Positions 1-64,000 of a DNA stretch of 64,000 nucleotides are shown here, in pieces. The notes beneath the pieces are model-generated. The model ran no database searches. It worked only from the letters and a program-made list of their open reading frames with translations, and was not told the DNA's origin. The stretch is from Desulfobacter postgatei 2ac9 (GTDB lineage Bacteria; Desulfobacterota; Desulfobacteria; Desulfobacterales; Desulfobacteraceae). Position numbers and translations under genes: made by a program. The stretch spans positions 708,049 through 772,048 of the forward strand of contig NZ_CM001488.1 of NCBI RefSeq assembly GCF_000233695.2. The letters run 5' to 3'. Position 1 is the first letter of the stretch, and each line of letters starts with the position of its first letter.

Positions 1-63
1 ACCCAGACTTTTTTATAAAATCATCATAATTAAGGCCATTAATACCCTTTTGAGGAGAATGCG

Positions 64-609
64 ATGAAAGAAATTCTAATAAAAACGGTTATGATCCCCT
101 TACCTGACTATGTGAGCATCAAGGAAACGGATACCGTTTATGATATGTTCCAGGTTCTGGAAAAAAGCAAATCAGATGGCCGCCACGCCCACAGGGATGT
201 TATTGTCGTTGATGACAATGGCAAGTTCAAGGGAAACGTTACCATGATTGATATTTTCAAAACACTTGAGCCCAACTATAAAAAACTGTTCGAAAACTAT
301 GAAGGCAAAACACTGACCAAAGATTATGTGATTAATGCTATGCGGGATTTTAATCTCTGGGTGGAGCCCATTAAGAACATTTGCGAACGCGGTGCCGCTA
401 TCAAGGCTTCCGAAATCATGTATGTACCTAAAAAGACTGAATATCTCCAGGAGGATGATTCCCTGGAAAAAGCGCTGCATGAATATGTTATGGGCGCCCA
501 CCAGCCTTTGATCGTAAAAAACGGCGACACGGTCACCGGTGTTCTTAGATTTGGTGATTTGTTTGAGGTGATCAGAGAACATATGCTGGCCTGCCCGCTT
601 CCCGAATAA
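64..609 (+). CDS. Tandem CBS-domain protein
   Basis: A 181-residue soluble protein made of little besides two CBS modules, roughly residues 8-65 (ending in DDNGKFKGNVTMIDIF) and 112-172 (ending in KNGDTVTGVLRFGDLF). CBS pairs usually bind adenosyl nucleotides and act as energy or ligand sensors; the ligand here cannot be read from sequence. The ATG at 64 follows an AGGAG at 53-57, which supports this start. No catalytic domain is fused, so it is a stand-alone sensor or regulatory subunit. It converges on the gcd operon and may share the stem-loop at 692-711. Family confident, function unknown. Confidence 0.85.
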   Translation: MKEILIKTVMIPLPDYVSIKETDTVYDMFQVLEKSKSDGRHAHRDVIVVDDNGKFKGNVTMIDIFKTLEPNYKKLFENYEGKTLTKDYVINAMRDFNLWVEPIKNICERGAAIKASEIMYVPKKTEYLQEDDSLEKALHEYVMGAHQPLIVKNGDTVTGVLRFGDLFEVIREHMLACPLPE

Positions 610-691
610 TGTGTACGCCGAACACCCATAAAAGCCGGGTGCCCGTCTGATCTCCTACCACACGATGTGTAAGGGCGATGAAAAGAAACCC

Positions 692-711
692 TGGGGTGAT
701 CACGATCACCC
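692..711. terminator. Stem-loop between convergent genes
   Basis: GGGGTGAT-CACG-ATCACCCC forms an 8-bp hairpin that overlaps the stop codon of gcdB. On the minus strand it is followed by GGGTTTCTTTTC, so it may end the gcd transcript; the plus side has only a weak A/T stretch. Confidence 0.5.
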
Positions 712-1824
712 CCCTAAAAGGGTTAAAAAAATACCGGCCGCAATCACGGTGCCGATAACACCTGCCACGTTCGGCCCCATGGCATACATGAGAAGATAAT
801 TTTTCTTATCCGCTTCCATACCCACCTTATGAACCACCCTGGCAGCCATGGGTACGGCAGAAACACCGGCTGCACCCAGCAGTGGATTAATTTTATTTTT
901 GGAAAAAATGTTCATGAGCTTGACCAGGAGAACCCCTGTCATGGTGGAGATCACAAAGGCAAAAAGCCCCAGACAAAAGACAAATATCACCTGGGGCCTT
1001 AAGAAATTCTCCGCATTCATGGTTGCGCCTACTGATACCCCAAGAAAAATGGTAACAATATTCATCAGTTCGTTCTGGGCGGCATCGTGCAGACGTCCTA
1101 CCACGCCGGATTCCCTGAACAGGTTCCCCAGCATGAACATGGCGATCAACGGCGCTGATGCCGGGACCAGCAGGATGATGACAAAGGTGGAGACAATGGG
1201 AAAGAGCATTTTTTCAAGCGCTCCCACCTTTCTACCCTTGGCCATGCGGATTCGTCTTTCCTCTGCAGTGGTTAAAAGCTTCATCACCGGGGGCTGGATA
1301 ATAGGCACAAGGGCCATGTAGGAATAGGCTGCCACAGCACAGACCCCCAAAAGGGAGGGGGCCAGTTTGGATGCCAGAAATATGGTGGTGGGCCCGTCTG
1401 CACCACCGATAATACCGATGGTTGCCGCCTCTTTCAGGTCAAATCCAAAGGCCTGGGCCGCAAAAAAAGTGATGTACACACCTGCCTGGGCCCCGGCACC
1501 AAGAAAAATCAGCCTGGGGTTGGCAATGAGCGGCCCAAAATCGGTGAGTGCCCCAAGGCCCAGGAAAATCACCGGGGGAATAACCTCCCAGTGAATACCG
1601 TATTCATAAAATTTCCAAATCAGCCCTTCATGGGGGGTCATCAGTCCTGCCAGGGGCAGGTTCACAAGGATGATTCCAAATCCGATGGGCAACAGCAAAA
1701 GGGGCTCATAGGATTTTGCAATGGCAAGGTAGATCAGGATTAGTCCGATGACCCACATAACCACAATGCCCGGAGTGACATAAAACAGACCCGTGGTCTG
1801 AAACAGGGTGTACAAAGCACTCAT
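706..1824 (-). CDS. gcdB: Glutaconyl-CoA decarboxylase, beta subunit (sodium pump)
   Basis: A 372-residue, very hydrophobic protein of the OadB/GcdB/MmdB family. This subunit performs the decarboxylation of carboxybiotin and couples it to sodium export across the inner membrane. The family signature GGADGPTTIFLASKLAP is present near residue 140-155; its Asp is the conserved intramembrane residue tied to Na+ passage. About ten membrane segments can be counted. Its start codon overlaps the stop of the small gcdD gene (ATGA at 1821-1824), so translation is coupled. It is the last gene of the gdh-gcdC-gcdA-gcdD-gcdB operon. The assignment to glutaconyl-CoA rather than oxaloacetate or methylmalonyl-CoA rests on the gcdA and dehydrogenase neighbours. 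Confidence 0.92.
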   Translation of the reverse strand: MSALYTLFQTTGLFYVTPGIVVMWVIGLILIYLAIAKSYEPLLLLPIGFGIILVNLPLAGLMTPHEGLIWKFYEYGIHWEVIPPVIFLGLGALTDFGPLIANPRLIFLGAGAQAGVYITFFAAQAFGFDLKEAATIGIIGGADGPTTIFLASKLAPSLLGVCAVAAYSYMALVPIIQPPVMKLLTTAEERRIRMAKGRKVGALEKMLFPIVSTFVIILLVPASAPLIAMFMLGNLFRESGVVGRLHDAAQNELMNIVTIFLGVSVGATMNAENFLRPQVIFVFCLGLFAFVISTMTGVLLVKLMNIFSKNKINPLLGAAGVSAVPMAARVVHKVGMEADKKNYLLMYAMGPNVAGVIGTVIAAGIFLTLLGG

Positions 1825-1979
1825 TTATCTTCTCCCTGCCCGGTATCTTCCCCGGTTCTCCTTTTTGATTCCAGCGCGGTGACAGCCATTTCAGTAATCT
1901 TCATAGAAAGGTAGAGAAAAGTCATGCCTGCGAATACACCAAAAAGTCCGATGAGAAAGACCCTGACCGCATCCCCCAT
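1821..1979 (-). CDS. gcdD: Small membrane subunit of the decarboxylase (OadG/GcdD-like)
   Basis: A 52-residue protein, MGDAVRVFLIGLFGVFAGMT..., with one N-terminal membrane helix (about residues 6-28) and a charged tail. Size, topology and position between alpha and beta subunits match the small OadG/GcdD assembly subunits of Na+-pumping decarboxylases, which hold the carboxyltransferase on the membrane subunit. It starts 3 nt after the gcdA stop codon and its TGA overlaps the gcdB ATG. Very short subunits of this class diverge fast, so the call rests mainly on context. Confidence 0.75.
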   Translation of the reverse strand: MGDAVRVFLIGLFGVFAGMTFLYLSMKITEMAVTALESKRRTGEDTGQGEDK

Positions 1980-1982
1980 GAT

Positions 1983-3740
1983 TTATTCCTTTTCCTTTTC
2001 GACAGCGTGATCCCGTATAATTCTGGGCAGGATCATCTGATGCTGGGGGCAGATGGATCTGGGGTTCTGGTAAACCGCGCCCGCAAAGGACTGCATATAG
2101 TGCCGCAGATCAGCAAGCCTTACCACTTCATCCACCATGCCATGTTTTGCACAGTAAAGCGGGGTTGATGTCTCCTTGTATTTCCGGGCAAGGGCGTTCA
2201 TCTTCTCCACCACAGGCTCAAGATCCCGGCCTGCCTCCTTTTCCTTTACAAGCCGCCTTGCATAAGTGGCCACCGCTGCTGTTTCACCATGCATAACGCA
2301 GATTTCCGTGGCACAGGTGCCCAGGGTAAAGGCATTGTTCCGGTTGGCCTGGGGGCCGCCCATGACATAGTGGGCTGCTGCGGTTCCCTTGCGCAGGATG
2401 GCAAGCATCATGGGAAGACCTGACTGCTGGATGGAATAGACCAGGGACTGGCCCAGGCCTAAAAGTTCGGCTTTTTCGGCAATGTCGCCCACATCAATGC
2501 CGGAGGTGTCCTGGAACCAGATCACAGGAATTCTGTCTCTCCCGCAAAGAGTTACAAACTCGTTCATCTTGAGAAGCCCCTGGCGATAGAGCTTGGCCCC
2601 CATGCCGGGATAATCGGCATATTCAGGGTAGCCCTTACCAAGATACCCCTGGCGGTTCCCGATACAGGCCACAAGGAATCCGTCCACCTTGCAAAGCCCT
2701 GTATATACTTCAGGGCCGTAGTCGGGGCGGTATTCCATATGTTCGGAGCCATCCACGAGCCTTGCCAGAATGTCGTCAAAATCATATACGGTCTTGGAGG
2801 CGATGGGCAGAAGGCGCATGACTTCTTCAGCTTCGAACGCCGGGGACCTGGGGTCGGTGACCCTGAAAAATTCAGGATCATAAGCCGGCAGCTTTTTCAT
2901 ATATTCTCTAACGCCGTCCAGTACCTCTTTTTCTTCCTTGTACACAAAGCGGAAAAAACCGGTGTGGTCATAATGGGTGGCCACGGATCCGGGTGGCTTT
3001 TCCCGGTGTTCTTTGGCTTTCTGGACCAGGGCTTCAGCCATATCCGCAGTAAACCCTCCCTGGGGGGACATCCCGCTGACAATGCCGGCACCGCCCACGG
3101 CCATATTGCACTTTTCATGGGCAAAAAGAACCGTGGGGCTGATCGACTGGTAGCCGCCGCCGGCAGGGTTGGTGCCGTAAATGGCCGCCAGGACGGGGAT
3201 GCCCTCCTGCTCAAGTTCCGCATGCCTGAAAAACGGGGTACCGGAACCCCTTCGGTTGGCATAAAATTTTTCCTGCTCCGTGAGCTTGGCCCCGCTGCAG
3301 TTCACCAGCCAGACCAGCGGGATATTCAGTATTTTTGCAAGGTCTGTGACCCTCAAAATATTCTCGGATTGGCCGGCCAGCCAGGCTCCGGCCATGACCT
3401 TGTTGTCAAAACCGATCACGACCGCCCATTTGCCCGCAATTTTCCCAAGACCGTCAATGACATTGGTGGTGCCCTCAACGTTATCCGCAGGGTTGAAAAG
3501 CGTATGAAGCGGGGTCCAGGTGCCGGAGTCCACGATATATTCCAGGCGCTGCCATACGGTCATCTGGCCCCGCTGGTTAATCTTTTCTTCGGAAATACCT
3601 GCGTTTTTAACATCGTCCACTGCGGCTAAGATCTGTTTTTCCAACCCAAGGACCTGCTCATAATTATTCTGGGTGCGTTTTATGGTCCCTTTTTTGAGCG
3701 CTTTACCAAAAGGCGTCATGTTTTCAAAATAGGATTTCAT
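1983..3740 (-). CDS. gcdA: Glutaconyl-CoA decarboxylase, alpha subunit (carboxyltransferase)
   Basis: A 585-residue carboxyltransferase with two crotonase-like halves. It transfers the carboxyl group of glutaconyl-CoA to biotin on GcdC, giving crotonyl-CoA. Length (Acidaminococcus GcdA is about 587 residues; methylmalonyl-CoA enzymes are about 510) and long stretches such as NRRGSGTPFFRHAEL, YGTNPAGGGYQSISPTV, AVGGAGIVSGM, FVTLCGRDRIPVIWFQDT, LRKGTAAAHYVMGGPQ and the tail NPRSICPQHQMILPRIIR match GcdA as I know it. Soluble, docked to the membrane through GcdB/D. It lies between gcdC (18 nt upstream) and gcdD (3 nt downstream). No sign of damage. Confidence 0.95.
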   Translation of the reverse strand: MKSYFENMTPFGKALKKGTIKRTQNNYEQVLGLEKQILAAVDDVKNAGISEEKINQRGQMTVWQRLEYIVDSGTWTPLHTLFNPADNVEGTTNVIDGLGKIAGKWAVVIGFDNKVMAGAWLAGQSENILRVTDLAKILNIPLVWLVNCSGAKLTEQEKFYANRRGSGTPFFRHAELEQEGIPVLAAIYGTNPAGGGYQSISPTVLFAHEKCNMAVGGAGIVSGMSPQGGFTADMAEALVQKAKEHREKPPGSVATHYDHTGFFRFVYKEEKEVLDGVREYMKKLPAYDPEFFRVTDPRSPAFEAEEVMRLLPIASKTVYDFDDILARLVDGSEHMEYRPDYGPEVYTGLCKVDGFLVACIGNRQGYLGKGYPEYADYPGMGAKLYRQGLLKMNEFVTLCGRDRIPVIWFQDTSGIDVGDIAEKAELLGLGQSLVYSIQQSGLPMMLAILRKGTAAAHYVMGGPQANRNNAFTLGTCATEICVMHGETAAVATYARRLVKEKEAGRDLEPVVEKMNALARKYKETSTPLYCAKHGMVDEVVRLADLRHYMQSFAGAVYQNPRSICPQHQMILPRIIRDHAVEKEKE

Positions 3741-3758
3741 TTGTTTTTCCTTTGACGC

Positions 3759-3974
3759 CTAATCAATGACGGCTAACAGATCATCTTCCTCCACAACATC
3801 CCCCGCCTTGACGACAATCTTTGACACAGTGCCGGAACAGGGGGCAAATATGGGGGTTTCCATTTTCATGGCTTCGATAACCAGAATTTCGTCGTCCTCT
3901 TCTATGGCTGCGCCCGGTTCAACGCTTAAGCTGACAATTTCCCCTGACAGGGGTGCGAGTACCTCTTCAGACAT
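3759..3974 (-). CDS. gcdC: Biotin carrier subunit of glutaconyl-CoA decarboxylase
   Basis: A 71-residue biotinyl domain, MSEEVLAPLSGEIVSLSVEP..., with the biotin attachment motif EAMKM at residues 34-38 (Lys37). It swings carboxybiotin between GcdA and GcdB. A longer open frame runs upstream, but it overlaps the dehydrogenase gene; the ATG at 3974 with an AAGGAGATCC-type site just upstream is the sensible start. GcdC proteins in some fermenters carry a long Ala/Pro linker in front of this domain; here only the bare domain is present. It ends with TAG. Confidence 0.92.
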   Translation of the reverse strand: MSEEVLAPLSGEIVSLSVEPGAAIEEDDEILVIEAMKMETPIFAPCSGTVSKIVVKAGDVVEEDDLLAVID

Positions 3975-3996
3975 GTGGATCTCCTTTCTTAAAAAG

Positions 3997-5160
3997 TTAC
4001 CTGTTCGCTTTTCTGATACCCAACTGATCCAGAGCAATAATCCACTTGCAGATATTGGCGGAACCTTCCACCATGGCATAAGTGGGAGCATCCCGGTAGT
4101 AGCGGGCCACGGGATATTCTGTGGAGTAGCCGTAGGCTCCCAGAATCCGCATGGCATAGTTGGCACATTTGTAAGCCACTTCGCCGGCCATGTATTTGGC
4201 CATGGCCACATCCATGCCGTTGTTCAGTCGGCCCTGGTCCTTGGCCCAGGCCGCTTTGTAGACCAGAAGACGGGTTGCTTCGATTTCCGTGGCCATCTGG
4301 GCGATCATGTCCTGGTTCATCTGGAACTCGCCGATCTTTTTGCCAAACTGTTTTCTCTGATTACAGTATTTGACCGCTTCGTCCAGACAGGCCTGGGCCA
4401 ATCCCACGCCGCCGGCAGCTGCAGACAGACGGGTCTGATTCAAAGATGAAAATACAATTTTAGCACCGTCACCGGGTTTGCCAAGGATATTTTCCTTGGG
4501 CACCTTAACATTGTCCAAAAACAGTTCGCCTGTGGGGGAAGAGTGGGAACCCAGCTTGTCCAGGGAAGAGGTTTTTATACCGTCATAGTTTTTGGGTTCA
4601 ATCACAAAGGCGGACAGCCCCTTGGAGCCGGCAGATTTATCCGTATAAGCGTAGTAGATCAAACAGTCTGCCACATCGGCATTGGAAATCCAGGTTTTAT
4701 TGCCGTTGAGCAGCCAATGATCGCCCTTATCTTCGGCCGTGGAGGCGATGTTCATGACATCAGAACCTGCATCCGGTTCGGTGATGCCGAACCCGCCGAT
4801 GTATTCGGCTGTGCACAATTTTTTCACATATTTTTTACGAATTGCTTCATTACCGTATGTATAAATGGTGTAAGCACAGCCCAGCACCTGCATATTCACC
4901 TGAACCCGCAGGGAGGAAGAGGCCCTGGCCAGTTCCTCGGTCACGATCATGGCTGCCAGAAAGCCCAAGTCTTCTCCACCGTATTCTTCAGGAATCACGG
5001 TGCCGAAATACCCCATTTCACCCAGGGGACGCATCACCTCTTTAATGGGCAGGTAATGTTCCTCATCCCACTGGTCTGCAAAGGGAACGATCTCTTTTTT
5101 TGCAAATTTATGAATCTCTTTCTGGAGCATTTGCAATTCTTTGCTTAATTCAAAATCCAT
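3997..5160 (-). CDS. Glutaryl-CoA dehydrogenase, probably non-decarboxylating
   Basis: A 387-residue acyl-CoA dehydrogenase. FAD-binding signatures are GFGITEPDAGSDVMN and KTWISNADVADCL; the C-terminal region has the catalytic-base context PTYAMVEGSANICKW, with Glu near residue 365. The sequence matches, almost word for word in many stretches, the non-decarboxylating glutaryl-CoA dehydrogenase described from Desulfococcus multivorans (MDF-LSKELQMLQKE, SSLRVQ, GSHSSPTGELFLDNVKVPKEN). That enzyme oxidises glutaryl-CoA to glutaconyl-CoA and leaves decarboxylation to the Na+ pump encoded just downstream. It is the first gene of the operon. A decarboxylating enzyme cannot be excluded by reading alone, but the neighbouring pump makes the two-step route far more likely. 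Confidence 0.9.
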   Translation of the reverse strand: MDFELSKELQMLQKEIHKFAKKEIVPFADQWDEEHYLPIKEVMRPLGEMGYFGTVIPEEYGGEDLGFLAAMIVTEELARASSSLRVQVNMQVLGCAYTIYTYGNEAIRKKYVKKLCTAEYIGGFGITEPDAGSDVMNIASTAEDKGDHWLLNGNKTWISNADVADCLIYYAYTDKSAGSKGLSAFVIEPKNYDGIKTSSLDKLGSHSSPTGELFLDNVKVPKENILGKPGDGAKIVFSSLNQTRLSAAAGGVGLAQACLDEAVKYCNQRKQFGKKIGEFQMNQDMIAQMATEIEATRLLVYKAAWAKDQGRLNNGMDVAMAKYMAGEVAYKCANYAMRILGAYGYSTEYPVARYYRDAPTYAMVEGSANICKWIIALDQLGIRKANR

Positions 5161-5270
5161 TTTATCCTCCCTGACCTGGGGTATCTAAATTTCCGAGTTC
5201 AGTTTAATCATGATTTGTACCCAATTTTAACAGCTTTAAGTTCTATTTCAAACCATGAATAAATTCATCA

Positions 5271-6044
5271 TCAGGCCGCCTTGGAGGCGTCTTCAAGCGG
5301 CACCACGAGAGGGTAGCCCTTATGCCGGATAATTTCAACCGGTAGGCCGTACACCTTTGTAAGCAACTCTGACCGGATTTCTTCAATTTTTCCCGCCCCG
5401 AACACTGTGTGGTTTTTTAAGCAGATATACTGGTCCGCATACCGCAGCGCCGAGTTCAGGTCATGCATTGTCATAATCACTGCAAGGTTGTGGTCCTGTG
5501 CAATATGCCGGACAAGACTTAGAAGCCGGGTCTGATTTTTTAAGTCCAGGCTGGAGGTGGGTTCGTCCAGCAGCAGGATATCGGTTTCCTGGACCAGGGC
5601 CCTGGCAATGGCCACCTGCTGAAGCTCCCCGCCGGAAAGTTCGTACAAATTTTTAAGGGCCATGTGTGACAGGTTCAAATGCGTTAACACCGACCCGACT
5701 TTTTTTAAATCTTCCTTGCCGGCTGTAAACCTGATATGGGGGTATCTCCCCATGAGGACGGCGTCAAACACCGTGATTTTGCCTGCTTCGTTATACTGAG
5801 CCACATAGCTGATTTCTTTGGCAATCTGACGGATATCCATGGCTTTCAACGGCTTGTCTTTTACATAAATCCGGCCCGCTGACGGGGTTAAAATTTTATT
5901 AAGGCATTTGAGTAATGTGGTTTTTCCCACGCCATTGGGTCCTAATATTACGGTGATTGCACCCCGGGGAATGGAAAAATTGATATCCTCAAGAATTTTA
6001 ACGGATTTATACTTAAAATCAATTTGGTTTACTGTCAGAATCAT
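5271..6044 (-). CDS. ABC transporter ATPase (FepC/BtuD family)
   Basis: A 257-residue ATPase with Walker A GPNGVGKTT, Q-loop YVAQYNEAG, signature LSGGELQQVAIARAL, Walker B ILLLDEPTSSLD and the H-loop MTMHDL. Closest to ATPases of iron-chelate, haem or cobalamin importers. Its ATG overlaps the stop of the upstream permease gene by 4 nt, in the order binding protein - permease - ATPase. It energises uptake by the FecCD-type permease; the substrate is not identifiable. No riboswitch is visible in the leader, so a cobalamin assignment has no support from regulation. Confidence 0.9.
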   Translation of the reverse strand: MILTVNQIDFKYKSVKILEDINFSIPRGAITVILGPNGVGKTTLLKCLNKILTPSAGRIYVKDKPLKAMDIRQIAKEISYVAQYNEAGKITVFDAVLMGRYPHIRFTAGKEDLKKVGSVLTHLNLSHMALKNLYELSGGELQQVAIARALVQETDILLLDEPTSSLDLKNQTRLLSLVRHIAQDHNLAVIMTMHDLNSALRYADQYICLKNHTVFGAGKIEEIRSELLTKVYGLPVEIIRHKGYPLVVPLEDASKAA

Positions 6045-7111
6045 CTGGGATTGCCTTTAATAATGAGGTAAATGAAAATCGGTGCCCCTAAAAATGCCGT
6101 AAAAATAGAGACCGGCAGCACATGAGGGAGCATGACCAGCCGCGCGACCATATCTGCTGCCAGAAGAATCAAGGCCCCGGCGAGAATGGATGCCGGCAAA
6201 AGGAACCGGTGGTCGTCGCCGATGATGCGCCGCACAATATGGGGGGCGGCCAGGCCCACAAAACTGATTATACCCACAAAGCTGATGATCAAAGCCGTCA
6301 TCAAAGAAGCGGCCAACATGCCGGAAAGCCTGATCCATTCGACCCGTATGCCAATGCCTTTGGCACTCTCATCCCCCATTGCCATGCCGTTGTAGTCCAG
6401 GGAGTTTACCAGAAAAAAACCAAGCAGCACCAGCACAACCGGGGCAATCAGTGCGATGTCGTTCCAGTCTGCTCTGGACAGGTCCCCAAAGGTCCAGAAG
6501 ACCATGGCAGCCAGCTGCACATCATCGGCAAAAAACTGCAGCAGCATGGTTCCGGCAGTAAAAAGAGAGCCTAATGCCACGCCGGTGAGCACCATGACCT
6601 AGGGCGAGGCCCCTTTTTTGCCGGAAATAAAAATAATGATTAACGCGGTTATAATTGAAAATGAAAAAGCCGTTACCACGGTGATCACCGGATTTGAAAT
6701 GGCCACGGCATCACCGGAAGACGAGGCCATCACCCCGCTCCCCATGATAATCACGGACAGTGCGGCCCCAAATGCGGCCGCATGGGAAATGCCAAGAGTA
6801 AAGGGTGAGGCCAAAGGGTTTTTCAATACCGACTGCATTACGGCACCGGAGACCGCCAGGCCTGCCCCGCCTAAAATCGCGATGACAGTTTGCGACAGCC
6901 GGATATTCCATACGATAAGATCTGCCTTTCGGGACGGCGGATCCAACATTAATGTCTGCACTACATCCAGCAAAGGAAGTTTTACGGCCCCTTTGCACAA
7001 AGAGATGAGAAACAGGACTGCCATAAGACTGAACAGGGCGAAAAGCAACCAGGATTTTTTGCGAATATACCCGATATAGGCATCAGGCACAGCACCATGA
7101 TCAAAGTGCAT
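6041..7111 (-). pseudogene. FecCD-family ABC permease interrupted by an in-frame TAG
   Basis: Two open frames, 7111-6599 (170 codons) and 6595-6041 (184 codons), lie in the same frame and together give one complete FecCD permease of about 355 residues. Only a TAG at 6601-6599 separates them, with the join reading KGASP-(stop)-VMVLTGVALGSLF. Family members have an ordinary residue at this place, directly before the L-x-GVALG motif. The first half has the N-terminal helices and the motif SGAVMQSVLKNPLASPFTLGISH; the second has GIISFVGLAAPHIVRRIIG and HVLPVSIFTAFLGAPIF. No other damage is seen, and binding protein and ATPase are intact. Options are a recent nonsense mutation, a sequencing error, suppression, or (least likely) pyrrolysine. 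Confidence 0.85.
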
Positions 7112-7116
7112 CTCCT

Positions 7117-8220
7117 TTATTTCGCCCCTAAATCAACCGGTTTGAATGCTTTGTTCCCGAACAGGGCATCCATGGCGGCATATACTTTGGCAGATAGTAA
7201 AAAATCATAAATTTCATCTGCTTTTTTAACCGGGTCAACATCCTCAAACTGTTCCGGATAAAGCACTTTTCCCACATACCAGGCATCGGCCAGGATAGAA
7301 CCGAAATTCTGGGTGTACCAGTTATAGGGCAGCACCCCGTAAACCCGGCCATCTGCCAAGGCATCCAGAGCCTGGAATACGGGATCTGTTTTCAGTTCAT
7401 CAAGCCCGCTATGACCGTCCCCCATTTGCAGGGTGGATAGGTCCAGAAACAAAACTTCAGGATTTTCTTCCAGCAGTTTTTCTTTGGAAAAGCTTGAGTG
7501 GGACAAATTTTTCACCTTGACGTCAGTGGCGTTTGCGATATTGGCGGCATTCACAAACTCAAAGGGTGGATAATTGGGCTCTGTGGACTGGAATCCATGG
7601 GGGCCTTTATGTGCTATACCGCCAATAAAACACGTTTTTTTATTTTCAACGGATGCGGTGCGCCGGTTGAGTTCAGCGATCTGCTCGTCAAAAAAACCGA
7701 TCAAGGCCTCGGCCCGGTTTTCCAGGTTCAGCACCTGACCGATGATCCGCAGACTGTTGTAAATAACCTGCCTTTGAACGGTAAGATTGCCATATTCCAG
7801 CACCACCACCGGGATACCTGTTTTCTGAGATAATTCAACCGGGTCATAGCCCATGCCGACATATGTCTTAAAAATAACCTGGGGCTGTGCGGCAAGGCCC
7901 AAAATTTTTTCAGGGTCGTCGTTTCCCCTGAATTCCCCGAACACCGGTAGATTTTTGTATTGGGGATTGGCAATGGCATAGGGTCTTGCATCAAACTTTT
8001 TTCTAGCCGTCTCCATATCATCCACAGCCACCACGAAATCCTGGGCATTGAAATAGGTGATCAAACGCAAGGCCCCCGGACCCGAGCAGATAATGCGGCT
8101 GATTTTCTCCGGTACCACCACGACTTTACCTGTGCTGTCCAAAATAGTTTTTGCATTTGCCGGAAAAACAACCGGGATCAGAAACAGAGCGACACATAAC
8201 AATGCAAGTTTTGTCTTCAT
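7117..8220 (-). CDS. Periplasmic substrate-binding protein of the ABC importer (FecB/BtuF-like)
   Basis: A 367-residue secreted protein. A longer start at 8238 exists, but the ATG at 8220 has an AGGAGTTAG site at the right distance and opens a clean signal peptide (MKTKLALLCVALFLIPVVFPANA). The mature part has the type III binding-protein pattern with a helical backbone: KTILDSTGKVVVVPEKISRI, then DDPEKILGLAAQPQVIF and a C-terminal lobe VLFLDLSTLQMG. It delivers a chelated metal, haem or corrinoid to the permease; the ligand cannot be told. It is the first gene of the three-gene minus-strand operon, 5 nt ahead of the permease. Confidence 0.82.
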   Translation of the reverse strand: MKTKLALLCVALFLIPVVFPANAKTILDSTGKVVVVPEKISRIICSGPGALRLITYFNAQDFVVAVDDMETARKKFDARPYAIANPQYKNLPVFGEFRGNDDPEKILGLAAQPQVIFKTYVGMGYDPVELSQKTGIPVVVLEYGNLTVQRQVIYNSLRIIGQVLNLENRAEALIGFFDEQIAELNRRTASVENKKTCFIGGIAHKGPHGFQSTEPNYPPFEFVNAANIANATDVKVKNLSHSSFSKEKLLEENPEVLFLDLSTLQMGDGHSGLDELKTDPVFQALDALADGRVYGVLPYNWYTQNFGSILADAWYVGKVLYPEQFEDVDPVKKADEIYDFLLSAKVYAAMDALFGNKAFKPVDLGAK

Positions 8221-8437
8221 TCTAACTCCTTGAACCAAAAAAAAGCCGCAAAGGGCCGACGCTTTTACTCGATCATCGATTTTTCAAAAAGGATATCTGT
8301 ATGCCTTCGTGGCTTAGGGTGTATATGTCTAACAAAGCTTACTTGCCGGCTGCATTCAAACAGCGTTTGAGGTATCCTAATTGAACAGGTAATTAAGTGT
8401 CAAGATATTCATGCGTCTAAAAATATCTTAGAAAGCT
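8221..8437. other. Leader of the ABC importer operon, no gene
   Basis: About 215 nt upstream of the binding protein gene on the minus strand. It holds the ribosome site at 8221-8232 and a GC-containing segment (AGCCGCAAAGGGCCGACGCTTTT, about 8245-8265) that may fold. I checked for cobalamin- and molybdenum-type riboswitch core motifs and did not find them. No convincing Fur box was seen. Confidence 0.4.
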
Positions 8438-8655
8438 ATACAATGCATAAGACTGTGCGCCTGAACCCTGCGTCATGGATGCCTGAACCTAACTGAAAAC
8501 GGCCACCATTGACGGGGTAAATGGCTTTGGGAATGGATGATATCATGGGGCTCTATACGCCCGGGTAAGACTGCTGATATCATTGTGGTGGAGACAATTA
8601 AAAAAAGTCCGCCTGTCCATCCCTTGGGGACAGACAGGCAGGCCGGATAATGGGT
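8438..8655 (+). pseudogene. Decayed partial copy of the adjacent amidohydrolase gene
   Basis: This segment aligns to the 3' part of the intact gene downstream. TGCATAAGACTGTGCGCCTG corresponds to 9666 onward, GGCCACCATTGACGG to 9722 onward, CTGATATCATTGTGGTGGA to 9792 onward; then about 100 nt are missing and CCATCCCTTGGGGACAGACA matches 9940 onward. It carries many substitutions, frame shifts and stop codons. It is the remnant of a tandem duplication, or the tail of a former upstream paralogue, directly in front of the surviving gene. Confidence 0.85.
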
Positions 8656-8679
8656 TCAAAAAAATAAGAGAACTATATC

Positions 8680-9993
8680 ATGGAAAATGACATTCTTATA
8701 CATAACGGCATCCTTTTAACCATGGAGGATGGACTGCCCGTGATTGAAAACGGGTTCGTCCATATTAAACAGGGCAAAATTGCGGATTGCGGACCCGCAC
8801 TCCCGGAACAGATAAGGACTCTGGCCCAAAACCCTGCACGACAGATCGACGCCTGCGGTGGAATTATTATGCCCGGACTTGTGAACGGGCACACCCACAC
8901 ACCCATGTCCATGTTCCGGGGACTGGCCGATGACCTGCCCCTGGATCTCTGGCTCAATGGGCATATTTTTCCTGCCGAAGCAAGGGATGTAAACCCAGAA
9001 TCCGTGGCGCAATGGACAGCCCACTCCTGCAGGGAGATGCTGGCCGGCGGCATCACCACCTGTTGCGACGGCTATTTTCTGGAAAGCCATGCGGCAAAGG
9101 CCATGGCAGATAGTGGCATCCGGGCTGTAGCCGGCCAGGGGGTGATTGATTTTCCTGCGCCGGGCGTTCCTGATCCTGTCAAAAACATTGATCATGCCAA
9201 AGACTTTATTGAGAAAACCAGCACCCTGTCTCCGAGAATTACCCCGTCTCTTTTCTGTCATTCTCCCTACACCTGTTCAAAACAGACGCTTGTGGCGGGA
9301 AAGAACCTTGCCCGGGAAAAGGGGGTTCTGTTCCAGATCCATGCCGCAGAAACCCGGGCCGAGCCGGGTATGATCAAAGAAAATAGAGGCCTGTCCGTAA
9401 TCGCCTACCTGGACAGCCTGGCCATCCTTGATCCGGACACCCTTTTAATCCACTGCGTGTGGCTGGATGAAAACGACATTGGCATTATTGCCAAGCGCGG
9501 GTGCGGGGTCATCCACTGTCCTGAATCCAATATGAAACTGGCATCCGGGGTGGCGCCGGTACCGGACATGGTAGCTGCCGGTCTGACCGTGGGCCTTGGC
9601 ACGGACGGGTGTGCATCCAACAACGACCAGGATATGTTTTCTGAAATGGACACAGCCGCCAAACTGCATAAGGTTGTGCGCCTGGATCCCTGCGTCATGG
9701 ATGCCCGCACCTGCCTGAAAATGGCCACCATTGACGGTGCAAAGGCCCTGGGACTGGGTGATATCACGGGCTCCATACACCCGGGCAAGGCTGCGGACAT
9801 CATTGTGGTGGACACTACCGGCCTTCACATGACCCCCATGCATGACCCATACTCAGGTCTGGTCTATGCGGCAAGGGCTTCGGATGTCTCCTGGGTGATG
9901 GTAGAGGGCAAAATACGCCTTAAAAAAAATCCGCCTCTCCATCCTTTGGGGACAGACAGACCGGCCGGATCATACAGGCCGAGTACCCGTTGA
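8680..9993 (+). CDS. mtaD: Amidohydrolase, 5-methylthioadenosine/S-adenosylhomocysteine deaminase type
   Basis: A 437-residue metal-dependent deaminase of the ATZ/TRZ-MtaD group. Metal ligands: NGHTHTPMSMFRG (His71, His73), the HAAETRAE region, HCVWLDENDI and GLGTDGCASNN with the metal-binding Asp. The N-terminal beta-sandwich and the C-terminal strand HPGKAADIIVVDTTG are present, so the gene is full length. MtaD-type enzymes deaminate the adenine of 5'-methylthioadenosine or SAH and take part in SAM by-product salvage; closely related proteins act on guanine derivatives or 8-oxoguanine, so the substrate is probable rather than certain. A decayed copy of its own 3' end lies just upstream. Confidence 0.82.
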   Translation: MENDILIHNGILLTMEDGLPVIENGFVHIKQGKIADCGPALPEQIRTLAQNPARQIDACGGIIMPGLVNGHTHTPMSMFRGLADDLPLDLWLNGHIFPAEARDVNPESVAQWTAHSCREMLAGGITTCCDGYFLESHAAKAMADSGIRAVAGQGVIDFPAPGVPDPVKNIDHAKDFIEKTSTLSPRITPSLFCHSPYTCSKQTLVAGKNLAREKGVLFQIHAAETRAEPGMIKENRGLSVIAYLDSLAILDPDTLLIHCVWLDENDIGIIAKRGCGVIHCPESNMKLASGVAPVPDMVAAGLTVGLGTDGCASNNDQDMFSEMDTAAKLHKVVRLDPCVMDARTCLKMATIDGAKALGLGDITGSIHPGKAADIIVVDTTGLHMTPMHDPYSGLVYAARASDVSWVMVEGKIRLKKNPPLHPLGTDRPAGSYRPSTR

Positions 9994-10118
9994 CTCCCTG
10001 TTTTGGATGTGCAGTGTCCGGCTTTCAATACTGTTGTCGAGTTCCTTTACAACTTCGCTAACCGTTGTAAATGCAGTCTCAGCATGTTAGAATTCTTTAT
10101 TGTCAATTGGAGGGAATC

Positions 10119-10907
10119 GTGGAAAAACTAGTTTTTGGGCTTCATGTCAATAGCAATATCAATATTGAAATTATAAAAAAATCTCTGCTTTTTGAACTGA
10201 TTAGAGAAGAGCCCACCGAACTCTTTTATATGACGGAGGCAGGCGGTTATATCTTTATTGCCAACTACGGCAGTGTGGTGTTTGTGGATGTTGACCAGAA
10301 CAAACAAACCCTTATCCTGCGCTCAATCCATAATCTTTTGGAGATTAAATCCACATCGGACTTTGAAAGTGAAAAATACACCATTGAAATCGACAGCAAA
10401 AAACAACGCAGGGTTCTTTTCAATAAAATCATTCTGACTTCATACGAGGTAGATAAGATCTACACGATTATGTTCTCCATCGCCCAGTCCATTGCCTTAG
10501 GCTATTACAGTTCACAGTCTGAACATCTTCTGGAAGAGACAAGGGTTTACACCACCCAGCTGGAGACAAAAGGGAAAGTCGATCTAAAAGGCAGACAACT
10601 GATCCAGTATATCGGAAAAGCCCTGAACTTAAAAAATCAAATTGCCCGCAACCTCTATATCTTTGACACCCCGCAGCTCATGTGGGAGGAACAAAGCCTT
10701 GACCAGCTGCATACCGCCCTGACCCGTGAACTTGATATAACGCTGCGCTACCGCTATATTCAGGAGAATCTTGGCATTGTCCAGGAAAATTTGGAGCTGT
10801 TTAAAGACCTTTCGCAGCACAGCCACAGTGCCCAGCTGGAGTGGATTATTATCATCCTGATCCTCATTGAGGTGGTCGATCTGTTTGTAACAAAACTGAT
10901 CCACTGA
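10119..10907 (+). CDS. RMD1/YagE (DUF155) family membrane-anchored protein
   Basis: About 262 residues. An ATG frame opens at 10071, but the GTG at 10119 is preceded at 5 nt by TTGGAGGG (10108-10114), so I prefer GTG (VEKLVFGLHVNS...). Family hallmarks: FVDVDQNKQT in the first half, DLKGRQLIQYIGKALNLKNQIARNLYIFDTP... in the second half, and a single C-terminal membrane helix, LEWIIIILILIEVVDLFV. The eukaryotic relatives (yeast Rmd1, human RMND1) are mitochondrial or vesicle proteins linked to translation at membranes; the bacterial function is unknown. It stands alone between genes of unrelated role. Confidence 0.78.
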   Translation: MEKLVFGLHVNSNINIEIIKKSLLFELIREEPTELFYMTEAGGYIFIANYGSVVFVDVDQNKQTLILRSIHNLLEIKSTSDFESEKYTIEIDSKKQRRVLFNKIILTSYEVDKIYTIMFSIAQSIALGYYSSQSEHLLEETRVYTTQLETKGKVDLKGRQLIQYIGKALNLKNQIARNLYIFDTPQLMWEEQSLDQLHTALTRELDITLRYRYIQENLGIVQENLELFKDLSQHSHSAQLEWIIIILILIEVVDLFVTKLIH

Positions 10908-11178
10908 TCCCTGCCGCCTGGATATCAAATGATACCGGCTGACTTGATCAATTGATGTTTCAAAGGTCAAAAACCGAATCTTTCCTGGATCTTTTTTATA
11001 ACAGCCAATGACTTGTCCGTTGCCAATCGCTGCGGGTACCGTCACAACAGAGAACAACTCGTTTGGCTGCGGTGACATCCAATTTTTTGTCTTTGGACGC
11101 TGCCAATTGACCTTTCAAAAATCCGTGCTATTTTTAAAGTATGAATGGAACGTTTAAGTTGTGAAGGAGGAATGCATT

Positions 11179-11406
11179 ATGGGAAAAAAGCTTAGGGCCT
11201 GTAAGGCGTGTAAAAAGAAAAAAGACATTTTGCGAAAATCATCGGATACGTCAAAAGCATTTGTCTGCAAAAACTGTGGGGCCTCGTCAACTGAAGCTAA
11301 GATGCTTTGCAAACCAGTCATGAAGAAATTGACCTATTCATGCCAAAAATGCCAACGGTTATCAAATAAGGCCAAACGGTTGTGCAAGCCTGAAGAAATC
11401 ATTTAG
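11179..11406 (+). CDS. Small zinc-ribbon-like protein with an internal repeat
   Basis: A 75-residue basic protein. The frame opens at GTG 11161, but AAGGAGG at 11163-11169 sits before ATG 11179, so that start is used (MGKKLRACKACKKKK). It has three Cys pairs (CKAC, CKNC, CQKC) and a two-fold repeat: FVCKNCG...AKMLCKP and YSCQKCQ...AKRLCKP, each about 20 residues. This pattern suggests one or two zinc ribbons and nucleic-acid or protein binding. I do not recognise a named family. It lies 50 nt ahead of the sigma-54 activator on the same strand and may be co-transcribed. Confidence 0.7.
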   Translation: MGKKLRACKACKKKKDILRKSSDTSKAFVCKNCGASSTEAKMLCKPVMKKLTYSCQKCQRLSNKAKRLCKPEEII

Positions 11407-11457
11407 TGCTTATTGTGACGGTGCAATTTTCCAAAATATTAACAGAATGCTGTTTTT

Positions 11458-13035
11458 ATGAACAATGAAAAAGACAAATTATCCCAGGAAAATTATGAGC
11501 TGTTCAGGGAGCTGGACCCGGACCTTCTCCAAAAAAAATTTCTCAATGCCCTGCTGAAAATCCAGAATGTCAGGCGTGGATCAATCTGGATCAAACGGGG
11601 CCGGACCTATGTTTGTGTTGAGGCCGCCGGCATTGACAGCGAAAATATTGTGGGGGTTACCCTGGATGCAGGCTCACCCTCCATTGTGGGGTGGGTAATT
11701 GAAAACGGCAAGATGACCATTGCCCAAGCGGGCTCTGATCGCCGTCACAACCGGGAGGTGGAAGCACATTTCGCCATCAAAAGCAGCCAGATCCTCTGTT
11801 TTCCTTTATTCATAGACGGACAGGTCTTTGGGGCGGTACAGATTATTGACACCAACCCTGACAGTATTCACCTCAATCTGGATTCTTCCTACCTTTCCCA
11901 TTTCCAAAACCTGCTTGAAATCTGTTCCATCGCCCTGGGCAACGCCCTATGTTATGCCAGGGAGCAGAAAAAGAATCGCAGACTCTCATCGGTCCTGTCC
12001 AGGGTTGAAAAAGAAAATACCATTATCGGCCAGAGCAAGGCCTTTCACAAAAGCATGGATCTTGTCAAAAGCTATGCAGATACCGACTTCAATGTGCTGA
12101 TAACGGGCGAAAGCGGCACAGGCAAGGAGCTTGTGGCAGAACGCCTTCACACGGGCAGTGCCAGAGCGGATTATCCTTTCCTGGTCCAGAACTGTTCGGC
12201 CATCCCCGAAACCCTTTTGGAAAGCGAATTGTTCGGGTATAAAAAAGGCGCCTTTACCGGTGCAACCCGGGACCGGGCAGGATTGTTTGAGGCCGCTGAC
12301 GGCGGCACGGTGTTTCTGGACGAAATCGGAGACATGCCCATGGGCACTCAGGCCGGGCTTCTTCGGGTATTGCAGAAAAATGAGATCAAACCATTAGGCG
12401 CCACCCAGGTCCGGTACATCAATATCAGAATCATTGCAGCCACCAATAAGGACCTTGCCGGGATGATCCAAGAAAACCGGTTCAGACAGGATCTGTATTA
12501 CCGCCTTTCCGTACTGCCGATTCACCTGCCGCCATTGCGGGAACGAAGGGAAGATATTCCGTTGCTGGTCCGGCATTTTTTAAACGTGGAAGGTCGGAAA
12601 ACAAACATTTCCGAAAAAAAAATCTCCCCTGAAGCCATACACCATCTGGTGGCTTATACATGGCCGGGCAATATCCGGGAACTGGAAAACCTTATCCGGT
12701 ATTTGATGGTTACAACCCAAAACGAAATTATAAAACCGGATGATCTTCCCGAACGTATTCTTAAAATCAACCCGGATGGGGTCAAAGAAAGCACAGCGCC
12801 AAGAAACACAGATCCCCAAACAAATGAGACACAATACCTGCGCGATATTTCCATCATGACCTGGCCGGATCTTGAAAAGGCCTATGTCATGGCGCTCATG
12901 GAAAAATTTAACTGGAATATCACCTGGGCGGCAAAGGCGTCAGGTATCAACCGCTCAACCTTTGCCTCGCGCATGCGCAAACTCGACATTCACCGGGGCA
13001 CAGGAGAATCACCGGATTCAACCACCATGGGCTGA
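11458..13035 (+). CDS. Sigma-54-dependent transcriptional activator with GAF sensor
   Basis: A 525-residue enhancer-binding protein. Order: GAF domain (about residues 20-175), AAA+ domain (about 190-415) with Walker [11 protein letters not shown], sigma-54 contact loop [11 protein letters not shown], Walker [12 protein letters not shown] and arginine-finger region [11 protein letters not shown]; then a Fis-type helix-turn-helix at the C-terminus ([21 protein letters not shown]). There is no receiver domain, so it senses a small ligand or interaction through GAF. The target promoter is not obvious nearby. Start is ATG 11458 without a strong ribosome site. Confidence 0.9.
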
Positions 13036-13036
13036 A

Positions 13037-13231
13037 AGTCTTGATGTTGACATATCATTCAATAAGACATACAGCAGCAGTGCGATAGAGACTTTGGCCT
13101 GTAACCTCGAATCCCTGGTGGATAAATATGCCGATCCTGCAGATCCTCTGGTTGAGGCCACTTACCGATATGCCATGGAATGTGAAAGGGATTTTTTCAG
13201 GCAGCCTTTGAATTCGCTTTGTAAGCGATAA
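13037..13231 (+). pseudogene. Possible 3' remnant of a tenA-like gene
   Basis: An open frame directly after the activator gene reads FNKTYSSSAIETLACNLESL, then LVEATYRYAMECERDFF, and stops at 13231. The spacing of an ETLA..LESLVD helix followed by a helix ending in ME-E-FF resembles the last two helices of TenA/thiaminase II-like proteins. No start codon or preceding domain is present. Similarity judged by eye only; it may be an unrelated short gene end. Confidence 0.35.
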
Positions 13232-13386
13232 ACACCTCAACAAATAACGTTTTTGCCTCTACGTTCTTATAATAAATTCAATTTTTTTTTTAATGAAGTG
13301 CTGGATCACCGGAGAATCATGTGATAATCAGGATCACCGAGTTGCTGATCAAGGCGTAACATGAAAGAAACAAAAAGGCTGATGCA

Positions 13387-14535
13387 ATGAAACCCGGGGA
13401 GAGTTTAAACGGATCTTCAGAGCGCATACTGAAAATCCAGTATTTTATCTATTTCGGGGTAATGGGGATTTTTCTGCCTTATTTTAACCTCTATTGCCAT
13501 CATCTGGGTTTCACCAGTTTTGAAATCGGTTCCCTGTCTGCCCTGAGGACCGCCATTACCATTGTCTTTTCAATAGTGTGGAGTATTGTTGCCGACCGGT
13601 ATGCCTGGCGAAAACCGATTTATGTTCTATTCAATTTCCTCAGTGCCGCAATCTGGGTCTTCTTTCTCTATATCAATAATTTTTCGGGCATGCTCATTGT
13701 GACCATTTTTCATACTATTTTCTTTGCCCCGCTCATTGCATTTATAGAAGCCTTTGCAATGGATGAACTGGGTAGTGGGAGTGGTGACAAGAACAGATAT
13801 GGCCGGATTCGCGCCTGGGGATCGGTGAGTTTTATCCTTGTTGTGTTCAGTCTGGGCAAGGTTTCCGATCTTTTCAGCATCAATACTATTGTTCCTCTCA
13901 TTCTGGCCGGTTACACGCTTCAGGCGATCTTCTCGATTCCCATGCCCAAGGCGAAAGCAAGGGAGGAACAATTTCACGCCGGAGTCAGAGAACTCCTCAA
14001 TGCCCGGACCCTGACTTTTCTCACCTGCTCGTTTCTGATGATTTTCAGCCATGGGACCTATTATGGATTTTATTCCATCTATCTGGAGGAGTTGGGTTAT
14101 GGCCCTTTTTTTATAGGGTCGACCTGGGCTGTGGCCTCCATCGCCGAGATCGTTATTATGATCAACTCCGGCAGGATTTTAAAATATATCACCCTTGAAA
14201 ATGTGATCTTCTTTTCTTGTTTGGCTGCTTCAGCCAGGTGGTGCCTTTTATGGCGTGCGGTCACAGTGACTGAAATCATGATCGCTCAGGTGCTGCATGC
14301 ATTTACCTACGGGACATTTCATGTGGCCTCCATCCTGTATATGGATCGGCTTTCAACCGGACAGACGCGTACCCTGGGGCAGGCTGCCAACAATGCCGTC
14401 TCGTACGGCCTCGGCATGATGGCCGGTTTTCTGCTGAACGGCTATTTGTACGAGGCATATGGCGCCCGTCTCTTTTTAATGAGCGCATCTGTGTCGCTTG
14501 CCGGTGCGGTTGTATTTAGATTCTTGAGCCGTTGA
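13387..14535 (+). CDS. Major facilitator superfamily transporter (LacY/PPP-like group)
   Basis: A 382-residue protein with about 12 membrane segments. The N-terminal QYFIYFGVMGIFLPYFNLYC and LSALRTAITIVFSIVWSIVADR, with the loop-2/3 pattern ADRYAWRKP, resemble the MFS_1-like group that includes nucleoside:H+ and 3-phenylpropionate carriers. The central loop MPKAKAREEQFHAG separates the two six-helix halves. Substrate unknown, probably proton-coupled. It stands alone; the start ATG 13387 has only a weak site. Confidence 0.85.
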   Translation: MKPGESLNGSSERILKIQYFIYFGVMGIFLPYFNLYCHHLGFTSFEIGSLSALRTAITIVFSIVWSIVADRYAWRKPIYVLFNFLSAAIWVFFLYINNFSGMLIVTIFHTIFFAPLIAFIEAFAMDELGSGSGDKNRYGRIRAWGSVSFILVVFSLGKVSDLFSINTIVPLILAGYTLQAIFSIPMPKAKAREEQFHAGVRELLNARTLTFLTCSFLMIFSHGTYYGFYSIYLEELGYGPFFIGSTWAVASIAEIVIMINSGRILKYITLENVIFFSCLAASARWCLLWRAVTVTEIMIAQVLHAFTYGTFHVASILYMDRLSTGQTRTLGQAANNAVSYGLGMMAGFLLNGYLYEAYGARLFLMSASVSLAGAVVFRFLSR

Positions 14536-14682
14536 TTTGAACCGTATCGTGCTAGGTGGAGTGAACAGCAGCCCAATAAAACCCAAATTCAGAATTGCCG
14601 ATTACCAAGGATACATGCTTGATAGGGATACGATATCATGATATATTCACCCGATTTTCAATCAGTTGGACAAAATTAGGAC

Positions 14683-16059
14683 GTGACAAAAAAGAAAGAT
14701 AAAACCATATTCCGCTGTAAAACCTGCGGTACACAGACACCTAAATGGATGGGCCAGTGCCCGGACTGTGGCGATTGGGACAGCCTTGTTGAAGAGACCC
14801 TGGTGGTCCGGATCCCAGGTGTGGCAGGTGCTGGCCGGCCGGCCATTGCAGCCAGACCCGTACCTATTGAATCCGTGGAACCCTCCATGTCCCTGCGTAT
14901 GTGTACCGGCATCAATGAATTTGACCGGGTCCTGGGCGGCGGTATTGTAAGCGGCTCCCTGGTACTTATCGGCGGAGACCCCGGGATCGGTAAATCCACG
15001 CTCATGCTCCAGGTGTTGTCCACCCTGGCAAAGGCCGGGAAAAAATGCCTGTATGTATCCGGCGAAGAATCCATAGGCCAACTTTCCATGCGGGGAAAAC
15101 GTCTGGGATCTTTGGGCCGTTCTTTGTTTGTGGTATCTGAAACCGATCTTGAGGCGATTCTTGCCATGGCGGAAAAAGATGACTATGACGCCATGGTTGT
15201 GGATTCGATTCAAACCGTATTCCACCCCCAGGTGACATCCACACCGGGCAGCATAACCCAGATCAGGGAAGCATCCATGCAGTTCATGCGCCTGTCCAAA
15301 ACAGTGGGCCTTCCCATTTTTCTTGTGGGACACGTCACCAAGGGCGGCGCCATTGCAGGCCCAAGAATCATGGAGCACATGGTGGACACAGTGCTCTATT
15401 TTGAAGGGGATAAAAACCATATTTTTCGAATTCTCCGGGCCGTAAAAAACCGTTTTGGGTCCACCAATGAGATCGGGGTGTTTGAAATGCGGGATCAGGG
15501 ACTGACCCAGGTGCCTAATCCATCGGCCGTGTTTTTGTCTGAACGGGCTTTGGTGGCCCCGGGATCGGTGGTTACGGCCAGTATGGAAGGGTCCCGCCCG
15601 ATTCTGGTGGAAATTCAGGGCCTGGTCTCTACGTCCGGGCTGGGTACACCCCGGCGTACGGTTCTAGGGCTGGACAGCAACCGTGTAGCCCTGATTGTGG
15701 CGGTGATGGAAAAACGCCTGGGAATGAATCTGGCCGGCCTGGATATTTTCATGAATGTTACGGGGGGGGTCCGCATCACCGAGCCCTCGGCTGATCTTGC
15801 CATTGCGGCCGCGCTTGCCTCAAGCTTTCTGGATCGTCCCGTGCACAAGGAGACAACCCTGATCGGTGAGATCGGCCTTACCGGCGAGATACGGGCGGTC
15901 AGTCATGCCCAGGCCAGGATCAAAGAAGCCGCCAAAATGGGATTTACAAGATGCCTTGTGCCCACGGCCACCATGAAACAATTATCAAAAATCAAAGGCA
16001 TGGCCATTGAAAGTGTCAGTTTTTTAAGGGATGCCGTGGAGGTTTTGTTTGAAGGGTAA
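14683..16059 (+). CDS. radA: DNA repair protein RadA/Sms
   Basis: A 458-residue ATPase that promotes branch migration in homologous recombination. Visible parts: N-terminal C4 zinc finger (CKTCG...CPDCG), RecA-like core with Walker A GGDPGIGKST, the RadA motif KNRFGSTNEIGVFEM, and a C-terminal Lon-protease-like domain without the catalytic dyad. Starts with GTG at 14683 (GTGACAAAAAAG). Its 3' end overlaps the start of rlmE, and yebC follows, so radA-rlmE-yebC form one operon. Confidence 0.97.
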   Translation: MTKKKDKTIFRCKTCGTQTPKWMGQCPDCGDWDSLVEETLVVRIPGVAGAGRPAIAARPVPIESVEPSMSLRMCTGINEFDRVLGGGIVSGSLVLIGGDPGIGKSTLMLQVLSTLAKAGKKCLYVSGEESIGQLSMRGKRLGSLGRSLFVVSETDLEAILAMAEKDDYDAMVVDSIQTVFHPQVTSTPGSITQIREASMQFMRLSKTVGLPIFLVGHVTKGGAIAGPRIMEHMVDTVLYFEGDKNHIFRILRAVKNRFGSTNEIGVFEMRDQGLTQVPNPSAVFLSERALVAPGSVVTASMEGSRPILVEIQGLVSTSGLGTPRRTVLGLDSNRVALIVAVMEKRLGMNLAGLDIFMNVTGGVRITEPSADLAIAAALASSFLDRPVHKETTLIGEIGLTGEIRAVSHAQARIKEAAKMGFTRCLVPTATMKQLSKIKGMAIESVSFLRDAVEVLFEG

Positions 16060-16675
16060 AAAAAAGCCGGCAGGAAAAGGCGGCACGAGCGGCCAGTGGG
16101 CGGATCATCTCACACAAAAGGCCAAATCCATGGGATATCCTGCCCGATCCGTGTTTAAGCTTGAAGATATTCAGAACAAATTTCAGATTATCAAAAAAGG
16201 GGACATTGTTCTTGATCTTGGCTGCTCACCAGGGTCCTGGACACTTTATGCGGCAAAACTTGTGGGGGATCAGGGCCGTGTGTTCGGAATTGATTTAAAA
16301 GCGGTTGAAACAAATCTGCCGGCCAATGCGTTAACCATCCAGGATGACATCCTTAGCCCTGAGCACCCGGCCTTTATTGAGCCCCATACAGGTAAATTTA
16401 ACGCCGTAATCAGCGACATGGCCCCGGCCACCACAGGCAGAAAAGATGTGGATGCCATCCGGTCTCTTGAACTGTGCCGCATGGCCCTTGACACGGCCTT
16501 GAAAAATTTGGCTTTTCAGGGTAATTTTGTGTGCAAAATCTTCCAGGGAAATGACTTCAAAACGTTTGAGCAAGAAGTGAAGGCCGCGTTTAAGGAGTGC
16601 CGGGTATTTAAGCCCGAAAGCTGTAGAAAACAAAGCAAAGAAATTTATATCATAGCAAAAGCAAAGATAAAATAA
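16049..16675 (+). CDS. rlmE: 23S rRNA (uridine-2'-O-) methyltransferase RlmE/FtsJ
   Basis: A SAM-dependent methyltransferase of about 208 residues that methylates U2552 of 23S rRNA. Motif I is [16 protein letters not shown]; the catalytic K-D-K-E set is visible as the Lys in ARSVFKLED, Asp in VISDMAP, Lys in NFVCKIFQG and Glu in [10 protein letters not shown]. The frame can start at ATG 16031, but the TTG at 16049 has GGAGG (16038-16042) at ideal spacing and gives the usual short basic N-terminus. It overlaps the end of radA by 11 nt. Confidence 0.93.
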
Positions 16676-16688
16676 GGAGGCAACATCC

Positions 16689-17432
16689 ATGTCAGGACAT
16701 AGCAAATGGTCGACCATCAAACATAAGAAAGGTGCGGCCGACAAAAAGCGGGCAAAGGTCTTTACCAAGCTGATTAAGGAAATTACGGTGGCTGCCCGCA
16801 TGGGCGGGGGTGACCCCGGGGCCAATCCCCGGCTGCGCCGTGCCATTGACTCGGCCAAAACCCAGAACATGCCCAAGGACAATGTGGACCGGGCCATTAA
16901 AAAGGGTACCGGCGACATGGACGGCGTCAATTACGAGGAGATCATCTATGAAGGATACGGGCCCGGCGGCGTGGCGGTGATGGTGGAATGCCTCACGGAC
17001 AACAAAAACCGGACCATTGCCGATGTCAGGTATATTTTTAACAAAGCCGGCGGCAATGTGGGTACGGACGGTTGCGTGGCCTGGATGTTTGATAAAAAGG
17101 GCGTGATTACCATTTCCAAAGAACATGCAGACGAAGAGACCCTCATGGAAGTAGCCCTTGAAGCCGGGGCTGAAGATATCAAGGACGAAGGAGAGACCTT
17201 TGACGTACTCACCGCACCCGAAGATTTTGATGCGGTCAAGGATGCCATTGACGGTGCACAGATTCCCTGCGAGGTGGCTGAAATCTCCATGGTTCCCCAG
17301 AACACCACAGCGGTATCAGGCAAAGAAGCAGAGCAGATGGTCAGATTTATGGAAGCCCTGGACGACAACGATGATGTCCAGAATTTTTATACCAACGCCG
17401 ATATCCCGGATGAGGCTTTTGACGCCATGTAA
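16689..17432 (+). CDS. yebC: YebC/PmpR-family regulatory protein
   Basis: A 247-residue member of the YebC/TACO1 family, starting [21 protein letters not shown]. The family influences transcription and translation (relief of ribosome stalling at proline stretches in recent work). Characteristic segments are [44 protein letters not shown] and [17 protein letters not shown] good AAGGAGG site precedes the ATG. Last gene of the radA-rlmE-yebC operon, followed by a clear terminator. Confidence 0.96.
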
Positions 17433-17454
17433 ATTCTTTTAAAATTTGCAATAT

Positions 17455-17487
17455 AAAAAGCCGCCATATGTATCATGGCGGCTTTTT
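17455..17487 (+). terminator. Rho-independent terminator after yebC
   Basis: AAAAAGCCGCCAT / ATGGCGGCTTTTT makes a near-perfect 13-bp stem with a 7-nt loop and ends in five T residues, 23 nt after the yebC stop. It is symmetric enough to act on both strands and so also serves the convergent gene at 17530-17877. Confidence 0.92.
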
Positions 17488-17529
17488 ACATTTTGCCCGC
17501 AAAATGTGGCAGCACAGGAGAGTTCAGGC

Positions 17530-17877
17530 TCAAAGGCCAGCCAGATCATATTCAATCTCTTCAAAAATATCTTCGATTTGATACAATGCTTTGTCCACCT
17601 CGGAAAGCTCCCGGGCCGCGATGCCCCCTTCAATCTGGCAATACAATGCCTTTAGTGGGCTCATTTGTTTGAGCAAGATGTCCTTTACTCTTGGATTTCC
17701 ATCCAAGGCGTAAAGCAGTTTATCCAGCTTTCCCACAAGGTCGTAAAGGGACGGATCCTCGTATTCTTTGATGGTTTTGGCATGGATGAGGGCACTGGCC
17801 AGCTGGGGGTATGCGGCCTTGAATCCTTTTGTGTAAAACGGGCGCACATGAACCGTCAATTGCATGTACTTGCTCAT
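17530..17877 (-). CDS. Uncharacterised small helical protein
   Basis: A 115-residue soluble protein starting MSKYMQLTVHVRPFYTKGFK. Mostly helical by composition, with an acidic C-terminus (LYQIEDIFEEIEYD). No membrane segment, Cys motif or enzyme motif. The frame is clean, with good codon use and a ribosome site (AGGAGAAG) upstream on the minus strand. I do not recognise a family. It converges on yebC and is transcribed away from the ferritin-like gene. Confidence 0.65.
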   Translation of the reverse strand: MSKYMQLTVHVRPFYTKGFKAAYPQLASALIHAKTIKEYEDPSLYDLVGKLDKLLYALDGNPRVKDILLKQMSPLKALYCQIEGGIAARELSEVDKALYQIEDIFEEIEYDLAGL

Positions 17878-18047
17878 GGTCTATCTTCTCCTTTTTCCGG
17901 GACAGGCACGGACAACTATGTTCCAAACATTGCTCTATAGCGAGGTTGCACTGCCCTGCAGTTTTTTTTATATTTTGAATTCAAACAAGACGATTGAGTC
18001 ATTACCCGCTATTATATGGTCAACGCATGAAGAATGGGAGAGATATT

Positions 18048-18521
18048 ATGTTTACCCTCAATGATTTGTTCGATATTGCCATAAAAATGGAAGAAAACGG
18101 CCGATCTGTCTATCTGAACGCCCTCAAGCAGACCCACAACAGGGAGATTGAAAGTCTTGTTCAGTGGATGGCCGATGAAGAAAAACGACACAAATCCTGG
18201 TTTCAAGAACAGAAAGGCCGTCTTTCTGCAGGCAGCAGGGACCTGGATGTCATGCTTCCCGGGGTGATTAAAGAGATGATGGGGGACAACAGCCTCTCTT
18301 TGAGTGAGCTGGATTTTTCAAAAATCACTACACCTGTGAAGATGCTTGAAACATTCATCATGTTTGAAAATGACACGATTCTGTTTTATCAATTTCTTGA
18401 GGCCTTTGTGGAATCAGAATCCGTTAAGGATGGACTTCACGAGATCATAGCTGAAGAAACCGCCCATGTAGACAAGATATCCGAGATGATTCAGTCTTTT
18501 AAGGCTGCAGGGGAGCTGTAG
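18048..18521 (+). CDS. Ferritin-like (rubrerythrin-type) di-iron protein
   Basis: A 157-residue four-helix protein without a rubredoxin domain. Helix pairs carry the di-iron ligand pattern: Glu in KMEENGRSVY, E-x-x-H in ADEEKRHKSW, Glu in MFENDTILFY, and E-x-x-H in IAEETAHVDKI. Such proteins store iron or detoxify peroxide in anaerobes. The frame can begin at 17994, but the ATG at 18048 follows GGGAGAG at a good distance and starts right before the first helix. Stands alone, followed by a stem-loop terminator. Confidence 0.8.
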   Translation: MFTLNDLFDIAIKMEENGRSVYLNALKQTHNREIESLVQWMADEEKRHKSWFQEQKGRLSAGSRDLDVMLPGVIKEMMGDNSLSLSELDFSKITTPVKMLETFIMFENDTILFYQFLEAFVESESVKDGLHEIIAEETAHVDKISEMIQSFKAAGEL

Positions 18522-18593
18522 CACGGGAAGAACCCGGACCTTATCAAAGCAGGGAATAGGGATCCACATTACACTCTTTACCCTTTAGCTATG

Positions 18594-18631
18594 GACTTAA
18601 CAACCACAGACTTCAAGCCGGTTGTTAAGTC
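18594..18631 (+). terminator. Stem-loop after the ferritin-like gene
   Basis: GACTTAACAACC and GGTTGTTAAGTC form a perfect 12-bp stem with a 14-nt loop, followed by TTTTAT. Low GC content makes it a moderate terminator; it lies between the ferritin-like gene and the convergent hsdR remnant. Confidence 0.65.
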
Positions 18632-18704
18632 TTTTATGGGATCAATTGTTTATTTGTAAAAATGTGCCTGATCCGACCCCATTGTCCCTTATGTCCTTAT
18701 TCAG

Positions 18705-19640
18705 TCACTTGCCAGTATTCCTTTCAGATAACTCTCCCCTCAAACGATTATAGACCTTTTCAGAAATCCATTCGCTCACGACATTCTGGAACTCTTTTTT
18801 ATTCATAAATTTCCCGAAAATATTCTCATTCTGTTCCATCCGTTCAATGAACAATGCTTGCAGCATTCCTGAAAAAAGAAGGGAAAACTTCTCCTGTGGA
18901 TTAACAGCAGCAGCTTCTTTCAACGATTCTTCCTCTACAGCCGCCTCAATAATCTGATCAAAGAAAAGCTGATCAAAGAAAAGCTGATCAGCCTCAGTAA
19001 AATCAGTTCCAAATCGTTTGTTCACCACATCAATTAATTGAGAGAGCAAAAGCTCTTCTTTATGCAGCTTCCCACTACCCACTTCTATCGGTCCATCAAG
19101 GCTTTTTGCATCTCCTTCACACAAATTGATTGAAGCTTCGCTGATTTTCTGAATCCGGTAATATTCCAGTCGAATGTCATCATCAAAACTGTAGCGAGGG
19201 CCGGATTCCCGTTTTGGTAATTTAGGGAGAAGATAGCGCAGGAAGGTATATATTTTTTTAAGTTCAGAGTCCTGATACGGAATAACCTGCGAAAGAAAGG
19301 CATATAAATTTCTGAAAGCGGCCATTTTTCCCCTGATGAGTTCAGCCTGTCCTTCGTCCTTATCTTTCAGGATTGAAAAACGTTCCACTGCTGGATCAAT
19401 GGCAGCAGTCAATGCCTTATGGTCAGCATGGCTCTGTCTTTTTTTCTGCTTGAAATAGACCGATACAAATGCATCAAGCTCTTCCCGGGTATAAATCCCG
19501 GACGCATCCAACTCAGCCTTGATGGCATACATTGTATTTGGATCAGCCTCTTCGCCCATTATTCATTCCAGTTTCCGTATATTTCATACATGTTCTGTCG
19601 TCTTCCACCTCACCGGAAAAGGCGACCAGCGTTTTAATCC
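18705..19640 (-). pseudogene. hsdR: Middle and C-terminal remnant of a type I restriction enzyme R subunit
   Basis: The open frame 19559-18705 (284 codons) encodes the HsdR C-terminal helical region: LYAFLSQVIPYQDSELKKIY, LPKRESGPRYSFDDDIRL, RFGTDFTEADQLFFDQ and the end ERMEQNENIFGKFMNKKEFQ. Just upstream, in another frame (about 19640-19565), lies TWIKTLVAFSGEVEDD followed by MKYTETGMNNG, a piece of the HsdR helicase region. Roughly 100 codons are missing between the two. A 15-bp unit is duplicated in tandem (18956-18985), giving LFFDQ twice. The front half of the gene is now 26 kb away at 44944-45564. Not functional. Confidence 0.88.
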
Positions 19641-19644
19641 AGGT

Positions 19645-19738
19645 CAGTGATGTCCGGTTAGGTTTTTGCAAGGTAACTCCGATAGCATTTTTTTATAAAA
19701 ACATCATTTTTTTTGTTGACAAAAGCGTTAAAAAATGA
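19645..19738 (+). repeat. 94-bp IS-end repeat, left copy (inverted partner at 45565-45657)
   Basis: From CAGTGATGTCCGG to TTAAAAAATGA this stretch is the reverse complement of 45565-45657, with only a one-base difference in a T run (8 against 7). It forms the 5' end of the IS4-type element here, including the transposase start codon. On the outer side it borders the hsdR middle fragment. Confidence 0.93.
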
Positions 19739-20757
19739 CCTTTGAGGATCAGCTAAAAGCTTTGGTCTATTTTCATCTTCAAGAGCATAAATCTGCACGT
19801 CATTTAGTCCAGGATATGCAGGAAAATGAATTTGCCAGGCAAAACGTAGCACCAGATGAGGGAATTAGTCGTAGTAGTTTTTCAGAGGCCATCAACCACC
19901 GGGGGCTTGAACAATTACAATATGTTTTTGAAAACCTCTACAAACAGGCTTCAGCGGTGCTTCCTGATGCATATGAAGAATTAGGTGATCTCGTATCAAT
20001 TGATGGCAGCCTCATCACTGCTGTGCTGTCAATGTTTTGGGCAGACTATCGGGAAGGAGCCAAAAAAGCCAAAGTGCATTGTGGTTTTGACATTAACCAT
20101 GGCATCCCTACTCAAGTATACCTGACAGACGGGAACGGAGCTGAACGCCTTTTCATTGATCAAATTCTTACTGAAGGACAAACCGGCGTTATGGACCGGG
20201 GTTACCAATCCCATGACATTTTTGATTTGCTTCAGGGCAAAAACAAACATTTTGTTTGTCGGATCAAGGCCAAAACGACAAGGACAATCATTGAACAATA
20301 TCCAACGGAAAAAGGCGGTTATATTTTTTATGATGCATTAGTGCTTCTTGGAACTCCGGGGCAAAATCAAACCCGGGAACCTGTCCGTGTTGTTGGTTAT
20401 CAGATTTCCGGGACAAAATATTATGTTGCTACTGATCGTCGTAAGCTTACTGCAGAACAAATAGCAACGATTTATAAACTCAGGTGGAGTGTAGAATCCT
20501 TCTTTAAATGGTGGAAGGAGCACCTTAAAGTTTATCACCTGATTGCCAGAAGTAAGTATGGTCTGATGGTTCAAATTTTGGGTGGTCTTATAACATATCT
20601 GCTGATGGCGATATATTGCCATGAAGAATTCAATGAGAAAGTCTCCATCAAAAGGGTTCGGCAATTACGAACTAAAATTTTGAATGAGTTATTTAACGGC
20701 CAAGGCAACTCTGAACCGATTGAGAACAATAATTTCAAAACTCTCTATCTTTTTTAG
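19735..20757 (+). CDS. IS4-family transposase
   Basis: A 340-residue DDE transposase. The catalytic residues sit in LVSIDGSLI (Asp), VMDRGYQSHDIFD (Asp) and YKLRWSVESFFKWWK, which fits the IS4 signature Y-(2)-R-(3)-E-(6)-K exactly. The N-terminal helical domain MTFEDQLKALVYFHLQEHKS begins at the edge of the 94-bp repeat. The frame is intact, so this copy may still be active if its right end exists. Lower GC than the neighbours. Confidence 0.93.
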   Translation: MTFEDQLKALVYFHLQEHKSARHLVQDMQENEFARQNVAPDEGISRSSFSEAINHRGLEQLQYVFENLYKQASAVLPDAYEELGDLVSIDGSLITAVLSMFWADYREGAKKAKVHCGFDINHGIPTQVYLTDGNGAERLFIDQILTEGQTGVMDRGYQSHDIFDLLQGKNKHFVCRIKAKTTRTIIEQYPTEKGGYIFYDALVLLGTPGQNQTREPVRVVGYQISGTKYYVATDRRKLTAEQIATIYKLRWSVESFFKWWKEHLKVYHLIARSKYGLMVQILGGLITYLLMAIYCHEEFNEKVSIKRVRQLRTKILNELFNGQGNSEPIENNNFKTLYLF

Positions 20758-20881
20758 ATGCAATTCATATATTTCCAAAGCCTTTATCGAAGTGCTGTTG
20801 GCCCCTTTTGTTATTGAGGACCTGAGGTATTAAATTGGGCAGATCAAACTGAGGTGTTTGAGGTGAAAACTATTTTTAGAA
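20758..20881. other. Short AT-rich gap between IS and selO
   Basis: No open frame of interest. It should contain the right end of the IS, but no inverted match to the left end (GTCCGGTTAGGTTTTTGC) could be seen. Confidence 0.4.
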
Positions 20882-22582
20882 TCAAGATGAACAGCTATAG
20901 TGCGAAACGCCACCAACGTTAAAAAACGCCTCAGGTTTTAGACGATAATATTTATCTTCTACCCTTTGAGATTGCTCATCATATGGAGAGCTAAGAACTT
21001 CTTGCAACTCTCTTACTAATGTGTAGTCACCCCGCGTGGCTTGTTGATAGGCGGGGACAATCAACCACTCTCGCCACGCGTATTTGGGGTTAATCTGTTT
21101 CATCTTTGCCGATATCTCAGCCAAATGGCCGCCTTTGATAACGAGGTCGTGCCAGTTTTTCAGCCAAGATTGCCATTGCTCATCGAGTTGTTGTGAGTTC
21201 TTTCTATAGAAGCTCTTTTTCAAGGCTGAAATATTCTCTGGTACATGGGATAATTCACGGAAGAAAATGGTGTAATCCACCTCTGATTTGGTCAGTAACT
21301 GCATTAATCCCTGCACTATCTTTGGGTGATAGTCTGTCAAGCCAAGCTTGGCCGCCCACATTTTCTGGATTTGTTTTTGCATTGCCTCTGCAAAGCCATG
21401 ACGTATTTGATCCAATTGTTTCAAAGCTTCGGCATCTTTAGCAAGCAGCGGTCTAACTGCAGTCCAAAACATGTGGTAATTGGCTTCTGCTGCGGTTGGC
21501 TGATTGAAGAAGGAAAAGTGTTCGCCGCCGCCAGTCCATGGCTGAAACCCAGGGTCGAAAATTTCACAGAATCCAAATGGTCCATAGTCGAGGGTAAAGC
21601 CGCCTGTGGCGCAGTTGTCACTGTTATAATTACCCTGGCAGTATCCAATACGCTGCCAATTGGCCACTAGTGACGTAAGCCGCCGGCGAAAAAGCTTTGC
21701 CAACTCAACCACTTGATCCGCAAAAACAAGGTCTTGATTAATATCGTTTTGGTATTCTCGGTCAATTAAATGCGACACAATCATGCGCAACTCTTCTAAG
21801 GCTCTTGGATGAGTATTGCCGCGAACCCGGCGGGCAAATAACTCTAACTGACCAACGCGCAAAAAAGATGGTGCAACGCGAGTTGAAATCGCCACAGGAT
21901 TATCCACCATAATATCAGGATCGGTGGAATAAGAGTCTTGGGAGTACCAGGGCCGGGCAACGGTCTCAGATTTAGATACATATAGGGTTAGAGATCTCGT
22001 TGTGGGAACCCCCAGGGCGTGCATATACTCTTGCGCGAGAAACTCACGCACACTTGAACGAAGAACTGCACGCCCGTCGGCATCACGGCAATAAGGCGTT
22101 GTACCGCCACCCTTTAGTTGCATTTCCCAACGCTGTCCTTTGAATACCCCTTCAAATACTGATATCGCCCGACCATCGCCATAACCATTGCCGGTTCCAA
22201 ATGGACATTGGTGGGTATATTCGGTGCCGTAAATTGACAGGGCATAGCCAACGGCCCAGCCAATTTTACGCATAGGCTTGTGCGCTGCTGAGATATCACC
22301 AGAAAATACCTGGCAAAATTTTGGATCATTTACCAACTCGTCGCTCAACCCAAGTTCATTAAAAAAAGTGCTGCTATGGGTTACATATTCCGGGTCTGGA
22401 AGCGGCGTGGGAGTAACCGGTACGAAGTGACCGGAAAAAACCTGACGGGCACGGTGGTCGTTACCATCTCCAGTGGCATCGGGATCGGCATTTAAGGTAT
22501 CCATTAAAGAATAATCAGCTAATCTCACAAACTCATCGAAAGTCGATATGCGCTGCTGAGCAGACGGTTTAGACAATGACAT
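20882..22582 (-). CDS. selO: Protein adenylyltransferase SelO (YdiU/UPF0061), Cys form
   Basis: A 566-residue pseudokinase-fold enzyme that transfers AMP to Ser/Thr/Tyr of target proteins in the oxidative-stress response. Conserved parts: [33 protein letters not shown], the nucleotide-binding [22 protein letters not shown]..., [25 protein letters not shown] and the C-terminal end HYSCSS. Eukaryotic SelO has selenocysteine near this end; here the codon is TGT (Cys). The AT-rich composition and sequence flavour differ from the neighbours and recall gammaproteobacterial SelO, suggesting transfer, possibly with the next gene. Lies beside the IS. Confidence 0.93.
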
Positions 22583-22607
22583 TGTTGCAAATTCCTCATA
22601 ACAGGTA

Positions 22608-23669
22608 TCATCGATTTACATGTGCGAACGGGTAATCTGTATAACCTTTATCTGCACCGACGTAAAATGTTGATGTATCCGGGATATTAAGCGGTTCACC
22701 TGTTTTAAATCGATAAGGCAAGTCAGGATTGGCAATAAATAGCTGACCAAAGGCAACGGCATCTGCTTTTCCTTTTACAATAACATCTTCAGCAGTTTCT
22801 TTTGTGAAACCTTCATTGGCGATGTAAACACCGCCGAACGATTTTTTTAATATTGGTGCAAACCAATCATCACGCATAGCTTCTCGAGCACAGATAAAAG
22901 CGATATTACGTTTTTTTAGCTGTTCGGCAACATACGTAAACGTAGCAAGCAGGTTGGAATCTCCCATATCATGGACATCTCCCCGGGGAGCTAAATGCAT
23001 ACCGACACGATCAGCTCCCCAAACCGAGATAACGGCATCGGTTACTTCCAGCATAAACCTGGCACGGTTTTCCAGACTTCCCCCATATTCATCGGCTCTC
23101 TTGTTGGTACTATCCTGCAAGAATTGATCGAGCAGATAACCGTTGGCTCCGTGTATCTCAACACCGTCGAATCCAGCCTTTTTAGCATTTTCAGCTCCTA
23201 TCCGGAACGCTTCAATAATACTGCCTATTTCATCTGTTTGCAGGGCCCGTGGCGTAACATAAGGTTTTTCCGGACGAACCAAACTGACATGACCTTTTGG
23301 TCGAACCGCGCTTGGGGCAACAGGAATTTCACCATCGAGGAACATGGGGTCAGAAATTCGTCCCACATGCCACAATTGTAAAAATATACGTCCCTTGGCT
23401 TTATGAACTCCGTTGGTAATTTTCTTCCAGCCCTCTACCTGTTTCTCAGACCAGATTCCAGGTGTATCAGCATAGCCCACACCCATTGGAGTAACTGCAG
23501 TTGCCTCGCTTATAATTAAGCCGGCGCTACTTCGTTGGGTATAATATTCTATCATTAAATCATTTGGTGTACGTTCCGAGCCTGCACGACTGCGTGTCAA
23601 CGGGGACATGACAATACGATTTGGCAGCTCTAATGCACCAATAGTTAAAGGATTGAACAAACTATTCAT
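22608..23669 (-). CDS. Old-yellow-enzyme family NADH:flavin oxidoreductase (NemA-like)
   Basis: A 353-residue FMN-binding TIM barrel without the FeS/FAD extension. Signatures: [22 protein letters not shown], the active-site pair in [20 protein letters not shown] (H-x-x-N), [16 protein letters not shown], and the C-terminal [15 protein letters not shown]. Such enzymes reduce activated alkenes, N-ethylmaleimide or nitro esters. Starts 26 nt upstream of selO on the same strand, so they are likely co-transcribed. Function in this strict anaerobe is probably electrophile detoxification (inference). Composition resembles selO rather than the core genes. Confidence 0.93.
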
Positions 23670-24032
23670 ATTTCATCTCCTAATTATATATTGCAATCGT
23701 TCATATCAGAAAGTAACGAATTATCGAAGTTTGTCAATATTGCATATAACTGCTCTGGCACTAATTCCTGAACCCGGGCTTTTTTTTTCAATATCGTTTC
23801 GGATGGTATTGGTATTGCAATAAGTGAAAGATTTTTGCATTCTCATTGGCCCGTTTCAGGTGCTCACCGTGATGATTTACATTCGACAGGCTGTCAATTC
23901 TCCTAAAGCCCCGCATTGATTTTTGTCCATATTCCTATTAGACTGTGTCCCAGTTGATATTGAATACGACCCGGACCGTATTCCTTTTTCAAATCTGAAA
24001 TTTGTCAGATTCTTTTCAAAAAGGACATTGTC
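23670..24032. other. Divergent intergenic region between OYE gene and large membrane protein
   Basis: 363 nt holding the promoters of two divergent genes. Three TATTGCA-type motifs occur (about 23687, 23742 and 23812), AT-rich and partly symmetric with each other (ATATTGCAAT, CAATATTGCATATA). They could be repressor sites for the OYE/selO pair, but no regulator gene is adjacent. AAAAGGACATTG before 24033 is the ribosome site of the large gene. Confidence 0.35.
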
Positions 24033-27000
24033 ATGACCATTCAGCGAAATATCGGCGTTATTTGTATATTGCTTATGGCTTGCGCCATTTTTCCGGCAGT
24101 ATATGGCCAGGCACATGCGAGATCTTCCGTTTACGTTCCCGATGCCCTTGCCCCCTGGAAAGAATGGGTGCTGCAGGGAAAAGAACAGCAGTTGTCATGC
24201 ATTCCCATGTACAACAATGCCGGACAGATCCTTTGCGCCTGGCCGGGAGAGTTAAACATGAATCTGACAGACAGCGGGGGTGCATTCAAACAGTCATGGC
24301 AGGTGTATGCCCAGACCCGGGTGGATTTGCCGGGCTCCGACAGAAACTGGCCCGTGCAGGTTCTTGCCGACGGTAAGCCTGCTGTGGTTTTGGACCAGGA
24401 TAACACCCCGGGCCTGATACTTTCCCCGGGCCGTCATACAATCAGCGGACAATTTTACTGGCGAACCATGCCCGAAAGACTGAATATCCCGTCATCAAGC
24501 GGACTGGTGAGTCTAAGCGTTAATCATCAGCCCGTAACGTTTCCGGATCTGGACGATGAGGGCCGGTTGTGGCTAAAGCAGAGAAACCGTGAACAACGGG
24601 TGGAAGACCGGTTAAAAGTTGAATGTTTCCGGCTCATCGAGGATGACATTCCGGCCCGGATGTCGGTTGCGCTTACCCTGGAAGTGTCGGGCCAGGCCCG
24701 GCAGATGGTGTTGGGGCCTGTATACCAAAGTGACAGGCTCATCCCGGTATCCTTTAAAAGCCCGCTGCCTGCCCGTCTGGAATCCGACGGCCGGATCACC
24801 ATTCAGGTTCGGCCCGGACGCTATAACATTGATCTTAATCTGCGCCATGCCGGGCCTTTGGAGAACGTCCGATTCATCCGTCCGGACCAGGCATTCTGGC
24901 CGGATCACGAGATCTGGGCCTTCAGTGCCAGGACCGACCTGAGACAGGTGCAGATTTCAGGGGCTGACCCCGTGGACCCCAAACAAACGCCCATGCCGGC
25001 ACGATGGCAATCCTTTCCGGCGTACCTGATGGCGCCTGCCACCACACTGGCCTTTAAGCAGATCAAGCGGGGAGATCCCGAGCCCGCACCGGATCAGCTC
25101 TCCTTGAATCGAACCCTGTGGCTGCGTTTTGATGGTACCGGCTATTTTATCCAGGATAAAATCACGGGCAAAAAGAACACCAACTGGCGCCTGGAAATGA
25201 ATCCGGCCATCCATCCGGGCCAGGTTCTTGTGGATGGTAAAGAGCAGTTGATCACCAAAAGAGACGATAGCGACAAGGCCGGTATTGAGCTAAGAAACGG
25301 CGAAATTAATATTGTGGCCGATGCCACCTTTGAAAACGGGATTGCCGATGTTCCGGCAACGGGCTGGGACCATGATTTCAATGACGTAAACGGCACGCTT
25401 AACCTGCCTGCGGGCTGGACCCTTATCAATGCCCGGAGCGTAGACCGCATCCCCGGCACCTGGGTGGGCAGATGGACCCTGCTGGATTTTTTTGCGCTCC
25501 TGATTTTTACCATTGCCCTGTCCCGGGTCTACTCAAAACCTTTAGCCATTCTTGCCTTTGTCACCCTGGTGCTGATCTTCCATGAAGATCAGGCACCCAA
25601 GTATATCTGGCTGGTGCTTTTGGTGGGATTTGCTTTGCTCAAACATCTGCCCGAGGGCAGGATGCGCGCCTTTGTCAAGCTTTGTCAGGGTACGGCGCTG
25701 ATCTGTTTTGCCGCCATTGTGATTCCCTTTGCCATCCAGACCCTTCGCATCGGCATATACCCGGAACTGGCCAGCACATGGACCGATACATCAAATGCCG
25801 TAATCCGGTCAGAATCCCGGGATCAGGTGATTATGATGGAAGAGGGAGGCCCGAAGCCGTCCGTGGCAAAAGCGGAACGGCAGGGGGCGGATCGAAATAA
25901 GCTGATGCGTATGGAGAGCATCGCCCCGGCCAGTGCGCCTGAGCCGGCCGGAAAGTCGGCTCAAGTTATGCAGCAAGTTATGCAGTATGACCCCAAAGCC
26001 CGAACCCAGACAGGCCCGGGCATGCCTTTGTGGCCGGCGTATGAAACCATCGGTTTTTCCTGGTCCGGTCCTGTGAATAAAGACCAGTCCATAGGGTTCT
26101 TTCTCATCGGGCCAACAGTCAACCTGGTCCTGGCCTTTTTGCGGGTCGCCCTTGTGGTGCTTTTAGGTGCGGGCATGCTCGGTATCGGCAAAGGCGGCAT
26201 TAAAAAGGCAGGTGCAACCGGTATTAAACAGATGCTTCCTGCGTTGTCCGCACTTGTTCTGTGTCTTACGCCCGTATTGTCGCATGCAGCACAATTCCCG
26301 TCAAAGGAGATGCTGGAAGAACTGGAAAAACGGCTGCTCGAAACGGACCAATGTTTCAACTCCTGTGCAAATTTGCCCCAGGCGTCCATTGACCTGAAAA
26401 AGGATGTGATGACGGTCAGCGTGGCGGTTCATGCCGCCATTGACACGGCAATTCCCCTTCCCGGGGATGCCGGCCAGTGGCTGCCGTCACAGGTAACCGT
26501 GGACGGCCTGACCGCTGCGGGCATCTTCAAAAAAGAGGGGCAATTCTGGGTGATGGTCCCCAAGGGTCGCCACAAAATAGATCTTTACGGTGCCATACGG
26601 CAGCAGAGCGGTTTCCAGCTTTTTTTCCCTTTAAAACCCCGGCACCTGGATATTGTCATGGACGGCTGGACAGTGGAAGGCAGTCATCCCGACGGCAGTT
26701 TTGATGCCCAGCTTCAGTTTAAACGAAATGCCCGGGCAGACGGTAAAGATCAGCAGGTACTTGAAACAGGTGTTCTGCCTGCGTTTGCCAGGATTGAACG
26801 GACCCTGCTGCTCGGACTTGTCTGGAAAGTAAATACCCAGGTAATCCGTCAAGGAGAAGCAAGTTCCGGCATGGTCCTTGACATCCCGTTGCTTCCCGGC
26901 GAATCCATCACCACCGAAGGCATCCGGGTAGAGGGGAATACCGCAAAGGTCAACTTTGGTTCCGGACAGAAAACATTGACCTGGGAATCTTTTCTGGCCC

Positions 27001-28139
27001 CTGCGGATAAAATAGAGTTAAAACATGCCAATACCCGTGACTGGACCGAAATATGGAAGGTGGATATCAGCCCTGTTTTTCATATGGAATACCAGGGAAC
27101 CCCTGTGATTTTTCATAAAACCGGCACCCGCTGGTATCCCACCTGGCACCCCTGGCCCGGGGAGACCCTGACACTGACCGTGACCCGGCCCCAGGGCATT
27201 GAGGGACAGACCATGACCATTGAAAAAAGTCTGCTGACCTTTTCGCCGGGCAGGGCAGCGGCCACGGCTCAGCTGGATCTTACCATCAACAGCAGCCAGG
27301 GAGGGCGCCATACCATTTCTCTGCCCAAAGACGCCAGGCTGCAGGAGGTGAAAATTGAAGGCAGGATACGACCCATCCGGCAGGATCAGAACCAGGTAAC
27401 CCTACCCATTGTCCCGGGACACCAGGAAATTGTACTCCAATGGGTGTCAGCCGGGGGTATTACCCCCTTCTATAAAACACCGGTTGTGAACCTGGGGATG
27501 GAGAGTGCCAACGCCTGTGTGGATATCACGCCCGGCAGCAGCCGGTGGCCCCTGTTTCTGGGTGGGGAACCGGCTTTGGGTCCGGCCGTACTCTTCTGGT
27601 CCGAACTGATCGTGATCCTGATCATTGCCTTTATCCTCTCAAAAACCGGGCGGACGCCGTTGACCCTGTTGCAGTGGTTTTTGCTGTTCATCGGCATCAC
27701 CATGAACCATCCGGCACCCGCGATCATTGTGGCAGGCTGGCTGATTGCACTCGATTTTCGGTCCAAAGCCGATCGGTTCACCGGCATGAAGTTCAACCTG
27801 ATCCAGCTGGGCATTGTGGCACTGACCCTGGCATCGGGTGCATGTCTGGTTTTGAGCATATCCAACGGACTTTTAGGGCATCCGGATATGAACATCCGGG
27901 GCAACGGTGCCAGTGCCAACCTGCTGCGCTGGTATCATGATGTGTCAGGGCCTGTTCTGCCCCGGACATGGATGGTGTCCATTCCCATGTGGTCCTACCG
28001 GGTTGCCATGCTGGCCTGGGCGCTTTGGGTCTCCTTCTGGTTGATCAATATTTTGAAATGGGGATGGACCAGGTTTTGCACACCCATGTTGTGGTCCAAA
28101 GTGGAATGGCGCAAGTCTAAAGCCACACCCCCAAAATAA
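24033..28139 (+). CDS. Very large exported membrane protein of unknown function
   Basis: 1368 residues. Signal peptide at 1-30 (MTIQRNIGVICILLMACAIF...YGQAHA), then a beta-rich extracytoplasmic region to about 480, membrane helices at about 482-572, 694-716 and 734-750, a second beta-rich region of about 400 residues (starting near FPSKEMLEELEKRLLETD), and C-terminal helices at about 1185-1277 and 1322-1345. The two soluble regions look related in design (LSPGRHTISGQF and MVPKGRHKIDLYG, both describing 'RH' strands after a long domain). No enzyme motif was found. Ends 1 nt before the convergent typA stop. Not a family I can name. Confidence 0.75.
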   Translation: MTIQRNIGVICILLMACAIFPAVYGQAHARSSVYVPDALAPWKEWVLQGKEQQLSCIPMYNNAGQILCAWPGELNMNLTDSGGAFKQSWQVYAQTRVDLPGSDRNWPVQVLADGKPAVVLDQDNTPGLILSPGRHTISGQFYWRTMPERLNIPSSSGLVSLSVNHQPVTFPDLDDEGRLWLKQRNREQRVEDRLKVECFRLIEDDIPARMSVALTLEVSGQARQMVLGPVYQSDRLIPVSFKSPLPARLESDGRITIQVRPGRYNIDLNLRHAGPLENVRFIRPDQAFWPDHEIWAFSARTDLRQVQISGADPVDPKQTPMPARWQSFPAYLMAPATTLAFKQIKRGDPEPAPDQLSLNRTLWLRFDGTGYFIQDKITGKKNTNWRLEMNPAIHPGQVLVDGKEQLITKRDDSDKAGIELRNGEINIVADATFENGIADVPATGWDHDFNDVNGTLNLPAGWTLINARSVDRIPGTWVGRWTLLDFFALLIFTIALSRVYSKPLAILAFVTLVLIFHEDQAPKYIWLVLLVGFALLKHLPEGRMRAFVKLCQGTALICFAAIVIPFAIQTLRIGIYPELASTWTDTSNAVIRSESRDQVIMMEEGGPKPSVAKAERQGADRNKLMRMESIAPASAPEPAGKSAQVMQQVMQYDPKARTQTGPGMPLWPAYETIGFSWSGPVNKDQSIGFFLIGPTVNLVLAFLRVALVVLLGAGMLGIGKGGIKKAGATGIKQMLPALSALVLCLTPVLSHAAQFPSKEMLEELEKRLLETDQCFNSCANLPQASIDLKKDVMTVSVAVHAAIDTAIPLPGDAGQWLPSQVTVDGLTAAGIFKKEGQFWVMVPKGRHKIDLYGAIRQQSGFQLFFPLKPRHLDIVMDGWTVEGSHPDGSFDAQLQFKRNARADGKDQQVLETGVLPAFARIERTLLLGLVWKVNTQVIRQGEASSGMVLDIPLLPGESITTEGIRVEGNTAKVNFGSGQKTLTWESFLAPADKIELKHANTRDWTEIWKVDISPVFHMEYQGTPVIFHKTGTRWYPTWHPWPGETLTLTVTRPQGIEGQTMTIEKSLLTFSPGRAAATAQLDLTINSSQGGRHTISLPKDARLQEVKIEGRIRPIRQDQNQVTLPIVPGHQEIVLQWVSAGGITPFYKTPVVNLGMESANACVDITPGSSRWPLFLGGEPALGPAVLFWSELIVILIIAFILSKTGRTPLTLLQWFLLFIGITMNHPAPAIIVAGWLIALDFRSKADRFTGMKFNLIQLGIVALTLASGACLVLSISNGLLGHPDMNIRGNGASANLLRWYHDVSGPVLPRTWMVSIPMWSYRVAMLAWALWVSFWLINILKWGWTRFCTPMLWSKVEWRKSKATPPK

Positions 28140-28140
28140 A

Positions 28141-29991
28141 TCAGGACTCCGTATTTTTTTTCTTAAGCTTTCCGGCCAGGATATGGCGTTTGGCAGCATT
28201 AAGTTCCACCTTGCGGATGCGGATGGATAAGGGGGTGACCTCAACCATTTCATCGTCCCTGATAAAATGGATGGCCTGTTCAAGGGTCATGGGCTTGATA
28301 GGGGAGCAGATGGTGGCTTCGTCTTTTCCGGATGCACGCATATTGGTCAGCTTCTTCTCTTTGCAGGCATTGACGTCAATATCCGAATGACGGTTGTGTT
28401 CACCAATGACCATGCCCTCGTAAACCGGGGTGCCCGGAGTGATGAAAAGACGGCCCCGGGGTTCCAGGTTGAACAGGGCATAGGGTACGGCTTTGCCCTG
28501 GCGGTCGCACACCAGGGAGCCGGTGTAGCGTACGGGAAAATCCCCGCGATGGGCTTCATACCCGGACAGATAGGAGTTCAGGATGCCCGTGCCCCGGGTG
28601 TCGGTCATGAACTCGTCCCGGTACCCGATCAGTGAACGGGAGGGGATAGAGAATTCCAGGCGGACCCGGCCCTTGCCGTTGTTCACCAGGTTGGTCATCT
28701 TGCCCTTTCTTACGGACAGTTTTTCGGTGACCACGCCCATGAAATTCTCATCGCAATCCACAAACAGATGTTCAATGGGCTCCAGGAGCTTCCCGTTCTC
28801 TTCCCGGTAAATGACCTTGGGGCGGCCTACGCACACTTCAAAATTTTCACGGCGCATGGTCTCAATGAGGATGGCCAGCTGCAGCTCCCCGCGTCCCTTG
28901 ACAATAAAGCTGTCGTCATCGCTACTCTCCTCCACCTCAATGGCCACATTGAGCAGGGTTTCCTTGAGCAGGCGCTCCCGGATTTTTCTGGACTGGACAT
29001 TTTTGCCATCCTTGCCGGCAAAAGGGGAGGTGTTAATGGTAAACCGCATGAACACCGTGGGTTCGTCCACTGTAATCCTGGGCAGGGCCAGTGGATTTTC
29101 CCGGGTGCATATGGTATCGCCGATTTTCACGTCCTCAATGCCTGCCAGCACGATGATGTCTCCGGTGTCTGCCTGATCCACCGGCACCAGTGTTATGCCT
29201 TCATAGGACTGGAGTTTGGACACCTTAAGCTGTTTCTGGCCGCCGTTCTCATCCATGCACACCAGAGACGCGTTGGAGGCGGCAGATCCGTTGAATACCT
29301 TGCCAATGGCAAGGCGGCCCAGGTAATCGGAATAGCCAAGGTCTGACACCAGCATCTGGAAAGGGGCGTCAGGATCATACGACGGCGCAGGCATCTCATT
29401 GATGATGATATCAAAAAGGACCTTTAGGTTATCCACCTCTTCTTCCAGTCCCCGCTTGACAATCCCGTCGCGGCCAATGGCATATAGGTAGGTGAACTCC
29501 AGCTGTTCATCCGTCGCGCCAAGATCAATGAACAGGTCGTAGACCATGTCCAGAACCTCATCGGGCCGGGCATCCTTGCGGTCGATCTTGTTTATGATGA
29601 CAAGTACGGGAAGACCTGCCTCAAAGGTTTTTTTGAGCACAAATCGGGTCTGGGGCAAAGGCCCTTCAGATGCATCCACCAGCAAAATGGCGGAATCCGC
29701 CATGGAAAGGGCCCGCTCTACCTCACCGCCGAAATCTGCATGGCCCGGGGTGTCAATAATATTAATCTTTATGCCGTTGCAGGTGACAGAGCAGTTTTTG
29801 GCGGCAATGGTAATGCCCCGCTCCCGCTCCAGGTCCATGGAGTCCATGAGCCGGTCATCCACTTCCTGGCCTTCCCGGAACATCCCGCTCTGTTTGAACA
29901 TGGCATCCACAAGTGTGGTTTTCCCATGGTCAACATGGGCGATTATGGCAACATTTCTTAGTTTATCATTTACTGCACTGTTTTTTTTCAT
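28141..29991 (-). CDS. typA: Translational GTPase TypA/BipA
   Basis: A 616-residue ribosome-binding GTPase of the EF-G superfamily used in ribosome assembly and stress adaptation. G1 AHVDHGKTTLVDAM, G2 with RERGITIAAKN, G3 DTPGHADFGGEVER, G4 NKIDRKDARPDEV; C-terminal domain with FMTDTRGTGILNSYLSGYE and the closing VELTPLSIRIRK-type segment (VEVTPLSIRIRKVELNAA). Full length. The lipoprotein gene ends 9 nt upstream on the same strand, so the two share a transcript. Confidence 0.97.
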   Translation of the reverse strand: MKKNSAVNDKLRNVAIIAHVDHGKTTLVDAMFKQSGMFREGQEVDDRLMDSMDLERERGITIAAKNCSVTCNGIKINIIDTPGHADFGGEVERALSMADSAILLVDASEGPLPQTRFVLKKTFEAGLPVLVIINKIDRKDARPDEVLDMVYDLFIDLGATDEQLEFTYLYAIGRDGIVKRGLEEEVDNLKVLFDIIINEMPAPSYDPDAPFQMLVSDLGYSDYLGRLAIGKVFNGSAASNASLVCMDENGGQKQLKVSKLQSYEGITLVPVDQADTGDIIVLAGIEDVKIGDTICTRENPLALPRITVDEPTVFMRFTINTSPFAGKDGKNVQSRKIRERLLKETLLNVAIEVEESSDDDSFIVKGRGELQLAILIETMRRENFEVCVGRPKVIYREENGKLLEPIEHLFVDCDENFMGVVTEKLSVRKGKMTNLVNNGKGRVRLEFSIPSRSLIGYRDEFMTDTRGTGILNSYLSGYEAHRGDFPVRYTGSLVCDRQGKAVPYALFNLEPRGRLFITPGTPVYEGMVIGEHNRHSDIDVNACKEKKLTNMRASGKDEATICSPIKPMTLEQAIHFIRDDEMVEVTPLSIRIRKVELNAAKRHILAGKLKKKNTES

Positions 29992-30000
29992 ATTCTCCTG

Positions 30001-30474
30001 TTATTTAGATATCCGGGTCGTGCCATCCGGGGCAGTCAACACCCGCACCCTGTCCCCGGGAAATATCGGTGCATCAGCTTCCTGAACCACTACAATGGTT
30101 CTATAACTGTCAAGATTAACAACAATTTCCAACCCGTTTTTGGTTCCGGCCTCATGTTCAATGGCTGCGCCAATGGCCGCACCTGCCAGGGCACCGACAA
30201 TGGTGGCCACACCCTGTCCGTGGCCCTGGCCGACGGAGCTGCCGATCACACCGCCGGTGACACCGCCGATGGCACCACCGGCAACCGGAGGATTTGAGGC
30301 CTGGATGATGACGGATTTTACAGATTCCACAGTCCCTGTATCCACAGTTTGGGCCTGCATGGTCTGCTCATAGGTATATACATTGGAGCTGGATGACGCG
30401 CATCCTGCCATGGTCAGCATAGCTGCAACCATAATGCAAACAATAATTTTAATGCCTGATCGGGCTGTATTCAT
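30001..30474 (-). CDS. Glycine-zipper outer-membrane lipoprotein (SlyB/Pcp-like)
   Basis: A 157-residue lipoprotein. The frame runs up to 30537, but ATG 30474 is preceded by GGGAGGCAGGAAC, so it is the start (MNTARSGIKIIVCIMVAAML). Lipobox LTMAGC gives Cys near residue 24. Then VDTGTVESVKSV, a glycine-zipper region GGAIGGVTGGVIGSSVGQG...IVGALAGAAIGAAIE, and a C-terminal beta part FPGDRVRVLT. SlyB-type proteins stabilise the outer membrane under stress. Lies 9 nt upstream of typA. Confidence 0.88.
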   Translation of the reverse strand: MNTARSGIKIIVCIMVAAMLTMAGCASSSSNVYTYEQTMQAQTVDTGTVESVKSVIIQASNPPVAGGAIGGVTGGVIGSSVGQGHGQGVATIVGALAGAAIGAAIEHEAGTKNGLEIVVNLDSYRTIVVVQEADAPIFPGDRVRVLTAPDGTTRISK

Positions 30475-30611
30475 GTTCCTGCCTCCCGGGTTGATATATA
30501 AAATGTGCGCCAAAGGCGCTTTACCCTCTTGTTTCAAGTATTTTGTTTCTTGATGGTGCCATTATACCGCCTGTAGCCGGCAAAAGGAAGTAATGATTGC
30601 ATGGGAGAAAG

Positions 30612-30794
30612 TCAAGTAAGGCAGGATAATCGCGGAGGCTGCATTGGGCCCTGGGCTATGTCTTGTCCGGTCTGGCCAAGGGCCAGTTTTAATGAATTTA
30701 CCTTCACCGTTGGATGGCTGCGTTTGAGCATGGTCAGCGCAATTGCAAACTCATCCACCAGGGATTGGCAAAGCTCAGATAAAGAGATCTGCAT
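30612..30794 (-). CDS. Short uncharacterised ORF in the DUF2589 remnant group
   Basis: A 60-residue frame starting MQISLSELCQSLVDEFAIAL, one nt after the stop of the preceding fragment. The first 45 residues look like a real helix-strand protein (VKVNSLKLALGQTG), the tail looks random, so the gene may be truncated. Small proteins of this look often accompany DUF2589 genes. No function can be given. Confidence 0.4.
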   Translation of the reverse strand: MQISLSELCQSLVDEFAIALTMLKRSHPTVKVNSLKLALGQTGQDIAQGPMQPPRLSCLT

Positions 30795-30795
30795 T

Positions 30796-31278
30796 TTAAT
30801 TGCTATTCATGTTGTTCTCAAGTAATTCGTCAAGCAGGTGGAGACGGTCACCCGGAGACATCACCGTATTCAGATAGCTGTACATGGATTTTGTCTCCTC
30901 AATGGCTTCCCAGCTTTGCCAGGTTTGTTTCAGCCAGTCGCGGCGGGGGCTTGAAGGCGGTAGACTGATGGGAACAATATTTGAAGCAACGGAAATAAAC
31001 TAGGCCAGTTTATCCCGCCAGGCATCAAATTTTTGGTCTATCATATGAACCTGGGATACAAGTTTCGCTTCCACCTCTCCCAGGGCTTGGGAGGCTGTCA
31101 CATTAACGCTTTTTGTCCGTGACAGCTTTACGCCGTTGAGAGGCCCCTTCCGAAACCCATTCTGGGCTGCAACAATGCGAGCCCGCTGCCGGGATAGAGA
31201 GTTTTTCAGTTCTTCTCCCACTGCCTTTTTAATGGTTTCGGCATCGGCAATCTGATCTGCTTCCCCCTCATCCTGGGC
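30796..31278 (-). pseudogene. Helical protein gene interrupted by an in-frame TAG
   Basis: Reading the minus strand, codons from about 31278 (AQDEGEADQIADAETIKKAV) run through KFDAWRDKLA to a TAG at 31002-31000. They continue in the same frame with FISVASNIVPISLPPSSPRR, then TWQSWEAIEETKSMYSYLNT and a TAA at 30798-30796. The part behind the TAG has clear coding character and ends just before the next ATG. No ATG opens the frame; GTG 31221 is possible. It is part of a decayed DUF2589-type group. Second in-frame TAG in this window (compare 6599-6601). Confidence 0.6.
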
Positions 31279-31621
31279 CTATTAACATGGGTATATTAAT
31301 GGAGACTTCCGGCAGCCTGACACGTGGAATGCTCATTCCCGATAGAAGGGGGTTGTCCTTGTAATGCTCGACCACAGCAGCAGATCCCCATCCGGCCTTG
31401 GCTTTCAATTCGGTATCAAGGCCATGGGAAGAGGTGGATGAGGACTCCTGAACCGAGGTTATTTTCGCATTAAAATCAATGGTGGTTTCTTCGACCCGGA
31501 TGAACGGAATGGGCAGCATGGTGAGGAATGGCACGGTCAGCATATGCCTAACGTTAGTGTTGTCAAGCATTTTATCCAGGGCAAATGCATTTGGATTTGG
31601 TGTGATTTGGGAGGTGGGCAC
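31268..31621 (-). pseudogene. DUF2589-type protein, N-terminus lost
   Basis: A 117-codon frame whose core VPFLTMLPIPFIRVEETTID followed by FNAKI is the hallmark of DUF2589 proteins, then a variable loop (SSSTSSHGLDTELKAKAGWG) and the end LPEVSINIPMLIGPG. Normal members have about 60-80 more residues at the N-terminus, which are missing; MPTSQITPNPNAFALD looks foreign to the family. Function of DUF2589 is unknown; family genes occur in tandem, as the neighbouring remnants suggest. Confidence 0.65.
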
Positions 31622-31749
31622 TGGTCAACAGGGCGGATTGACTTGAACTTCGCGCCATTTAATGTATAACAATAGTACCGTCCCGGTCTAAAAAGCATTA
31701 AAGTTGCCTTTAAATAAGGCTTTCTTAAAAAAATGGAAGGGAATAGTTC

Positions 31750-32265
31750 ATGACCGTTATAATTACAGCTGCCGTATTTATTATTGCGTTATTTGCATTC
31801 AAGCTCATTATGAGGCGTCTAAAGGTGCCAAAAGTTTCATCGTCTACCAAGGATCAATCCCCGCCTGCCAAAAAAGATCCGGGTGCTGATTTCAAGGAAA
31901 TTCTTGATACCCTGATCAAGCTGAATATTCTGATTCGGACCGACCGTGATTTTTCCATGGACCTGATTCTGAAAATAGAATCGATTGTGGACGATCTTAA
32001 AGCGCTTATCCCGGATATGATCACCCGTTACCCGGGGGAGACCCTGACCTATGAGCTGAAAAAAATCGGGGCCACCCATTTATTTAAAATCGTTAAAGAG
32101 TATCTCGACCTTTCCCCGGACAGCAGACAGATCCAAAGGTCGGCGTTTGAAAAAACCATTGAAACCCTTCATGAGGTATGCGCCAGATCCCGGCAGATTG
32201 TGGACAATAATGAAATTGCAGAATTTAAAACCATGGCCCATTTTCTTGAAGGTAAATTTTCATAA
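31750..32265 (+). CDS. Membrane-anchored helical protein, possibly XpaC-like
   Basis: A 171-residue protein with one N-terminal membrane helix (VIITAAVFIIALFAFKLIM), a polar linker and an all-helical domain (DLILKIESIVDDLKALIPDM, QRSAFEKTIETLHEV). In many bacteria telA is preceded by xpaC, which encodes a protein of similar layout; this gene sits 12 nt ahead of telA. The family link is inferred from position and shape, not from a clear motif. GGAAGGGAATAG precedes the ATG. First gene of the six-gene cluster 31750-38377. Confidence 0.65.
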   Translation: MTVIITAAVFIIALFAFKLIMRRLKVPKVSSSTKDQSPPAKKDPGADFKEILDTLIKLNILIRTDRDFSMDLILKIESIVDDLKALIPDMITRYPGETLTYELKKIGATHLFKIVKEYLDLSPDSRQIQRSAFEKTIETLHEVCARSRQIVDNNEIAEFKTMAHFLEGKFS

Positions 32266-32277
32266 AGGAGAAAACAT

Positions 32278-33510
32278 ATGTCCAGTTTGGCTCAGGAACT
32301 AGCCAATGTGGCCGGTCAGGCCAAAGCACCTGTATTAGCGGAAGTTACACAAGCATCCGGGCAGGGGGCGCTTACCCCTGTCCAGGCAGCCAACCAGCTG
32401 GTGCCGGTCCAGCCCGGGCACCTTGCTGTTGAAGATATCAAGGCAATTGAAAATCACGCCCAGGCCTTTGTGGAGAAGGTCAAAACAGACCCGTCCAACT
32501 GGCAGCTCGGCAATTTTGTATTTTCCCTGGGTCGGGAAGTCATGGAAAAAACTCAGACCCAGGTATCCCTATACGACCGTAAAATGGGCTCGGTGCTGAA
32601 AAATGTGGCGGCTGAGGAGAGCTCCCCTGTGGCAAGAAATATCCTGGCCATTAAAACCGAACTGGACAAGGTTAACCCCACCATGGTGGCGAAAACGCAA
32701 ATGCCTTTGCCTAAAAAAGTGATGGGGCTTTTCACCCGCACCGTAAACCGTCTGCCCAAGGGCGACGAGATCCTGCGCATTATTGCCGAACGCAGGGAAA
32801 CCGTGAACTCCACCATTGACGGCATCCGGGAGCACCTGCGCAATGAGGCGGACCAGGTGGCTTTTGACGCGGCGGAACTGTCCCAGATTTGTGATGCATT
32901 AAAAGAGATCCAGCCGGCCCTGCAGGAACAGATTTACCTGGGGCAGCTGATCTGGGAAAAGCTCACGGCACACCTTGAGACGGTGACCGATCCCCGGGTC
33001 AAAGAGGCACTGACCACCCTGGCCTCTGATCTGGCCATGGCTGTTGTGGACCTGCAGACCATTGACAATTCCAATCTTCAGACCCGGTTCGGCGGAGAGA
33101 TGATGGTCAGAAATTCTCATTTGGTTCAGCGTCTGGTCCAGCGCACGGACATGATCCTGGCCACAGCCGTGAAAAATGCCCTGGCCGTTCGGGTGGCGGC
33201 GGAGCAGCAGATGGATACCTTGAAACACCTGGATATGGTTCAGAAGGCAGCAGCCGAGACCATGACGGATACGGCAAAGGTCATTGGCGATGCTGCGGTC
33301 AAGGGCGCAAAGATGAGCCAGAGCATGACCGTGAATATTGAAGCCCTGGAAGAGGCGTGTAATACTTATGAGCAGGCATTTGAGGCCTACACTGCCATTT
33401 CAAGGGAGACCATCAGCATTGCTTCCCAAAGTTCCAATGCGTTAAGTGTTATGAACGAACGTTTCAGAGCCAGGACAGATGCGTTAACGTCAAGGCGTCA
33501 GGAGGGCTGA
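32278..33510 (+). CDS. telA: TelA-family protein (toxic anion/stress resistance)
   Basis: A 410-residue all-helical protein of the TelA family (tellurite and lantibiotic or cell-envelope stress). Typical pieces: ENHAQAFVEKVKTDPSNWQL, VMGLFTRTVNRLPKGDEI, LYDRKMGSVLKN near the first third, and the C-terminal long helix LKHLDMVQKAAAETMTDTAK. A Gln/Ala-rich 40-residue N-terminal extension is present. AAAGGAGAAAACAT gives a perfect start. Second gene of the cluster; the next gene starts 1 nt after its stop. Confidence 0.88.
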   Translation: MSSLAQELANVAGQAKAPVLAEVTQASGQGALTPVQAANQLVPVQPGHLAVEDIKAIENHAQAFVEKVKTDPSNWQLGNFVFSLGREVMEKTQTQVSLYDRKMGSVLKNVAAEESSPVARNILAIKTELDKVNPTMVAKTQMPLPKKVMGLFTRTVNRLPKGDEILRIIAERRETVNSTIDGIREHLRNEADQVAFDAAELSQICDALKEIQPALQEQIYLGQLIWEKLTAHLETVTDPRVKEALTTLASDLAMAVVDLQTIDNSNLQTRFGGEMMVRNSHLVQRLVQRTDMILATAVKNALAVRVAAEQQMDTLKHLDMVQKAAAETMTDTAKVIGDAAVKGAKMSQSMTVNIEALEEACNTYEQAFEAYTAISRETISIASQSSNALSVMNERFRARTDALTSRRQEG

Positions 33511-33511
33511 C

Positions 33512-34150
33512 ATGATACCCGTTTCCGAACAAAAGTCTTTTGAACAGCGGTTTTCCATTATCCGCACCCTGGCCCCGGACAACATGTTGTCAAAGGAGGA
33601 GCAGGCACGGCTGACCATCATGGATGCAGGTGTTGGCGACGTTTTTACCTGTTTTGGCAGCACCTATATTGTCCAGGAGATCAACAAATACCAGGAGGCC
33701 AGTGAGGATTATTCAAAGTTGAAAGATTATTTTGTCACCGAACTGACATGCCTGTGCCTGGAAACCGGCGCGGTGGGCCATTTTGAATGGGAAATTGATG
33801 ATGAACTGGCGGTATGTATCACCCTGGACCAGATCAAATTCAAACGGCTGGCTGATGAAGAGGGCCAGCCCATTGACGAAGATGATCTGGACCAGATTGT
33901 CGAGGATGAGGACACGATTGTCTATGCCGGTGAAACCTTTGATTATGATGACGACTGGGCTGCCGTATACCGTCGCAACGGCAAAGAAGAAAAGGTTTAT
34001 ATGTATGAATTTGTCAATAATCGATCGTCCCTGTTCATTACCATTGAAGAGTGGCAGGACGGGGACAAAGAGGAATACCGGATTTATATTTCCAAACCCG
34101 TGAACCCGTTGGAGTTGGTTCTTATCTCCAAGGGGGGAGGCAAAACATGA
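33512..34150 (+). CDS. DUF4178-type protein
   Basis: A 212-residue acidic soluble protein. Two related beta-rich halves: VGDVFTCFGSTYIVQEINKY ... VTELTCLCLETG and DTIVYAGETFDYDDDWAAVY ... VYMYEFVNNRSSLFITIEEW, both matching the DUF4178 plan (short strand, 'tY-V-E', then a Trp/Phe-rich strand). The linker EEGQPIDEDDLDQIVEDED is strongly acidic. DUF4178 proteins travel with DUF350 and spermidine-synthase-like genes, as here. Its TGA overlaps the ATG of the next gene. Confidence 0.75.
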   Translation: MIPVSEQKSFEQRFSIIRTLAPDNMLSKEEQARLTIMDAGVGDVFTCFGSTYIVQEINKYQEASEDYSKLKDYFVTELTCLCLETGAVGHFEWEIDDELAVCITLDQIKFKRLADEEGQPIDEDDLDQIVEDEDTIVYAGETFDYDDDWAAVYRRNGKEEKVYMYEFVNNRSSLFITIEEWQDGDKEEYRIYISKPVNPLELVLISKGGGKT

Positions 34151-35781
34151 CAGGCCGTCACCCCCGGGTTAAAACGGAACCAATATTCACAAATGTGGTT
34201 TTTATTTTGTTGGCCCTGGTTTTTCTGACCGGTTGCGGCCAGGGACTTTCCGATGCAACCAAAACCCAGGCCAAAGCGGTAAAACAGGATCTGGAATCTA
34301 CCCGGGATTTCATTGAAGCCCAGAAGAAAAAATATGCCGGCCTGTCAACCTCCCCGGACTTCTCTGCCATGGCTGAGTATGCAGCAAGGGAAAAATGGGG
34401 CAGGGCATTTGCCGATGCCGGTGCCACCCTGGCCCGGGCACAGGATCTATATGACAAGGGGTTAAACGTCACCATCAAACAGGATAAGCCCGAAGGTGAA
34501 GTCCAGGCCTTAGCCCAGATCAAGCAGGTCAACTCGATAATCCGGGACGCTAAAGATCAGGCCAAAGCGCCCTTGGAACGTGTAAGCAGAATCACGGCAG
34601 CCATGAACCGGACCCAGGCCATGGAGAGATCCGCCCTGGAATCGGCAGACACCATCCTGTCAAAGGTGCAAGACCTGGAGCAGGGACCCGTGGCCAAGGC
34701 AAAGGAACAATTTCCTGCGTCAGAAGCCAAAATTACGGCCCGGTTCGCCCCGTTTGTCAAAATGGCGGATGACACAAAGGTCAATACGGATATTGTAAAG
34801 ACCCAGTATAAGGCCCATACCGAAGGCCCTGCCGACTATGGCGCTTTTGTCACGGCAGCCGATGCCATTGAAGGGGCAAAGGTGACGCTTTCCAGGGAGG
34901 CACCAAAATTTGAAAAGGATCTGGATCAGTTATACCAAAGTTACACCAAAATCCTTGAAGATATGAAAGTGGACTATTTTGTCAATATCTATCGTGAATC
35001 CTGGGATGAAAGGTCAGATTTCTATAATCCCAGAATTTTCGCCTATACCGTACAGGTATCCCCTGCGGTTTTTCAGGCGTTAAACCAGTCCCAGGGTGAA
35101 TCCATTGCAGAGTTGAAATCGGGTGGCAAGGGGATGAATATACGGGTTACCCCGGGGCTGGAATCCGCCTTCAAGGCCTTGAACCTTGATTTGGCGGCAG
35201 GCTGGCCTGATTCCCGGCACAATGCCGCTACCTTCTACCTTGAGAGCACCCAATTAAAGCATTTTCATAAATACCTTAAGGAAGAGAACGGGGAAACTTC
35301 GGAAACCGGCTGGGAAGCGGTGAGTGCCTCTTTTTATGAACAAAATTTGGACAACCTGGGCATGGCGATTTTGTCCAAACCCTATGGTGAATTTGAGCCC
35401 GATCCCCAGGCCGCTCCCCCCGGCATGGCCTATGTCGGCAATCCCAAATACGGGGAATGGAAAAAGGATGAAAACGGCAACAATTTCTGGTCCTGGTACG
35501 GGAAATATGCCTTTTTTTCCAACCTGTTCTTTTTCCCGCCCCATTACTATTCCTATGGATCATGGAACAGGTGGCGCTCGGACTACAGATACAAAAAACC
35601 CTATTACGGCCAGAGCCAAACCGGATACACCTTCGGCACCCGGGGCAGCACCATGAACCAGTCACCACGGTATCAGAACAGCACCTTTTCGAAAACCGGC
35701 GGACTTAAAACCGCTTCTGCCTCGGTGAGGGGCGGCGCTTCAGGGCTTAGGGGCGGCGGTCCCAAGTCAAAAGGTAAATAA
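34147..35781 (+). CDS. Large lipoprotein with helical body and Gly/Ser/aromatic tail
   Basis: 544 residues from ATG 34147 (the longer frame to 34051 overlaps the previous gene). Signal with lipobox LVFLTGCGQG near residue 29. Residues 35-290 are helical and coiled-coil-like (TQAKAVKQDLESTRDFIEAQ). A central domain (VNIYRESWDERSDFYNP...) follows, then an aromatic patch WSWYGKYAFFSNLFFFPPHY and a Gly/Ser/Arg-rich tail (LRGGGPKSKGK). Tails of this kind recall the DUF1190 lipoprotein (YjfM) of the E. coli yjf operon. No enzyme motif. Fourth gene of the cluster. Confidence 0.72.
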   Translation: MTGRHPRVKTEPIFTNVVFILLALVFLTGCGQGLSDATKTQAKAVKQDLESTRDFIEAQKKKYAGLSTSPDFSAMAEYAAREKWGRAFADAGATLARAQDLYDKGLNVTIKQDKPEGEVQALAQIKQVNSIIRDAKDQAKAPLERVSRITAAMNRTQAMERSALESADTILSKVQDLEQGPVAKAKEQFPASEAKITARFAPFVKMADDTKVNTDIVKTQYKAHTEGPADYGAFVTAADAIEGAKVTLSREAPKFEKDLDQLYQSYTKILEDMKVDYFVNIYRESWDERSDFYNPRIFAYTVQVSPAVFQALNQSQGESIAELKSGGKGMNIRVTPGLESAFKALNLDLAAGWPDSRHNAATFYLESTQLKHFHKYLKEENGETSETGWEAVSASFYEQNLDNLGMAILSKPYGEFEPDPQAAPPGMAYVGNPKYGEWKKDENGNNFWSWYGKYAFFSNLFFFPPHYYSYGSWNRWRSDYRYKKPYYGQSQTGYTFGTRGSTMNQSPRYQNSTFSKTGGLKTASASVRGGASGLRGGGPKSKGK

Positions 35782-35793
35782 GGAGAATTACTT

Positions 35794-36684
35794 ATGAATT
35801 TTACAGCAACCTTAAACAGCATGGGACAAGGGTTGTGCTACGCCCTGGTGAGCATTTTATTTATTTTTCTGGCTAAAAAAATGGATGACTGGCGGACCAA
35901 GGACTTTGATGATGACCGTCACATTGATGACGGAAATGTGGCCGTGGGGTTAAGACGGGCAGGGCTTTATCTTGGCATTGCCATCGGCATGATCGGCCCG
36001 CTTTCAGGGGATTCTGCAGGGTTCAGGACCGATATGCTCTCTCTTTTGGTCGACGGTGTAATCATCACGGGCTGTCTTTTCTTTTCCCGGTTCATCAACG
36101 ATTTCATCATGATGGGACGTATAAACAACGACCGGGAGTGTGTAAAGGTATTTATCCTTGGCGGCGGGCGGACCACGACAGGCAATACCGCCCTTGGCAT
36201 GGTGGAGGCAGGTATGTACATTGCTACGGGCTGTATTCTCAACGGCAGCATGTCCGGAGGCGGCGGCAGTTTTATTCAGTCCCTGGGGTCCGCCCTGCTC
36301 TTTTTTGTCCTGGGGCAGATTGTGCTCCTGGCCTTTGGCCTGGTCTATGAACTCACCAACCCCTTTAACGTCCGGGATGAAATCAGGCGGAACAATCCGG
36401 CCGCAGGCATTGGTCTGGCCGGTATTCTGGTCGCTCTGGGCATCATTTTGAAAAGCAGCCTTTCCGGTCCTTTTACCGGCTGGGTAAATGATATTATTGG
36501 GTTTTTTGTTTATACGGTGTTCGGCATGGTGCTGCTGCTTGGATTCAGTGCCTTTGTGGACCGGTTTCTTCTGCCCACCACAAATATTGCAACTGAGATC
36601 AAAGAGGACCAGAATGTGGCAGCCCTGGTAGTGGTCCAGGCGACCATTATTGCCGTGGCGCTGATCATTGCCCATGCCATCTGA
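35794..36684 (+). CDS. DUF350 membrane protein (YjfL-like, duplicated)
   Basis: A 296-residue protein with about eight membrane helices in two repeats. The repeat marker is an N-x-A-A/V-G motif at the head of a helix: NVAVGLRRAGLYLGIAIGM, NPAAGIGLAGILVALGIIL and a late NVAALVVVQATIIAVALII. Single-repeat DUF350 proteins (E. coli YjfL) have about 130 residues, so this is the double form. Suggested to be a small channel-like partner of membrane-stress proteins. TAAGGAGAATTACTT gives a strong start. Next gene begins inside its 3' end. Confidence 0.85.
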   Translation: MNFTATLNSMGQGLCYALVSILFIFLAKKMDDWRTKDFDDDRHIDDGNVAVGLRRAGLYLGIAIGMIGPLSGDSAGFRTDMLSLLVDGVIITGCLFFSRFINDFIMMGRINNDRECVKVFILGGGRTTTGNTALGMVEAGMYIATGCILNGSMSGGGGSFIQSLGSALLFFVLGQIVLLAFGLVYELTNPFNVRDEIRRNNPAAGIGLAGILVALGIILKSSLSGPFTGWVNDIIGFFVYTVFGMVLLLGFSAFVDRFLLPTTNIATEIKEDQNVAALVVVQATIIAVALIIAHAI

Positions 36685-38377
36685 ACTTCATGGGGGCGTT
36701 CGGGCACCCGGGCACTCCCGGGTCAACCCTGCCTCGGCCCTGCTGTGTCTGTGCATGTTTGCATCCGGTGCCTGTGGCATCATCCTTGAGTACATCCAGG
36801 CAAGCCTTGCCTCCATGATCCTGGGCAATGCCTTTGAACAGTGGGCCATGGTCATCGGCCTGATGATGTTCTGGATGGGGTTCGGCAGCCTCATCCAGGC
36901 CCGAATTCCCAAGGAGCGCCTGGTATACGTCTTTATCGGCATTGAAATTGCACTTGCGCTTTCAGGCGGGTATTCACCCACCCTGACCTATCTGTCCTAC
37001 GGATATACGGGTCACTACAGCCTGGTGCTCTATTTTTTTGTATCCATGATCGGCATTCTCATCGGCCTTGAAATTCCGGTGATCATACGTATCAACAACG
37101 ATTTTTCAAAGGAGTTGTCCACCAACCTGGGCTATATCCTGTCCGCCGACTATATCGGCTCTTTGGCAGGTGCCCTGGTTTATGTGTTCATCCTTCTGCG
37201 TTTTTTTCCCATTACGGAAGCGGCTTTTTTAACCGCCGGCATGAACTTTTTTCTTGCCCTGATTACCTTTATTTATTTTACCCGTAAACAAATCATCCGG
37301 CGTAATATTCCATTGCTTGTGATCATGGTCGCCACCTGTGTTGTGGTGATTTTCGGGTATATGAACAACCGCCGGTGGCAGGTCACCAATGAACAGTCCC
37401 TGTATGACGACCCAATCGTCTATTCTAAAACCAGCCAGTATCAGCATATCGTTATTACGCATTTCACGCCCCTGGACGAAGTCCGGCTCTTTTTAAACGG
37501 AAACCTGCAGTTATGCAGTACGGACGAGGCCCGGTATCATGAATCCCTGGTTCATCCGGCCATGGCCCTGGCACAAGCCCGCACCCGGGTGTTGATCCTG
37601 GGCGGCGGTGACGGTTGCGCGTTAAGGGAGGTTTTAAAATACCCGGATGTTGAACTGATTACCCTGGTGGACCTGGACCCGGCCATGACAAGCCTTGCCG
37701 CCACCCATCCCCTGCTCTCCCGGCTTAATAATCATGCGTTTGACAGCGCCCGGGTGACCACCTTGACAGGTCCCGGGATGTCACCGGGGGAGTTTCGCCA
37801 GATCTATCAAGCGGCCTCTGACAGAAAAAGGAAACCGGATGACGTGCGGCACGTCGCCGAGGTCCGGGTCATGAACCTGGATGCCGACAAGTTTCTGGAA
37901 CAGGTTAAAGGATTTTGGGACGTCATTATCGTAGACATGCCGGATCCATCCACACCGGAACTGAGCAAACTCTACTCAAAGGAATTTTATCTTAAAGTCT
38001 ACCACAGGCTGTCAAAAAACGGCATTGCATCTGTCCAGGCCACCTCTCCTTACCTTGCCAAAGAAAGCTATCTTTGTATTGGCAGGACATTGATATCTGC
38101 CGGATTTTTTATTCTGCCATACCATGAAAATGTGCCTTCGTTCGGGGACTGGGGCTGGTTTCTATGCACCCGTAAAGATTGGGACAACAGCCTTGGCAAA
38201 CAACGAATTTCAGAACTTGAATTTACCGTTCCCACCCGGTTTCTAACCCCTGAGGTATTCAGACGCGAACTGGTATTCGGAAAAGGCATGACCCAAAGCC
38301 GCCACACCGAAATCAACACCCTTCTTTTTCCGGTGCTGCTCTCCTACTACAATCACGAATCCTGGCTTCTGGAATAG
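36674..38377 (+). CDS. Membrane-anchored spermidine-synthase-like protein
   Basis: About 567 residues. The first ~220 form seven or so membrane helices (FASGACGIILEYIQASLASM, YFFVSMIGILIGLEIPVIIR); the rest is an aminopropyltransferase fold with the SAM-type binding motif LILGGGDGCALREVLKYP, LVDLDPAM, and the catalytic-Asp region VDMPDPSTPELSKLYSKEFY. Such fused proteins may add aminopropyl groups to polyamines at the membrane; the acceptor is unknown. Start ATG 36674 overlaps the DUF350 stop. Last gene of the cluster. A SAM decarboxylase, which would supply the donor, is not in the window. Confidence 0.87.
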   Translation: MPSELHGGVRAPGHSRVNPASALLCLCMFASGACGIILEYIQASLASMILGNAFEQWAMVIGLMMFWMGFGSLIQARIPKERLVYVFIGIEIALALSGGYSPTLTYLSYGYTGHYSLVLYFFVSMIGILIGLEIPVIIRINNDFSKELSTNLGYILSADYIGSLAGALVYVFILLRFFPITEAAFLTAGMNFFLALITFIYFTRKQIIRRNIPLLVIMVATCVVVIFGYMNNRRWQVTNEQSLYDDPIVYSKTSQYQHIVITHFTPLDEVRLFLNGNLQLCSTDEARYHESLVHPAMALAQARTRVLILGGGDGCALREVLKYPDVELITLVDLDPAMTSLAATHPLLSRLNNHAFDSARVTTLTGPGMSPGEFRQIYQAASDRKRKPDDVRHVAEVRVMNLDADKFLEQVKGFWDVIIVDMPDPSTPELSKLYSKEFYLKVYHRLSKNGIASVQATSPYLAKESYLCIGRTLISAGFFILPYHENVPSFGDWGWFLCTRKDWDNSLGKQRISELEFTVPTRFLTPEVFRRELVFGKGMTQSRHTEINTLLFPVLLSYYNHESWLLE

Positions 38378-38500
38378 TGTAGTCTGGCGCAAGCCCAAAA
38401 AGTTAACCTAGAATTAGCGTTTTTTAATTTCTCGTATGATCAGCCCATGGCTATGAGTTGGATATTGAAATTCATAAGTTTATCCTGCACAATGCCCCCC

Positions 38501-40924
38501 ATGATTTCCACCGACTACATTGAGGTTGCTGTTATCCTTCCTGTGAACCAGACTTATGTTTACGCGATTCCGGGTACATTCCGGGCTGATGCCTGTCCCG
38601 GCATGCGTGTGCTGGTACCCTTCGGGCGGCGCAGAGTTACCGGTTATATCCTGGCGGAAAAAAAGGAAAGCGGACCATATAAGACCAAAGATGTGCTGGA
38701 TCTGCTGGATGATCATCCCCTGTTTCCCGAATCTGACATTGCATTTTTTAAATGGGTATCCGGCTATTATATCTATCCTTTAGGGGAGACCATTAAAGCG
38801 GCAATGCCCGCCGGCCTGGACTGCATGGATGTCTCCTGCGCCTTTGTCACGGTCAAGGGCGCAAAGGCCCTTGAAGCCGGGGAGTTACCCCATGAAGAGG
38901 CCAGGGTTCTGGGTTTGGCCTCTGCAAAGGAGGGGATCTCTTTAAAATCCCTTTCCCGGCGGGATCCTGCCGGGGCAGCCGTACTGCGGGGTCTTGAAAA
39001 AAAAGACCTGGTGCAGGTCACGGCCGTGCTTCAAACTCAGACTGCCGGGATTAAAACCGAAAAATTTATTTCCCTGCCCCGGGAAACACCGACGCTCCAG
39101 ATCCGGATGTCAGCCAAGCGCCAGAAGATCCTTGCTATTGTCCGCGAGGCAAGGGAAGTCTCCCTGACCAGTTTGAAGCGCCATGTGCCTACCGCAGCAA
39201 ATTTAATCAAGCCCCTGGTTGAGGCCGGTTGGCTGAACGTGGTCAACCGCCGGGTGTTTAGAGATCCTTTGGGGGAGCCGGTGACACCGGATACCCCGCC
39301 CGAACTCACCGATGAACAGGCCGCCGTTGTAAAACAGATCCAGGCCCGCGCAGATGTGTTCTCCCCCTGTCTGCTGGTGGGTGTGACCGGATCCGGCAAG
39401 ACCGAGGTGTACATGCGCCTGGTGGCGGATGCCGTGGCAAAAGGCCGTGGCGCCATTGTGCTGGTACCGGAAATTGCCCTGATTTCCCAGACAGAAGGGC
39501 GTTTCAGGGCAAGGTTTGGTGAAAAAATTGCGGTAATTCACTCCATGCTTTCCCAGGGAGAGCGCCTGGATCAGTGGCGGAAAATCAGTCTCGGCAAGGT
39601 CAATATCGTCATTGGCGCCCGGTCAGCGATTTTTGCGCCCATCCGGGAGATCGGCATCATTATTGTGGATGAGGAACATGATTATTCTTATAAACAGGAA
39701 TCGGGCCTGCGGTATAATGCCCGGGATCTTGCCGTGGTCCGGGCCAAAATGCACAACTGCCCTGTGGTGTTGGGATCTGCCACGCCTTCGGTGCAGTCCT
39801 GCAGGAATGTGATGTTGAAAAAATTTTTTAAACTGGAACTGACCCGGCGGGTAAACAACCAGACGCTGCCTGAAATTACCCTGGTGGATATGAAAAAATA
39901 TCAGGGAAGCAGCTGCTATACCGACCGGATCATTACCCCGGAGCTTGGCCGGGCCATCCGTTTCTGCCTTGAAAAGGGTAATCAGGCCTTGATTTTTTTA
40001 AATCGTCGGGGATTTTCCACCTTTCCGGTATGTGCCTCCTGCGGCAAAACCCTGGGATGTCCCTATTGTGATGTGACCATGACCCTCCACAAGGAGGCCG
40101 ACCGTTATAAATGCCATTTGTGCGGCCATCTTTTAATATCTGATATCCGCTGCCCTGACTGTGGCACCGGGAAAATCAGGAATTTGGGCTTTGGCACGGA
40201 AAAAATTGAATCCATGCTGAAAACCTTGTTTCCAGATGCCCGGGTGGCGCGGATGGACCAGGATTCCACGGCCAGAAAGGGCAGTACCCTGGCAATTTTA
40301 CGTCAGATCCGCAACCGAACCGTTGATATTATTGTGGGTACCCAGATGCTGGCCAAGGGCCATGATTTTCCGGCCATTACCCTGGTGGGGGTGATCTGTG
40401 CGGATTTAAGCTTAAGCCTGCCCGATTTCAGGGCAAGTGAACGCACCTTCCAGTTGCTGGCCCAGGTGGCGGGCAGAGCGGGCAGGGGGGCGGAACCGGG
40501 CCGGGTGATCATGCAGACCTTTAACCCGGATCACTTCACCATTAAAGCCGCTCGTAACCAGGATTACCTTGAATTTTTCAATCAGGAAACCCCATTTAGA
40601 AAGGCGCTGATGTATCCGCCGTTTTCCCGGATGATCCAACTCAAGATCTCAGGGAAAAATGCGGATAAGACAAGGGATCATGCCCGGCTTGCCGCAGACA
40701 TCCTTGTCCGGTTAAATACCCTGGAACCCCAAGCCCAGATTCTGGGACCCATTGAAGCGGCCATCCAGAAAATTTCCTCCCGGTACAGATGGCAGATTCT
40801 TATCAAAGGTTTGTATTCGGAAAATATCAGCCGGATGGTGTCTGCCATGGTTCGGGACCCGGCCATCCAGAAGGTGAAATCCGTCTCCATCGCCATAGAT
40901 GTGGATCCCTATTCCTTGCTCTAA
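38501..40924 (+). CDS. priA: Primosomal protein N' (replication restart helicase PriA)
   Basis: About 807 residues from ATG 38501; earlier ATGs at 38492 and 38447 are possible and no ribosome site decides. The start MISTDYIEVAVILPVNQTYV fits the 3'-DNA-binding domain. Helicase: Walker A VGVTGSGKTEVYMRL, DEEH box IIVDEEHDYSYKQ, motif III GSATPSVQS; zinc-binding Cys set CASCG, CPYC, CHLCG, CPDCG between motifs IV and V; QVAGRAGRGAEPGRVIMQT near the end. Full length. It is an old core gene and lies inside the segment judged to be inverted. Confidence 0.95.
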   Translation: MISTDYIEVAVILPVNQTYVYAIPGTFRADACPGMRVLVPFGRRRVTGYILAEKKESGPYKTKDVLDLLDDHPLFPESDIAFFKWVSGYYIYPLGETIKAAMPAGLDCMDVSCAFVTVKGAKALEAGELPHEEARVLGLASAKEGISLKSLSRRDPAGAAVLRGLEKKDLVQVTAVLQTQTAGIKTEKFISLPRETPTLQIRMSAKRQKILAIVREAREVSLTSLKRHVPTAANLIKPLVEAGWLNVVNRRVFRDPLGEPVTPDTPPELTDEQAAVVKQIQARADVFSPCLLVGVTGSGKTEVYMRLVADAVAKGRGAIVLVPEIALISQTEGRFRARFGEKIAVIHSMLSQGERLDQWRKISLGKVNIVIGARSAIFAPIREIGIIIVDEEHDYSYKQESGLRYNARDLAVVRAKMHNCPVVLGSATPSVQSCRNVMLKKFFKLELTRRVNNQTLPEITLVDMKKYQGSSCYTDRIITPELGRAIRFCLEKGNQALIFLNRRGFSTFPVCASCGKTLGCPYCDVTMTLHKEADRYKCHLCGHLLISDIRCPDCGTGKIRNLGFGTEKIESMLKTLFPDARVARMDQDSTARKGSTLAILRQIRNRTVDIIVGTQMLAKGHDFPAITLVGVICADLSLSLPDFRASERTFQLLAQVAGRAGRGAEPGRVIMQTFNPDHFTIKAARNQDYLEFFNQETPFRKALMYPPFSRMIQLKISGKNADKTRDHARLAADILVRLNTLEPQAQILGPIEAAIQKISSRYRWQILIKGLYSENISRMVSAMVRDPAIQKVKSVSIAIDVDPYSLL

Positions 40925-41100
40925 TCAAGGCCAGATTCTTTCCATACTCCAGTAATTTAATAGTATAGGAATGTCCTATCAGCTATGATCCCGCCCGAAG
41001 GGTGATAATTTAAAATTGCTGCCCATGCTCATTAACCGTTCCAATTTAGGCTGGGCTTGTGTATTATAAAACTATATTTTAAATTACACGGAGATATTCC

Positions 41101-42309
41101 ATGTATATCGAAAGACACCTTGAGAATGTTGTCAACAAAATGAGTTTGGCATTTCCGATCATTCTGGTCACCGGGCCAAGACAGGTTGGAAAAACAACTT
41201 TGCTACGGAAGATCGCGGCAGAGAACAGGGCTTATGTAACCCTTGACAATCCGTTGATCCGGGAGCTGGCCAAGACAGACCCCGAGCTTTTTCTACAACG
41301 GTATCAGGCTCCGGTACTGATCGACGAAATTCAGTATGCACCCGAACTTCTGCCATATATCAAGATGCGGGTGGATGAAAAAAAACAGAAAGGGGCGTTC
41401 TGGCTGACAGGCTCACAACTGTTTCATATGATGAAAAACGTCTCCGAGAGTCTGGCCGGCCGCGTAGGGGTCATCCATATGCTGGGGCTCTCCACTTCCG
41501 AGATTTTCGACACAGGTAATCAACCCTATACCACGGCATATGAACAATTATCCGGTCGGAAAGGGTCTGTAAAAAATGTCAATGATGTTTTTGAACGGAT
41601 TTTCAAAGGGTCCATGCCGGCACTTTATGAGATTGAACAGGATATTGAGCAATACTATGCATCCTATGTGAACACCTATCTTCAAAGGGATATCAGGGAT
41701 CTGACCCAGGTCGCCGATGAGCTTTCCTTCATGAGATTCATGCAGGCCTGTGCGGCAAGAACAGGTCAGATGGTCAATTTTTCCGAGTTGGCAAAGGATG
41801 TGGGCATCACTTCGCCAACTGCCAAACAATGGCTTTCCATACTGGTTTCTTCCGGGATTATCACCTTGCTTGAACCCTATTTCAACAATGCTTTGAAACG
41901 GATTGTTAAAGCACCGAACATGTATTTTCTGGATACCGGCTTGTGTGCTTATCTAACCCGATGGACCAGCCCCCAGACATTGGAGGTGTCAGCCATGGCC
42001 GGACCATTTTTTGAATCTTACGTGGTGAGTGAAATCATCAAAAGTTATTATAATGACGGCAGACGTCCCCCTATTTATTACTATCGTGATTCCGATAAAA
42101 AAGAGATTGATCTCATCATTGAACAGGACGGAATACTGTACCCCGTGGAAATCAAAAAAAGCGGCAGTCCGAAAAAAGACGCGATCCGGCATTTCTCCGT
42201 GCTTGAAAAAAAAGGCCTTGTCCTGGGACAGGGGAATGTCATTTGCCTTTGCCGGGAGTTAATCCCCATTGACAGAAAAAACCATTTTGTTCCGGTTGGA
42301 TTGATATGA
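41101..42309 (+). CDS. AAA-family ATPase with DUF4143 domain
   Basis: A 402-residue ATPase of the archaeal-ATPase-like/DUF4143 group. Walker A TGPRQVGKTTLLRK, Walker B APVLIDEIQYAPELLP, sensor FWLTGSQLFHMM; after it a winged-helix-like region (FSELAKDVGITSPTAKQWLS) and the C-terminal DUF4143 nuclease-like domain with the PD-(D/E)xK-type pattern KKEIDLIIEQDGILYPVEIK. Common, often mobile, of unsettled role (toxin-antitoxin or defence-related suggested). Intact. Sits right before the remnants of the type I restriction locus. Confidence 0.87.
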   Translation: MYIERHLENVVNKMSLAFPIILVTGPRQVGKTTLLRKIAAENRAYVTLDNPLIRELAKTDPELFLQRYQAPVLIDEIQYAPELLPYIKMRVDEKKQKGAFWLTGSQLFHMMKNVSESLAGRVGVIHMLGLSTSEIFDTGNQPYTTAYEQLSGRKGSVKNVNDVFERIFKGSMPALYEIEQDIEQYYASYVNTYLQRDIRDLTQVADELSFMRFMQACAARTGQMVNFSELAKDVGITSPTAKQWLSILVSSGIITLLEPYFNNALKRIVKAPNMYFLDTGLCAYLTRWTSPQTLEVSAMAGPFFESYVVSEIIKSYYNDGRRPPIYYYRDSDKKEIDLIIEQDGILYPVEIKKSGSPKKDAIRHFSVLEKKGLVLGQGNVICLCRELIPIDRKNHFVPVGLI

Positions 42310-42327
42310 AACAACCGCTGCATTTCG

Positions 42328-42504
42328 TGGCGGATTCCTCGCATCGGAAACCTTGTGAAAAATACCAGGCGTATTGAAAAATGCACTCGCAAAGGTTATG
42401 GCACAAAATTTACCGAACTGCGTCAGCTTGAAGAAATAGATGCTGATATCAGGGGTGCCGAAGATGAATTTATGCGATTGCTAAAAAAGGTGACGCTGAT
42501 ATGA
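42328..42504 (+). pseudogene. hsdM: 3' remnant of a type I modification subunit gene
   Basis: A frame without start codon ends RRIEKCTRKGYGTKFTELRQ then LEEIDADIRGAEDEFMRLL and stops in an ATGA overlap with hsdS. The last part fits the C-terminal helix of HsdM proteins that end with a 'RPLEEIDADI..LE.EI..LL' pattern. The rest of hsdM is gone, replaced upstream by the AAA ATPase gene. Confidence 0.6.
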
Positions 42505-43797
42505 GCAGTACTGTAAAGTTAAAATATAAGATTGATCCTATTCGACGTGGAAATCCACCTTCATGTGTAGAGAATGGAGGTATTCCTGTCGTTAACCAAG
42601 CTTGCGTATGGCCATCAGGCCTTGACAGTTCAAAATTTAAGCATCACAACCCAGAAGAAATTAGGCGCATAGATGCATGGCTAAAAGAGGGGGATGTATT
42701 AGTCAACTCTACAGAAACAGGGACTCTTGGACGTGTATGCCATTTAAATTTCGAACCGGAGACAGATATCTTTGCTGATGGTCATGTTACAATACTCCGT
42801 GCCACCAAAAAAGTGATTAAAACAAGGTATTTGTTTTATGTACTTTATTGTCAACAAGAACGAATAACAGTTGAGTGTTCCGAAGGGGCAACAAATCAAA
42901 TTGAGTTGAGTCGCTTTCTCTTAGGAAATTTCAAGCTTGAATGGCCTCCCCTCGCAACCCAAACCCAAATAGCCAATTATCTCGATCGAAAAACGGCCGA
43001 ACTGGATCAGTTGATCGGGGCAAAACAGCGGTTGCTGAAACTGCTGGATGAAAAAAAAACGCGCCCTCACCCGTGGTCTGAACCCCGACGTCCCTCTCAA
43101 AGAATCCGGTATTCCCTGGCTTGGTAGGCTTCCAATGCATTGGGAAATTGAACGATCAAGATGGCTATTCACACAGTCTGATTTGCCGGTAAGGAAAGAC
43201 GACGAAATGGTTACTTGCTTTCGGGATGGAATGGTCACTTTACGAAGCAATAGGCGGGAGGCTGGGTTTACTAATGCAATACTGGGACTTGGGTATCAGG
43301 GCGTACGAAAGGGCCAATTAGTTATTCATTCAATGGACGCCTTTGCAGGAGCCATAGGAGTTTCTGACTCCGATGGTAAGTGTACTCCAGAATATGTGAT
43401 CTGCGACCCTGTAACGGATAAAACAGATTCGGACTATTATGCTGTATTGTTGAGAGAAATGGCTTTGCAGCATTTTATTCAAGCGCAATGTTCTGCTGTG
43501 CGAGAGCGAGCACCTCGTATACGCTTCACCCAATTCAAAGATTTTGAATTACCTGTGCCCCACATTGAAGAACAAAAATTAATTGTGGCGCATATAAAGC
43601 AAGCTTCGCAATCAATAAAACAGTTGCAAAAAGTTACTGAAAAAGCCATCTCCCTTCTAAAAGAACGCTGCACAGCGTTGATTTCAGCAGCCGTAACAGG
43701 AAAGCTGGCTAATAAAATCCTGAATGCAGGCCGCGATACCCAAACAAACGAACCGATGCCGAATCCAGTAGGAGAACATCACCCGTGTCTGACCTGA
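42501..43797 (+). pseudogene. hsdS: Type I specificity subunit, frameshifted in an A9 tract
   Basis: Two frames overlap at 43048-43127. The first (42501-43127) has one target-recognition domain and the spacer helix TQIANYLDRKTAELDQLIGA; the second (43048-43797) continues LTRGLNPDVPLKESGIPWLG, a second recognition domain and a spacer helix up to ALISAAVTGKL. The switch happens at nine A residues (43051-43059); eight would restore one continuous HsdS of about 430 residues (LLDEKK-RALTRG). This may be decay, a sequencing error in a homopolymer, or a phase-variable tract. The partner genes hsdM and hsdR are clearly dead. Confidence 0.85.
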
Positions 43798-44379
43798 TCC
43801 CCAAACATGGCGGCTACCGCAACCTGAAAAGTTTTCAGATGGCGCAGTTGTGTTATGACGTAACCGTAAGGTTTTGCAGCAAGTATATTGATCGCTTCAG
43901 TCGGACAAAGGACCAGATGGTGCAGGCGGCTCGATCAGGGGTGCAGAATATTGCCGAGGGATCACAGGCTTCGGCAACCTCGAAGAAGACTGAACTGAAG
44001 CTGACACAGGTGGCACGGGCAAGCCTGGAAGAGCTGAAGCTGGATTATGAGGATTTTCTGCGGCAGCGGGGATTGGCGCTGTGGGAGCGGGATAACCCGC
44101 TCCGGCAGGCACTGATTGACCGGCGGTGTCAAACGGCTGATGACGTGGCGGGCTGGGTGAAGGACGTGAGTCGTTTTTATGGACGAGGTGGACCCAGTGG
44201 ACCTTGTTCATCCACATCTACCCCGAAACTTCCGCCAACGCCATGCTGGTTTTAATCGCCGTGGCCTGCTCTCTCCCGACCGTCAGGTCGAACGGCTGGC
44301 AAAGGATTTTGAAAACCAGGGCGGGTTTACCGAACGTCTGTACCGTGTGCGCAGCACCAAGCGGAGGAATTTAAAATGA
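43785..44379 (+). pseudogene. Four-helix-bundle protein, frameshifted
   Basis: A cargo gene often found inside type I restriction loci. Start GTG 43785 (AGGAG at 43769-43773). The first frame codes the four-helix body (SFQMAQLCYDVTVRFCSKYI, SGVQNIAEGSQASATSKKTE). After about 44180 the coding signal moves to another frame (YPETSANAMLVLIAVACSL) and, near 44265, to a third (DRQVERLAKDFENQGGFTER then LYRVRSTKRR), ending at 44379. So at least two indels destroy it. The intact protein would be about 195 residues. Confidence 0.8.
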
Positions 44380-44924
44380 CCGACCATCCTCTCAAAACAC
44401 CTCAATACCGCAACTGGCTGACCGATATCAAACAGCGAATCCGCAAGGCCCAGATAAAAGCGGCAGTCCAGGTGAATACGACCCTTTTAACCTTTTACTG
44501 GGAGCTGGGAGCGCAGATCGTGGAATGTCAGCAATCAGCCAAATGGGGCAGCGGCTTTCTGCCGCAACTGATCAAAGATCCCTATACCTTTGATTTTCTG
44601 ACGCTGACACAGAACTACAATGAACGGGAACTGGAAAAGGCTCTGATTGACCATATAACCAATTTTTTGCTTGAACTGGGGACGGGGTTTGCCTTTGTGG
44701 GGCGTCAACAAGAATTACAGGTTGGCGAGCGGGACGAGCCGGCCATCGGTATCCTGCTGTGCAAATTCCGTAATCCCGTGGTGGTTGAATATGCCTTAAG
44801 TGATATCGCCAAGCCAATGGGAGTGTCTGAATATCAACTGACCCGCGCCCTGCCGGATAATCTGAAACCAAGCCTGCCGTCCATCGAAGAGATGGAAGCT
44901 GAATTCGGTGAACTAAAGCGCTGA
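44376..44924 (+). pseudogene. DUF1016 (YhcG-type) nuclease gene with internal deletions
   Basis: An open 182-codon frame joins three separate parts of a ~350-residue DUF1016 PDDEXK nuclease: the N-terminal helices up to AKWGSGFL; the block PQLIKDPYTFDFLTLTQNYN followed by LELGTGFAFVGRQQELQVG; and the end AIGILLCKFRNPVVVEYALS. The segment normally following LQVG, which carries the catalytic core (DFYIDLLFYH... VVIELK), is missing, as are about 120 residues after GSGF. It is in frame, so a shortened, catalytically dead protein could be made. Confidence 0.82.
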
Positions 44925-44943
44925 AAACGTCGAAGCTTAAAAA

Positions 44944-45609
44944 ATGAGCAAAATACACACGGAAGAACAGTTTGAATCGGCAATTGAGGCTCATCTTATG
45001 GCCAAGGGCTATTCAGCCCTGCCCAAAGATGGGTATGATGTTGAACGGGCGTTTTTCCCAGCTCAGGTAATAGGCTTTATCCGCGAAACCCAGGCAGAAG
45101 AACTAAAACGCATTGAAACCATGCTGGGGGATAAAACCGATGAGAGCCTGCTCAAAGATCTCAATTTCTGGCTCAATTCACAGGGCATGCTGCCGGTGCT
45201 GCGAAACGGGTTCAAGTGCCATGGCCGGACCTTTCGGGTCTGTTTTTTTAAACCGGCCCACGGAATGAATCCAACGCTTGAGTCGCAGTATGGTGCCAAC
45301 CGGCTTTCCGTGATCCGTCAGTTGCGCTACAGCAGCAAAAACAGCAATGAACTGGATCTGCTTCTCTCTATCAACGGGCTGCCGGTGATCACAGCTGAGT
45401 TAAAAAATCCCATGACCGGGCAGACCGTGGAAAACGCGATCCGTCAGTATAAAAAAGACCGGGATCACCGGGAATTGCTGTTTGATTTCAAAAAACGCGC
45501 TCTTGTCCATTTTGCGATGGATACAGAACTGGCTTATATGACTACGCGCCTGGCCGGCTCAGCATCATTTTTTAACGCTTTTGTCAACAAAAAAATGATG
45601 TTTTTATAA
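44944..45609 (+). pseudogene. hsdR: N-terminal remnant of a type I restriction enzyme R subunit
   Basis: About 207 genuine codons: MSKIHTEEQFESAIEAHLMA, then the PDDEXK nuclease region with NSNELDLLLSINGLPVITAELKN (D...E-x-K) and the end VHFAMDTELAYMTTRLAGSA. From 45565 the frame runs into the 94-bp IS repeat and stops at 45609. The continuation expected in HsdR (helicase) lies 26 kb away, on the minus strand, at 18705-19640. About 400 codons of the helicase part are absent from both pieces. Confidence 0.9.
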
Positions 45610-45657
45610 AAAAATGCTATCGGAGTTACCTTGCAAAAACCTAACCGGACATCACTG
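45565..45657 (-). repeat. 94-bp IS-end repeat, right copy (inverted partner at 19645-19738)
   Basis: The reverse complement of the left copy, differing by one T in a T run. Here it stands alone, without transposase, between the hsdR N-terminal piece and an integrase remnant. See the finding on inversion. Confidence 0.93.
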
Positions 45658-45698
45658 GCTTTTTCCACTAAAAGATAGACTTTTTTAAAACCGGGAAA

Positions 45699-46001
45699 AT
45701 GGGAATGCGTCCCTTCAAAGAGCGCCGTCATTTTATGGGCAAGCTTTGTGAAAAAGCAGGTGTTAAACCCTTTGGGTTTCATGCGATCAGTCACTTGTCA
45801 ACCTCTATCTTGTACGACCTTGGGTATTCAGTATCGGTGATACAGACAATATTGCGGCATAAAAGCCCCAGCACAACGGAGAGATACTTGAAGAGCCTGG
45901 GCTTGGAAAATGTCCGTGAAGCACTTGAAAACCTGGCAATGGACCGTAATCCAGAAAGAAGGGAGGAACCGGATTATGGTAAGCTTATGTTTGGCCTGTA
46001 A
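45699..46001 (+). pseudogene. Tyrosine recombinase (phage-type integrase), C-terminal remnant
   Basis: About 95 codons from the catalytic C-terminus: GKLCEKAGVKPFGFHAISHL, LGYSVSVIQTILRHKSPSTT, ERYLKSLG with the nucleophilic Tyr. The canonical H-x-x-R box has become HAIS, so an essential Arg is lost, and the N-terminal and core parts are absent, cut by the IS repeat. It ends 72 nt from the CCA end of tRNA-Glu, the normal place for the integrase of a tRNA-borne island. Confidence 0.82.
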
Positions 46002-46003
46002 CA

Positions 46004-46042
46004 AAAAAGCCGTCCTGGGAGCCGTCTACTCCTGGGATGGCT
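46004..46042 (-). terminator. Terminator of the tRNA operon
   Basis: On the minus strand AAGCCATCCCAGGA pairs with TCCCAGGACGGCTT (14 bp including G-U pairs) and is followed by TTTTTTG. It lies downstream of tRNA-Glu, between it and the integrase remnant. Confidence 0.8.
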
Positions 46043-46073
46043 TATGTCAAGTTAGATAACTTGTTGATTTTGT

Positions 46074-46151
46074 TGGCGTCCCCAAGGGGATTCGAACCCC
46101 TGTCGCAGGCGTGAAAGGCCTGTGTCCTGGACCGGGCTAGACGATGGGGAC
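46074..46151 (-). tRNA. tRNA-Glu (anticodon TTC)
   Basis: The minus strand reads GTCCCCA...TGGGGAC as a 7-bp acceptor stem, with the anticodon loop CTTTCAC (TTC), the T-loop GGTTCGAATCC, discriminator G and an encoded CCA at 46076-46074. Complete cloverleaf. The 3' end faces the integrase remnant, which suggests it served as an island attachment site. Confidence 0.95.
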
Positions 46152-46176
46152 ACTTAACTTTTGACACCTATCAGGT

Positions 46177-46252
46177 TGGTGGGCCGTGCTGGGCTCGAAC
46201 CAGCGACTCTCTGCTTAAAAGGCAGATACTCTACCGACTGAGTTAACGGCCC
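46177..46252 (-). tRNA. tRNA-Lys (anticodon TTT)
   Basis: Minus strand: acceptor GGGCCGT/ACGGCCC, D-arm AACTCAGTCGGTAGAGT, anticodon loop CTTTTAA (TTT), T-loop GGTTCGAGCCC, discriminator A and encoded CCA. 25 nt upstream of tRNA-Glu on the same strand; the two form one transcript. Confidence 0.95.
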
Positions 46253-46348
46253 GTAGACAGTGTCAAAAACAGGGGTAATCTATATGTTATAACGCTTATT
46301 GTCAACTATTTTTTTTGATTTAAATTATTTTTTTCAACCTCTCTTTTT

Positions 46349-48754
46349 CTAAAAACCTTCTTTGAACAGCTCTTCCGTGCTCAACACCTCATCCGGACTT
46401 GGGGTATACTGCGTCGGCTCCGTGCCTTCCTTAAAACATTCAAAAATGGTTTGTTTACTTTGGGCAATGGGCCGAAGGCCGGTTTCGGCATCTATTTTAA
46501 CGCGAATAATACCCTCGGGCACGGTAAATTCCTCCACGGATTTACCCTCCAGCGCATGCTGCATATAATCCAGCCAGATGGGGCTTGCAGCCCGGGAACC
46601 TGTCTCTCCTCTCCCGATGGGCGCTTCCTGGTCAAGCCCCACCCATACCCCTGTGGTGTACCTGGGGGTAAAGCCCATGAACCAGGCATCGTGAAGGTCA
46701 TTGGTGGTGCCTGTTTTACCTGCCGCAGGGCGGTTCAGGGCCTTGACTCGCTGGCCGGTGCCCTCCTGCACCACGCTTTCAAGCATACTTGTTATGATAT
46801 AGGCCGTGCCCATATCAATAACTTTTTTACGAATCAATTTGGAAGATTCCAAAAGCGTGTTGTCCCGGTCATAAATTTCAGTGATAAATACCGGCTCAAT
46901 CAGGTAGCCCAGGTTGGAAAACACTGAATACGCCTTGGTCAATTCGAACAGGGAAACGCCTGAAGACCCAAGGGCTATGGATAGATTCCGGGGGATGGGG
47001 GATGTGATTCCAAGCTTTCTTGCATAACTGATGACATAATCTATGCCGATATCCTGGAGGATTTTAATACTGACAATATTCCTGGAGTTCGTCAGGGCCT
47101 GGCGGAGCAACGTGGGTCCATAGAATTTTCCCGCATCATTGTGGGGTTTCCACACCCTGTCATGCAGCCTGTCCTCATATACCACAGGGGAGTCAATGAT
47201 AATTGTGGCCGGCGTGTATCCCTTGTCAAGGGCTGCCGCGTACAGGATGGGCTTGAACGCGGAACCTGGCTGGCGTCTTGACTGAAAAGCCCGGTTGAAC
47301 TGGGAATCTTTAAAATCCCTTCCGCCAATCATGGCTTTGACATAGCCGGTTTCAGCCTCAATGCTCAAAAGTGCTGACTGGACAATGGGTTCCTGGTACA
47401 GGGTAAATTCATATTCCTTTTCCCCGGCTATCTCCTCAAGGACTTTAATGTAGATGACATCCCCGGTGTTTAGGGCCTGGGAGGGTTTTGAGATCCTGGC
47501 AGATTGGTAGGATATTTTGGGGTTTGGCTTTCTGGCCCATGTCATGGTGGCTAACCGGATGATGCCTGTGATATCACCAACCCGTACATGGGTAACTTTG
47601 TTGTAATCGTCCACCTCCAGAACCACCCCTTTGTATATCTCTCCCTTGACCGGGCGGCTGCCGTTCAGTTCTCCGGCAATGGTGCGACAGAACTCCTCTA
47701 CCTGAAGGGCTGGTATGTTTTTTACAGGGCCTCGGTATCCGCAGCGTTGATCTAAATCTGCCAGACCTTTATTGACTGCGGCCCGGGCTATTTTCTGCAG
47801 CTCAATGTTCACTGCGGTATGGATGCTCAACCCTTGGGTGTAAAGCATCTCCTTGCCATATTTTTTTTCGACATACCGTCTAACATGTTCAGTGTAACAG
47901 GGAACCCTTTCGATGAACCAGTTTTTCCGGGGCTTGATATCCAGTTTGGCACCCATGGCTTCGGTAGCCTCCAGATTGGAGATCATACCCTCTTCCTTCA
48001 TACGGTTCAGGGTATAAACCTGGCGCTGCCTGGCCAGTTCCAGATGCTGAAAAGGGCTGTATCTGCTGGGTGCCTGGGGCAGACCCGCCAGCATGGCACA
48101 TTCAGCCAGGGTCAGATCCTTAACATGTTTTCCAAAATAGTTTTCAGAAGCCGCTTCAACACCGTAAGCGCCGTGTCCCAGGTAAATCTGGTTTAAATAA
48201 AGGAAAAGTATCTCATCTTTGGAAAGCTGTTTTTCAATTTTATAGGCCAGAATCGCTTCTTTAACCTTGCGCTCATAAGTTTTTTCCGGGGTAAGAAGAA
48301 AAGATTTGGTCACCTGCTGGGTAATGGTGGAACCGCCCTGGACAATCGAACCGGCCCTAAAATTTTTAATAAACGCCCTGACAATTGATTTCACATCAAT
48401 GCCGGGATGCTCCCGGAACCGAGAATCTTCTGCCGCCACAAAAGCATTTAGCAGATTAGAAGGCATGTCGGACAAAGGAATAACGATTCTGCGCTCTTTA
48501 TAAAACTCGCCGATTTTTCTGCCGTCATCGGAAAAAACATTGGTCACAATGGCGGGGCGGTAATCACTGAGCGTATTGATCTGGGGAAGATCTCGGCTCA
48601 AATAAAAAAATCCGGCGGTAATGGCTGCAAATCCGGAAATAATTGCAAGGAGAAACAGGATAAATATCCACATGAAAAAGGAGAAACATAAGCTTTTTTC
48701 TTTTTTCTTGCTTCGCTTCTTCAGAATCTGGGTGCGACTTTGTTGTTTTGTCAT
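46349..48754 (-). CDS. mrcA: Penicillin-binding protein 1A (bifunctional peptidoglycan synthase)
   Basis: 801 residues. Cytoplasmic basic N-terminus, one membrane helix (FFMWIFILFLLAIISGFAAI), glycosyltransferase domain (VAAEDSRFREHPGIDVKSIV, GGSTITQQVTKSFLL, LSKDEILFLYLNQIYLGHGA), an OB-like insert typical of PBP1A (EVDDYNKVTHVRVGDITGI), and a transpeptidase with PGSAFKP (SxxK), TNSRN (SxN) and AGKTGTTND (KTG). Polymerises and cross-links the cell wall in the periplasm. Full length; single gene. Confidence 0.95.
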   Translation of the reverse strand: MTKQQSRTQILKKRSKKKEKSLCFSFFMWIFILFLLAIISGFAAITAGFFYLSRDLPQINTLSDYRPAIVTNVFSDDGRKIGEFYKERRIVIPLSDMPSNLLNAFVAAEDSRFREHPGIDVKSIVRAFIKNFRAGSIVQGGSTITQQVTKSFLLTPEKTYERKVKEAILAYKIEKQLSKDEILFLYLNQIYLGHGAYGVEAASENYFGKHVKDLTLAECAMLAGLPQAPSRYSPFQHLELARQRQVYTLNRMKEEGMISNLEATEAMGAKLDIKPRKNWFIERVPCYTEHVRRYVEKKYGKEMLYTQGLSIHTAVNIELQKIARAAVNKGLADLDQRCGYRGPVKNIPALQVEEFCRTIAGELNGSRPVKGEIYKGVVLEVDDYNKVTHVRVGDITGIIRLATMTWARKPNPKISYQSARISKPSQALNTGDVIYIKVLEEIAGEKEYEFTLYQEPIVQSALLSIEAETGYVKAMIGGRDFKDSQFNRAFQSRRQPGSAFKPILYAAALDKGYTPATIIIDSPVVYEDRLHDRVWKPHNDAGKFYGPTLLRQALTNSRNIVSIKILQDIGIDYVISYARKLGITSPIPRNLSIALGSSGVSLFELTKAYSVFSNLGYLIEPVFITEIYDRDNTLLESSKLIRKKVIDMGTAYIITSMLESVVQEGTGQRVKALNRPAAGKTGTTNDLHDAWFMGFTPRYTTGVWVGLDQEAPIGRGETGSRAASPIWLDYMQHALEGKSVEEFTVPEGIIRVKIDAETGLRPIAQSKQTIFECFKEGTEPTQYTPSPDEVLSTEELFKEGF

Positions 48755-49326
48755 AAGGTTTGGAAATAGTATTATATTTTAATAAAATAGTTGCTTTTAT
48801 CAGATTAGAATTAAGATGGCAATAGAAAGGCTGGGCCCGTCTTCTGAAGCCCCTTCCCTTGCCTGGCAATGCATTTGGATGATGTTACATACACGTATGA
48901 AATCTTGAGTGAAGGCTTTTTCACTGTGTTTCACAAAAAAGACCTCATCATCAGGGGGAGACGGGTTTTATTGCCATTCGGTTCTGCTGCCCACATTCAA
49001 GGCATCTGGCAACAAGGGGTTACAGGCCTTGGTTGCCACTGTGCTTGAAGGGCGTCATCCGGCACAGATGGTCAACCCCATAGACCATAACGGCCCGGGC
49101 GCACTTTATGTCATGCCGGCTTTTTTTTTGCGGAATATTACAATTATTAATTGACATTTTGTGTTTAAACCATTAATTATTTAGGTTTTGATATGGTCGG
49201 CCGGATAAAATATGTAAAAGATTAAGATGCTTCTAAATCTTGATCGCCTTAATGAACCGGCTTCAAGCGGCTTTTGCCGACTTCAATTTATCGAACAATC
49301 AAAATTATAAGGAAGACAAAAGAGTC
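48755..49326. other. Long intergenic region between PBP1A and hisI
   Basis: About 570 nt with promoters for the divergent genes. A frame at 48909-49154 holds ATVLEGRHPAQMVNPID, which faintly resembles the C-terminal end of 2-hydroxyacid dehydrogenases; with no further support it is at most a gene scrap. No attenuator or riboswitch for the his genes was recognised. Confidence 0.3.
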
Positions 49327-49701
49327 ATGCCGGAACTTGATTTTGACAAAACCGGCGGGCTGATTCCCGCCATTGCCCAAGATGCGGACACAGGAGAGGT
49401 GCTGATGCTGGCCTATATGAACCAAGAGGCCTTTGAAGAAACACTTGCCTGCGGCAATGCCGTATATTACAGCCGGTCCAGAAAAAAATTATGGAAAAAG
49501 GGGGAAACCTCGGGACACGTTCAAAAAGTCAGGGAGATCCGGGTGGACTGTGACAACGACACTGTGCTTCTCAAGGTGACCCAGGTGGGCGGTGCAGCCT
49601 GTCACAAAGGGTATAAGAGCTGTTTTTACAAAGTTCTAGATAACGATGCATTCAAAATAGTTGAACAGCGGGTCTTTGATCCGGAAGAGGTATACAAATA
49701 A
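49327..49701 (+). CDS. hisI: Phosphoribosyl-AMP cyclohydrolase
   Basis: About 124 residues; third step of histidine synthesis. An upstream ATG at 49240 would add 29 residues of non-family sequence, so ATG 49327 ([19 protein letters not shown]), with AAGGAAGA upstream, is chosen. Family motifs: [46 protein letters not shown] and the zinc-binding [11 protein letters not shown]. Monofunctional; no HisE part is fused. Overlaps hisG by one nt (TAATG). Confidence 0.95.
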
Positions 49702-50576
49702 TGAATAAAAAATTAAAGCTGGGCATCCCCAAAGGAAGCCTGCAGAATGCGACTGTCAGCCTGTTCAGACGTTCGGGATGGAAAATAAATGTGGAAGGCC
49801 GAAGCTATTTCCCGGACATTGATGACGACACCATTGAATGCGCCCTGTGCCGGGCCCAGGAAATGTCGATCAATGTGGAATCCGGGGTTATTGATGCCGG
49901 CCTGACCGGTCTTGACTGGGTGGCGGAACATGAGTCTGATGTCCATGTGGTGGCAGACCTCGTTTATTCAAAGGTTTCATCCCGTCCGGCCCGCTGGGTG
50001 GTCGCCGTGGCCGGAGATTCCGACATCAACAATCTTGAAGACCTGGAAGGCAAAACCATTTCCACCGAACTTGTGAAATTTACACAACGCTATTTCCAGT
50101 CCCGTAACATCAATGTGAATGTGAAATTTTCCTGGGGGGCCACTGAAGCCAAAATCGTGTCCGGCCTGGCTGATGCCATCGTGGAGATTACAGAGACAGA
50201 AAGCACGATCCGGGCACACAATCTAAAGGTCATCCACGAGATGATGAAAACCAATACCCAGCTTATTGCCAATAAAACCGCCTGGAAGGATCCGGTAAAG
50301 CGGGAAAAGATTGAGCAGATTGCCATGTTGCTCCAGGCTGCCCTTGTGGCGGAAAAGCTTGTGATGCTTAAAATGAATGTGCCGGAATCCAAGTTACCTG
50401 CTGTGGTTGAGCTTCTGCCAAGCCTGAACGCCCCCACCGTGGCCTCCCTCTATCAATCCGACTGGTTTTCCGTGGAAACCGTGGTTGAAATCAGTGTGGT
50501 CCGGGATCTGGTGCCCCAATTATTGAAAGCAGGGGCAGAAGGTATAATTGAATGCTCATTGAACAAGGTGATCTAA
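49701..50576 (+). CDS. hisG: ATP phosphoribosyltransferase, long form
   Basis: 291 residues; first enzyme of histidine synthesis. LKLGIPKGSLQNATVSLFRR, GLTGLDWVAEHESDVHVVAD, the PRPP-site region DAIVEITETESTIRAHNLKV, and a C-terminal regulatory ACT-like domain (VAEKLVMLKMNVPESKLPAV) that marks the long, HisZ-independent form, likely feedback-inhibited by histidine. Coupled to hisI. hisG and hisI in one operon with aminotransferase and GTPase genes is a local arrangement rather than a full his operon. Confidence 0.95.
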   Translation: MNKKLKLGIPKGSLQNATVSLFRRSGWKINVEGRSYFPDIDDDTIECALCRAQEMSINVESGVIDAGLTGLDWVAEHESDVHVVADLVYSKVSSRPARWVVAVAGDSDINNLEDLEGKTISTELVKFTQRYFQSRNINVNVKFSWGATEAKIVSGLADAIVEITETESTIRAHNLKVIHEMMKTNTQLIANKTAWKDPVKREKIEQIAMLLQAALVAEKLVMLKMNVPESKLPAVVELLPSLNAPTVASLYQSDWFSVETVVEISVVRDLVPQLLKAGAEGIIECSLNKVI

Positions 50577-50578
50577 AA

Positions 50579-51736
50579 ATGAGTGTGGCCAAAAGATGTG
50601 AACAGATAAAACCGTTCATTGTCATGGACGTGATGGAGAAAATCCATGAGATGGAAGCCCGGGGTATTGACGTGATTCACATGGAGATCGGTGAACCGGA
50701 CTTTAATGTGCCTGAATGCGTCAACCGGGTCTGTATTGAAGCCCTGAAGCAAAACGAAACCGGTTATACCAACAGTTTAGGAGACCTTCGTCTGCGTCGG
50801 GCCATCAGTGATTATCACAAACGCATCTACGGCACGACTGTGGAACCTGGTCAAATCCTTGTAACCAACGGAACATCGCCGGCCATGCTTCTGCTGTTCA
50901 GCGCACTGCTGGACCCCGGTGACGAGGTCATCGTTTCAGATCCCCACTATGCCTGCTATGCCAATTTCATACGGTATGTCCAGGGTGAACCTGTTTTTGT
51001 CAAGGTGCATGAGCAGGACGGCTTTGTCTATAAACCCGAAGCCATCAGGGAAAAAATCACACCTAAAACCAAGGCTATTTTCATTAATTCCCCGTCCAAT
51101 CCCACCGGAACCGTCATCCCCGAGAGCCGGATGAAGGAAATTGTTGAGGTGGCCAAAGAACATGGACTGTATATTATTTCCGATGAAATTTACCACGGCC
51201 TGACATATGAAGGAAAAGACCACTCCATTTTGGAATTTACCGACCAGGCCTTTGTCCTGAACGGTTTTTCAAAACTGTTTGCCATGACAGGGCTTCGCCT
51301 GGGCTACCTGATCGCACCCCCCAAATTTATCCGGGCCCTTCAGGTACTGCAGCAAAACTTCTTTATCTGTGCCAATTCCATTACGCAGTTAGCCGGCGTG
51401 GCTGCATTGACCGATGCGGATAAGGAAATCCAAACCATGCGCGATACGTATAATGAGCGCAGGGAATTTATGATCAGGCGATTAAAAGAGATGGGGCTTT
51501 CAATGATGGCAGAGCCCACCGGTGCGTTTTATGTTTTTGTGGATTTCAAACATATTTCCACCGATTCCTATACCCTGGCATTTGATATCCTGGAAAAGGC
51601 ACACATCGGGGTTACTCCGGGCATTGATTTTGGCGCAAACGGTGAAGGGTATCTGCGGTTCTCCTATGCCAATTCCCTGGACAATCTTAAAATCGGGATG
51701 AACCGCCTGGAAGAATATTTGAAAAGGTATGCATGA
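50579..51736 (+). CDS. Class I/II PLP aminotransferase
   Basis: About 385 residues from ATG 50579 (MSVAKRCEQIKPFIVMDVME); the ATG at 50552 lies inside hisG. PLP enzyme: IGEPDFNVPE, NPTGTVIPESRM, the Tyr/Asp region IISDEIYHGLTYEG and the PLP lysine in GFSKLFAMTGLRLGY. Fold type I aspartate-aminotransferase group (AspB/AspC-like). In this his-linked operon it might serve as a histidinol-phosphate or general aspartate aminotransferase; the sequence fits the latter better. Its TGA overlaps the engB ATG. Confidence 0.88.
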   Translation: MSVAKRCEQIKPFIVMDVMEKIHEMEARGIDVIHMEIGEPDFNVPECVNRVCIEALKQNETGYTNSLGDLRLRRAISDYHKRIYGTTVEPGQILVTNGTSPAMLLLFSALLDPGDEVIVSDPHYACYANFIRYVQGEPVFVKVHEQDGFVYKPEAIREKITPKTKAIFINSPSNPTGTVIPESRMKEIVEVAKEHGLYIISDEIYHGLTYEGKDHSILEFTDQAFVLNGFSKLFAMTGLRLGYLIAPPKFIRALQVLQQNFFICANSITQLAGVAALTDADKEIQTMRDTYNERREFMIRRLKEMGLSMMAEPTGAFYVFVDFKHISTDSYTLAFDILEKAHIGVTPGIDFGANGEGYLRFSYANSLDNLKIGMNRLEEYLKRYA

Positions 51737-52332
51737 AAATTCGTGCTGTTGAATTTATAAAAAGTGCGGTAAAGCCCGCCCAGTATCCGGAATACGATTT
51801 CCCGGAAATCGCGTTTGCGGGCCGATCCAATGTGGGAAAATCCTCTTTGATCAACACCTTGATTAACCGCAAGGATATGGTCAAAACAAGCTCCCGGCCG
51901 GGATGCACCCAGCTGATTAACTTCTTTCTGATTAACGATGGTTTATCCCTGGTGGATCTTCCAGGATATGGATATGCCAAGGTATCAAAAAAAATTAGAG
52001 CACAATGGCAGCCTATGGTGGAAACCTATATGGGAACGCGAAAAAACCTGCTGGGGCTGATTCTGCTCATTGATATCCGCAGGGATCCCGGCAAAGAGGA
52101 ACTTGAGATGGTCCGATGGCTTGAAACAAAACAGATACCCTGTCTTCTGGTGTTGACCAAAGCGGACAAATTGTCTAAAACCAAACAACTAAAGCAGTTT
52201 GATGCAGCCTGTACAGCATTTAACCGCGACCGGAACGGGATCGTTCTTTTTTCGGCTAAAACCCGCCAGGGTCGCCAAATCATATGGGATGAAATCCACA
52301 ACCTCATTGACTGGTATCAGGAGGAGGAATAG
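51733..52332 (+). CDS. engB: Ribosome biogenesis GTPase EngB/YsxC
   Basis: 199 residues; small GTPase for assembly of the large ribosomal subunit. G1 GRSNVGKSSLINTL, G2 KTSSRPGCTQ, G3 LVDLPGYGYAKV, G4 LTKADKLSK, G5 SAKTRQG. Start overlaps the aminotransferase stop (ATGA). Followed immediately by era, giving a pair of ribosome GTPases in one operon. Confidence 0.96.
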   Translation: MKIRAVEFIKSAVKPAQYPEYDFPEIAFAGRSNVGKSSLINTLINRKDMVKTSSRPGCTQLINFFLINDGLSLVDLPGYGYAKVSKKIRAQWQPMVETYMGTRKNLLGLILLIDIRRDPGKEELEMVRWLETKQIPCLLVLTKADKLSKTKQLKQFDAACTAFNRDRNGIVLFSAKTRQGRQIIWDEIHNLIDWYQEEE

Positions 52333-53217
52333 ATGTCTAATATCTCCCGTTCGGGGTTTGTGGGTATTATCGGCGCGCCCAACGCGGGTAAATCCACATT
52401 GCTCAATCAGGTTCTGGGTCAAAAAATTTCAATTACATCCAAAAAACCCCAGACCACCCGGGACCGGATCCTTGGTGTTGTGAATCGTCCCCATTCCCAG
52501 ATCGTGTTCCTGGATACGCCCGGAATTCACAAAAGCACAACCCTGCTCAATCAAAGAATCGTTGCCCAGGCCATCCAGGCCATGGACGATGTGGATTTGA
52601 TTCTTTTTATGGTGGATGCGGCATCCCGGAACTATGCGTCGGAAAAAATGATCGTAAAGCAGTTTGAAACCGTTCGTAAACCTGTGATTCTGGCGCTGAA
52701 CAAAATTGATCTGGCCAAAAAAGCGGCTGTGTATGAGCAGGTGGCGACGTTCAAGGATATGTACGCGTTTGAAACCATTGTACCTGTCTCTGCCAGGGAA
52801 AATATCCAGATGGATCTGCTTCTTGACGAATTGGAATCCCGACTGCCCCAGGGACCGCCCCTTTATCCCGAAGAGACTTTCACCGATGTCTCCGAAAAAT
52901 ACATGGTCAGCGAAATTATCCGGGAAAAGGTATTCAGACTCACCGGCATGGAAATTCCCTATTCATCCGCTGTAACTGTGGATGCCTTTGAAGTGGAAAA
53001 AAAACTGATCGTCATCCATGCGAGCATTCATCTGGTGCGTGATTCCCAAAAAGGTATCGTTATCGGAAAAAACGGAAGCATGCTCAAGCGTATCGGATCA
53101 ATCGCCCGCAAAGATATTGAACAGATCCTGGGCAGCAAGGTGCTGCTCAAGCTGTTTGTCAAGGTAACCCGGGATTGGGTTTCAAATAAGCGTCACCTCA
53201 GCGAGTTTGGATATTAA
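52333..53217 (+). CDS. era: GTPase Era
   Basis: 294 residues; binds the 3' end of 16S rRNA during small-subunit maturation. GTPase: GAPNAGKSTLLNQVLG, TRDRILGV, FLDTPGIHKS, ALNKIDLAKK, VSARENIQMD. C-terminal KH domain with VIGKNGSMLKRIGSIARKDI. Starts directly after the engB stop, with GGAGGAGG as ribosome site inside engB. Full length. Confidence 0.97.
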   Translation: MSNISRSGFVGIIGAPNAGKSTLLNQVLGQKISITSKKPQTTRDRILGVVNRPHSQIVFLDTPGIHKSTTLLNQRIVAQAIQAMDDVDLILFMVDAASRNYASEKMIVKQFETVRKPVILALNKIDLAKKAAVYEQVATFKDMYAFETIVPVSARENIQMDLLLDELESRLPQGPPLYPEETFTDVSEKYMVSEIIREKVFRLTGMEIPYSSAVTVDAFEVEKKLIVIHASIHLVRDSQKGIVIGKNGSMLKRIGSIARKDIEQILGSKVLLKLFVKVTRDWVSNKRHLSEFGY

Positions 53218-53228
53218 AGGCTGACGAT

Positions 53229-53537
53229 ATGTTTTTTTCTTTTCCCGACGATGCTGCACTGAAAAAGGAACGGGTAAAGGCCAGGCAACTTCGGGCCAGC
53301 CAGTGGTGGAAGCGAAAACGATCGTCCGGGATATGTCACTATTGCGGAGAGAGTTTCTCTCCCAAAGAGCTGACCATGGATCATGTGATTCCCATTTCCC
53401 GGGGAGGGCGCTCGGAGAAATTTAACCTGGTGCCATGCTGCAAGGCATGCAACACTCAAAAACAACGCATGTTGCCGGCGGAGTGGGATGACTACATGTT
53501 ACGGATAGGGGCTGATAAAAAAAACCAACCGGAATAA
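53229..53537 (+). CDS. HNH endonuclease
   Basis: A 102-residue protein with a zinc-bound HNH (His-Me finger) nuclease core: CHYCGESFSPKELTMDHVIP, SRGGRSEKFNLVPCCKACN. The four Cys (two CxxC pairs) and the D-H catalytic pair are all present. Small HNH proteins of this type are widespread; the chromosomal, operon-linked position after era suggests a housekeeping or repair role rather than a homing role (inference). Confidence 0.9.
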   Translation: MFFSFPDDAALKKERVKARQLRASQWWKRKRSSGICHYCGESFSPKELTMDHVIPISRGGRSEKFNLVPCCKACNTQKQRMLPAEWDDYMLRIGADKKNQPE

Positions 53538-53553
53538 ATCCCGGTCGGTTTTT
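53522..53553 (+). terminator. Terminator after the HNH gene
   Basis: AACCAACCGG and CCGGTCGGTT form a 10-bp stem with one mismatch, followed by TTTTTA. It overlaps the HNH stop codon and closes the hisI-hisG-aminotransferase-engB-era-HNH operon. Confidence 0.85.
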
Positions 53554-53576
53554 ATATCTTTTTATTTTAATTGTTG

Positions 53577-54362
53577 CTATTTGTTACTGCACAGCCTGTG
53601 GATGGTCTGGGCATGCCATTCCCCACGACCGGAAAAGGTGGGCTGTCCAAGATCAATGAGATGCTTGGCAACCTGATCATAGGTCGCACCTTGTTCCCGC
53701 ATGGTGTTGATGATATCCATAATTTCCTCTCTGGGCATCAGTTCCACGGATTCCCCGGATGATGCGTCTGCCGGAGAAGGCGATTCAACAATCTTTCTGC
53801 GCCTTTTTAGAATATTGGCATCTTGATTGTCGTTATGGGCTGAGACTTTCCGGCGTTCTTCCTCGGCAATCTCCGCCTTGAGCAAATCTTCCACTGTGCC
53901 GTCAACATCTTCTTCATCCGGGGCCTGAGACGATGTGTAATGATGCTCAAATGTCGGAGCAATATCCATCTTCTGGTCCGGGGAAAAATTCAGGCGATCC
54001 ATGATGATCTCAATGGCATCAGCCTGGCGCTGGAGCAGGTCCGCAGTTCTTTCCTGAATCGTAATCATATATTCCTGATTTTTAATCAGAATATCAACCT
54101 GGGTGCCTATATTCTCCAAGATATCGGCTAAAAGAAGGGTATTGGGCTCTTCAGACATCTGGTTACCGGGAGTCTGGGGAAGTCCTGGAGGCATAGGGCG
54201 TTTCATTTGGGGGGGTCTATTATTACTGGGATAGCCGGATCCACCATATGAATTGAACCTGGATGTGTTTGAATAATACGAATTGTCAAAATTTTTTCTT
54301 GTTTTAGGTGTTCTCGGCTTTTCGGCCTGGCCGTTACGAAGGCTTTGTAAAAAATCGTTCAT
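53577..54362 (-). CDS. Uncharacterised low-complexity protein with C-terminal helix-turn-helix-like part
   Basis: 261 residues. N-terminal 75 residues are disordered and rich in Asn, Pro, Tyr, Arg (SYYSNTSRFNSYGGSGYPSN). A helical middle follows (ILENIGTQVDILIKNQEYMI, coiled-coil-like), then an acidic linker, then REEIMDIINTMREQGATYDQ...AKHLIDLGQPTFSGRGEWHA, which resembles the helix-turn-helix used in recombinase and other DNA-binding proteins ('G-T-x-x-I-A-x-x-L...G...R-G-x-W'). Possibly a DNA-binding scaffold. Convergent with the HNH operon. No named family. Confidence 0.7.
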   Translation of the reverse strand: MNDFLQSLRNGQAEKPRTPKTRKNFDNSYYSNTSRFNSYGGSGYPSNNRPPQMKRPMPPGLPQTPGNQMSEEPNTLLLADILENIGTQVDILIKNQEYMITIQERTADLLQRQADAIEIIMDRLNFSPDQKMDIAPTFEHHYTSSQAPDEEDVDGTVEDLLKAEIAEEERRKVSAHNDNQDANILKRRRKIVESPSPADASSGESVELMPREEIMDIINTMREQGATYDQVAKHLIDLGQPTFSGRGEWHAQTIHRLCSNK

Positions 54363-54751
54363 TATAATAACCTCATTCTCCTTGATTCTCCTTATGCCGC
54401 ATGTATAAATTTTATTGGCTCTGGGATTTACCTTGGCCCTCCTTAATCAAATAATGCGTGCAATAATAAGGAGTTAAAATAATTAATTTTTCTTTGGACA
54501 GATCGCAGACGTCTTTATCTAATTTTTCAAGCCGCTTGTCAAGAGGATTTTAACAATTTCCTAATATTGAACAACCGGATATTGTTTATCAACTGTTTAT
54601 CAAAGGGGGGGAGTCTTGCCACCAGATGTCTGCTTCGAAGCATATTGAATACTTCAATAGTGTATGATAACATAATTTTTAAAAATGGCAACCCGTTAAG
54701 AAATTATTTTTCGGGCAAAAATTGTAAAAAAATCGTAAAGAAAGATTGTAG
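54363..54751. other. Intergenic region before queF
   Basis: 389 AT-rich nt between divergent genes. I looked for a preQ1 riboswitch in front of queF and found no matching core. A short run of G (AAAGGGGGGGAGTC, about 54602-54615) and no strong ribosome site before 54752 are the only remarks. Confidence 0.3.
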
Positions 54752-55153
54752 ATGAAAAATAAGCACTATGAGCCCCCTTTTACGGTGGATACCGCTGATG
54801 TTATTACACCGGATCTGCTGGAACCGATTGAATACGCATATAAGTCCAAACGCAGCATTGATATTAAAATCACCCAGCCCGAATACACGTCGGTCTGCCC
54901 CATGACAGGTTTGCCCGATAACGGAACCATCATTATCGAGTATCGTCCGGATGCCCATCTGGTGGAGTTAAAATCGCTTAAATATTATCTGATGCAGTAC
55001 AGGAACGTCGGGATGTTTTATGAGCATGTGGTGAATAAAATTCTGGACGATCTGGTCTTGGTGATAAAGCCCCTTTACATGAAGGTGACAGGCGAATTCA
55101 CCCCACGCGGCGGGATTTCGTCCGTGGGATCTGCCGAATATATCAAGCCTTGA
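54752..55153 (+). CDS. queF: NADPH-dependent 7-cyano-7-deazaguanine reductase QueF
   Basis: 133 residues, the short (type I) form. It reduces preQ0 to preQ1 for queuosine tRNA modification. Catalytic Cys lies in YTSVCPMTGLPDNG, and the NADPH-binding QueF motif in ELKSLKYYLMQYRN, followed by FTPRGGISS. Ends 11 nt inside the convergent dusB gene. Interestingly it faces a second tRNA-modifying gene. Confidence 0.95.
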   Translation: MKNKHYEPPFTVDTADVITPDLLEPIEYAYKSKRSIDIKITQPEYTSVCPMTGLPDNGTIIIEYRPDAHLVELKSLKYYLMQYRNVGMFYEHVVNKILDDLVLVIKPLYMKVTGEFTPRGGISSVGSAEYIKP

Positions 55154-56111
55154 GGCCTGCCTCAAAATCCCGGATCATCTCAATGACATGGGCACTGCTT
55201 GCAAGGGTGGATAATTCTTTACGGAACGCAGCGGCACCGGGAAATCCCCGGATAAACCATGCAAGCCTTCCCCGAAGCATCCTGCATGCCGTGATTTCTC
55301 CGAAATAAGATACATACCCCTGGGTCAGCGATTCCATTTTTCTGAAGATGTCCCGAGGCTCAGGAAGATTGAAAGAGCCATGGACCACATACTGTTCGAT
55401 CTGTGAAAGGATGAAGGGATTGGCCATGGCTGCTCTTCCCACCATGACAGCATCACAGCCGGTCCTGGAAAGCATGTCTCCTGCGTCCTGGGGCGTAATG
55501 ATATCCCCGTTACCGATCACGGGAATACGAACCGCCTGTTTAAGTCGCGCAATCAGCTGCCAGTCCGCCTTTCCCCTGAATCCCTGCACGGCCGTCCTCG
55601 GGTGAAAGGCAATGGCGTCGACGCCCTGGTCTTCGGCGATTTTTGCCAAAGTCACGGCCTGATCCCCGGAGGGATCCCACCCGCTGCGTATTTTTATGGT
55701 AAAAGGAAGGGGCGTGGCATCCCTGACGGCCTTTAAAATTTTACGGGCAAGCGCCGGATTTTTCATTAACGCAACGCCGGCGCCCTGCTTGATCACTTTT
55801 CTAACACTGCACCCAAAATTGATATCAATGATATCCGCTGTGCCAAGATCATTGATAACCGCTGCAGCCTGTCCCATGGACACCGGATCTGAACCGAAAA
55901 TCTGCACAGAGAGCGGCCGCTCATTTTCCTGTGACTTAAGCAGGGTTATCGTTTTCTCTGCGTTATAAAATATGCCCTTGGCACTGATCATCTCCGAGCA
56001 TACGACCGCGCATCCGCAATCCTTTACCATTTTCCTGAATGGCAGATTGGTAATCCCGGCCAGGGGGGCCAGAAAGGTAACTCCATTAATTTCTAAATCT
56101 TTTATTTTCAT
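55143..56111 (-). CDS. dusB: tRNA-dihydrouridine synthase (DusB type)
   Basis: 322 residues, FMN-dependent TIM barrel. Start MKIKDLEINGVTFLAPLAGI; catalytic Cys in DINFGCSVRKVIKQGAGVAL (usual NCGCPVKK, here P to S next to the Cys); GVDAIAFHPRTAVQGFRGKA, GNGDIITPQDA and DAVMVGRAAMANPFI. Last gene of a minus-strand group with the DUF1848 gene and the 128-residue protein. Confidence 0.93.
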   Translation of the reverse strand: MKIKDLEINGVTFLAPLAGITNLPFRKMVKDCGCAVVCSEMISAKGIFYNAEKTITLLKSQENERPLSVQIFGSDPVSMGQAAAVINDLGTADIIDINFGCSVRKVIKQGAGVALMKNPALARKILKAVRDATPLPFTIKIRSGWDPSGDQAVTLAKIAEDQGVDAIAFHPRTAVQGFRGKADWQLIARLKQAVRIPVIGNGDIITPQDAGDMLSRTGCDAVMVGRAAMANPFILSQIEQYVVHGSFNLPEPRDIFRKMESLTQGYVSYFGEITACRMLRGRLAWFIRGFPGAAAFRKELSTLASSAHVIEMIRDFEAGLKA

Positions 56112-56155
56112 GTTCTGTTGCGGGTTTAATTTTTTTTGTGGGGGGACACGCCGGG

Positions 56156-57061
56156 TTAACCGGTAGCCGGTTCTGTAACATCAAGGCCTGTCCTGGCATA
56201 ACAGAAAAGGCAGTTGTGAAAACAAGGATGGTCTTCATATGAACCGATGTCAAAGGATTTTGTGCATTGACATCCCTTTTTTCGCCGCTGACCATAATCG
56301 CCGCGGGTTTCGGGATTGCCGCCAAACAAGGCTTTGTAAAGATGCCCATTAATGCACGCGTTAGGGGATGCATATGCCTGTAATCCGGCCGTCTCCATCA
56401 GTTCTTTTTCACAACATAAAAAAAGGTCCATGCCAAGATGTTTAAGAGATTGCGCCATACTGCGGATAATTTTTGTTTTGCGATCCATACCGGGATCTAT
56501 GAATTTGAGCATGGGTCTGCCCGACTCAGCCATACGCTTGATTCTTGCGGCCACCTTTTTATAAGGATCATAAAAACTGGTAATACATTGTTTAATACCC
56601 ATCTGTGCCAATTTCCCTGCGATATCTTCAAAGGCGTCAAGGTTGTTAAACATCCGACCGCCCTTCTCATAAAAACAGATGGGGTCGAAACGCCAGGCAA
56701 GCTGTACGGGACTTAAATCCCGGGCAATGCGCCGGGCCTGGGCCAGACGGTCTGAAAGATCCGGCAGGCCGGGTTCAAGATCTTTTAAAGGGGTATTAAT
56801 GGTAAAATTAAAAAACAGGTGAAATCCTTTTTGGGCTAAAATTTTGTGGGCGCTTAAATCCAGAAACGGACCATAATTTTTGGACCAAAAAACAATGGTA
56901 TGGATCTCTTTTGGTGTTGCATCAACCCTGCGGGACTGTCTGTTAAACGGATTGGTTACAAAAAAATACCCCTTCTCAATCTGGTCCAGAAACCAGGGCG
57001 TATACCATCCTGGTATATCTGTACGTCTGGAGGCGGACAAGATACCGGCAGGAACGGCCAA
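56156..57061 (-). CDS. DUF1848 family protein (radical-SAM-like with C-terminal Cys cluster)
   Basis: About 301 residues. A longer frame up to 57208 overlaps the upstream gene; the TTG at 57061, one nt after that gene's TAG and with GCAGGAGCC in front, gives a protein beginning just before ILSASRRTDIPGWYTPWFLD, where DUF1848 proteins normally begin. The C-terminus has GCQCTKSFDIGSY followed by CFHNCLFCYA, a Cys set that may bind an Fe-S cluster. Function unknown; sometimes linked to DNA photolyase/SPL-like proteins. Part of the 57449-55143 operon. Confidence 0.85.
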   Translation of the reverse strand: MAVPAGILSASRRTDIPGWYTPWFLDQIEKGYFFVTNPFNRQSRRVDATPKEIHTIVFWSKNYGPFLDLSAHKILAQKGFHLFFNFTINTPLKDLEPGLPDLSDRLAQARRIARDLSPVQLAWRFDPICFYEKGGRMFNNLDAFEDIAGKLAQMGIKQCITSFYDPYKKVAARIKRMAESGRPMLKFIDPGMDRKTKIIRSMAQSLKHLGMDLFLCCEKELMETAGLQAYASPNACINGHLYKALFGGNPETRGDYGQRRKKGCQCTKSFDIGSYEDHPCFHNCLFCYARTGLDVTEPATG

Positions 57062-57062
57062 G

Positions 57063-57449
57063 CTAAGGCTCCTGCCCGTTTTTATGAGCTTTGCGTTTGG
57101 AAAAGGAGATAATTTTGCCCTTATTTTTTTCGGGAGGATTGTCGGTTTCAGAGGATTCAATATCTTTGTCGTTTTCAGGAGATGTTTCCGACAAGTTGTC
57201 GTGTTCAAAAGGCGCGACCGGGGCCGCCACCTTTTCCAGCCGCATACTTTTGCCGTTCATGGAAAAGGTCTCTCCATTGATGTAGTCTGCTTTTAAAATC
57301 CAGGTAACAACCTGCAAGGGCACCTGCAGCATCAGTAACCTGATCTGGAACCAGTCTTTTTTATGGTCCGGCACAATATCTTCAATTCTGGCGAAACTGA
57401 CTGGATCGTCTTCCAGGTAAATCAGTACAATATCCTTTATTTCTGCCAC
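57063..57449 (-). CDS. Conserved-looking protein of unknown function
   Basis: 128 residues. Start GTG 57449 with GGAGG four nt upstream. The first 85 residues form a compact beta-rich domain (DIVLIYLEDDPVSFARIEDI, LMLQVPLQVVTWILKADYIN), the rest is a charged, Glu/Asn/Lys-rich tail. No motif recognised. First gene of an operon with the DUF1848 and dusB genes; the next start codon lies one nt after its TAG. Confidence 0.7.
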   Translation of the reverse strand: MAEIKDIVLIYLEDDPVSFARIEDIVPDHKKDWFQIRLLMLQVPLQVVTWILKADYINGETFSMNGKSMRLEKVAAPVAPFEHDNLSETSPENDKDIESSETDNPPEKNKGKIISFSKRKAHKNGQEP

Positions 57450-57696
57450 ATGGCCTCCATCATCAGGCGTTATATCTTAATATTTTTATCTTCGGTCAGA
57501 CACTAAACACTCAATAACATCCGACCCGCAGCATATACCACAGACGTAAAATTATCAAAAGTTCTGATTTGGCATGACTGAAACGTTTCGGATCGTATCG
57601 CATTGTAAAGTGTTTCACCGAATGCCATCTGTACACGCCGTTCTGCATTTTTTATAGTGATCCGGATAAATAATGTTTTGAAAACGTGTAACTATT
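57450..57696. other. Region upstream of the sigma-54 promoter
   Basis: No gene. A 10-bp palindrome GAAACGTTTC lies near 57588 and a related GTGTTTCACC near 57610, about 90-110 nt upstream of the -24/-12 promoter, the usual distance for activator-binding sites. Assignment is a guess from position and symmetry. Confidence 0.4.
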
Positions 57697-57697
57697 T

Positions 57698-57713
57698 TGG
57701 CATATTGCTTGCT
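57698..57713 (+). promoter_or_regulatory. Sigma-54 (-24/-12) promoter
   Basis: TGGCATATTGCTTGCT has the invariant GG (57699-57700) and GC (57711-57712) exactly 10 nt apart and matches TGGCAY-N5-TTGCW in every informative base. Predicted transcript start about 57724, about 65 nt before the small ORF at 57789. The gene next downstream of that ORF encodes a sigma-54 activator. Confidence 0.82.
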
Positions 57714-57788
57714 GTCTTTACTATTGAGATTATTTTTTTATAAAATGACAACAGACCTGCTTAATTCTTATTTTAAAGGAAATGGCGA

Positions 57789-57941
57789 ATGGAATTTTTG
57801 TTTGTGATCGGTTTTGTTGCAGTTTATCTACTGTTTCAAATCTATATTCTTCCTAAAATGGGTGTATCCACCTGAATGCGTGATGCCTGTCAGGTGACAG
57901 ACAAAAAGAAAAAAAAGAACCCGTTTGAAGATAACGATTGA
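57789..57941 (+). CDS. Candidate 50-residue membrane selenoprotein (in-frame TGA as Sec)
   Basis: ATG 57789 with AAAGGA at 57775-57780. The first 28 codons give one membrane helix, MEFLFVIGFVAVYLLFQIYI followed by LPKMGVST. A TGA at 57873-57875 follows; in the same frame 21 more codons read MRDACQVTDKKKKKNPFEDN-D before the next TGA at 57939. The tail is what a small inner-membrane protein should have (Lys cluster, acidic end), and the TGA would place Sec29 five positions before Cys34 (U-x4-C). A hairpin fitting the bacterial SECIS rules follows the TGA. If TGA is a real stop, a 28-residue membrane peptide remains. Confidence 0.55.
57873..57900 (+). promoter_or_regulatory. Possible bacterial SECIS element
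   Basis: After the TGA (57873-57875) comes an 11-nt stretch, then CTGTC (57887-57891), loop AGGT (57892-57895) and GACAG (57896-57900): five perfect pairs. The loop starts 16 nt after the TGA and has G at its second position, within the known limits for bacterial SECIS hairpins. The AGGT loop also equals the start of the apical loop of E. coli fdhF. The lower stem is weak. Confidence 0.5.
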
Positions 57942-57964
57942 TTGTTATGTAACGCTACCTTATT

Positions 57965-57984
57965 GTTACCAGGTGTCTGGTAAC
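57965..57984. promoter_or_regulatory. Perfect inverted repeat between the small ORF and the activator gene
   Basis: GTTACCAG-GTGT-CTGGTAAC, eight perfect pairs with a 4-nt spacer, without a T run. A nearby partial copy is GTAACGCTACC (57948-57958). It may be a binding site of the downstream activator or a weak transcript end. Confidence 0.5.
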
Positions 57985-58073
57985 GTTCTGGGCAACAGTG
58001 CATAGATGAGAATTTTTCTGCAACGCGACAGAGGTTTGCGTTTGCGTTCAAACACTAAATATACGGGAGACGT

Positions 58074-59474
58074 GTGAATAACGACGGGATCAGGAATCTT
58101 AATTTCTTAAACCACATTTTAGATGCCATGGCTGAAGGGTTGTTTACTTTGGATCAGGACGGTAAAATTACAGCCTGGAACCAGGCGATGGAAAATATCA
58201 GCGGCTATACCGCCCAAGAGGCCGTGGGACAGCGGTGCTGCCTGATAAAATGCAGCCGGTGTTATGATCAGGTGAATCCGTCGGATATATCCCAATGCGG
58301 GGTGCTGGCCCATGGCAAAACAGAAGCCAAGGAGTGCTTTATTCGGCACAAGGACGGTTATGATGTGCCGGTGATTAAAAATGCCAGACTGGTTCGGGAT
58401 GAAAAGGGCAATGTGCTGGGCATTGTGGAAACGTTGACCGATTTAACGGAAATTAAAGCCATCAAGGCCCGGGAAGCGTCTGCCAAGCAGGAACTTAAAA
58501 AACGTTACGCGTTAGGTAATATTATTGGTAAATCAGCAGCCATGGAAAAGGTATTCCATGCCATCCGGGCTGCAGCAGACAGCCGGGCGACCATCCTGAT
58601 CCAGGGGGAGAGCGGCACAGGCAAAGAGCTTGTAGCCCGGGCCATCCACTATGAATCGGCCGGAGGGCAGCGTCCCCTGGTAACGGTGAACTGCTCGGCA
58701 CTGTCCGAGACCCTGCTGGAAAGTGAGTTGTTCGGTCATGTCAAAGGCGCTTTCACCGGTGCGCACAAAGACCGGATCGGACGGTTTGAACAGGCAGATA
58801 CGGGCACGATATTTCTTGATGAAATCGGTGAACTGACGCCATATATGCAGGTAAAGCTGCTGCGGGTGCTCCAGGAAAGGGAAATTGAACGGGTGGGAGA
58901 TACCCGGAAAAAGAAAATTGACATCCGGATTATTGCTGCCACCCATAAAGATTTGAACACCCTGACCCGGGAGGGTACGTTTCGTGAGGATTTGTATTAC
59001 CGCCTTAAGGTGTTTCCCATTCGCCTTCCGCCGTTGCGTCAGCGTTTGGAGGATATCCCTTTGCTGGTCCGAAGCTTCATTGAAAAGGGGAACAAGCACG
59101 AAGGCATGGAGATTCGCAATGTGACCCCTGACGCCATGAAAGCGCTGATGGCCTATCCCTGGCCCGGAAATGTGCGGGAGCTGGAAAATGCCATTGCCCA
59201 TGGCTTTGTGCTGTGCCGCACCCGGGAAATAAGCCGAGAGGATCTGCCGGACGAGGTTTGCGGCCAGGATCAATTCTATGCCGCGCCCCCAGGCAGCTCC
59301 GCATTCCCAAGCCCGCTATCCTTTTCCCCGACACATTTGACCCGGGAACGTCTATTGTTGCTTCTGGATGCCTGCAACTGGAATAAGGCTGAAGTGGCAA
59401 GACAGCTTGGAAAAAGTCGGACCCTTGTATGGAAGTACATGAAAAAATGGGATATTCCCCTTCAAAAAGGTTAA
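58074..59474 (+). CDS. Sigma-54-dependent activator with Cys-rich PAS sensor
   Basis: 466 residues from GTG 58074 (CGGGAGAC upstream). PAS domain at about 8-125 containing Cys55, 56, 60, 63, 75 and 88 (RCCLIKCSRCYDQ, ISQCGV, KECFIRH), a pattern suited to metal, Fe-S or thiol sensing. AAA+ domain about 158-390: [51 protein letters not shown]. Fis-type helix-turn-helix at the end (WNKAEVARQLGKSRTLVWKY). The nearest -24/-12 promoter is at 57698, upstream of the small candidate selenoprotein, which is the likely target. Confidence 0.93.
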   Translation: MNNDGIRNLNFLNHILDAMAEGLFTLDQDGKITAWNQAMENISGYTAQEAVGQRCCLIKCSRCYDQVNPSDISQCGVLAHGKTEAKECFIRHKDGYDVPVIKNARLVRDEKGNVLGIVETLTDLTEIKAIKAREASAKQELKKRYALGNIIGKSAAMEKVFHAIRAAADSRATILIQGESGTGKELVARAIHYESAGGQRPLVTVNCSALSETLLESELFGHVKGAFTGAHKDRIGRFEQADTGTIFLDEIGELTPYMQVKLLRVLQEREIERVGDTRKKKIDIRIIAATHKDLNTLTREGTFREDLYYRLKVFPIRLPPLRQRLEDIPLLVRSFIEKGNKHEGMEIRNVTPDAMKALMAYPWPGNVRELENAIAHGFVLCRTREISREDLPDEVCGQDQFYAAPPGSSAFPSPLSFSPTHLTRERLLLLLDACNWNKAEVARQLGKSRTLVWKYMKKWDIPLQKG

Positions 59475-59604
59475 CTTCCAATATTACACACATGGGGTGC
59501 AAGCCCAAAACAAAAATGAAACTAAAGCCACCAATAATGCAGGTTCAAGCTTTGCGCCGCAGGCCCTTCGCGTTCTTGTTTATAGTTTCATGTAAGGAGC
59601 CACA

Positions 59605-60947
59605 ATGACAGATCCCCTGTTTGCCCCCATTAAAATCAATCAATTGAGCATTCCCAACAGAATCTACATGCCGCCCATGCACTTGGGCATGGCACAGGCA
59701 TTTGAAGTAACGGATCAAATCGTTGAATTTTACGCAAGGCGGGCCAAGGGCGGACCGGGTATGATCTGCGTCGGATATGCCACGGTGGACGAACTGTCCG
59801 GCAACACCCGGAACATTGGTGCCCATGATGATAAATGAACGGCAATGATTTTATGCCGGGCGGCAATCAATGATCCGATCTCATCGAATATGCAAAACAA
59901 CTCTCCCAGGGACCTGTGGATGCCCTGTGTATCAATGTGGGCTGGCATGAAGCCCGGGTGCCCCAAATTGTGGTCCAGGTGCCCAGGGGGGCATTTGGCT
60001 ATCTTGCCCGGGATATCCGGACCGCTGTAGAAGTCCCTGTAATCGCAAGCCACAGGATCAATGACCCTGAAACCGCAAGGGAGATGATCGATCACGGTTT
60101 TTGCGACATAGTTGCCATGGGACGCAGTCTGATCGCAGATCCGGATCTGCCCAAAAAAGCCCGTGAAGGCAGAGAAAAGGAGATTGTCCATTGTATTGCC
60201 TGTGCCCAGGGCTGTTTGGACAACCTGTTCAAACTCAAGCATGTGGAGTGCCTCTGCAATCCTTTGGCCGGCCATGAGTTCCGGAACAACGCCGGGAAAG
60301 TTGACGCAGCAAAAAAAGTGATGCTGGTTGGTGGCGGAGTTGCCGGTATGACCGCGGCACTTACCTGCGCCCGGCGCGGCCATGATGTTGTCCTGTATGA
60401 GCGTTCCAGGCGCCTGGGCGGCCAGCTCCACCTGGCGGCAGCGCCTCCGGGCAGGAAAGAGTTTGCCCAATTGTCAGATGACCTTGAACATCAGCTCGCT
60501 GTGGAAAAAATCCCCGTGATGTTGAACTGCAGGGTGGACGAAGCCCTTATTTCAAAGGAAAAACCCGATGCCCTGCTCCTTGCCACAGGTGCGCGTCCCC
60601 TTGAACCGCCCATCCCCGGCATGGACCTGCCCCATGTGACAGGAGCCTGGGATGTTCTTGAAGACAAGGTGGAAACCGGCAAACATGTGGCCGTGATCGG
60701 CGGCGGGGCTGTGGGGGTTGAAACCGCATTGTTCCTTGCGGAAAAAGGCACCATGCCGGCGGAAATCATCAAATTTCTGCTGATCAACAAGGCCGAAACT
60801 GCGGAAGCTCTTTTTGAAATGGCAACCACAGGCAGCAAAAAGGTGTGTCTCATCGAGATGACGAATCGCATTGGAAAGGAGATCGGTAAATCAACCCGGT
60901 GGGGGATGATGCAGGATCTTGAGCGTTTTGTCGATTCTGGGGCCTGA
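59605..60947 (+). pseudogene. 2,4-dienoyl-CoA-reductase/enoate-reductase-like flavoprotein, broken
   Basis: First piece 59605-59838 codes the N-terminus of an OYE-type barrel (IKINQLSIPNRIYMPPMHLG, GPGMICVGYATVDELSGNTR) and ends at a TGA. The second piece, in another frame from about 59880, resumes far downstream in the barrel (LIEYAKQLSQGPVDALCINV), followed by the Fe-S cysteines CIACAQGCLDN...CLCNP, and FAD/NAD domains (VGGGVAGMTAALTCARRG, VIGGGAVGVETALFLAEKG). Roughly 200 codons are missing between the pieces. The C-terminus is cut at 60947, where transposase sequence begins. A dead relative of FadH/BaiCD-type reductases. Confidence 0.85.
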
Positions 60948-60962
60948 ACACAACTGGCTACC

Positions 60963-62030
60963 ATGCATTTATCCATTTCTTTCGGGCATCAACATTCAGA
61001 AACCCAAAGCAAGCCATCCTATTTCCGTGGTCATTGCTGGGGGGCCATAGGAATGCTGATTGGATCTATGGCTTCTCCTTTTTGTATACCGTTATCTCTT
61101 AAAATCCATCAAGGACTCATTCACGTAAATGATGGGAACTGCTCTGAGGAAACCAGAGATACGCTGGGAAACAGGATTATTCAAATGGCGCTAAATTTTG
61201 CGATGAAGCATAATATCCGCAGCGTCCTTGCTCTGGACGCTTTTTCCCCCAGTGCCGATCTCTTCAAACTGGCCGGTTCGGTGTTCTCTGTACAGTATCA
61301 ATCGCCACTGATTACGTTGATTATAAGAGCCAAAAAGAACTGTGTGGCCTATTTCGAAGCACAGATACCTCAAAAAAAAAGCCCGGGTAGACCACCAGAG
61401 TATGGTTAAAAAGTACGGTTATTAGAGCTATTTGATCATCAACACCTATTCTCAAAAATCGAATGCACAATTTATTGGAAAATTGAAGAGATTTCAATCA
61501 CTTCCCTGGATTTACTCTGGAAGCCGACAGCTGGTCTGATCCGTTTTGTGCTGGCAATTACCAGTCGTGGTCCTATCGTATTGATGTGCAGTGACCTGCA
61601 TCAAGATCCTGTTATGGCCCTTGAACTTTATTGCGCCAGGGTCCGTATCGAAACTATGTTTGATATGCTCAAAAATGTCATGGGTGTTTTTCGATATCGA
61701 TTTTGGACAAAGGGTTTGCCGCGCCATTCCAGAAAGCCCAGAAAGAATAAATATTTGAATCCTCGGATGGGCATTGATTAAAAAAGAAAAGTCAGACGCT
61801 GCTTTGATGCATATGAACGATTTGTCATGATCGGTTCAATTGCTCTTGATTTGCTGCAACTGATTTCATTAAAATATCAAAATTCTGTATGGCGTGAATT
61901 TCAAGGCTTCTTGAGAACAAAATCCAGAAGCCTCCCCTCTGAACGAACGGTCAAATTTGGAACATTAAGGGAAGGAGTACGTCGATATATTGCCTCCCAA
62001 AGTTACGACTCACGAGTTTTTAACAGTTTC
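60963..62030 (+). pseudogene. Transposase gene with two in-frame TAA codons
   Basis: One reading frame runs 60963-62030 with only two interruptions, TAA at 61407-61409 and TAA at 61779-61781. Recognisable transposase parts: YFRGHCWGAIGMLIGSMASP, LALDAFSPSADLFKLAG (DDE-type Asp), KKSPGRPPEYG-(stop)-KVRLLELFDH, and the third catalytic region ALELYCARVRIETMFDMLKN with Glu. The N-terminus is missing. It resembles unclassified IS4-like DDE transposases seen in many anaerobes. It truncates the flavoprotein gene upstream. Confidence 0.75.
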
Positions 62031-62044
62031 AACTTTTTAATATG

Positions 62045-62119
62045 TTGCCACGAAGGACACGAGGTTCACGAAGATATTAGCGTATTATACTTCGTGTTCT
62101 TCGTGAACTTCGTGGTTTT
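62045..62119. repeat. Long interrupted inverted repeat of the 'CACGAAG' type
   Basis: CCACGAAGGACACGAGGTTCACGAAG on one side and CTTCGTGTTCTTCGTGAACTTCGTGG on the other, about 16 nt apart, pair over most of their length. Repeats built from GTTCACGAAG/CTTCGTGAAC words are known as dispersed intergenic repeats in several bacterial groups. It lies between the dead transposase and the MscS gene and could also act as a bidirectional terminator. Confidence 0.8.
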
Positions 62120-62138
62120 AATTTGTTTCAGGTTAATT

Positions 62139-64000
62139 TCAATCATCAGTCTCTTTCTCCTGCTCCGGCTGTTGCGATTCTGGTGTTTTGGCAGAAAAAA
62201 ACCGGTCAGCCCCCTTAATGGAACGGATATGAATATCCCGTTGGGGAAAGCTGATCTCTATGTTGTTTTCCCGGAACTTTTTATCGATCCTGAATCTGAC
62301 ATCCGTATCCACCTCCAGCATATGGTCCACATCAGTCCAAAGCCGCAGCACAAATATCAGGGCACTGTCGCCAAAATCCGTAAAAATCACGTCTGCCCGC
62401 GGATATCGAAGGACATTGGGAGCGTCCACAGCAATCTGCAATAAAATCGTTCTGACCAGTTCGATATCTGATCCGTATGCCACGCCCACGCTGATTTTGC
62501 GACGGATCCGTTTATCCTTGAAACTCCAGTTGGTCAACTGATTGCTGATGAGATCGGCATTTGGGATAATCAGGGAGGCATTGTCATAGGTCTGTACTAT
62601 TGTGGAGCGAACATTTATTTTTCTCACCCTGGCCCAGATGCCGTTAATTTCCACATCATCCCCCACTTGAATGGGCCGCTCAAACAGCAGGATGATGCCG
62701 GATATAAAATTGTTAAAAATATTCTGCAAGCCAAATCCGATACCAATGCCCAGGGCACCAAAGGCGACGGCCAGGGAGGCCGTGTTCAACCCAAAAGCAT
62801 GAAGGGCCATGAGAAGGCCTATGGCCCAAATCATATAAGAGGAGATGGTTGTGATGGACTCCTGCATGCCCTGGGCCATACCGGACCGGCTTAAGAATTT
62901 TTTCTGGAACAACCATTTCCATATCCGCACCAGGGCATAGGTAAAAATAAGTATAAGTCCTGCACTAATCGCTCCCAAAAAGCTGAACCGCATACTGCCG
63001 ATGCTCAAGGGAACGGCAAGAACCTGATACAGATGACCCAGCACGGTCTGGGGATCCCCCCACCAGATCAGCAGCAGAAGAATTGAAAGGGTAACCATCC
63101 AGCAGAACTGACCTGCCCGGATGATCAGCCACTGAACAGGATAGTCATCATAAACAAACTCTTCGGTCCTGCTATGGCTTTGCTCCCTGTAATACAGATC
63201 CCATTCCAGGAGCAAATGATAGAAGATCCCCCACCAGAAAACAACCACAAGACTTTGAACCCAGGAAAGGACCCAGTGAGAGGCAAGCAATTCATAACCG
63301 GTCATATCCAGCATAAGAGAAAGACCGGAAATCAGAAGCATCACATATTTAGTGGTTAAAAGCCGGATCAGCTGATTTTTATCCTGATGATTTCCCCCCG
63401 AAGACTGCAGTGTATTAAAATTAACATCACGCCAGGTTCTCAGAGTCCAGACAACCATGATCAATGCCCCTGTCACGCGCAGCAGGATCAATAGACCCGA
63501 ACTTTGCCCCAAAACGTCATATAACACCCCATAGGCAAGAACAAAAACAGCAACAGTCCGGGTGAAACGAATCAGATGCCGGGCATTGGATTTCCCACCC
63601 ACGGCATCGACAAAAACCGTTTTCAAGGCGCGGCAAATCCATCTGCACGCAAGCAGAATCATTATCACCATGGCGGCCGCCCAAAAAACCTTGGACACCA
63701 AAACCATTCGTTCCAGACGACTGTACAGAAAAATTGTCAACGCAGTTCCGGCCGGAATAATGGATATGATCAGCAGATCTGAGGCCATCTGATGCCAGGC
63801 ACCCAGTTTTTGCACAACAGGCAGATTCTTTAAACCCAAAGCCTCTTTTCTGAGCCGCCTTAGAATGGCAAGCACAGCCGCCAGGACAAAGAAAAAGGAT
63901 ACTGCCAGAAGCTGTGCCTCCTGCCACAATTTTTCAATTTCCGATATCCAGAACTTGGGCGCAGAAACGATAACGATATGTTCAATCAGGGTTTTAATTT
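62139..64000 (-). CDS. MscS-family mechanosensitive channel, 5' end outside the window
   Basis: At least 620 codons; the frame stays open to the end of the window (IKTLIEHIVIVSAPKFWISE before the first in-frame TTG at 63929), so the start lies beyond 64000. About eight to ten N-terminal membrane helices, then the MscS core: the pore-lining helix in LAVAFGALGIGIGFGLQNIF, the beta domain RPIQVGDDVEINGIWARVRK, and the C-terminal alpha/beta domain ending FPQRDIHIRSIKG. Long MscS-like proteins of this design act as osmotic emergency valves. Terminates before the 62045-62119 repeat. Confidence 0.9.
   Translation of the reverse strand, partial: IKTLIEHIVIVSAPKFWISEIEKLWQEAQLLAVSFFFVLAAVLAILRRLRKEALGLKNLPVVQKLGAWHQMASDLLIISIIPAGTALTIFLYSRLERMVLVSKVFWAAAMVIMILLACRWICRALKTVFVDAVGGKSNARHLIRFTRTVAVFVLAYGVLYDVLGQSSGLLILLRVTGALIMVVWTLRTWRDVNFNTLQSSGGNHQDKNQLIRLLTTKYVMLLISGLSLMLDMTGYELLASHWVLSWVQSLVVVFWWGIFYHLLLEWDLYYREQSHSRTEEFVYDDYPVQWLIIRAGQFCWMVTLSILLLLIWWGDPQTVLGHLYQVLAVPLSIGSMRFSFLGAISAGLILIFTYALVRIWKWLFQKKFLSRSGMAQGMQESITTISSYMIWAIGLLMALHAFGLNTASLAVAFGALGIGIGFGLQNIFNNFISGIILLFERPIQVGDDVEINGIWARVRKINVRSTIVQTYDNASLIIPNADLISNQLTNWSFKDKRIRRKISVGVAYGSDIELVRTILLQIAVDAPNVLRYPRADVIFTDFGDSALIFVLRLWTDVDHMLEVDTDVRFRIDKKFRENNIEISFPQRDIHIRSIKGADRFFSAKTPESQQPEQEKETDD

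What the first reader, a model, noticed from the sequence alone, without database searches (positions are those of the whole stretch)
57697..57941. Candidate new small membrane selenoprotein driven by a sigma-54 promoter
A short ORF (57789) with a ribosome site encodes one membrane helix, then an in-frame TGA, then 21 codons with clear protein character (Cys five residues after the TGA, Lys cluster, acidic end). Directly after the TGA a 5-bp hairpin with loop AGGT stands 16 nt away, inside the accepted bacterial SECIS window. A near-consensus -24/-12 promoter lies 75-90 nt upstream. Sulfate-reducing deltaproteobacteria are known to be rich in selenoproteins. Standard gene finders would miss this gene completely.
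Basis: partly seen in the sequence, partly recalled or inferred. Interest (0 to 1): 0.85.

Follow-up and report, generated by a model that had tools for sequence, protein, structure and literature searches.

The report
New tiny selenium membrane protein family
A 50-residue membrane protein, easily missed by gene finders because an internal 'stop' codon is read as the selenium amino acid selenocysteine, is found in many genomes of one bacterial phylum and, in those searched, was never seen with ordinary cysteine in its place.

Summary
The ORF at 57789-57941 reads through an in-frame TGA (57873-57875). Homologues occur in 34 of 40 kin genomes (36 at E<=1, two of them chance), 235 of 291 in the class and 161 of 395 in the phylum. 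In 148 distinct genes the TGA sits at one column between conserved LPKxGxxT and xxxxC blocks. Coding conservation continues past the TGA and drops at the terminal stop. A hairpin of bacterial SECIS geometry follows in 134 of 148 genes, against 45 of 148 after the terminal stop, and it covaries. The genome has selA, selB, selD and tRNA-Sec. The sigma-54 site is exact and conserved in 15 of 146 upstream regions. No Cys form was seen in the rows and loci examined, and no Pfam, NCBIfam, PHROGs or PDB family matches significantly. Predicted topology puts Sec in the cytosol; FmdB zinc ribbons (28 of 148) and thioredoxin (17 of 148) recur nearby. Most likely a Sec-only, membrane-anchored, thioredoxin-linked redox microprotein. 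Sec insertion is near certain; the function is inferred.

The parts
57698..57713 (+). sigma-54 (-24/-12) promoter TGGCATATTGCTTGCT
   Evidence: Exact consensus match, only one in 64 kb on both strands; exact site in 15 of 146 upstream regions of homologues, none in 20 shuffles of each and none on the reverse strand
57775..57780 (+). ribosome-binding site AAAGGA, 8 nt before ATG
   Evidence: sequence; similar purine-rich sites before many homologues, judged by eye
57789..57941 (+). selenoprotein gene, 50 codons with Sec at codon 29
   Evidence: 34 of 40 related genomes have a low-E match with one TGA inside; 148 distinct homologues with the TGA at this column
57801..57851 (+). single transmembrane helix (best 17-residue window starts at residue 5)
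   Evidence: Kyte-Doolittle 2.42 for this copy; above 1.6 in 147 of 147 homologues longer than 35 residues
57873..57875 (+). Sec codon TGA (residue 29)
   Evidence: TGA four residues after an invariant Gly in 148 of 148 homologues
57884..57903 (+). SECIS hairpin, loop AGGT at 57892-57895, 16 nt after the TGA
   Evidence: folds; covariation: 28 double-change cells against 7.9 in shuffles, 0 of 500 reach it; 134 of 148 genes fit the bacterial SECIS geometry
57888..57890 (+). Cys34, presumed resolving/partner residue (UxxxxC)
   Evidence: next Cys at +5 in 135 of 148, at +6 in 8, at +7 in 1; distant or absent in 4
58074..59474 (+). adjacent sigma-54-dependent activator (Cys-rich PAS, AAA+, HTH), candidate dedicated regulator in this lineage
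   Evidence: Pfam PAS, Sigma54_activat, HTH_8; a relative lies near 23 of 148 homologues and near 12 of the 15 with an exact sigma-54 site

Best explanation
This is a real selenoprotein gene of a family not found in the libraries and papers searched here. SelB, tRNA-Sec and the hairpin just after codon 29 recode UGA as selenocysteine (shown by comparative evidence, not biochemically). The product is a single-pass inner-membrane microprotein with its N-terminus outside and its lysine-rich tail in the cytosol, so the Sec sits a few residues from the inner membrane face (topology predicted). I think the selenol and the Cys five residues on form a selenenylsulfide during turnover and are re-reduced by thioredoxin, so that the protein acts as a membrane-anchored, PrxQ-like reductase or relay for peroxides, polysulfide or disulfides (inferred). 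In Desulfobacter- and Desulfobacula-type bacteria it is switched on by sigma-54, probably through the neighbouring PAS-type activator (site conservation shown; the regulator link is inferred).
For: Read-through homology on both sides of one TGA in 148 distinct genes. Coding conservation after the TGA that drops at the terminal stop. SECIS geometry in 134 of 148 genes against 45 of 148 after the terminal stop and about 16% in shuffles. Mean fold z -1.68 against synonymous-codon shuffles. Covarying stem: pair 18-25 is U-A in 51, C-G in 19, U-G in 4 of 75. The same gene ends in a TGA that is followed by no conserved frame in 61 of 148 cases, so TGA is also used as an ordinary stop. Sec machinery in the own genome and in all 161 carriers of the phylum sample by selA (154) or tRNA-Sec (7). 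Topology: mean 4.65 K/R in the 25 residues after the helix against 0.45 before it, more after than before in 147 of 147. Redox neighbours: thioredoxin near 17 of 148, FmdB zinc ribbon near 28 of 148, YgaP-like membrane protein near 2, rubredoxin near 1. A lead only: the most frequent NCBIfam match is the thioredoxin-dependent peroxiredoxin PrxQ model, over the stretch with Sec and Cys (11 of 50 members, best E 0.0054; stretches); PrxQ has two active Cys with the same spacing (recalled).
Against: No protein or 75Se data. The hairpin of this copy is weaker than the usual MFE cut, as in 37 of 148 copies. The UxxxxC spacing is not universal: 4 of 148 lack a Cys within ten residues, so an intramolecular selenenylsulfide cannot be the whole story. 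106 of 148 loci show neither thioredoxin nor FmdB nearby (many flanks are only 1.5 kb), and 8 of the 17 thioredoxin cases come from one lineage with the gene divergently placed; no background rate was measured for thioredoxin, and the neighbour classes were chosen after looking. The PrxQ match is far below that model's cut-off (15 bits against 260). Seven carrier genomes gave no selA match at E<=1e-60, though all seven have tRNA-Sec.
Confidence: 0.93

Rival explanations
1. The TGA is an ordinary stop: the gene makes a 28-residue membrane peptide, and the rest is non-coding RNA, a terminator or a relic.
For: A 28-residue single-helix peptide is plausible; the hairpin of this copy alone is only mildly stable.
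Against: The 63 nt after the TGA evolve as protein: 77 of 91 differences beyond the hairpin fall at third positions, and identity drops to 51% after the terminal stop. The Cys is kept at +5 in 135 of 148. No terminator-like site is found around the gene.
Confidence: 0.02
2. Selenium-sensing leader: read-through at the TGA reports Sec-tRNA supply and controls the sigma-54 activator gene downstream.
For: An activator gene follows in Desulfobacter- and Desulfobacula-type loci.
Against: An activator is near only 23 of 148 homologues, sometimes upstream, while the peptide, including residues beyond the TGA, is conserved across the phylum. The gap to the activator's GTG is 132 nt here.
Confidence: 0.02
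3. It is a selenoprotein, but the Sec is a metal or metalloid ligand or a sensor residue (with the FmdB zinc ribbon as partner) rather than a catalytic reductase.
For: FmdB-type zinc ribbons are the most frequent small Cys-rich neighbour (28 of 148, twelve families by the tool's labels); ArsR-type regulators near 5 of 148 loci.
Against: Thioredoxin, rubredoxin and YgaP-like neighbours point to electron transfer; no conserved second ligand beyond the Cys.
Confidence: 0.3
4. TGA is read as Trp or Cys by a genome-wide code change.
For: None beyond the open frame.
Against: 61 of 148 genes of the same family, this one included, have TGA as their terminal stop; the genome has full Sec machinery.
Confidence: 0.01

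Closest known systems
Catalogued prokaryotic selenoprotein families (119 families/subfamilies, Table 1 of PMC13188914)
   Same: UGA-Sec, in-frame SECIS just downstream, Sec machinery, likely redox role
   Different: No table entry is recognisable by name or motif as a single-helix membrane microprotein with UxxxxC (table read); the NCBIfam models the table names for its hypothetical proteins are not among the matches. The review says nearly all selenoproteins have Cys homologues (passage); none was seen here
PrxQ-type peroxiredoxin (NF053650)
   Same: Peroxidatic and resolving residues five apart (recalled); weak profile overlap over the Sec-Cys stretch
   Different: PrxQ is a ~148-residue soluble thioredoxin-fold protein; here there is no such domain and the match is far below cut-off
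Eukaryotic SELENOK / SELENOS (recalled, no call)
   Same: Small single-span membrane proteins with Sec in a short, charged cytosolic tail
   Different: No sequence relation was tested; Sec lies near the C-terminus there and about 7 residues after the helix here; SECIS lies in the 3' UTR in eukaryotes
FmdB-family zinc-ribbon proteins (PF09723 / TIGR02605), listed with a selenoprotein form in PMC13188914
   Same: Frequent neighbour; small, Cys-rich
   Different: Separate gene, zinc ribbon, no membrane helix family relation seen
PP0621 family (NF041023)
   Same: Weak profile match of 3 of 83 members (best E 0.0053); in one member residues 1-43 align
   Different: Far below its cut-off (12 bits against 45); not checked further

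Membership tests
Bacterial selenoprotein | In-frame TGA conserved in homologues with conservation on both sides | tested here: met
   148 of 148; coding signature after the TGA
Bacterial selenoprotein | Genome encodes selA, selB, selC, selD | tested here: met
   selA 598 bits, selB 353 bits, tRNA-Sec 73 bits, selD 374 bits and itself with one TGA
Bacterial selenoprotein | Cys-containing homologues (usual though not essential criterion) | tested here: not met
   None in the rows shown (lists cut at the weak end), nor in the 30 loci inspected from 80 match-free genomes searched with the wider profile; other phyla were not searched in depth
Bacterial selenoprotein | Selenium present in the protein | not testable with these tools
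   needs 75Se labelling or mass spectrometry
Bacterial SECIS model (as given in PMC13188914) | Loop 3-9 nt, stem 4-16 bp, G in first two loop positions, 16-37 nt from UGA | tested here: met
   window: loop AGGT, 5-bp stem, 16 nt; with stem >=5 and loop 3-8 and no energy cut, 134 of 148
Bacterial SECIS model (as given in PMC13188914) | MFE <= -7.5 kcal/mol | tested here: not met
   -6.6 for this copy; met by 111 of 148 copies
sigma-54 promoter | GG at -24, GC at -12, near-consensus flanks, conserved | tested here: met
   exact in 15 of 146 upstream regions, one mismatch in 2 more; exact ones only in Desulfobacter- and Desulfobacula-type loci
sigma-54 promoter | RpoN-dependent transcription | not testable with these tools
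   needs transcript mapping
PrxQ peroxiredoxin | Score over the family cut-off | tested here: not met
   about 15 bits against a cut-off of 260

The most novel reading that the evidence does not exclude
A phylum-wide selenoprotein family that exists only in the Sec form: a membrane-anchored selenol microprotein for which Cys cannot substitute, overlooked because standard gene calling and Cys-homologue-based searches are blind to it, with divergent relatives (tandem pairs, GxxxU forms) that make it a larger superfamily.
Probability: 0.65. Interest if true: 0.85.

Novelty: new variant of a known kind. Interest (0 to 1): 0.78.

Why it matters
A recent method paper states that all known selenoproteins now seem to have Cys-containing homologues and that its filter may drop any that do not (PMC12013277, passages seen). 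This family is widespread and, as far as searched, Sec-only, so it would be a counter-example and a warning that discovery methods built on Cys/Sec pairs miss genes. It is not the first Sec-only claim: glycine reductase selenoprotein A was once thought so, and a Geobacter cytochrome candidate was described as TGA-only in 2007 (PMC1914089, passages). It also gives a minimal system (50 residues, one helix, one Sec) for asking what selenium does that sulfur cannot, in a phylum rich in sulfate reducers. Its conserved sigma-54 control in two groups makes expression conditions testable.

Tried and rejected
Rfam found no SECIS-like family at the site, only chance matches. Plasmid, phage and viral collections gave no homologue. 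A profile search of solved structures gave two weak matches, E 0.57 and 0.94. Pfam, NCBIfam and PHROGs scans of 50 and 83 members gave only weak, scattered matches; the most frequent were PrxQ (11 of 50, best E 0.0054) and DMAC1 (9 of 50, best E 0.0074), the lowest E overall 0.0023 (a PHROG membrane protein). A terminator reading was rejected: none found. A conserved operon was sought and rejected: no single neighbour is universal. The sigma-70 scan gave 6 weak sites (2.4 expected) and was not pursued. Stop-free rows (E 0.09 or worse) were taken as chance. For one search I looked at the translated surroundings of all 30 fetched loci: none shows this family's helix followed by a Cys form, three show further TGA forms (L191, L198, L214); rows without a locus were not looked at. 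The tandem pair in L198 was followed with one search of 80 genomes: only its own genome gave a strong hit, plus one weak row. My first extraction mis-read minus-strand loci and was replaced; a first view of L191 and L198 was partly mis-centred and redone. Structure prediction was not run, as a 50-residue single helix would say little. Literature: nine searches. Of PMC13188914 I read the outline, the SECIS section, the first two of three parts of the selenoprotein section with the whole of Table 1 and passages; of PMC12013277, PMC9312934, PMC8318568 and PMC1914089 passages only. The 2007 Olavius symbiont paper (PMC1976440) is not held, nor are most subscription journals, so earlier mention cannot be excluded.

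Full report
What is there. The window lies in a 3.97-Mb genome held as one contig (G000), close to Desulfobacter by the named records that match best. At 57789-57941 an ATG-initiated frame with a good ribosome site reads MEFLFVIGFVAVYLLFQIYILPKMGVST-U-MRDACQVTDKKKKKNPFEDND, where U is a TGA. The terminal stop is also TGA.

Is it real? The read-through peptide finds relatives in 36 of 40 related genomes at E<=1; two of these (G015, G035) have only stop-free matches at E 0.3-1, taken as chance, and the other 34 each have a match at E<=4e-7 with one TGA inside. A scan of the GTDB species collection gave 25 loci, labelled Desulfobacter, Desulfotignum, Desulfobacula, Desulfosarcina, a Desulfarculaceae bacterium or less precisely named kin. 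With a 50-row profile (A1), 235 of 291 genomes of the class and 161 of 395 of the phylum match at E<=0.01; every row shown has a TGA inside. Both lists are cut at the weak end, so the remaining rows were not seen. From 190 loci then held (60 of them chosen by me for diversity from the phylum list), 173 gave a profile match and 148 distinct genes were extracted (one, L055, is cut by a contig end). The search translated TGA as Cys, so a Cys form would have been found as easily; none was. Each of the 148 has the TGA four residues after an invariant Gly and seven after an invariant Pro. T at -1 is kept in 146, Q or N at -12 in 147, Cys at +5 in 135.

Coding after the TGA. Among nine Desulfobacter-type genes (36 pairs, compared without gaps) the 63 nt after the TGA average 91% identity, against 51% for the 60 nt after the terminal stop. 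In the tail beyond the hairpin the differences by codon position are 14, 0 and 77; before the TGA 126, 30 and 198. In the first ten codons after the TGA they are 14, 42 and 49, with an excess at second positions. This is the one stretch without a third-position pattern; I read it as V/G/E and D/G changes tied to the stem, which is an interpretation.

SECIS. In 75 distinct CQ-type genes (of 93 with CQ; repeats of the 33-nt stretch dropped) the five-pair stem is paired in 90.4% of cells, with 28 double-change cells against 7.9 in shuffles (0 of 500 reach it) and 7 or fewer in each slid control. Pair 18-25 joins the third base of the Cys codon with the first base of a Thr/Ala codon and is U-A in 51, C-G in 19 and U-G in 4. 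Only two of the five pairs show double changes, no more than in shuffles (1.9). Across all 148 genes, 134 have an uninterrupted stem of at least 5 bp with a 3-8 nt loop, a G in the first two loop positions and 16-37 nt spacing; 45 of 148 do after the terminal stop, and about 16% of shuffles. Fold z after the Sec codon averages -1.62 by dinucleotide shuffles (-0.74 after the terminal stop, -0.28 before the Sec codon) and -1.68 by synonymous shuffles, with 71 of 148 at p<=0.05. The published energy cut of -7.5 kcal/mol is met by 111 of 148 and by 50 of the 75 CQ-type copies, not by this one. The hairpin moves and changes sequence between lineages but keeps G-rich loops (AGGT, GGA). Counts are over related sequences and are not independent.

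Machinery. The own genome has tRNA-Sec, selB (26), selA (27) and a selD that itself holds a TGA (73). In the phylum sample 355 of 395 have selA at E<=1e-60. Comparing printed handles, 154 of the 161 carriers are among them; the other seven all have tRNA-Sec above the cut-off. Half of the selA-negative handles were not printed and were inferred from gaps in the list. Since selA is nearly universal in the phylum, this is consistent rather than telling.

No Cys form seen. Eighty genomes without a match (32 of them also without selA) were searched with an 83-row profile (A3). All 30 fetched loci were looked at: no Cys form of this family, but three divergent TGA forms (L191, L214 and a tandem pair in L198). 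That is 80 of 233 match-free genomes known by handle, and rows without a locus were not inspected. Other phyla were reached only by the short-pattern scan. Sec-only is well supported within the phylum and open beyond it.

What it looks like. One hydrophobic helix in 147 of 147 copies longer than 35 residues; 4.65 K/R on average in the 25 residues after it against 0.45 before, and more after than before in 147 of 147. By the positive-inside rule (recalled) the tail and the Sec are cytosolic. The near-invariant Q/N at -12 suggests packing against a partner (inference).

Regulation. The sigma-54 site is exact here and is the only exact one in the window; 15 of 146 upstream regions have an exact site and two more one mismatch, with no exact site in 20 shuffles of each region or on the reverse strand. 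The exact ones are Desulfobacter- and Desulfobacula-type loci, and 12 of the 15 also have a sigma-54-dependent activator gene close by. In this window that gene carries a PAS domain rich in Cys. That it controls this promoter is an inference.

Neighbours. There is no universal operon. Thioredoxin lies near 17 of 148 loci; 8 are one lineage with the gene divergent, the other 9 come from six families by the tool's labels. FmdB-type zinc ribbons lie near 28 of 148, all within 1.3 kb, in twelve families by those labels. Ten genomes hold 62 such zinc-ribbon matches in about 43 Mb, nine of the 62 being the neighbours in question, so by density under one would be expected among 148 such stretches (my arithmetic). 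Thioredoxin and FmdB together cover 42 of 148 loci. A rubredoxin (L120) and YgaP-like membrane proteins (L139, L151) also occur. No background rate was measured for thioredoxin, and these classes were picked after looking.

Mechanism. I commit to a membrane-anchored selenol that works with the thioredoxin system on peroxide, polysulfide or disulfide substrates, with Cys34 as the usual resolving residue. A lead for a PrxQ-like chemistry: the NCBIfam PrxQ model is the most frequent weak match (11 of 50 members, best E 0.0054; 3 of 83), and where I saw the stretch it covers the Sec-Cys segment. PrxQ enzymes use two Cys with this spacing (recalled). The score is far below that model's cut-off, so this is resemblance, not membership. 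Odds: Sec insertion about 0.97; cytosolic membrane anchoring about 0.85; thioredoxin-linked redox work about 0.4; a metal- or sensor-type role with FmdB about 0.3. The confidence of the best explanation refers to the selenoprotein call with its topology, not to the substrate.

Known or new? Scans of NCBIfam 20.0, Pfam and PHROGs found no family. Table 1 of the 2026 review lists no such protein that I can recognise. The deep-Sep paper says its pipeline may drop selenoproteins without Cys homologues and that all known ones now seem to have them. A paper outside the held library, or a RefSeq annotation not covered by these models, could have named it; I put that at about one in five.

Noticed in passing
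L198 (G335 C1, about 158915-159247, minus strand): Two tandem, distantly related single-helix peptides, each with an in-frame TGA (motifs GMGGGU and FGMRGU); one search of 80 genomes found the second strongly only in its own genome.
   Followed up: partly
L191 (locus 1501-1581) and L214 (locus 1501-1578): Further divergent forms with the TGA displaced or in a GIHGU context, suggesting a wider superfamily.
   Followed up: partly
L109-L111, L113-L116, L119, L121, L123, L124: In one family the gene sits between a 3D-domain protein and an unknown ~143-residue protein with no Pfam match at E<=0.001; both are near in the same 11 loci.
   Followed up: partly
L176, L182, L190: The gene lies directly after what looks like a glutamyl-type tRNA synthetase gene (confirmed by Pfam for L176 only).
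   Followed up: no
L161, L165, L166, L185 and relatives: A small Cys-rich protein of about 70 residues overlaps or follows the gene in several loci, some with FmdB and ArsR-type genes: a possible redox or metal-stress island.
   Followed up: no
window 58074-59474: The PAS domain of the neighbouring sigma-54 activator holds several Cys residues, as if it sensed redox state or bound a metal.
   Followed up: no
G000 C1 2076894-2077817: The genome's own selD match contains an in-frame TGA, so selenophosphate synthetase is probably itself a selenoprotein here.
   Followed up: no
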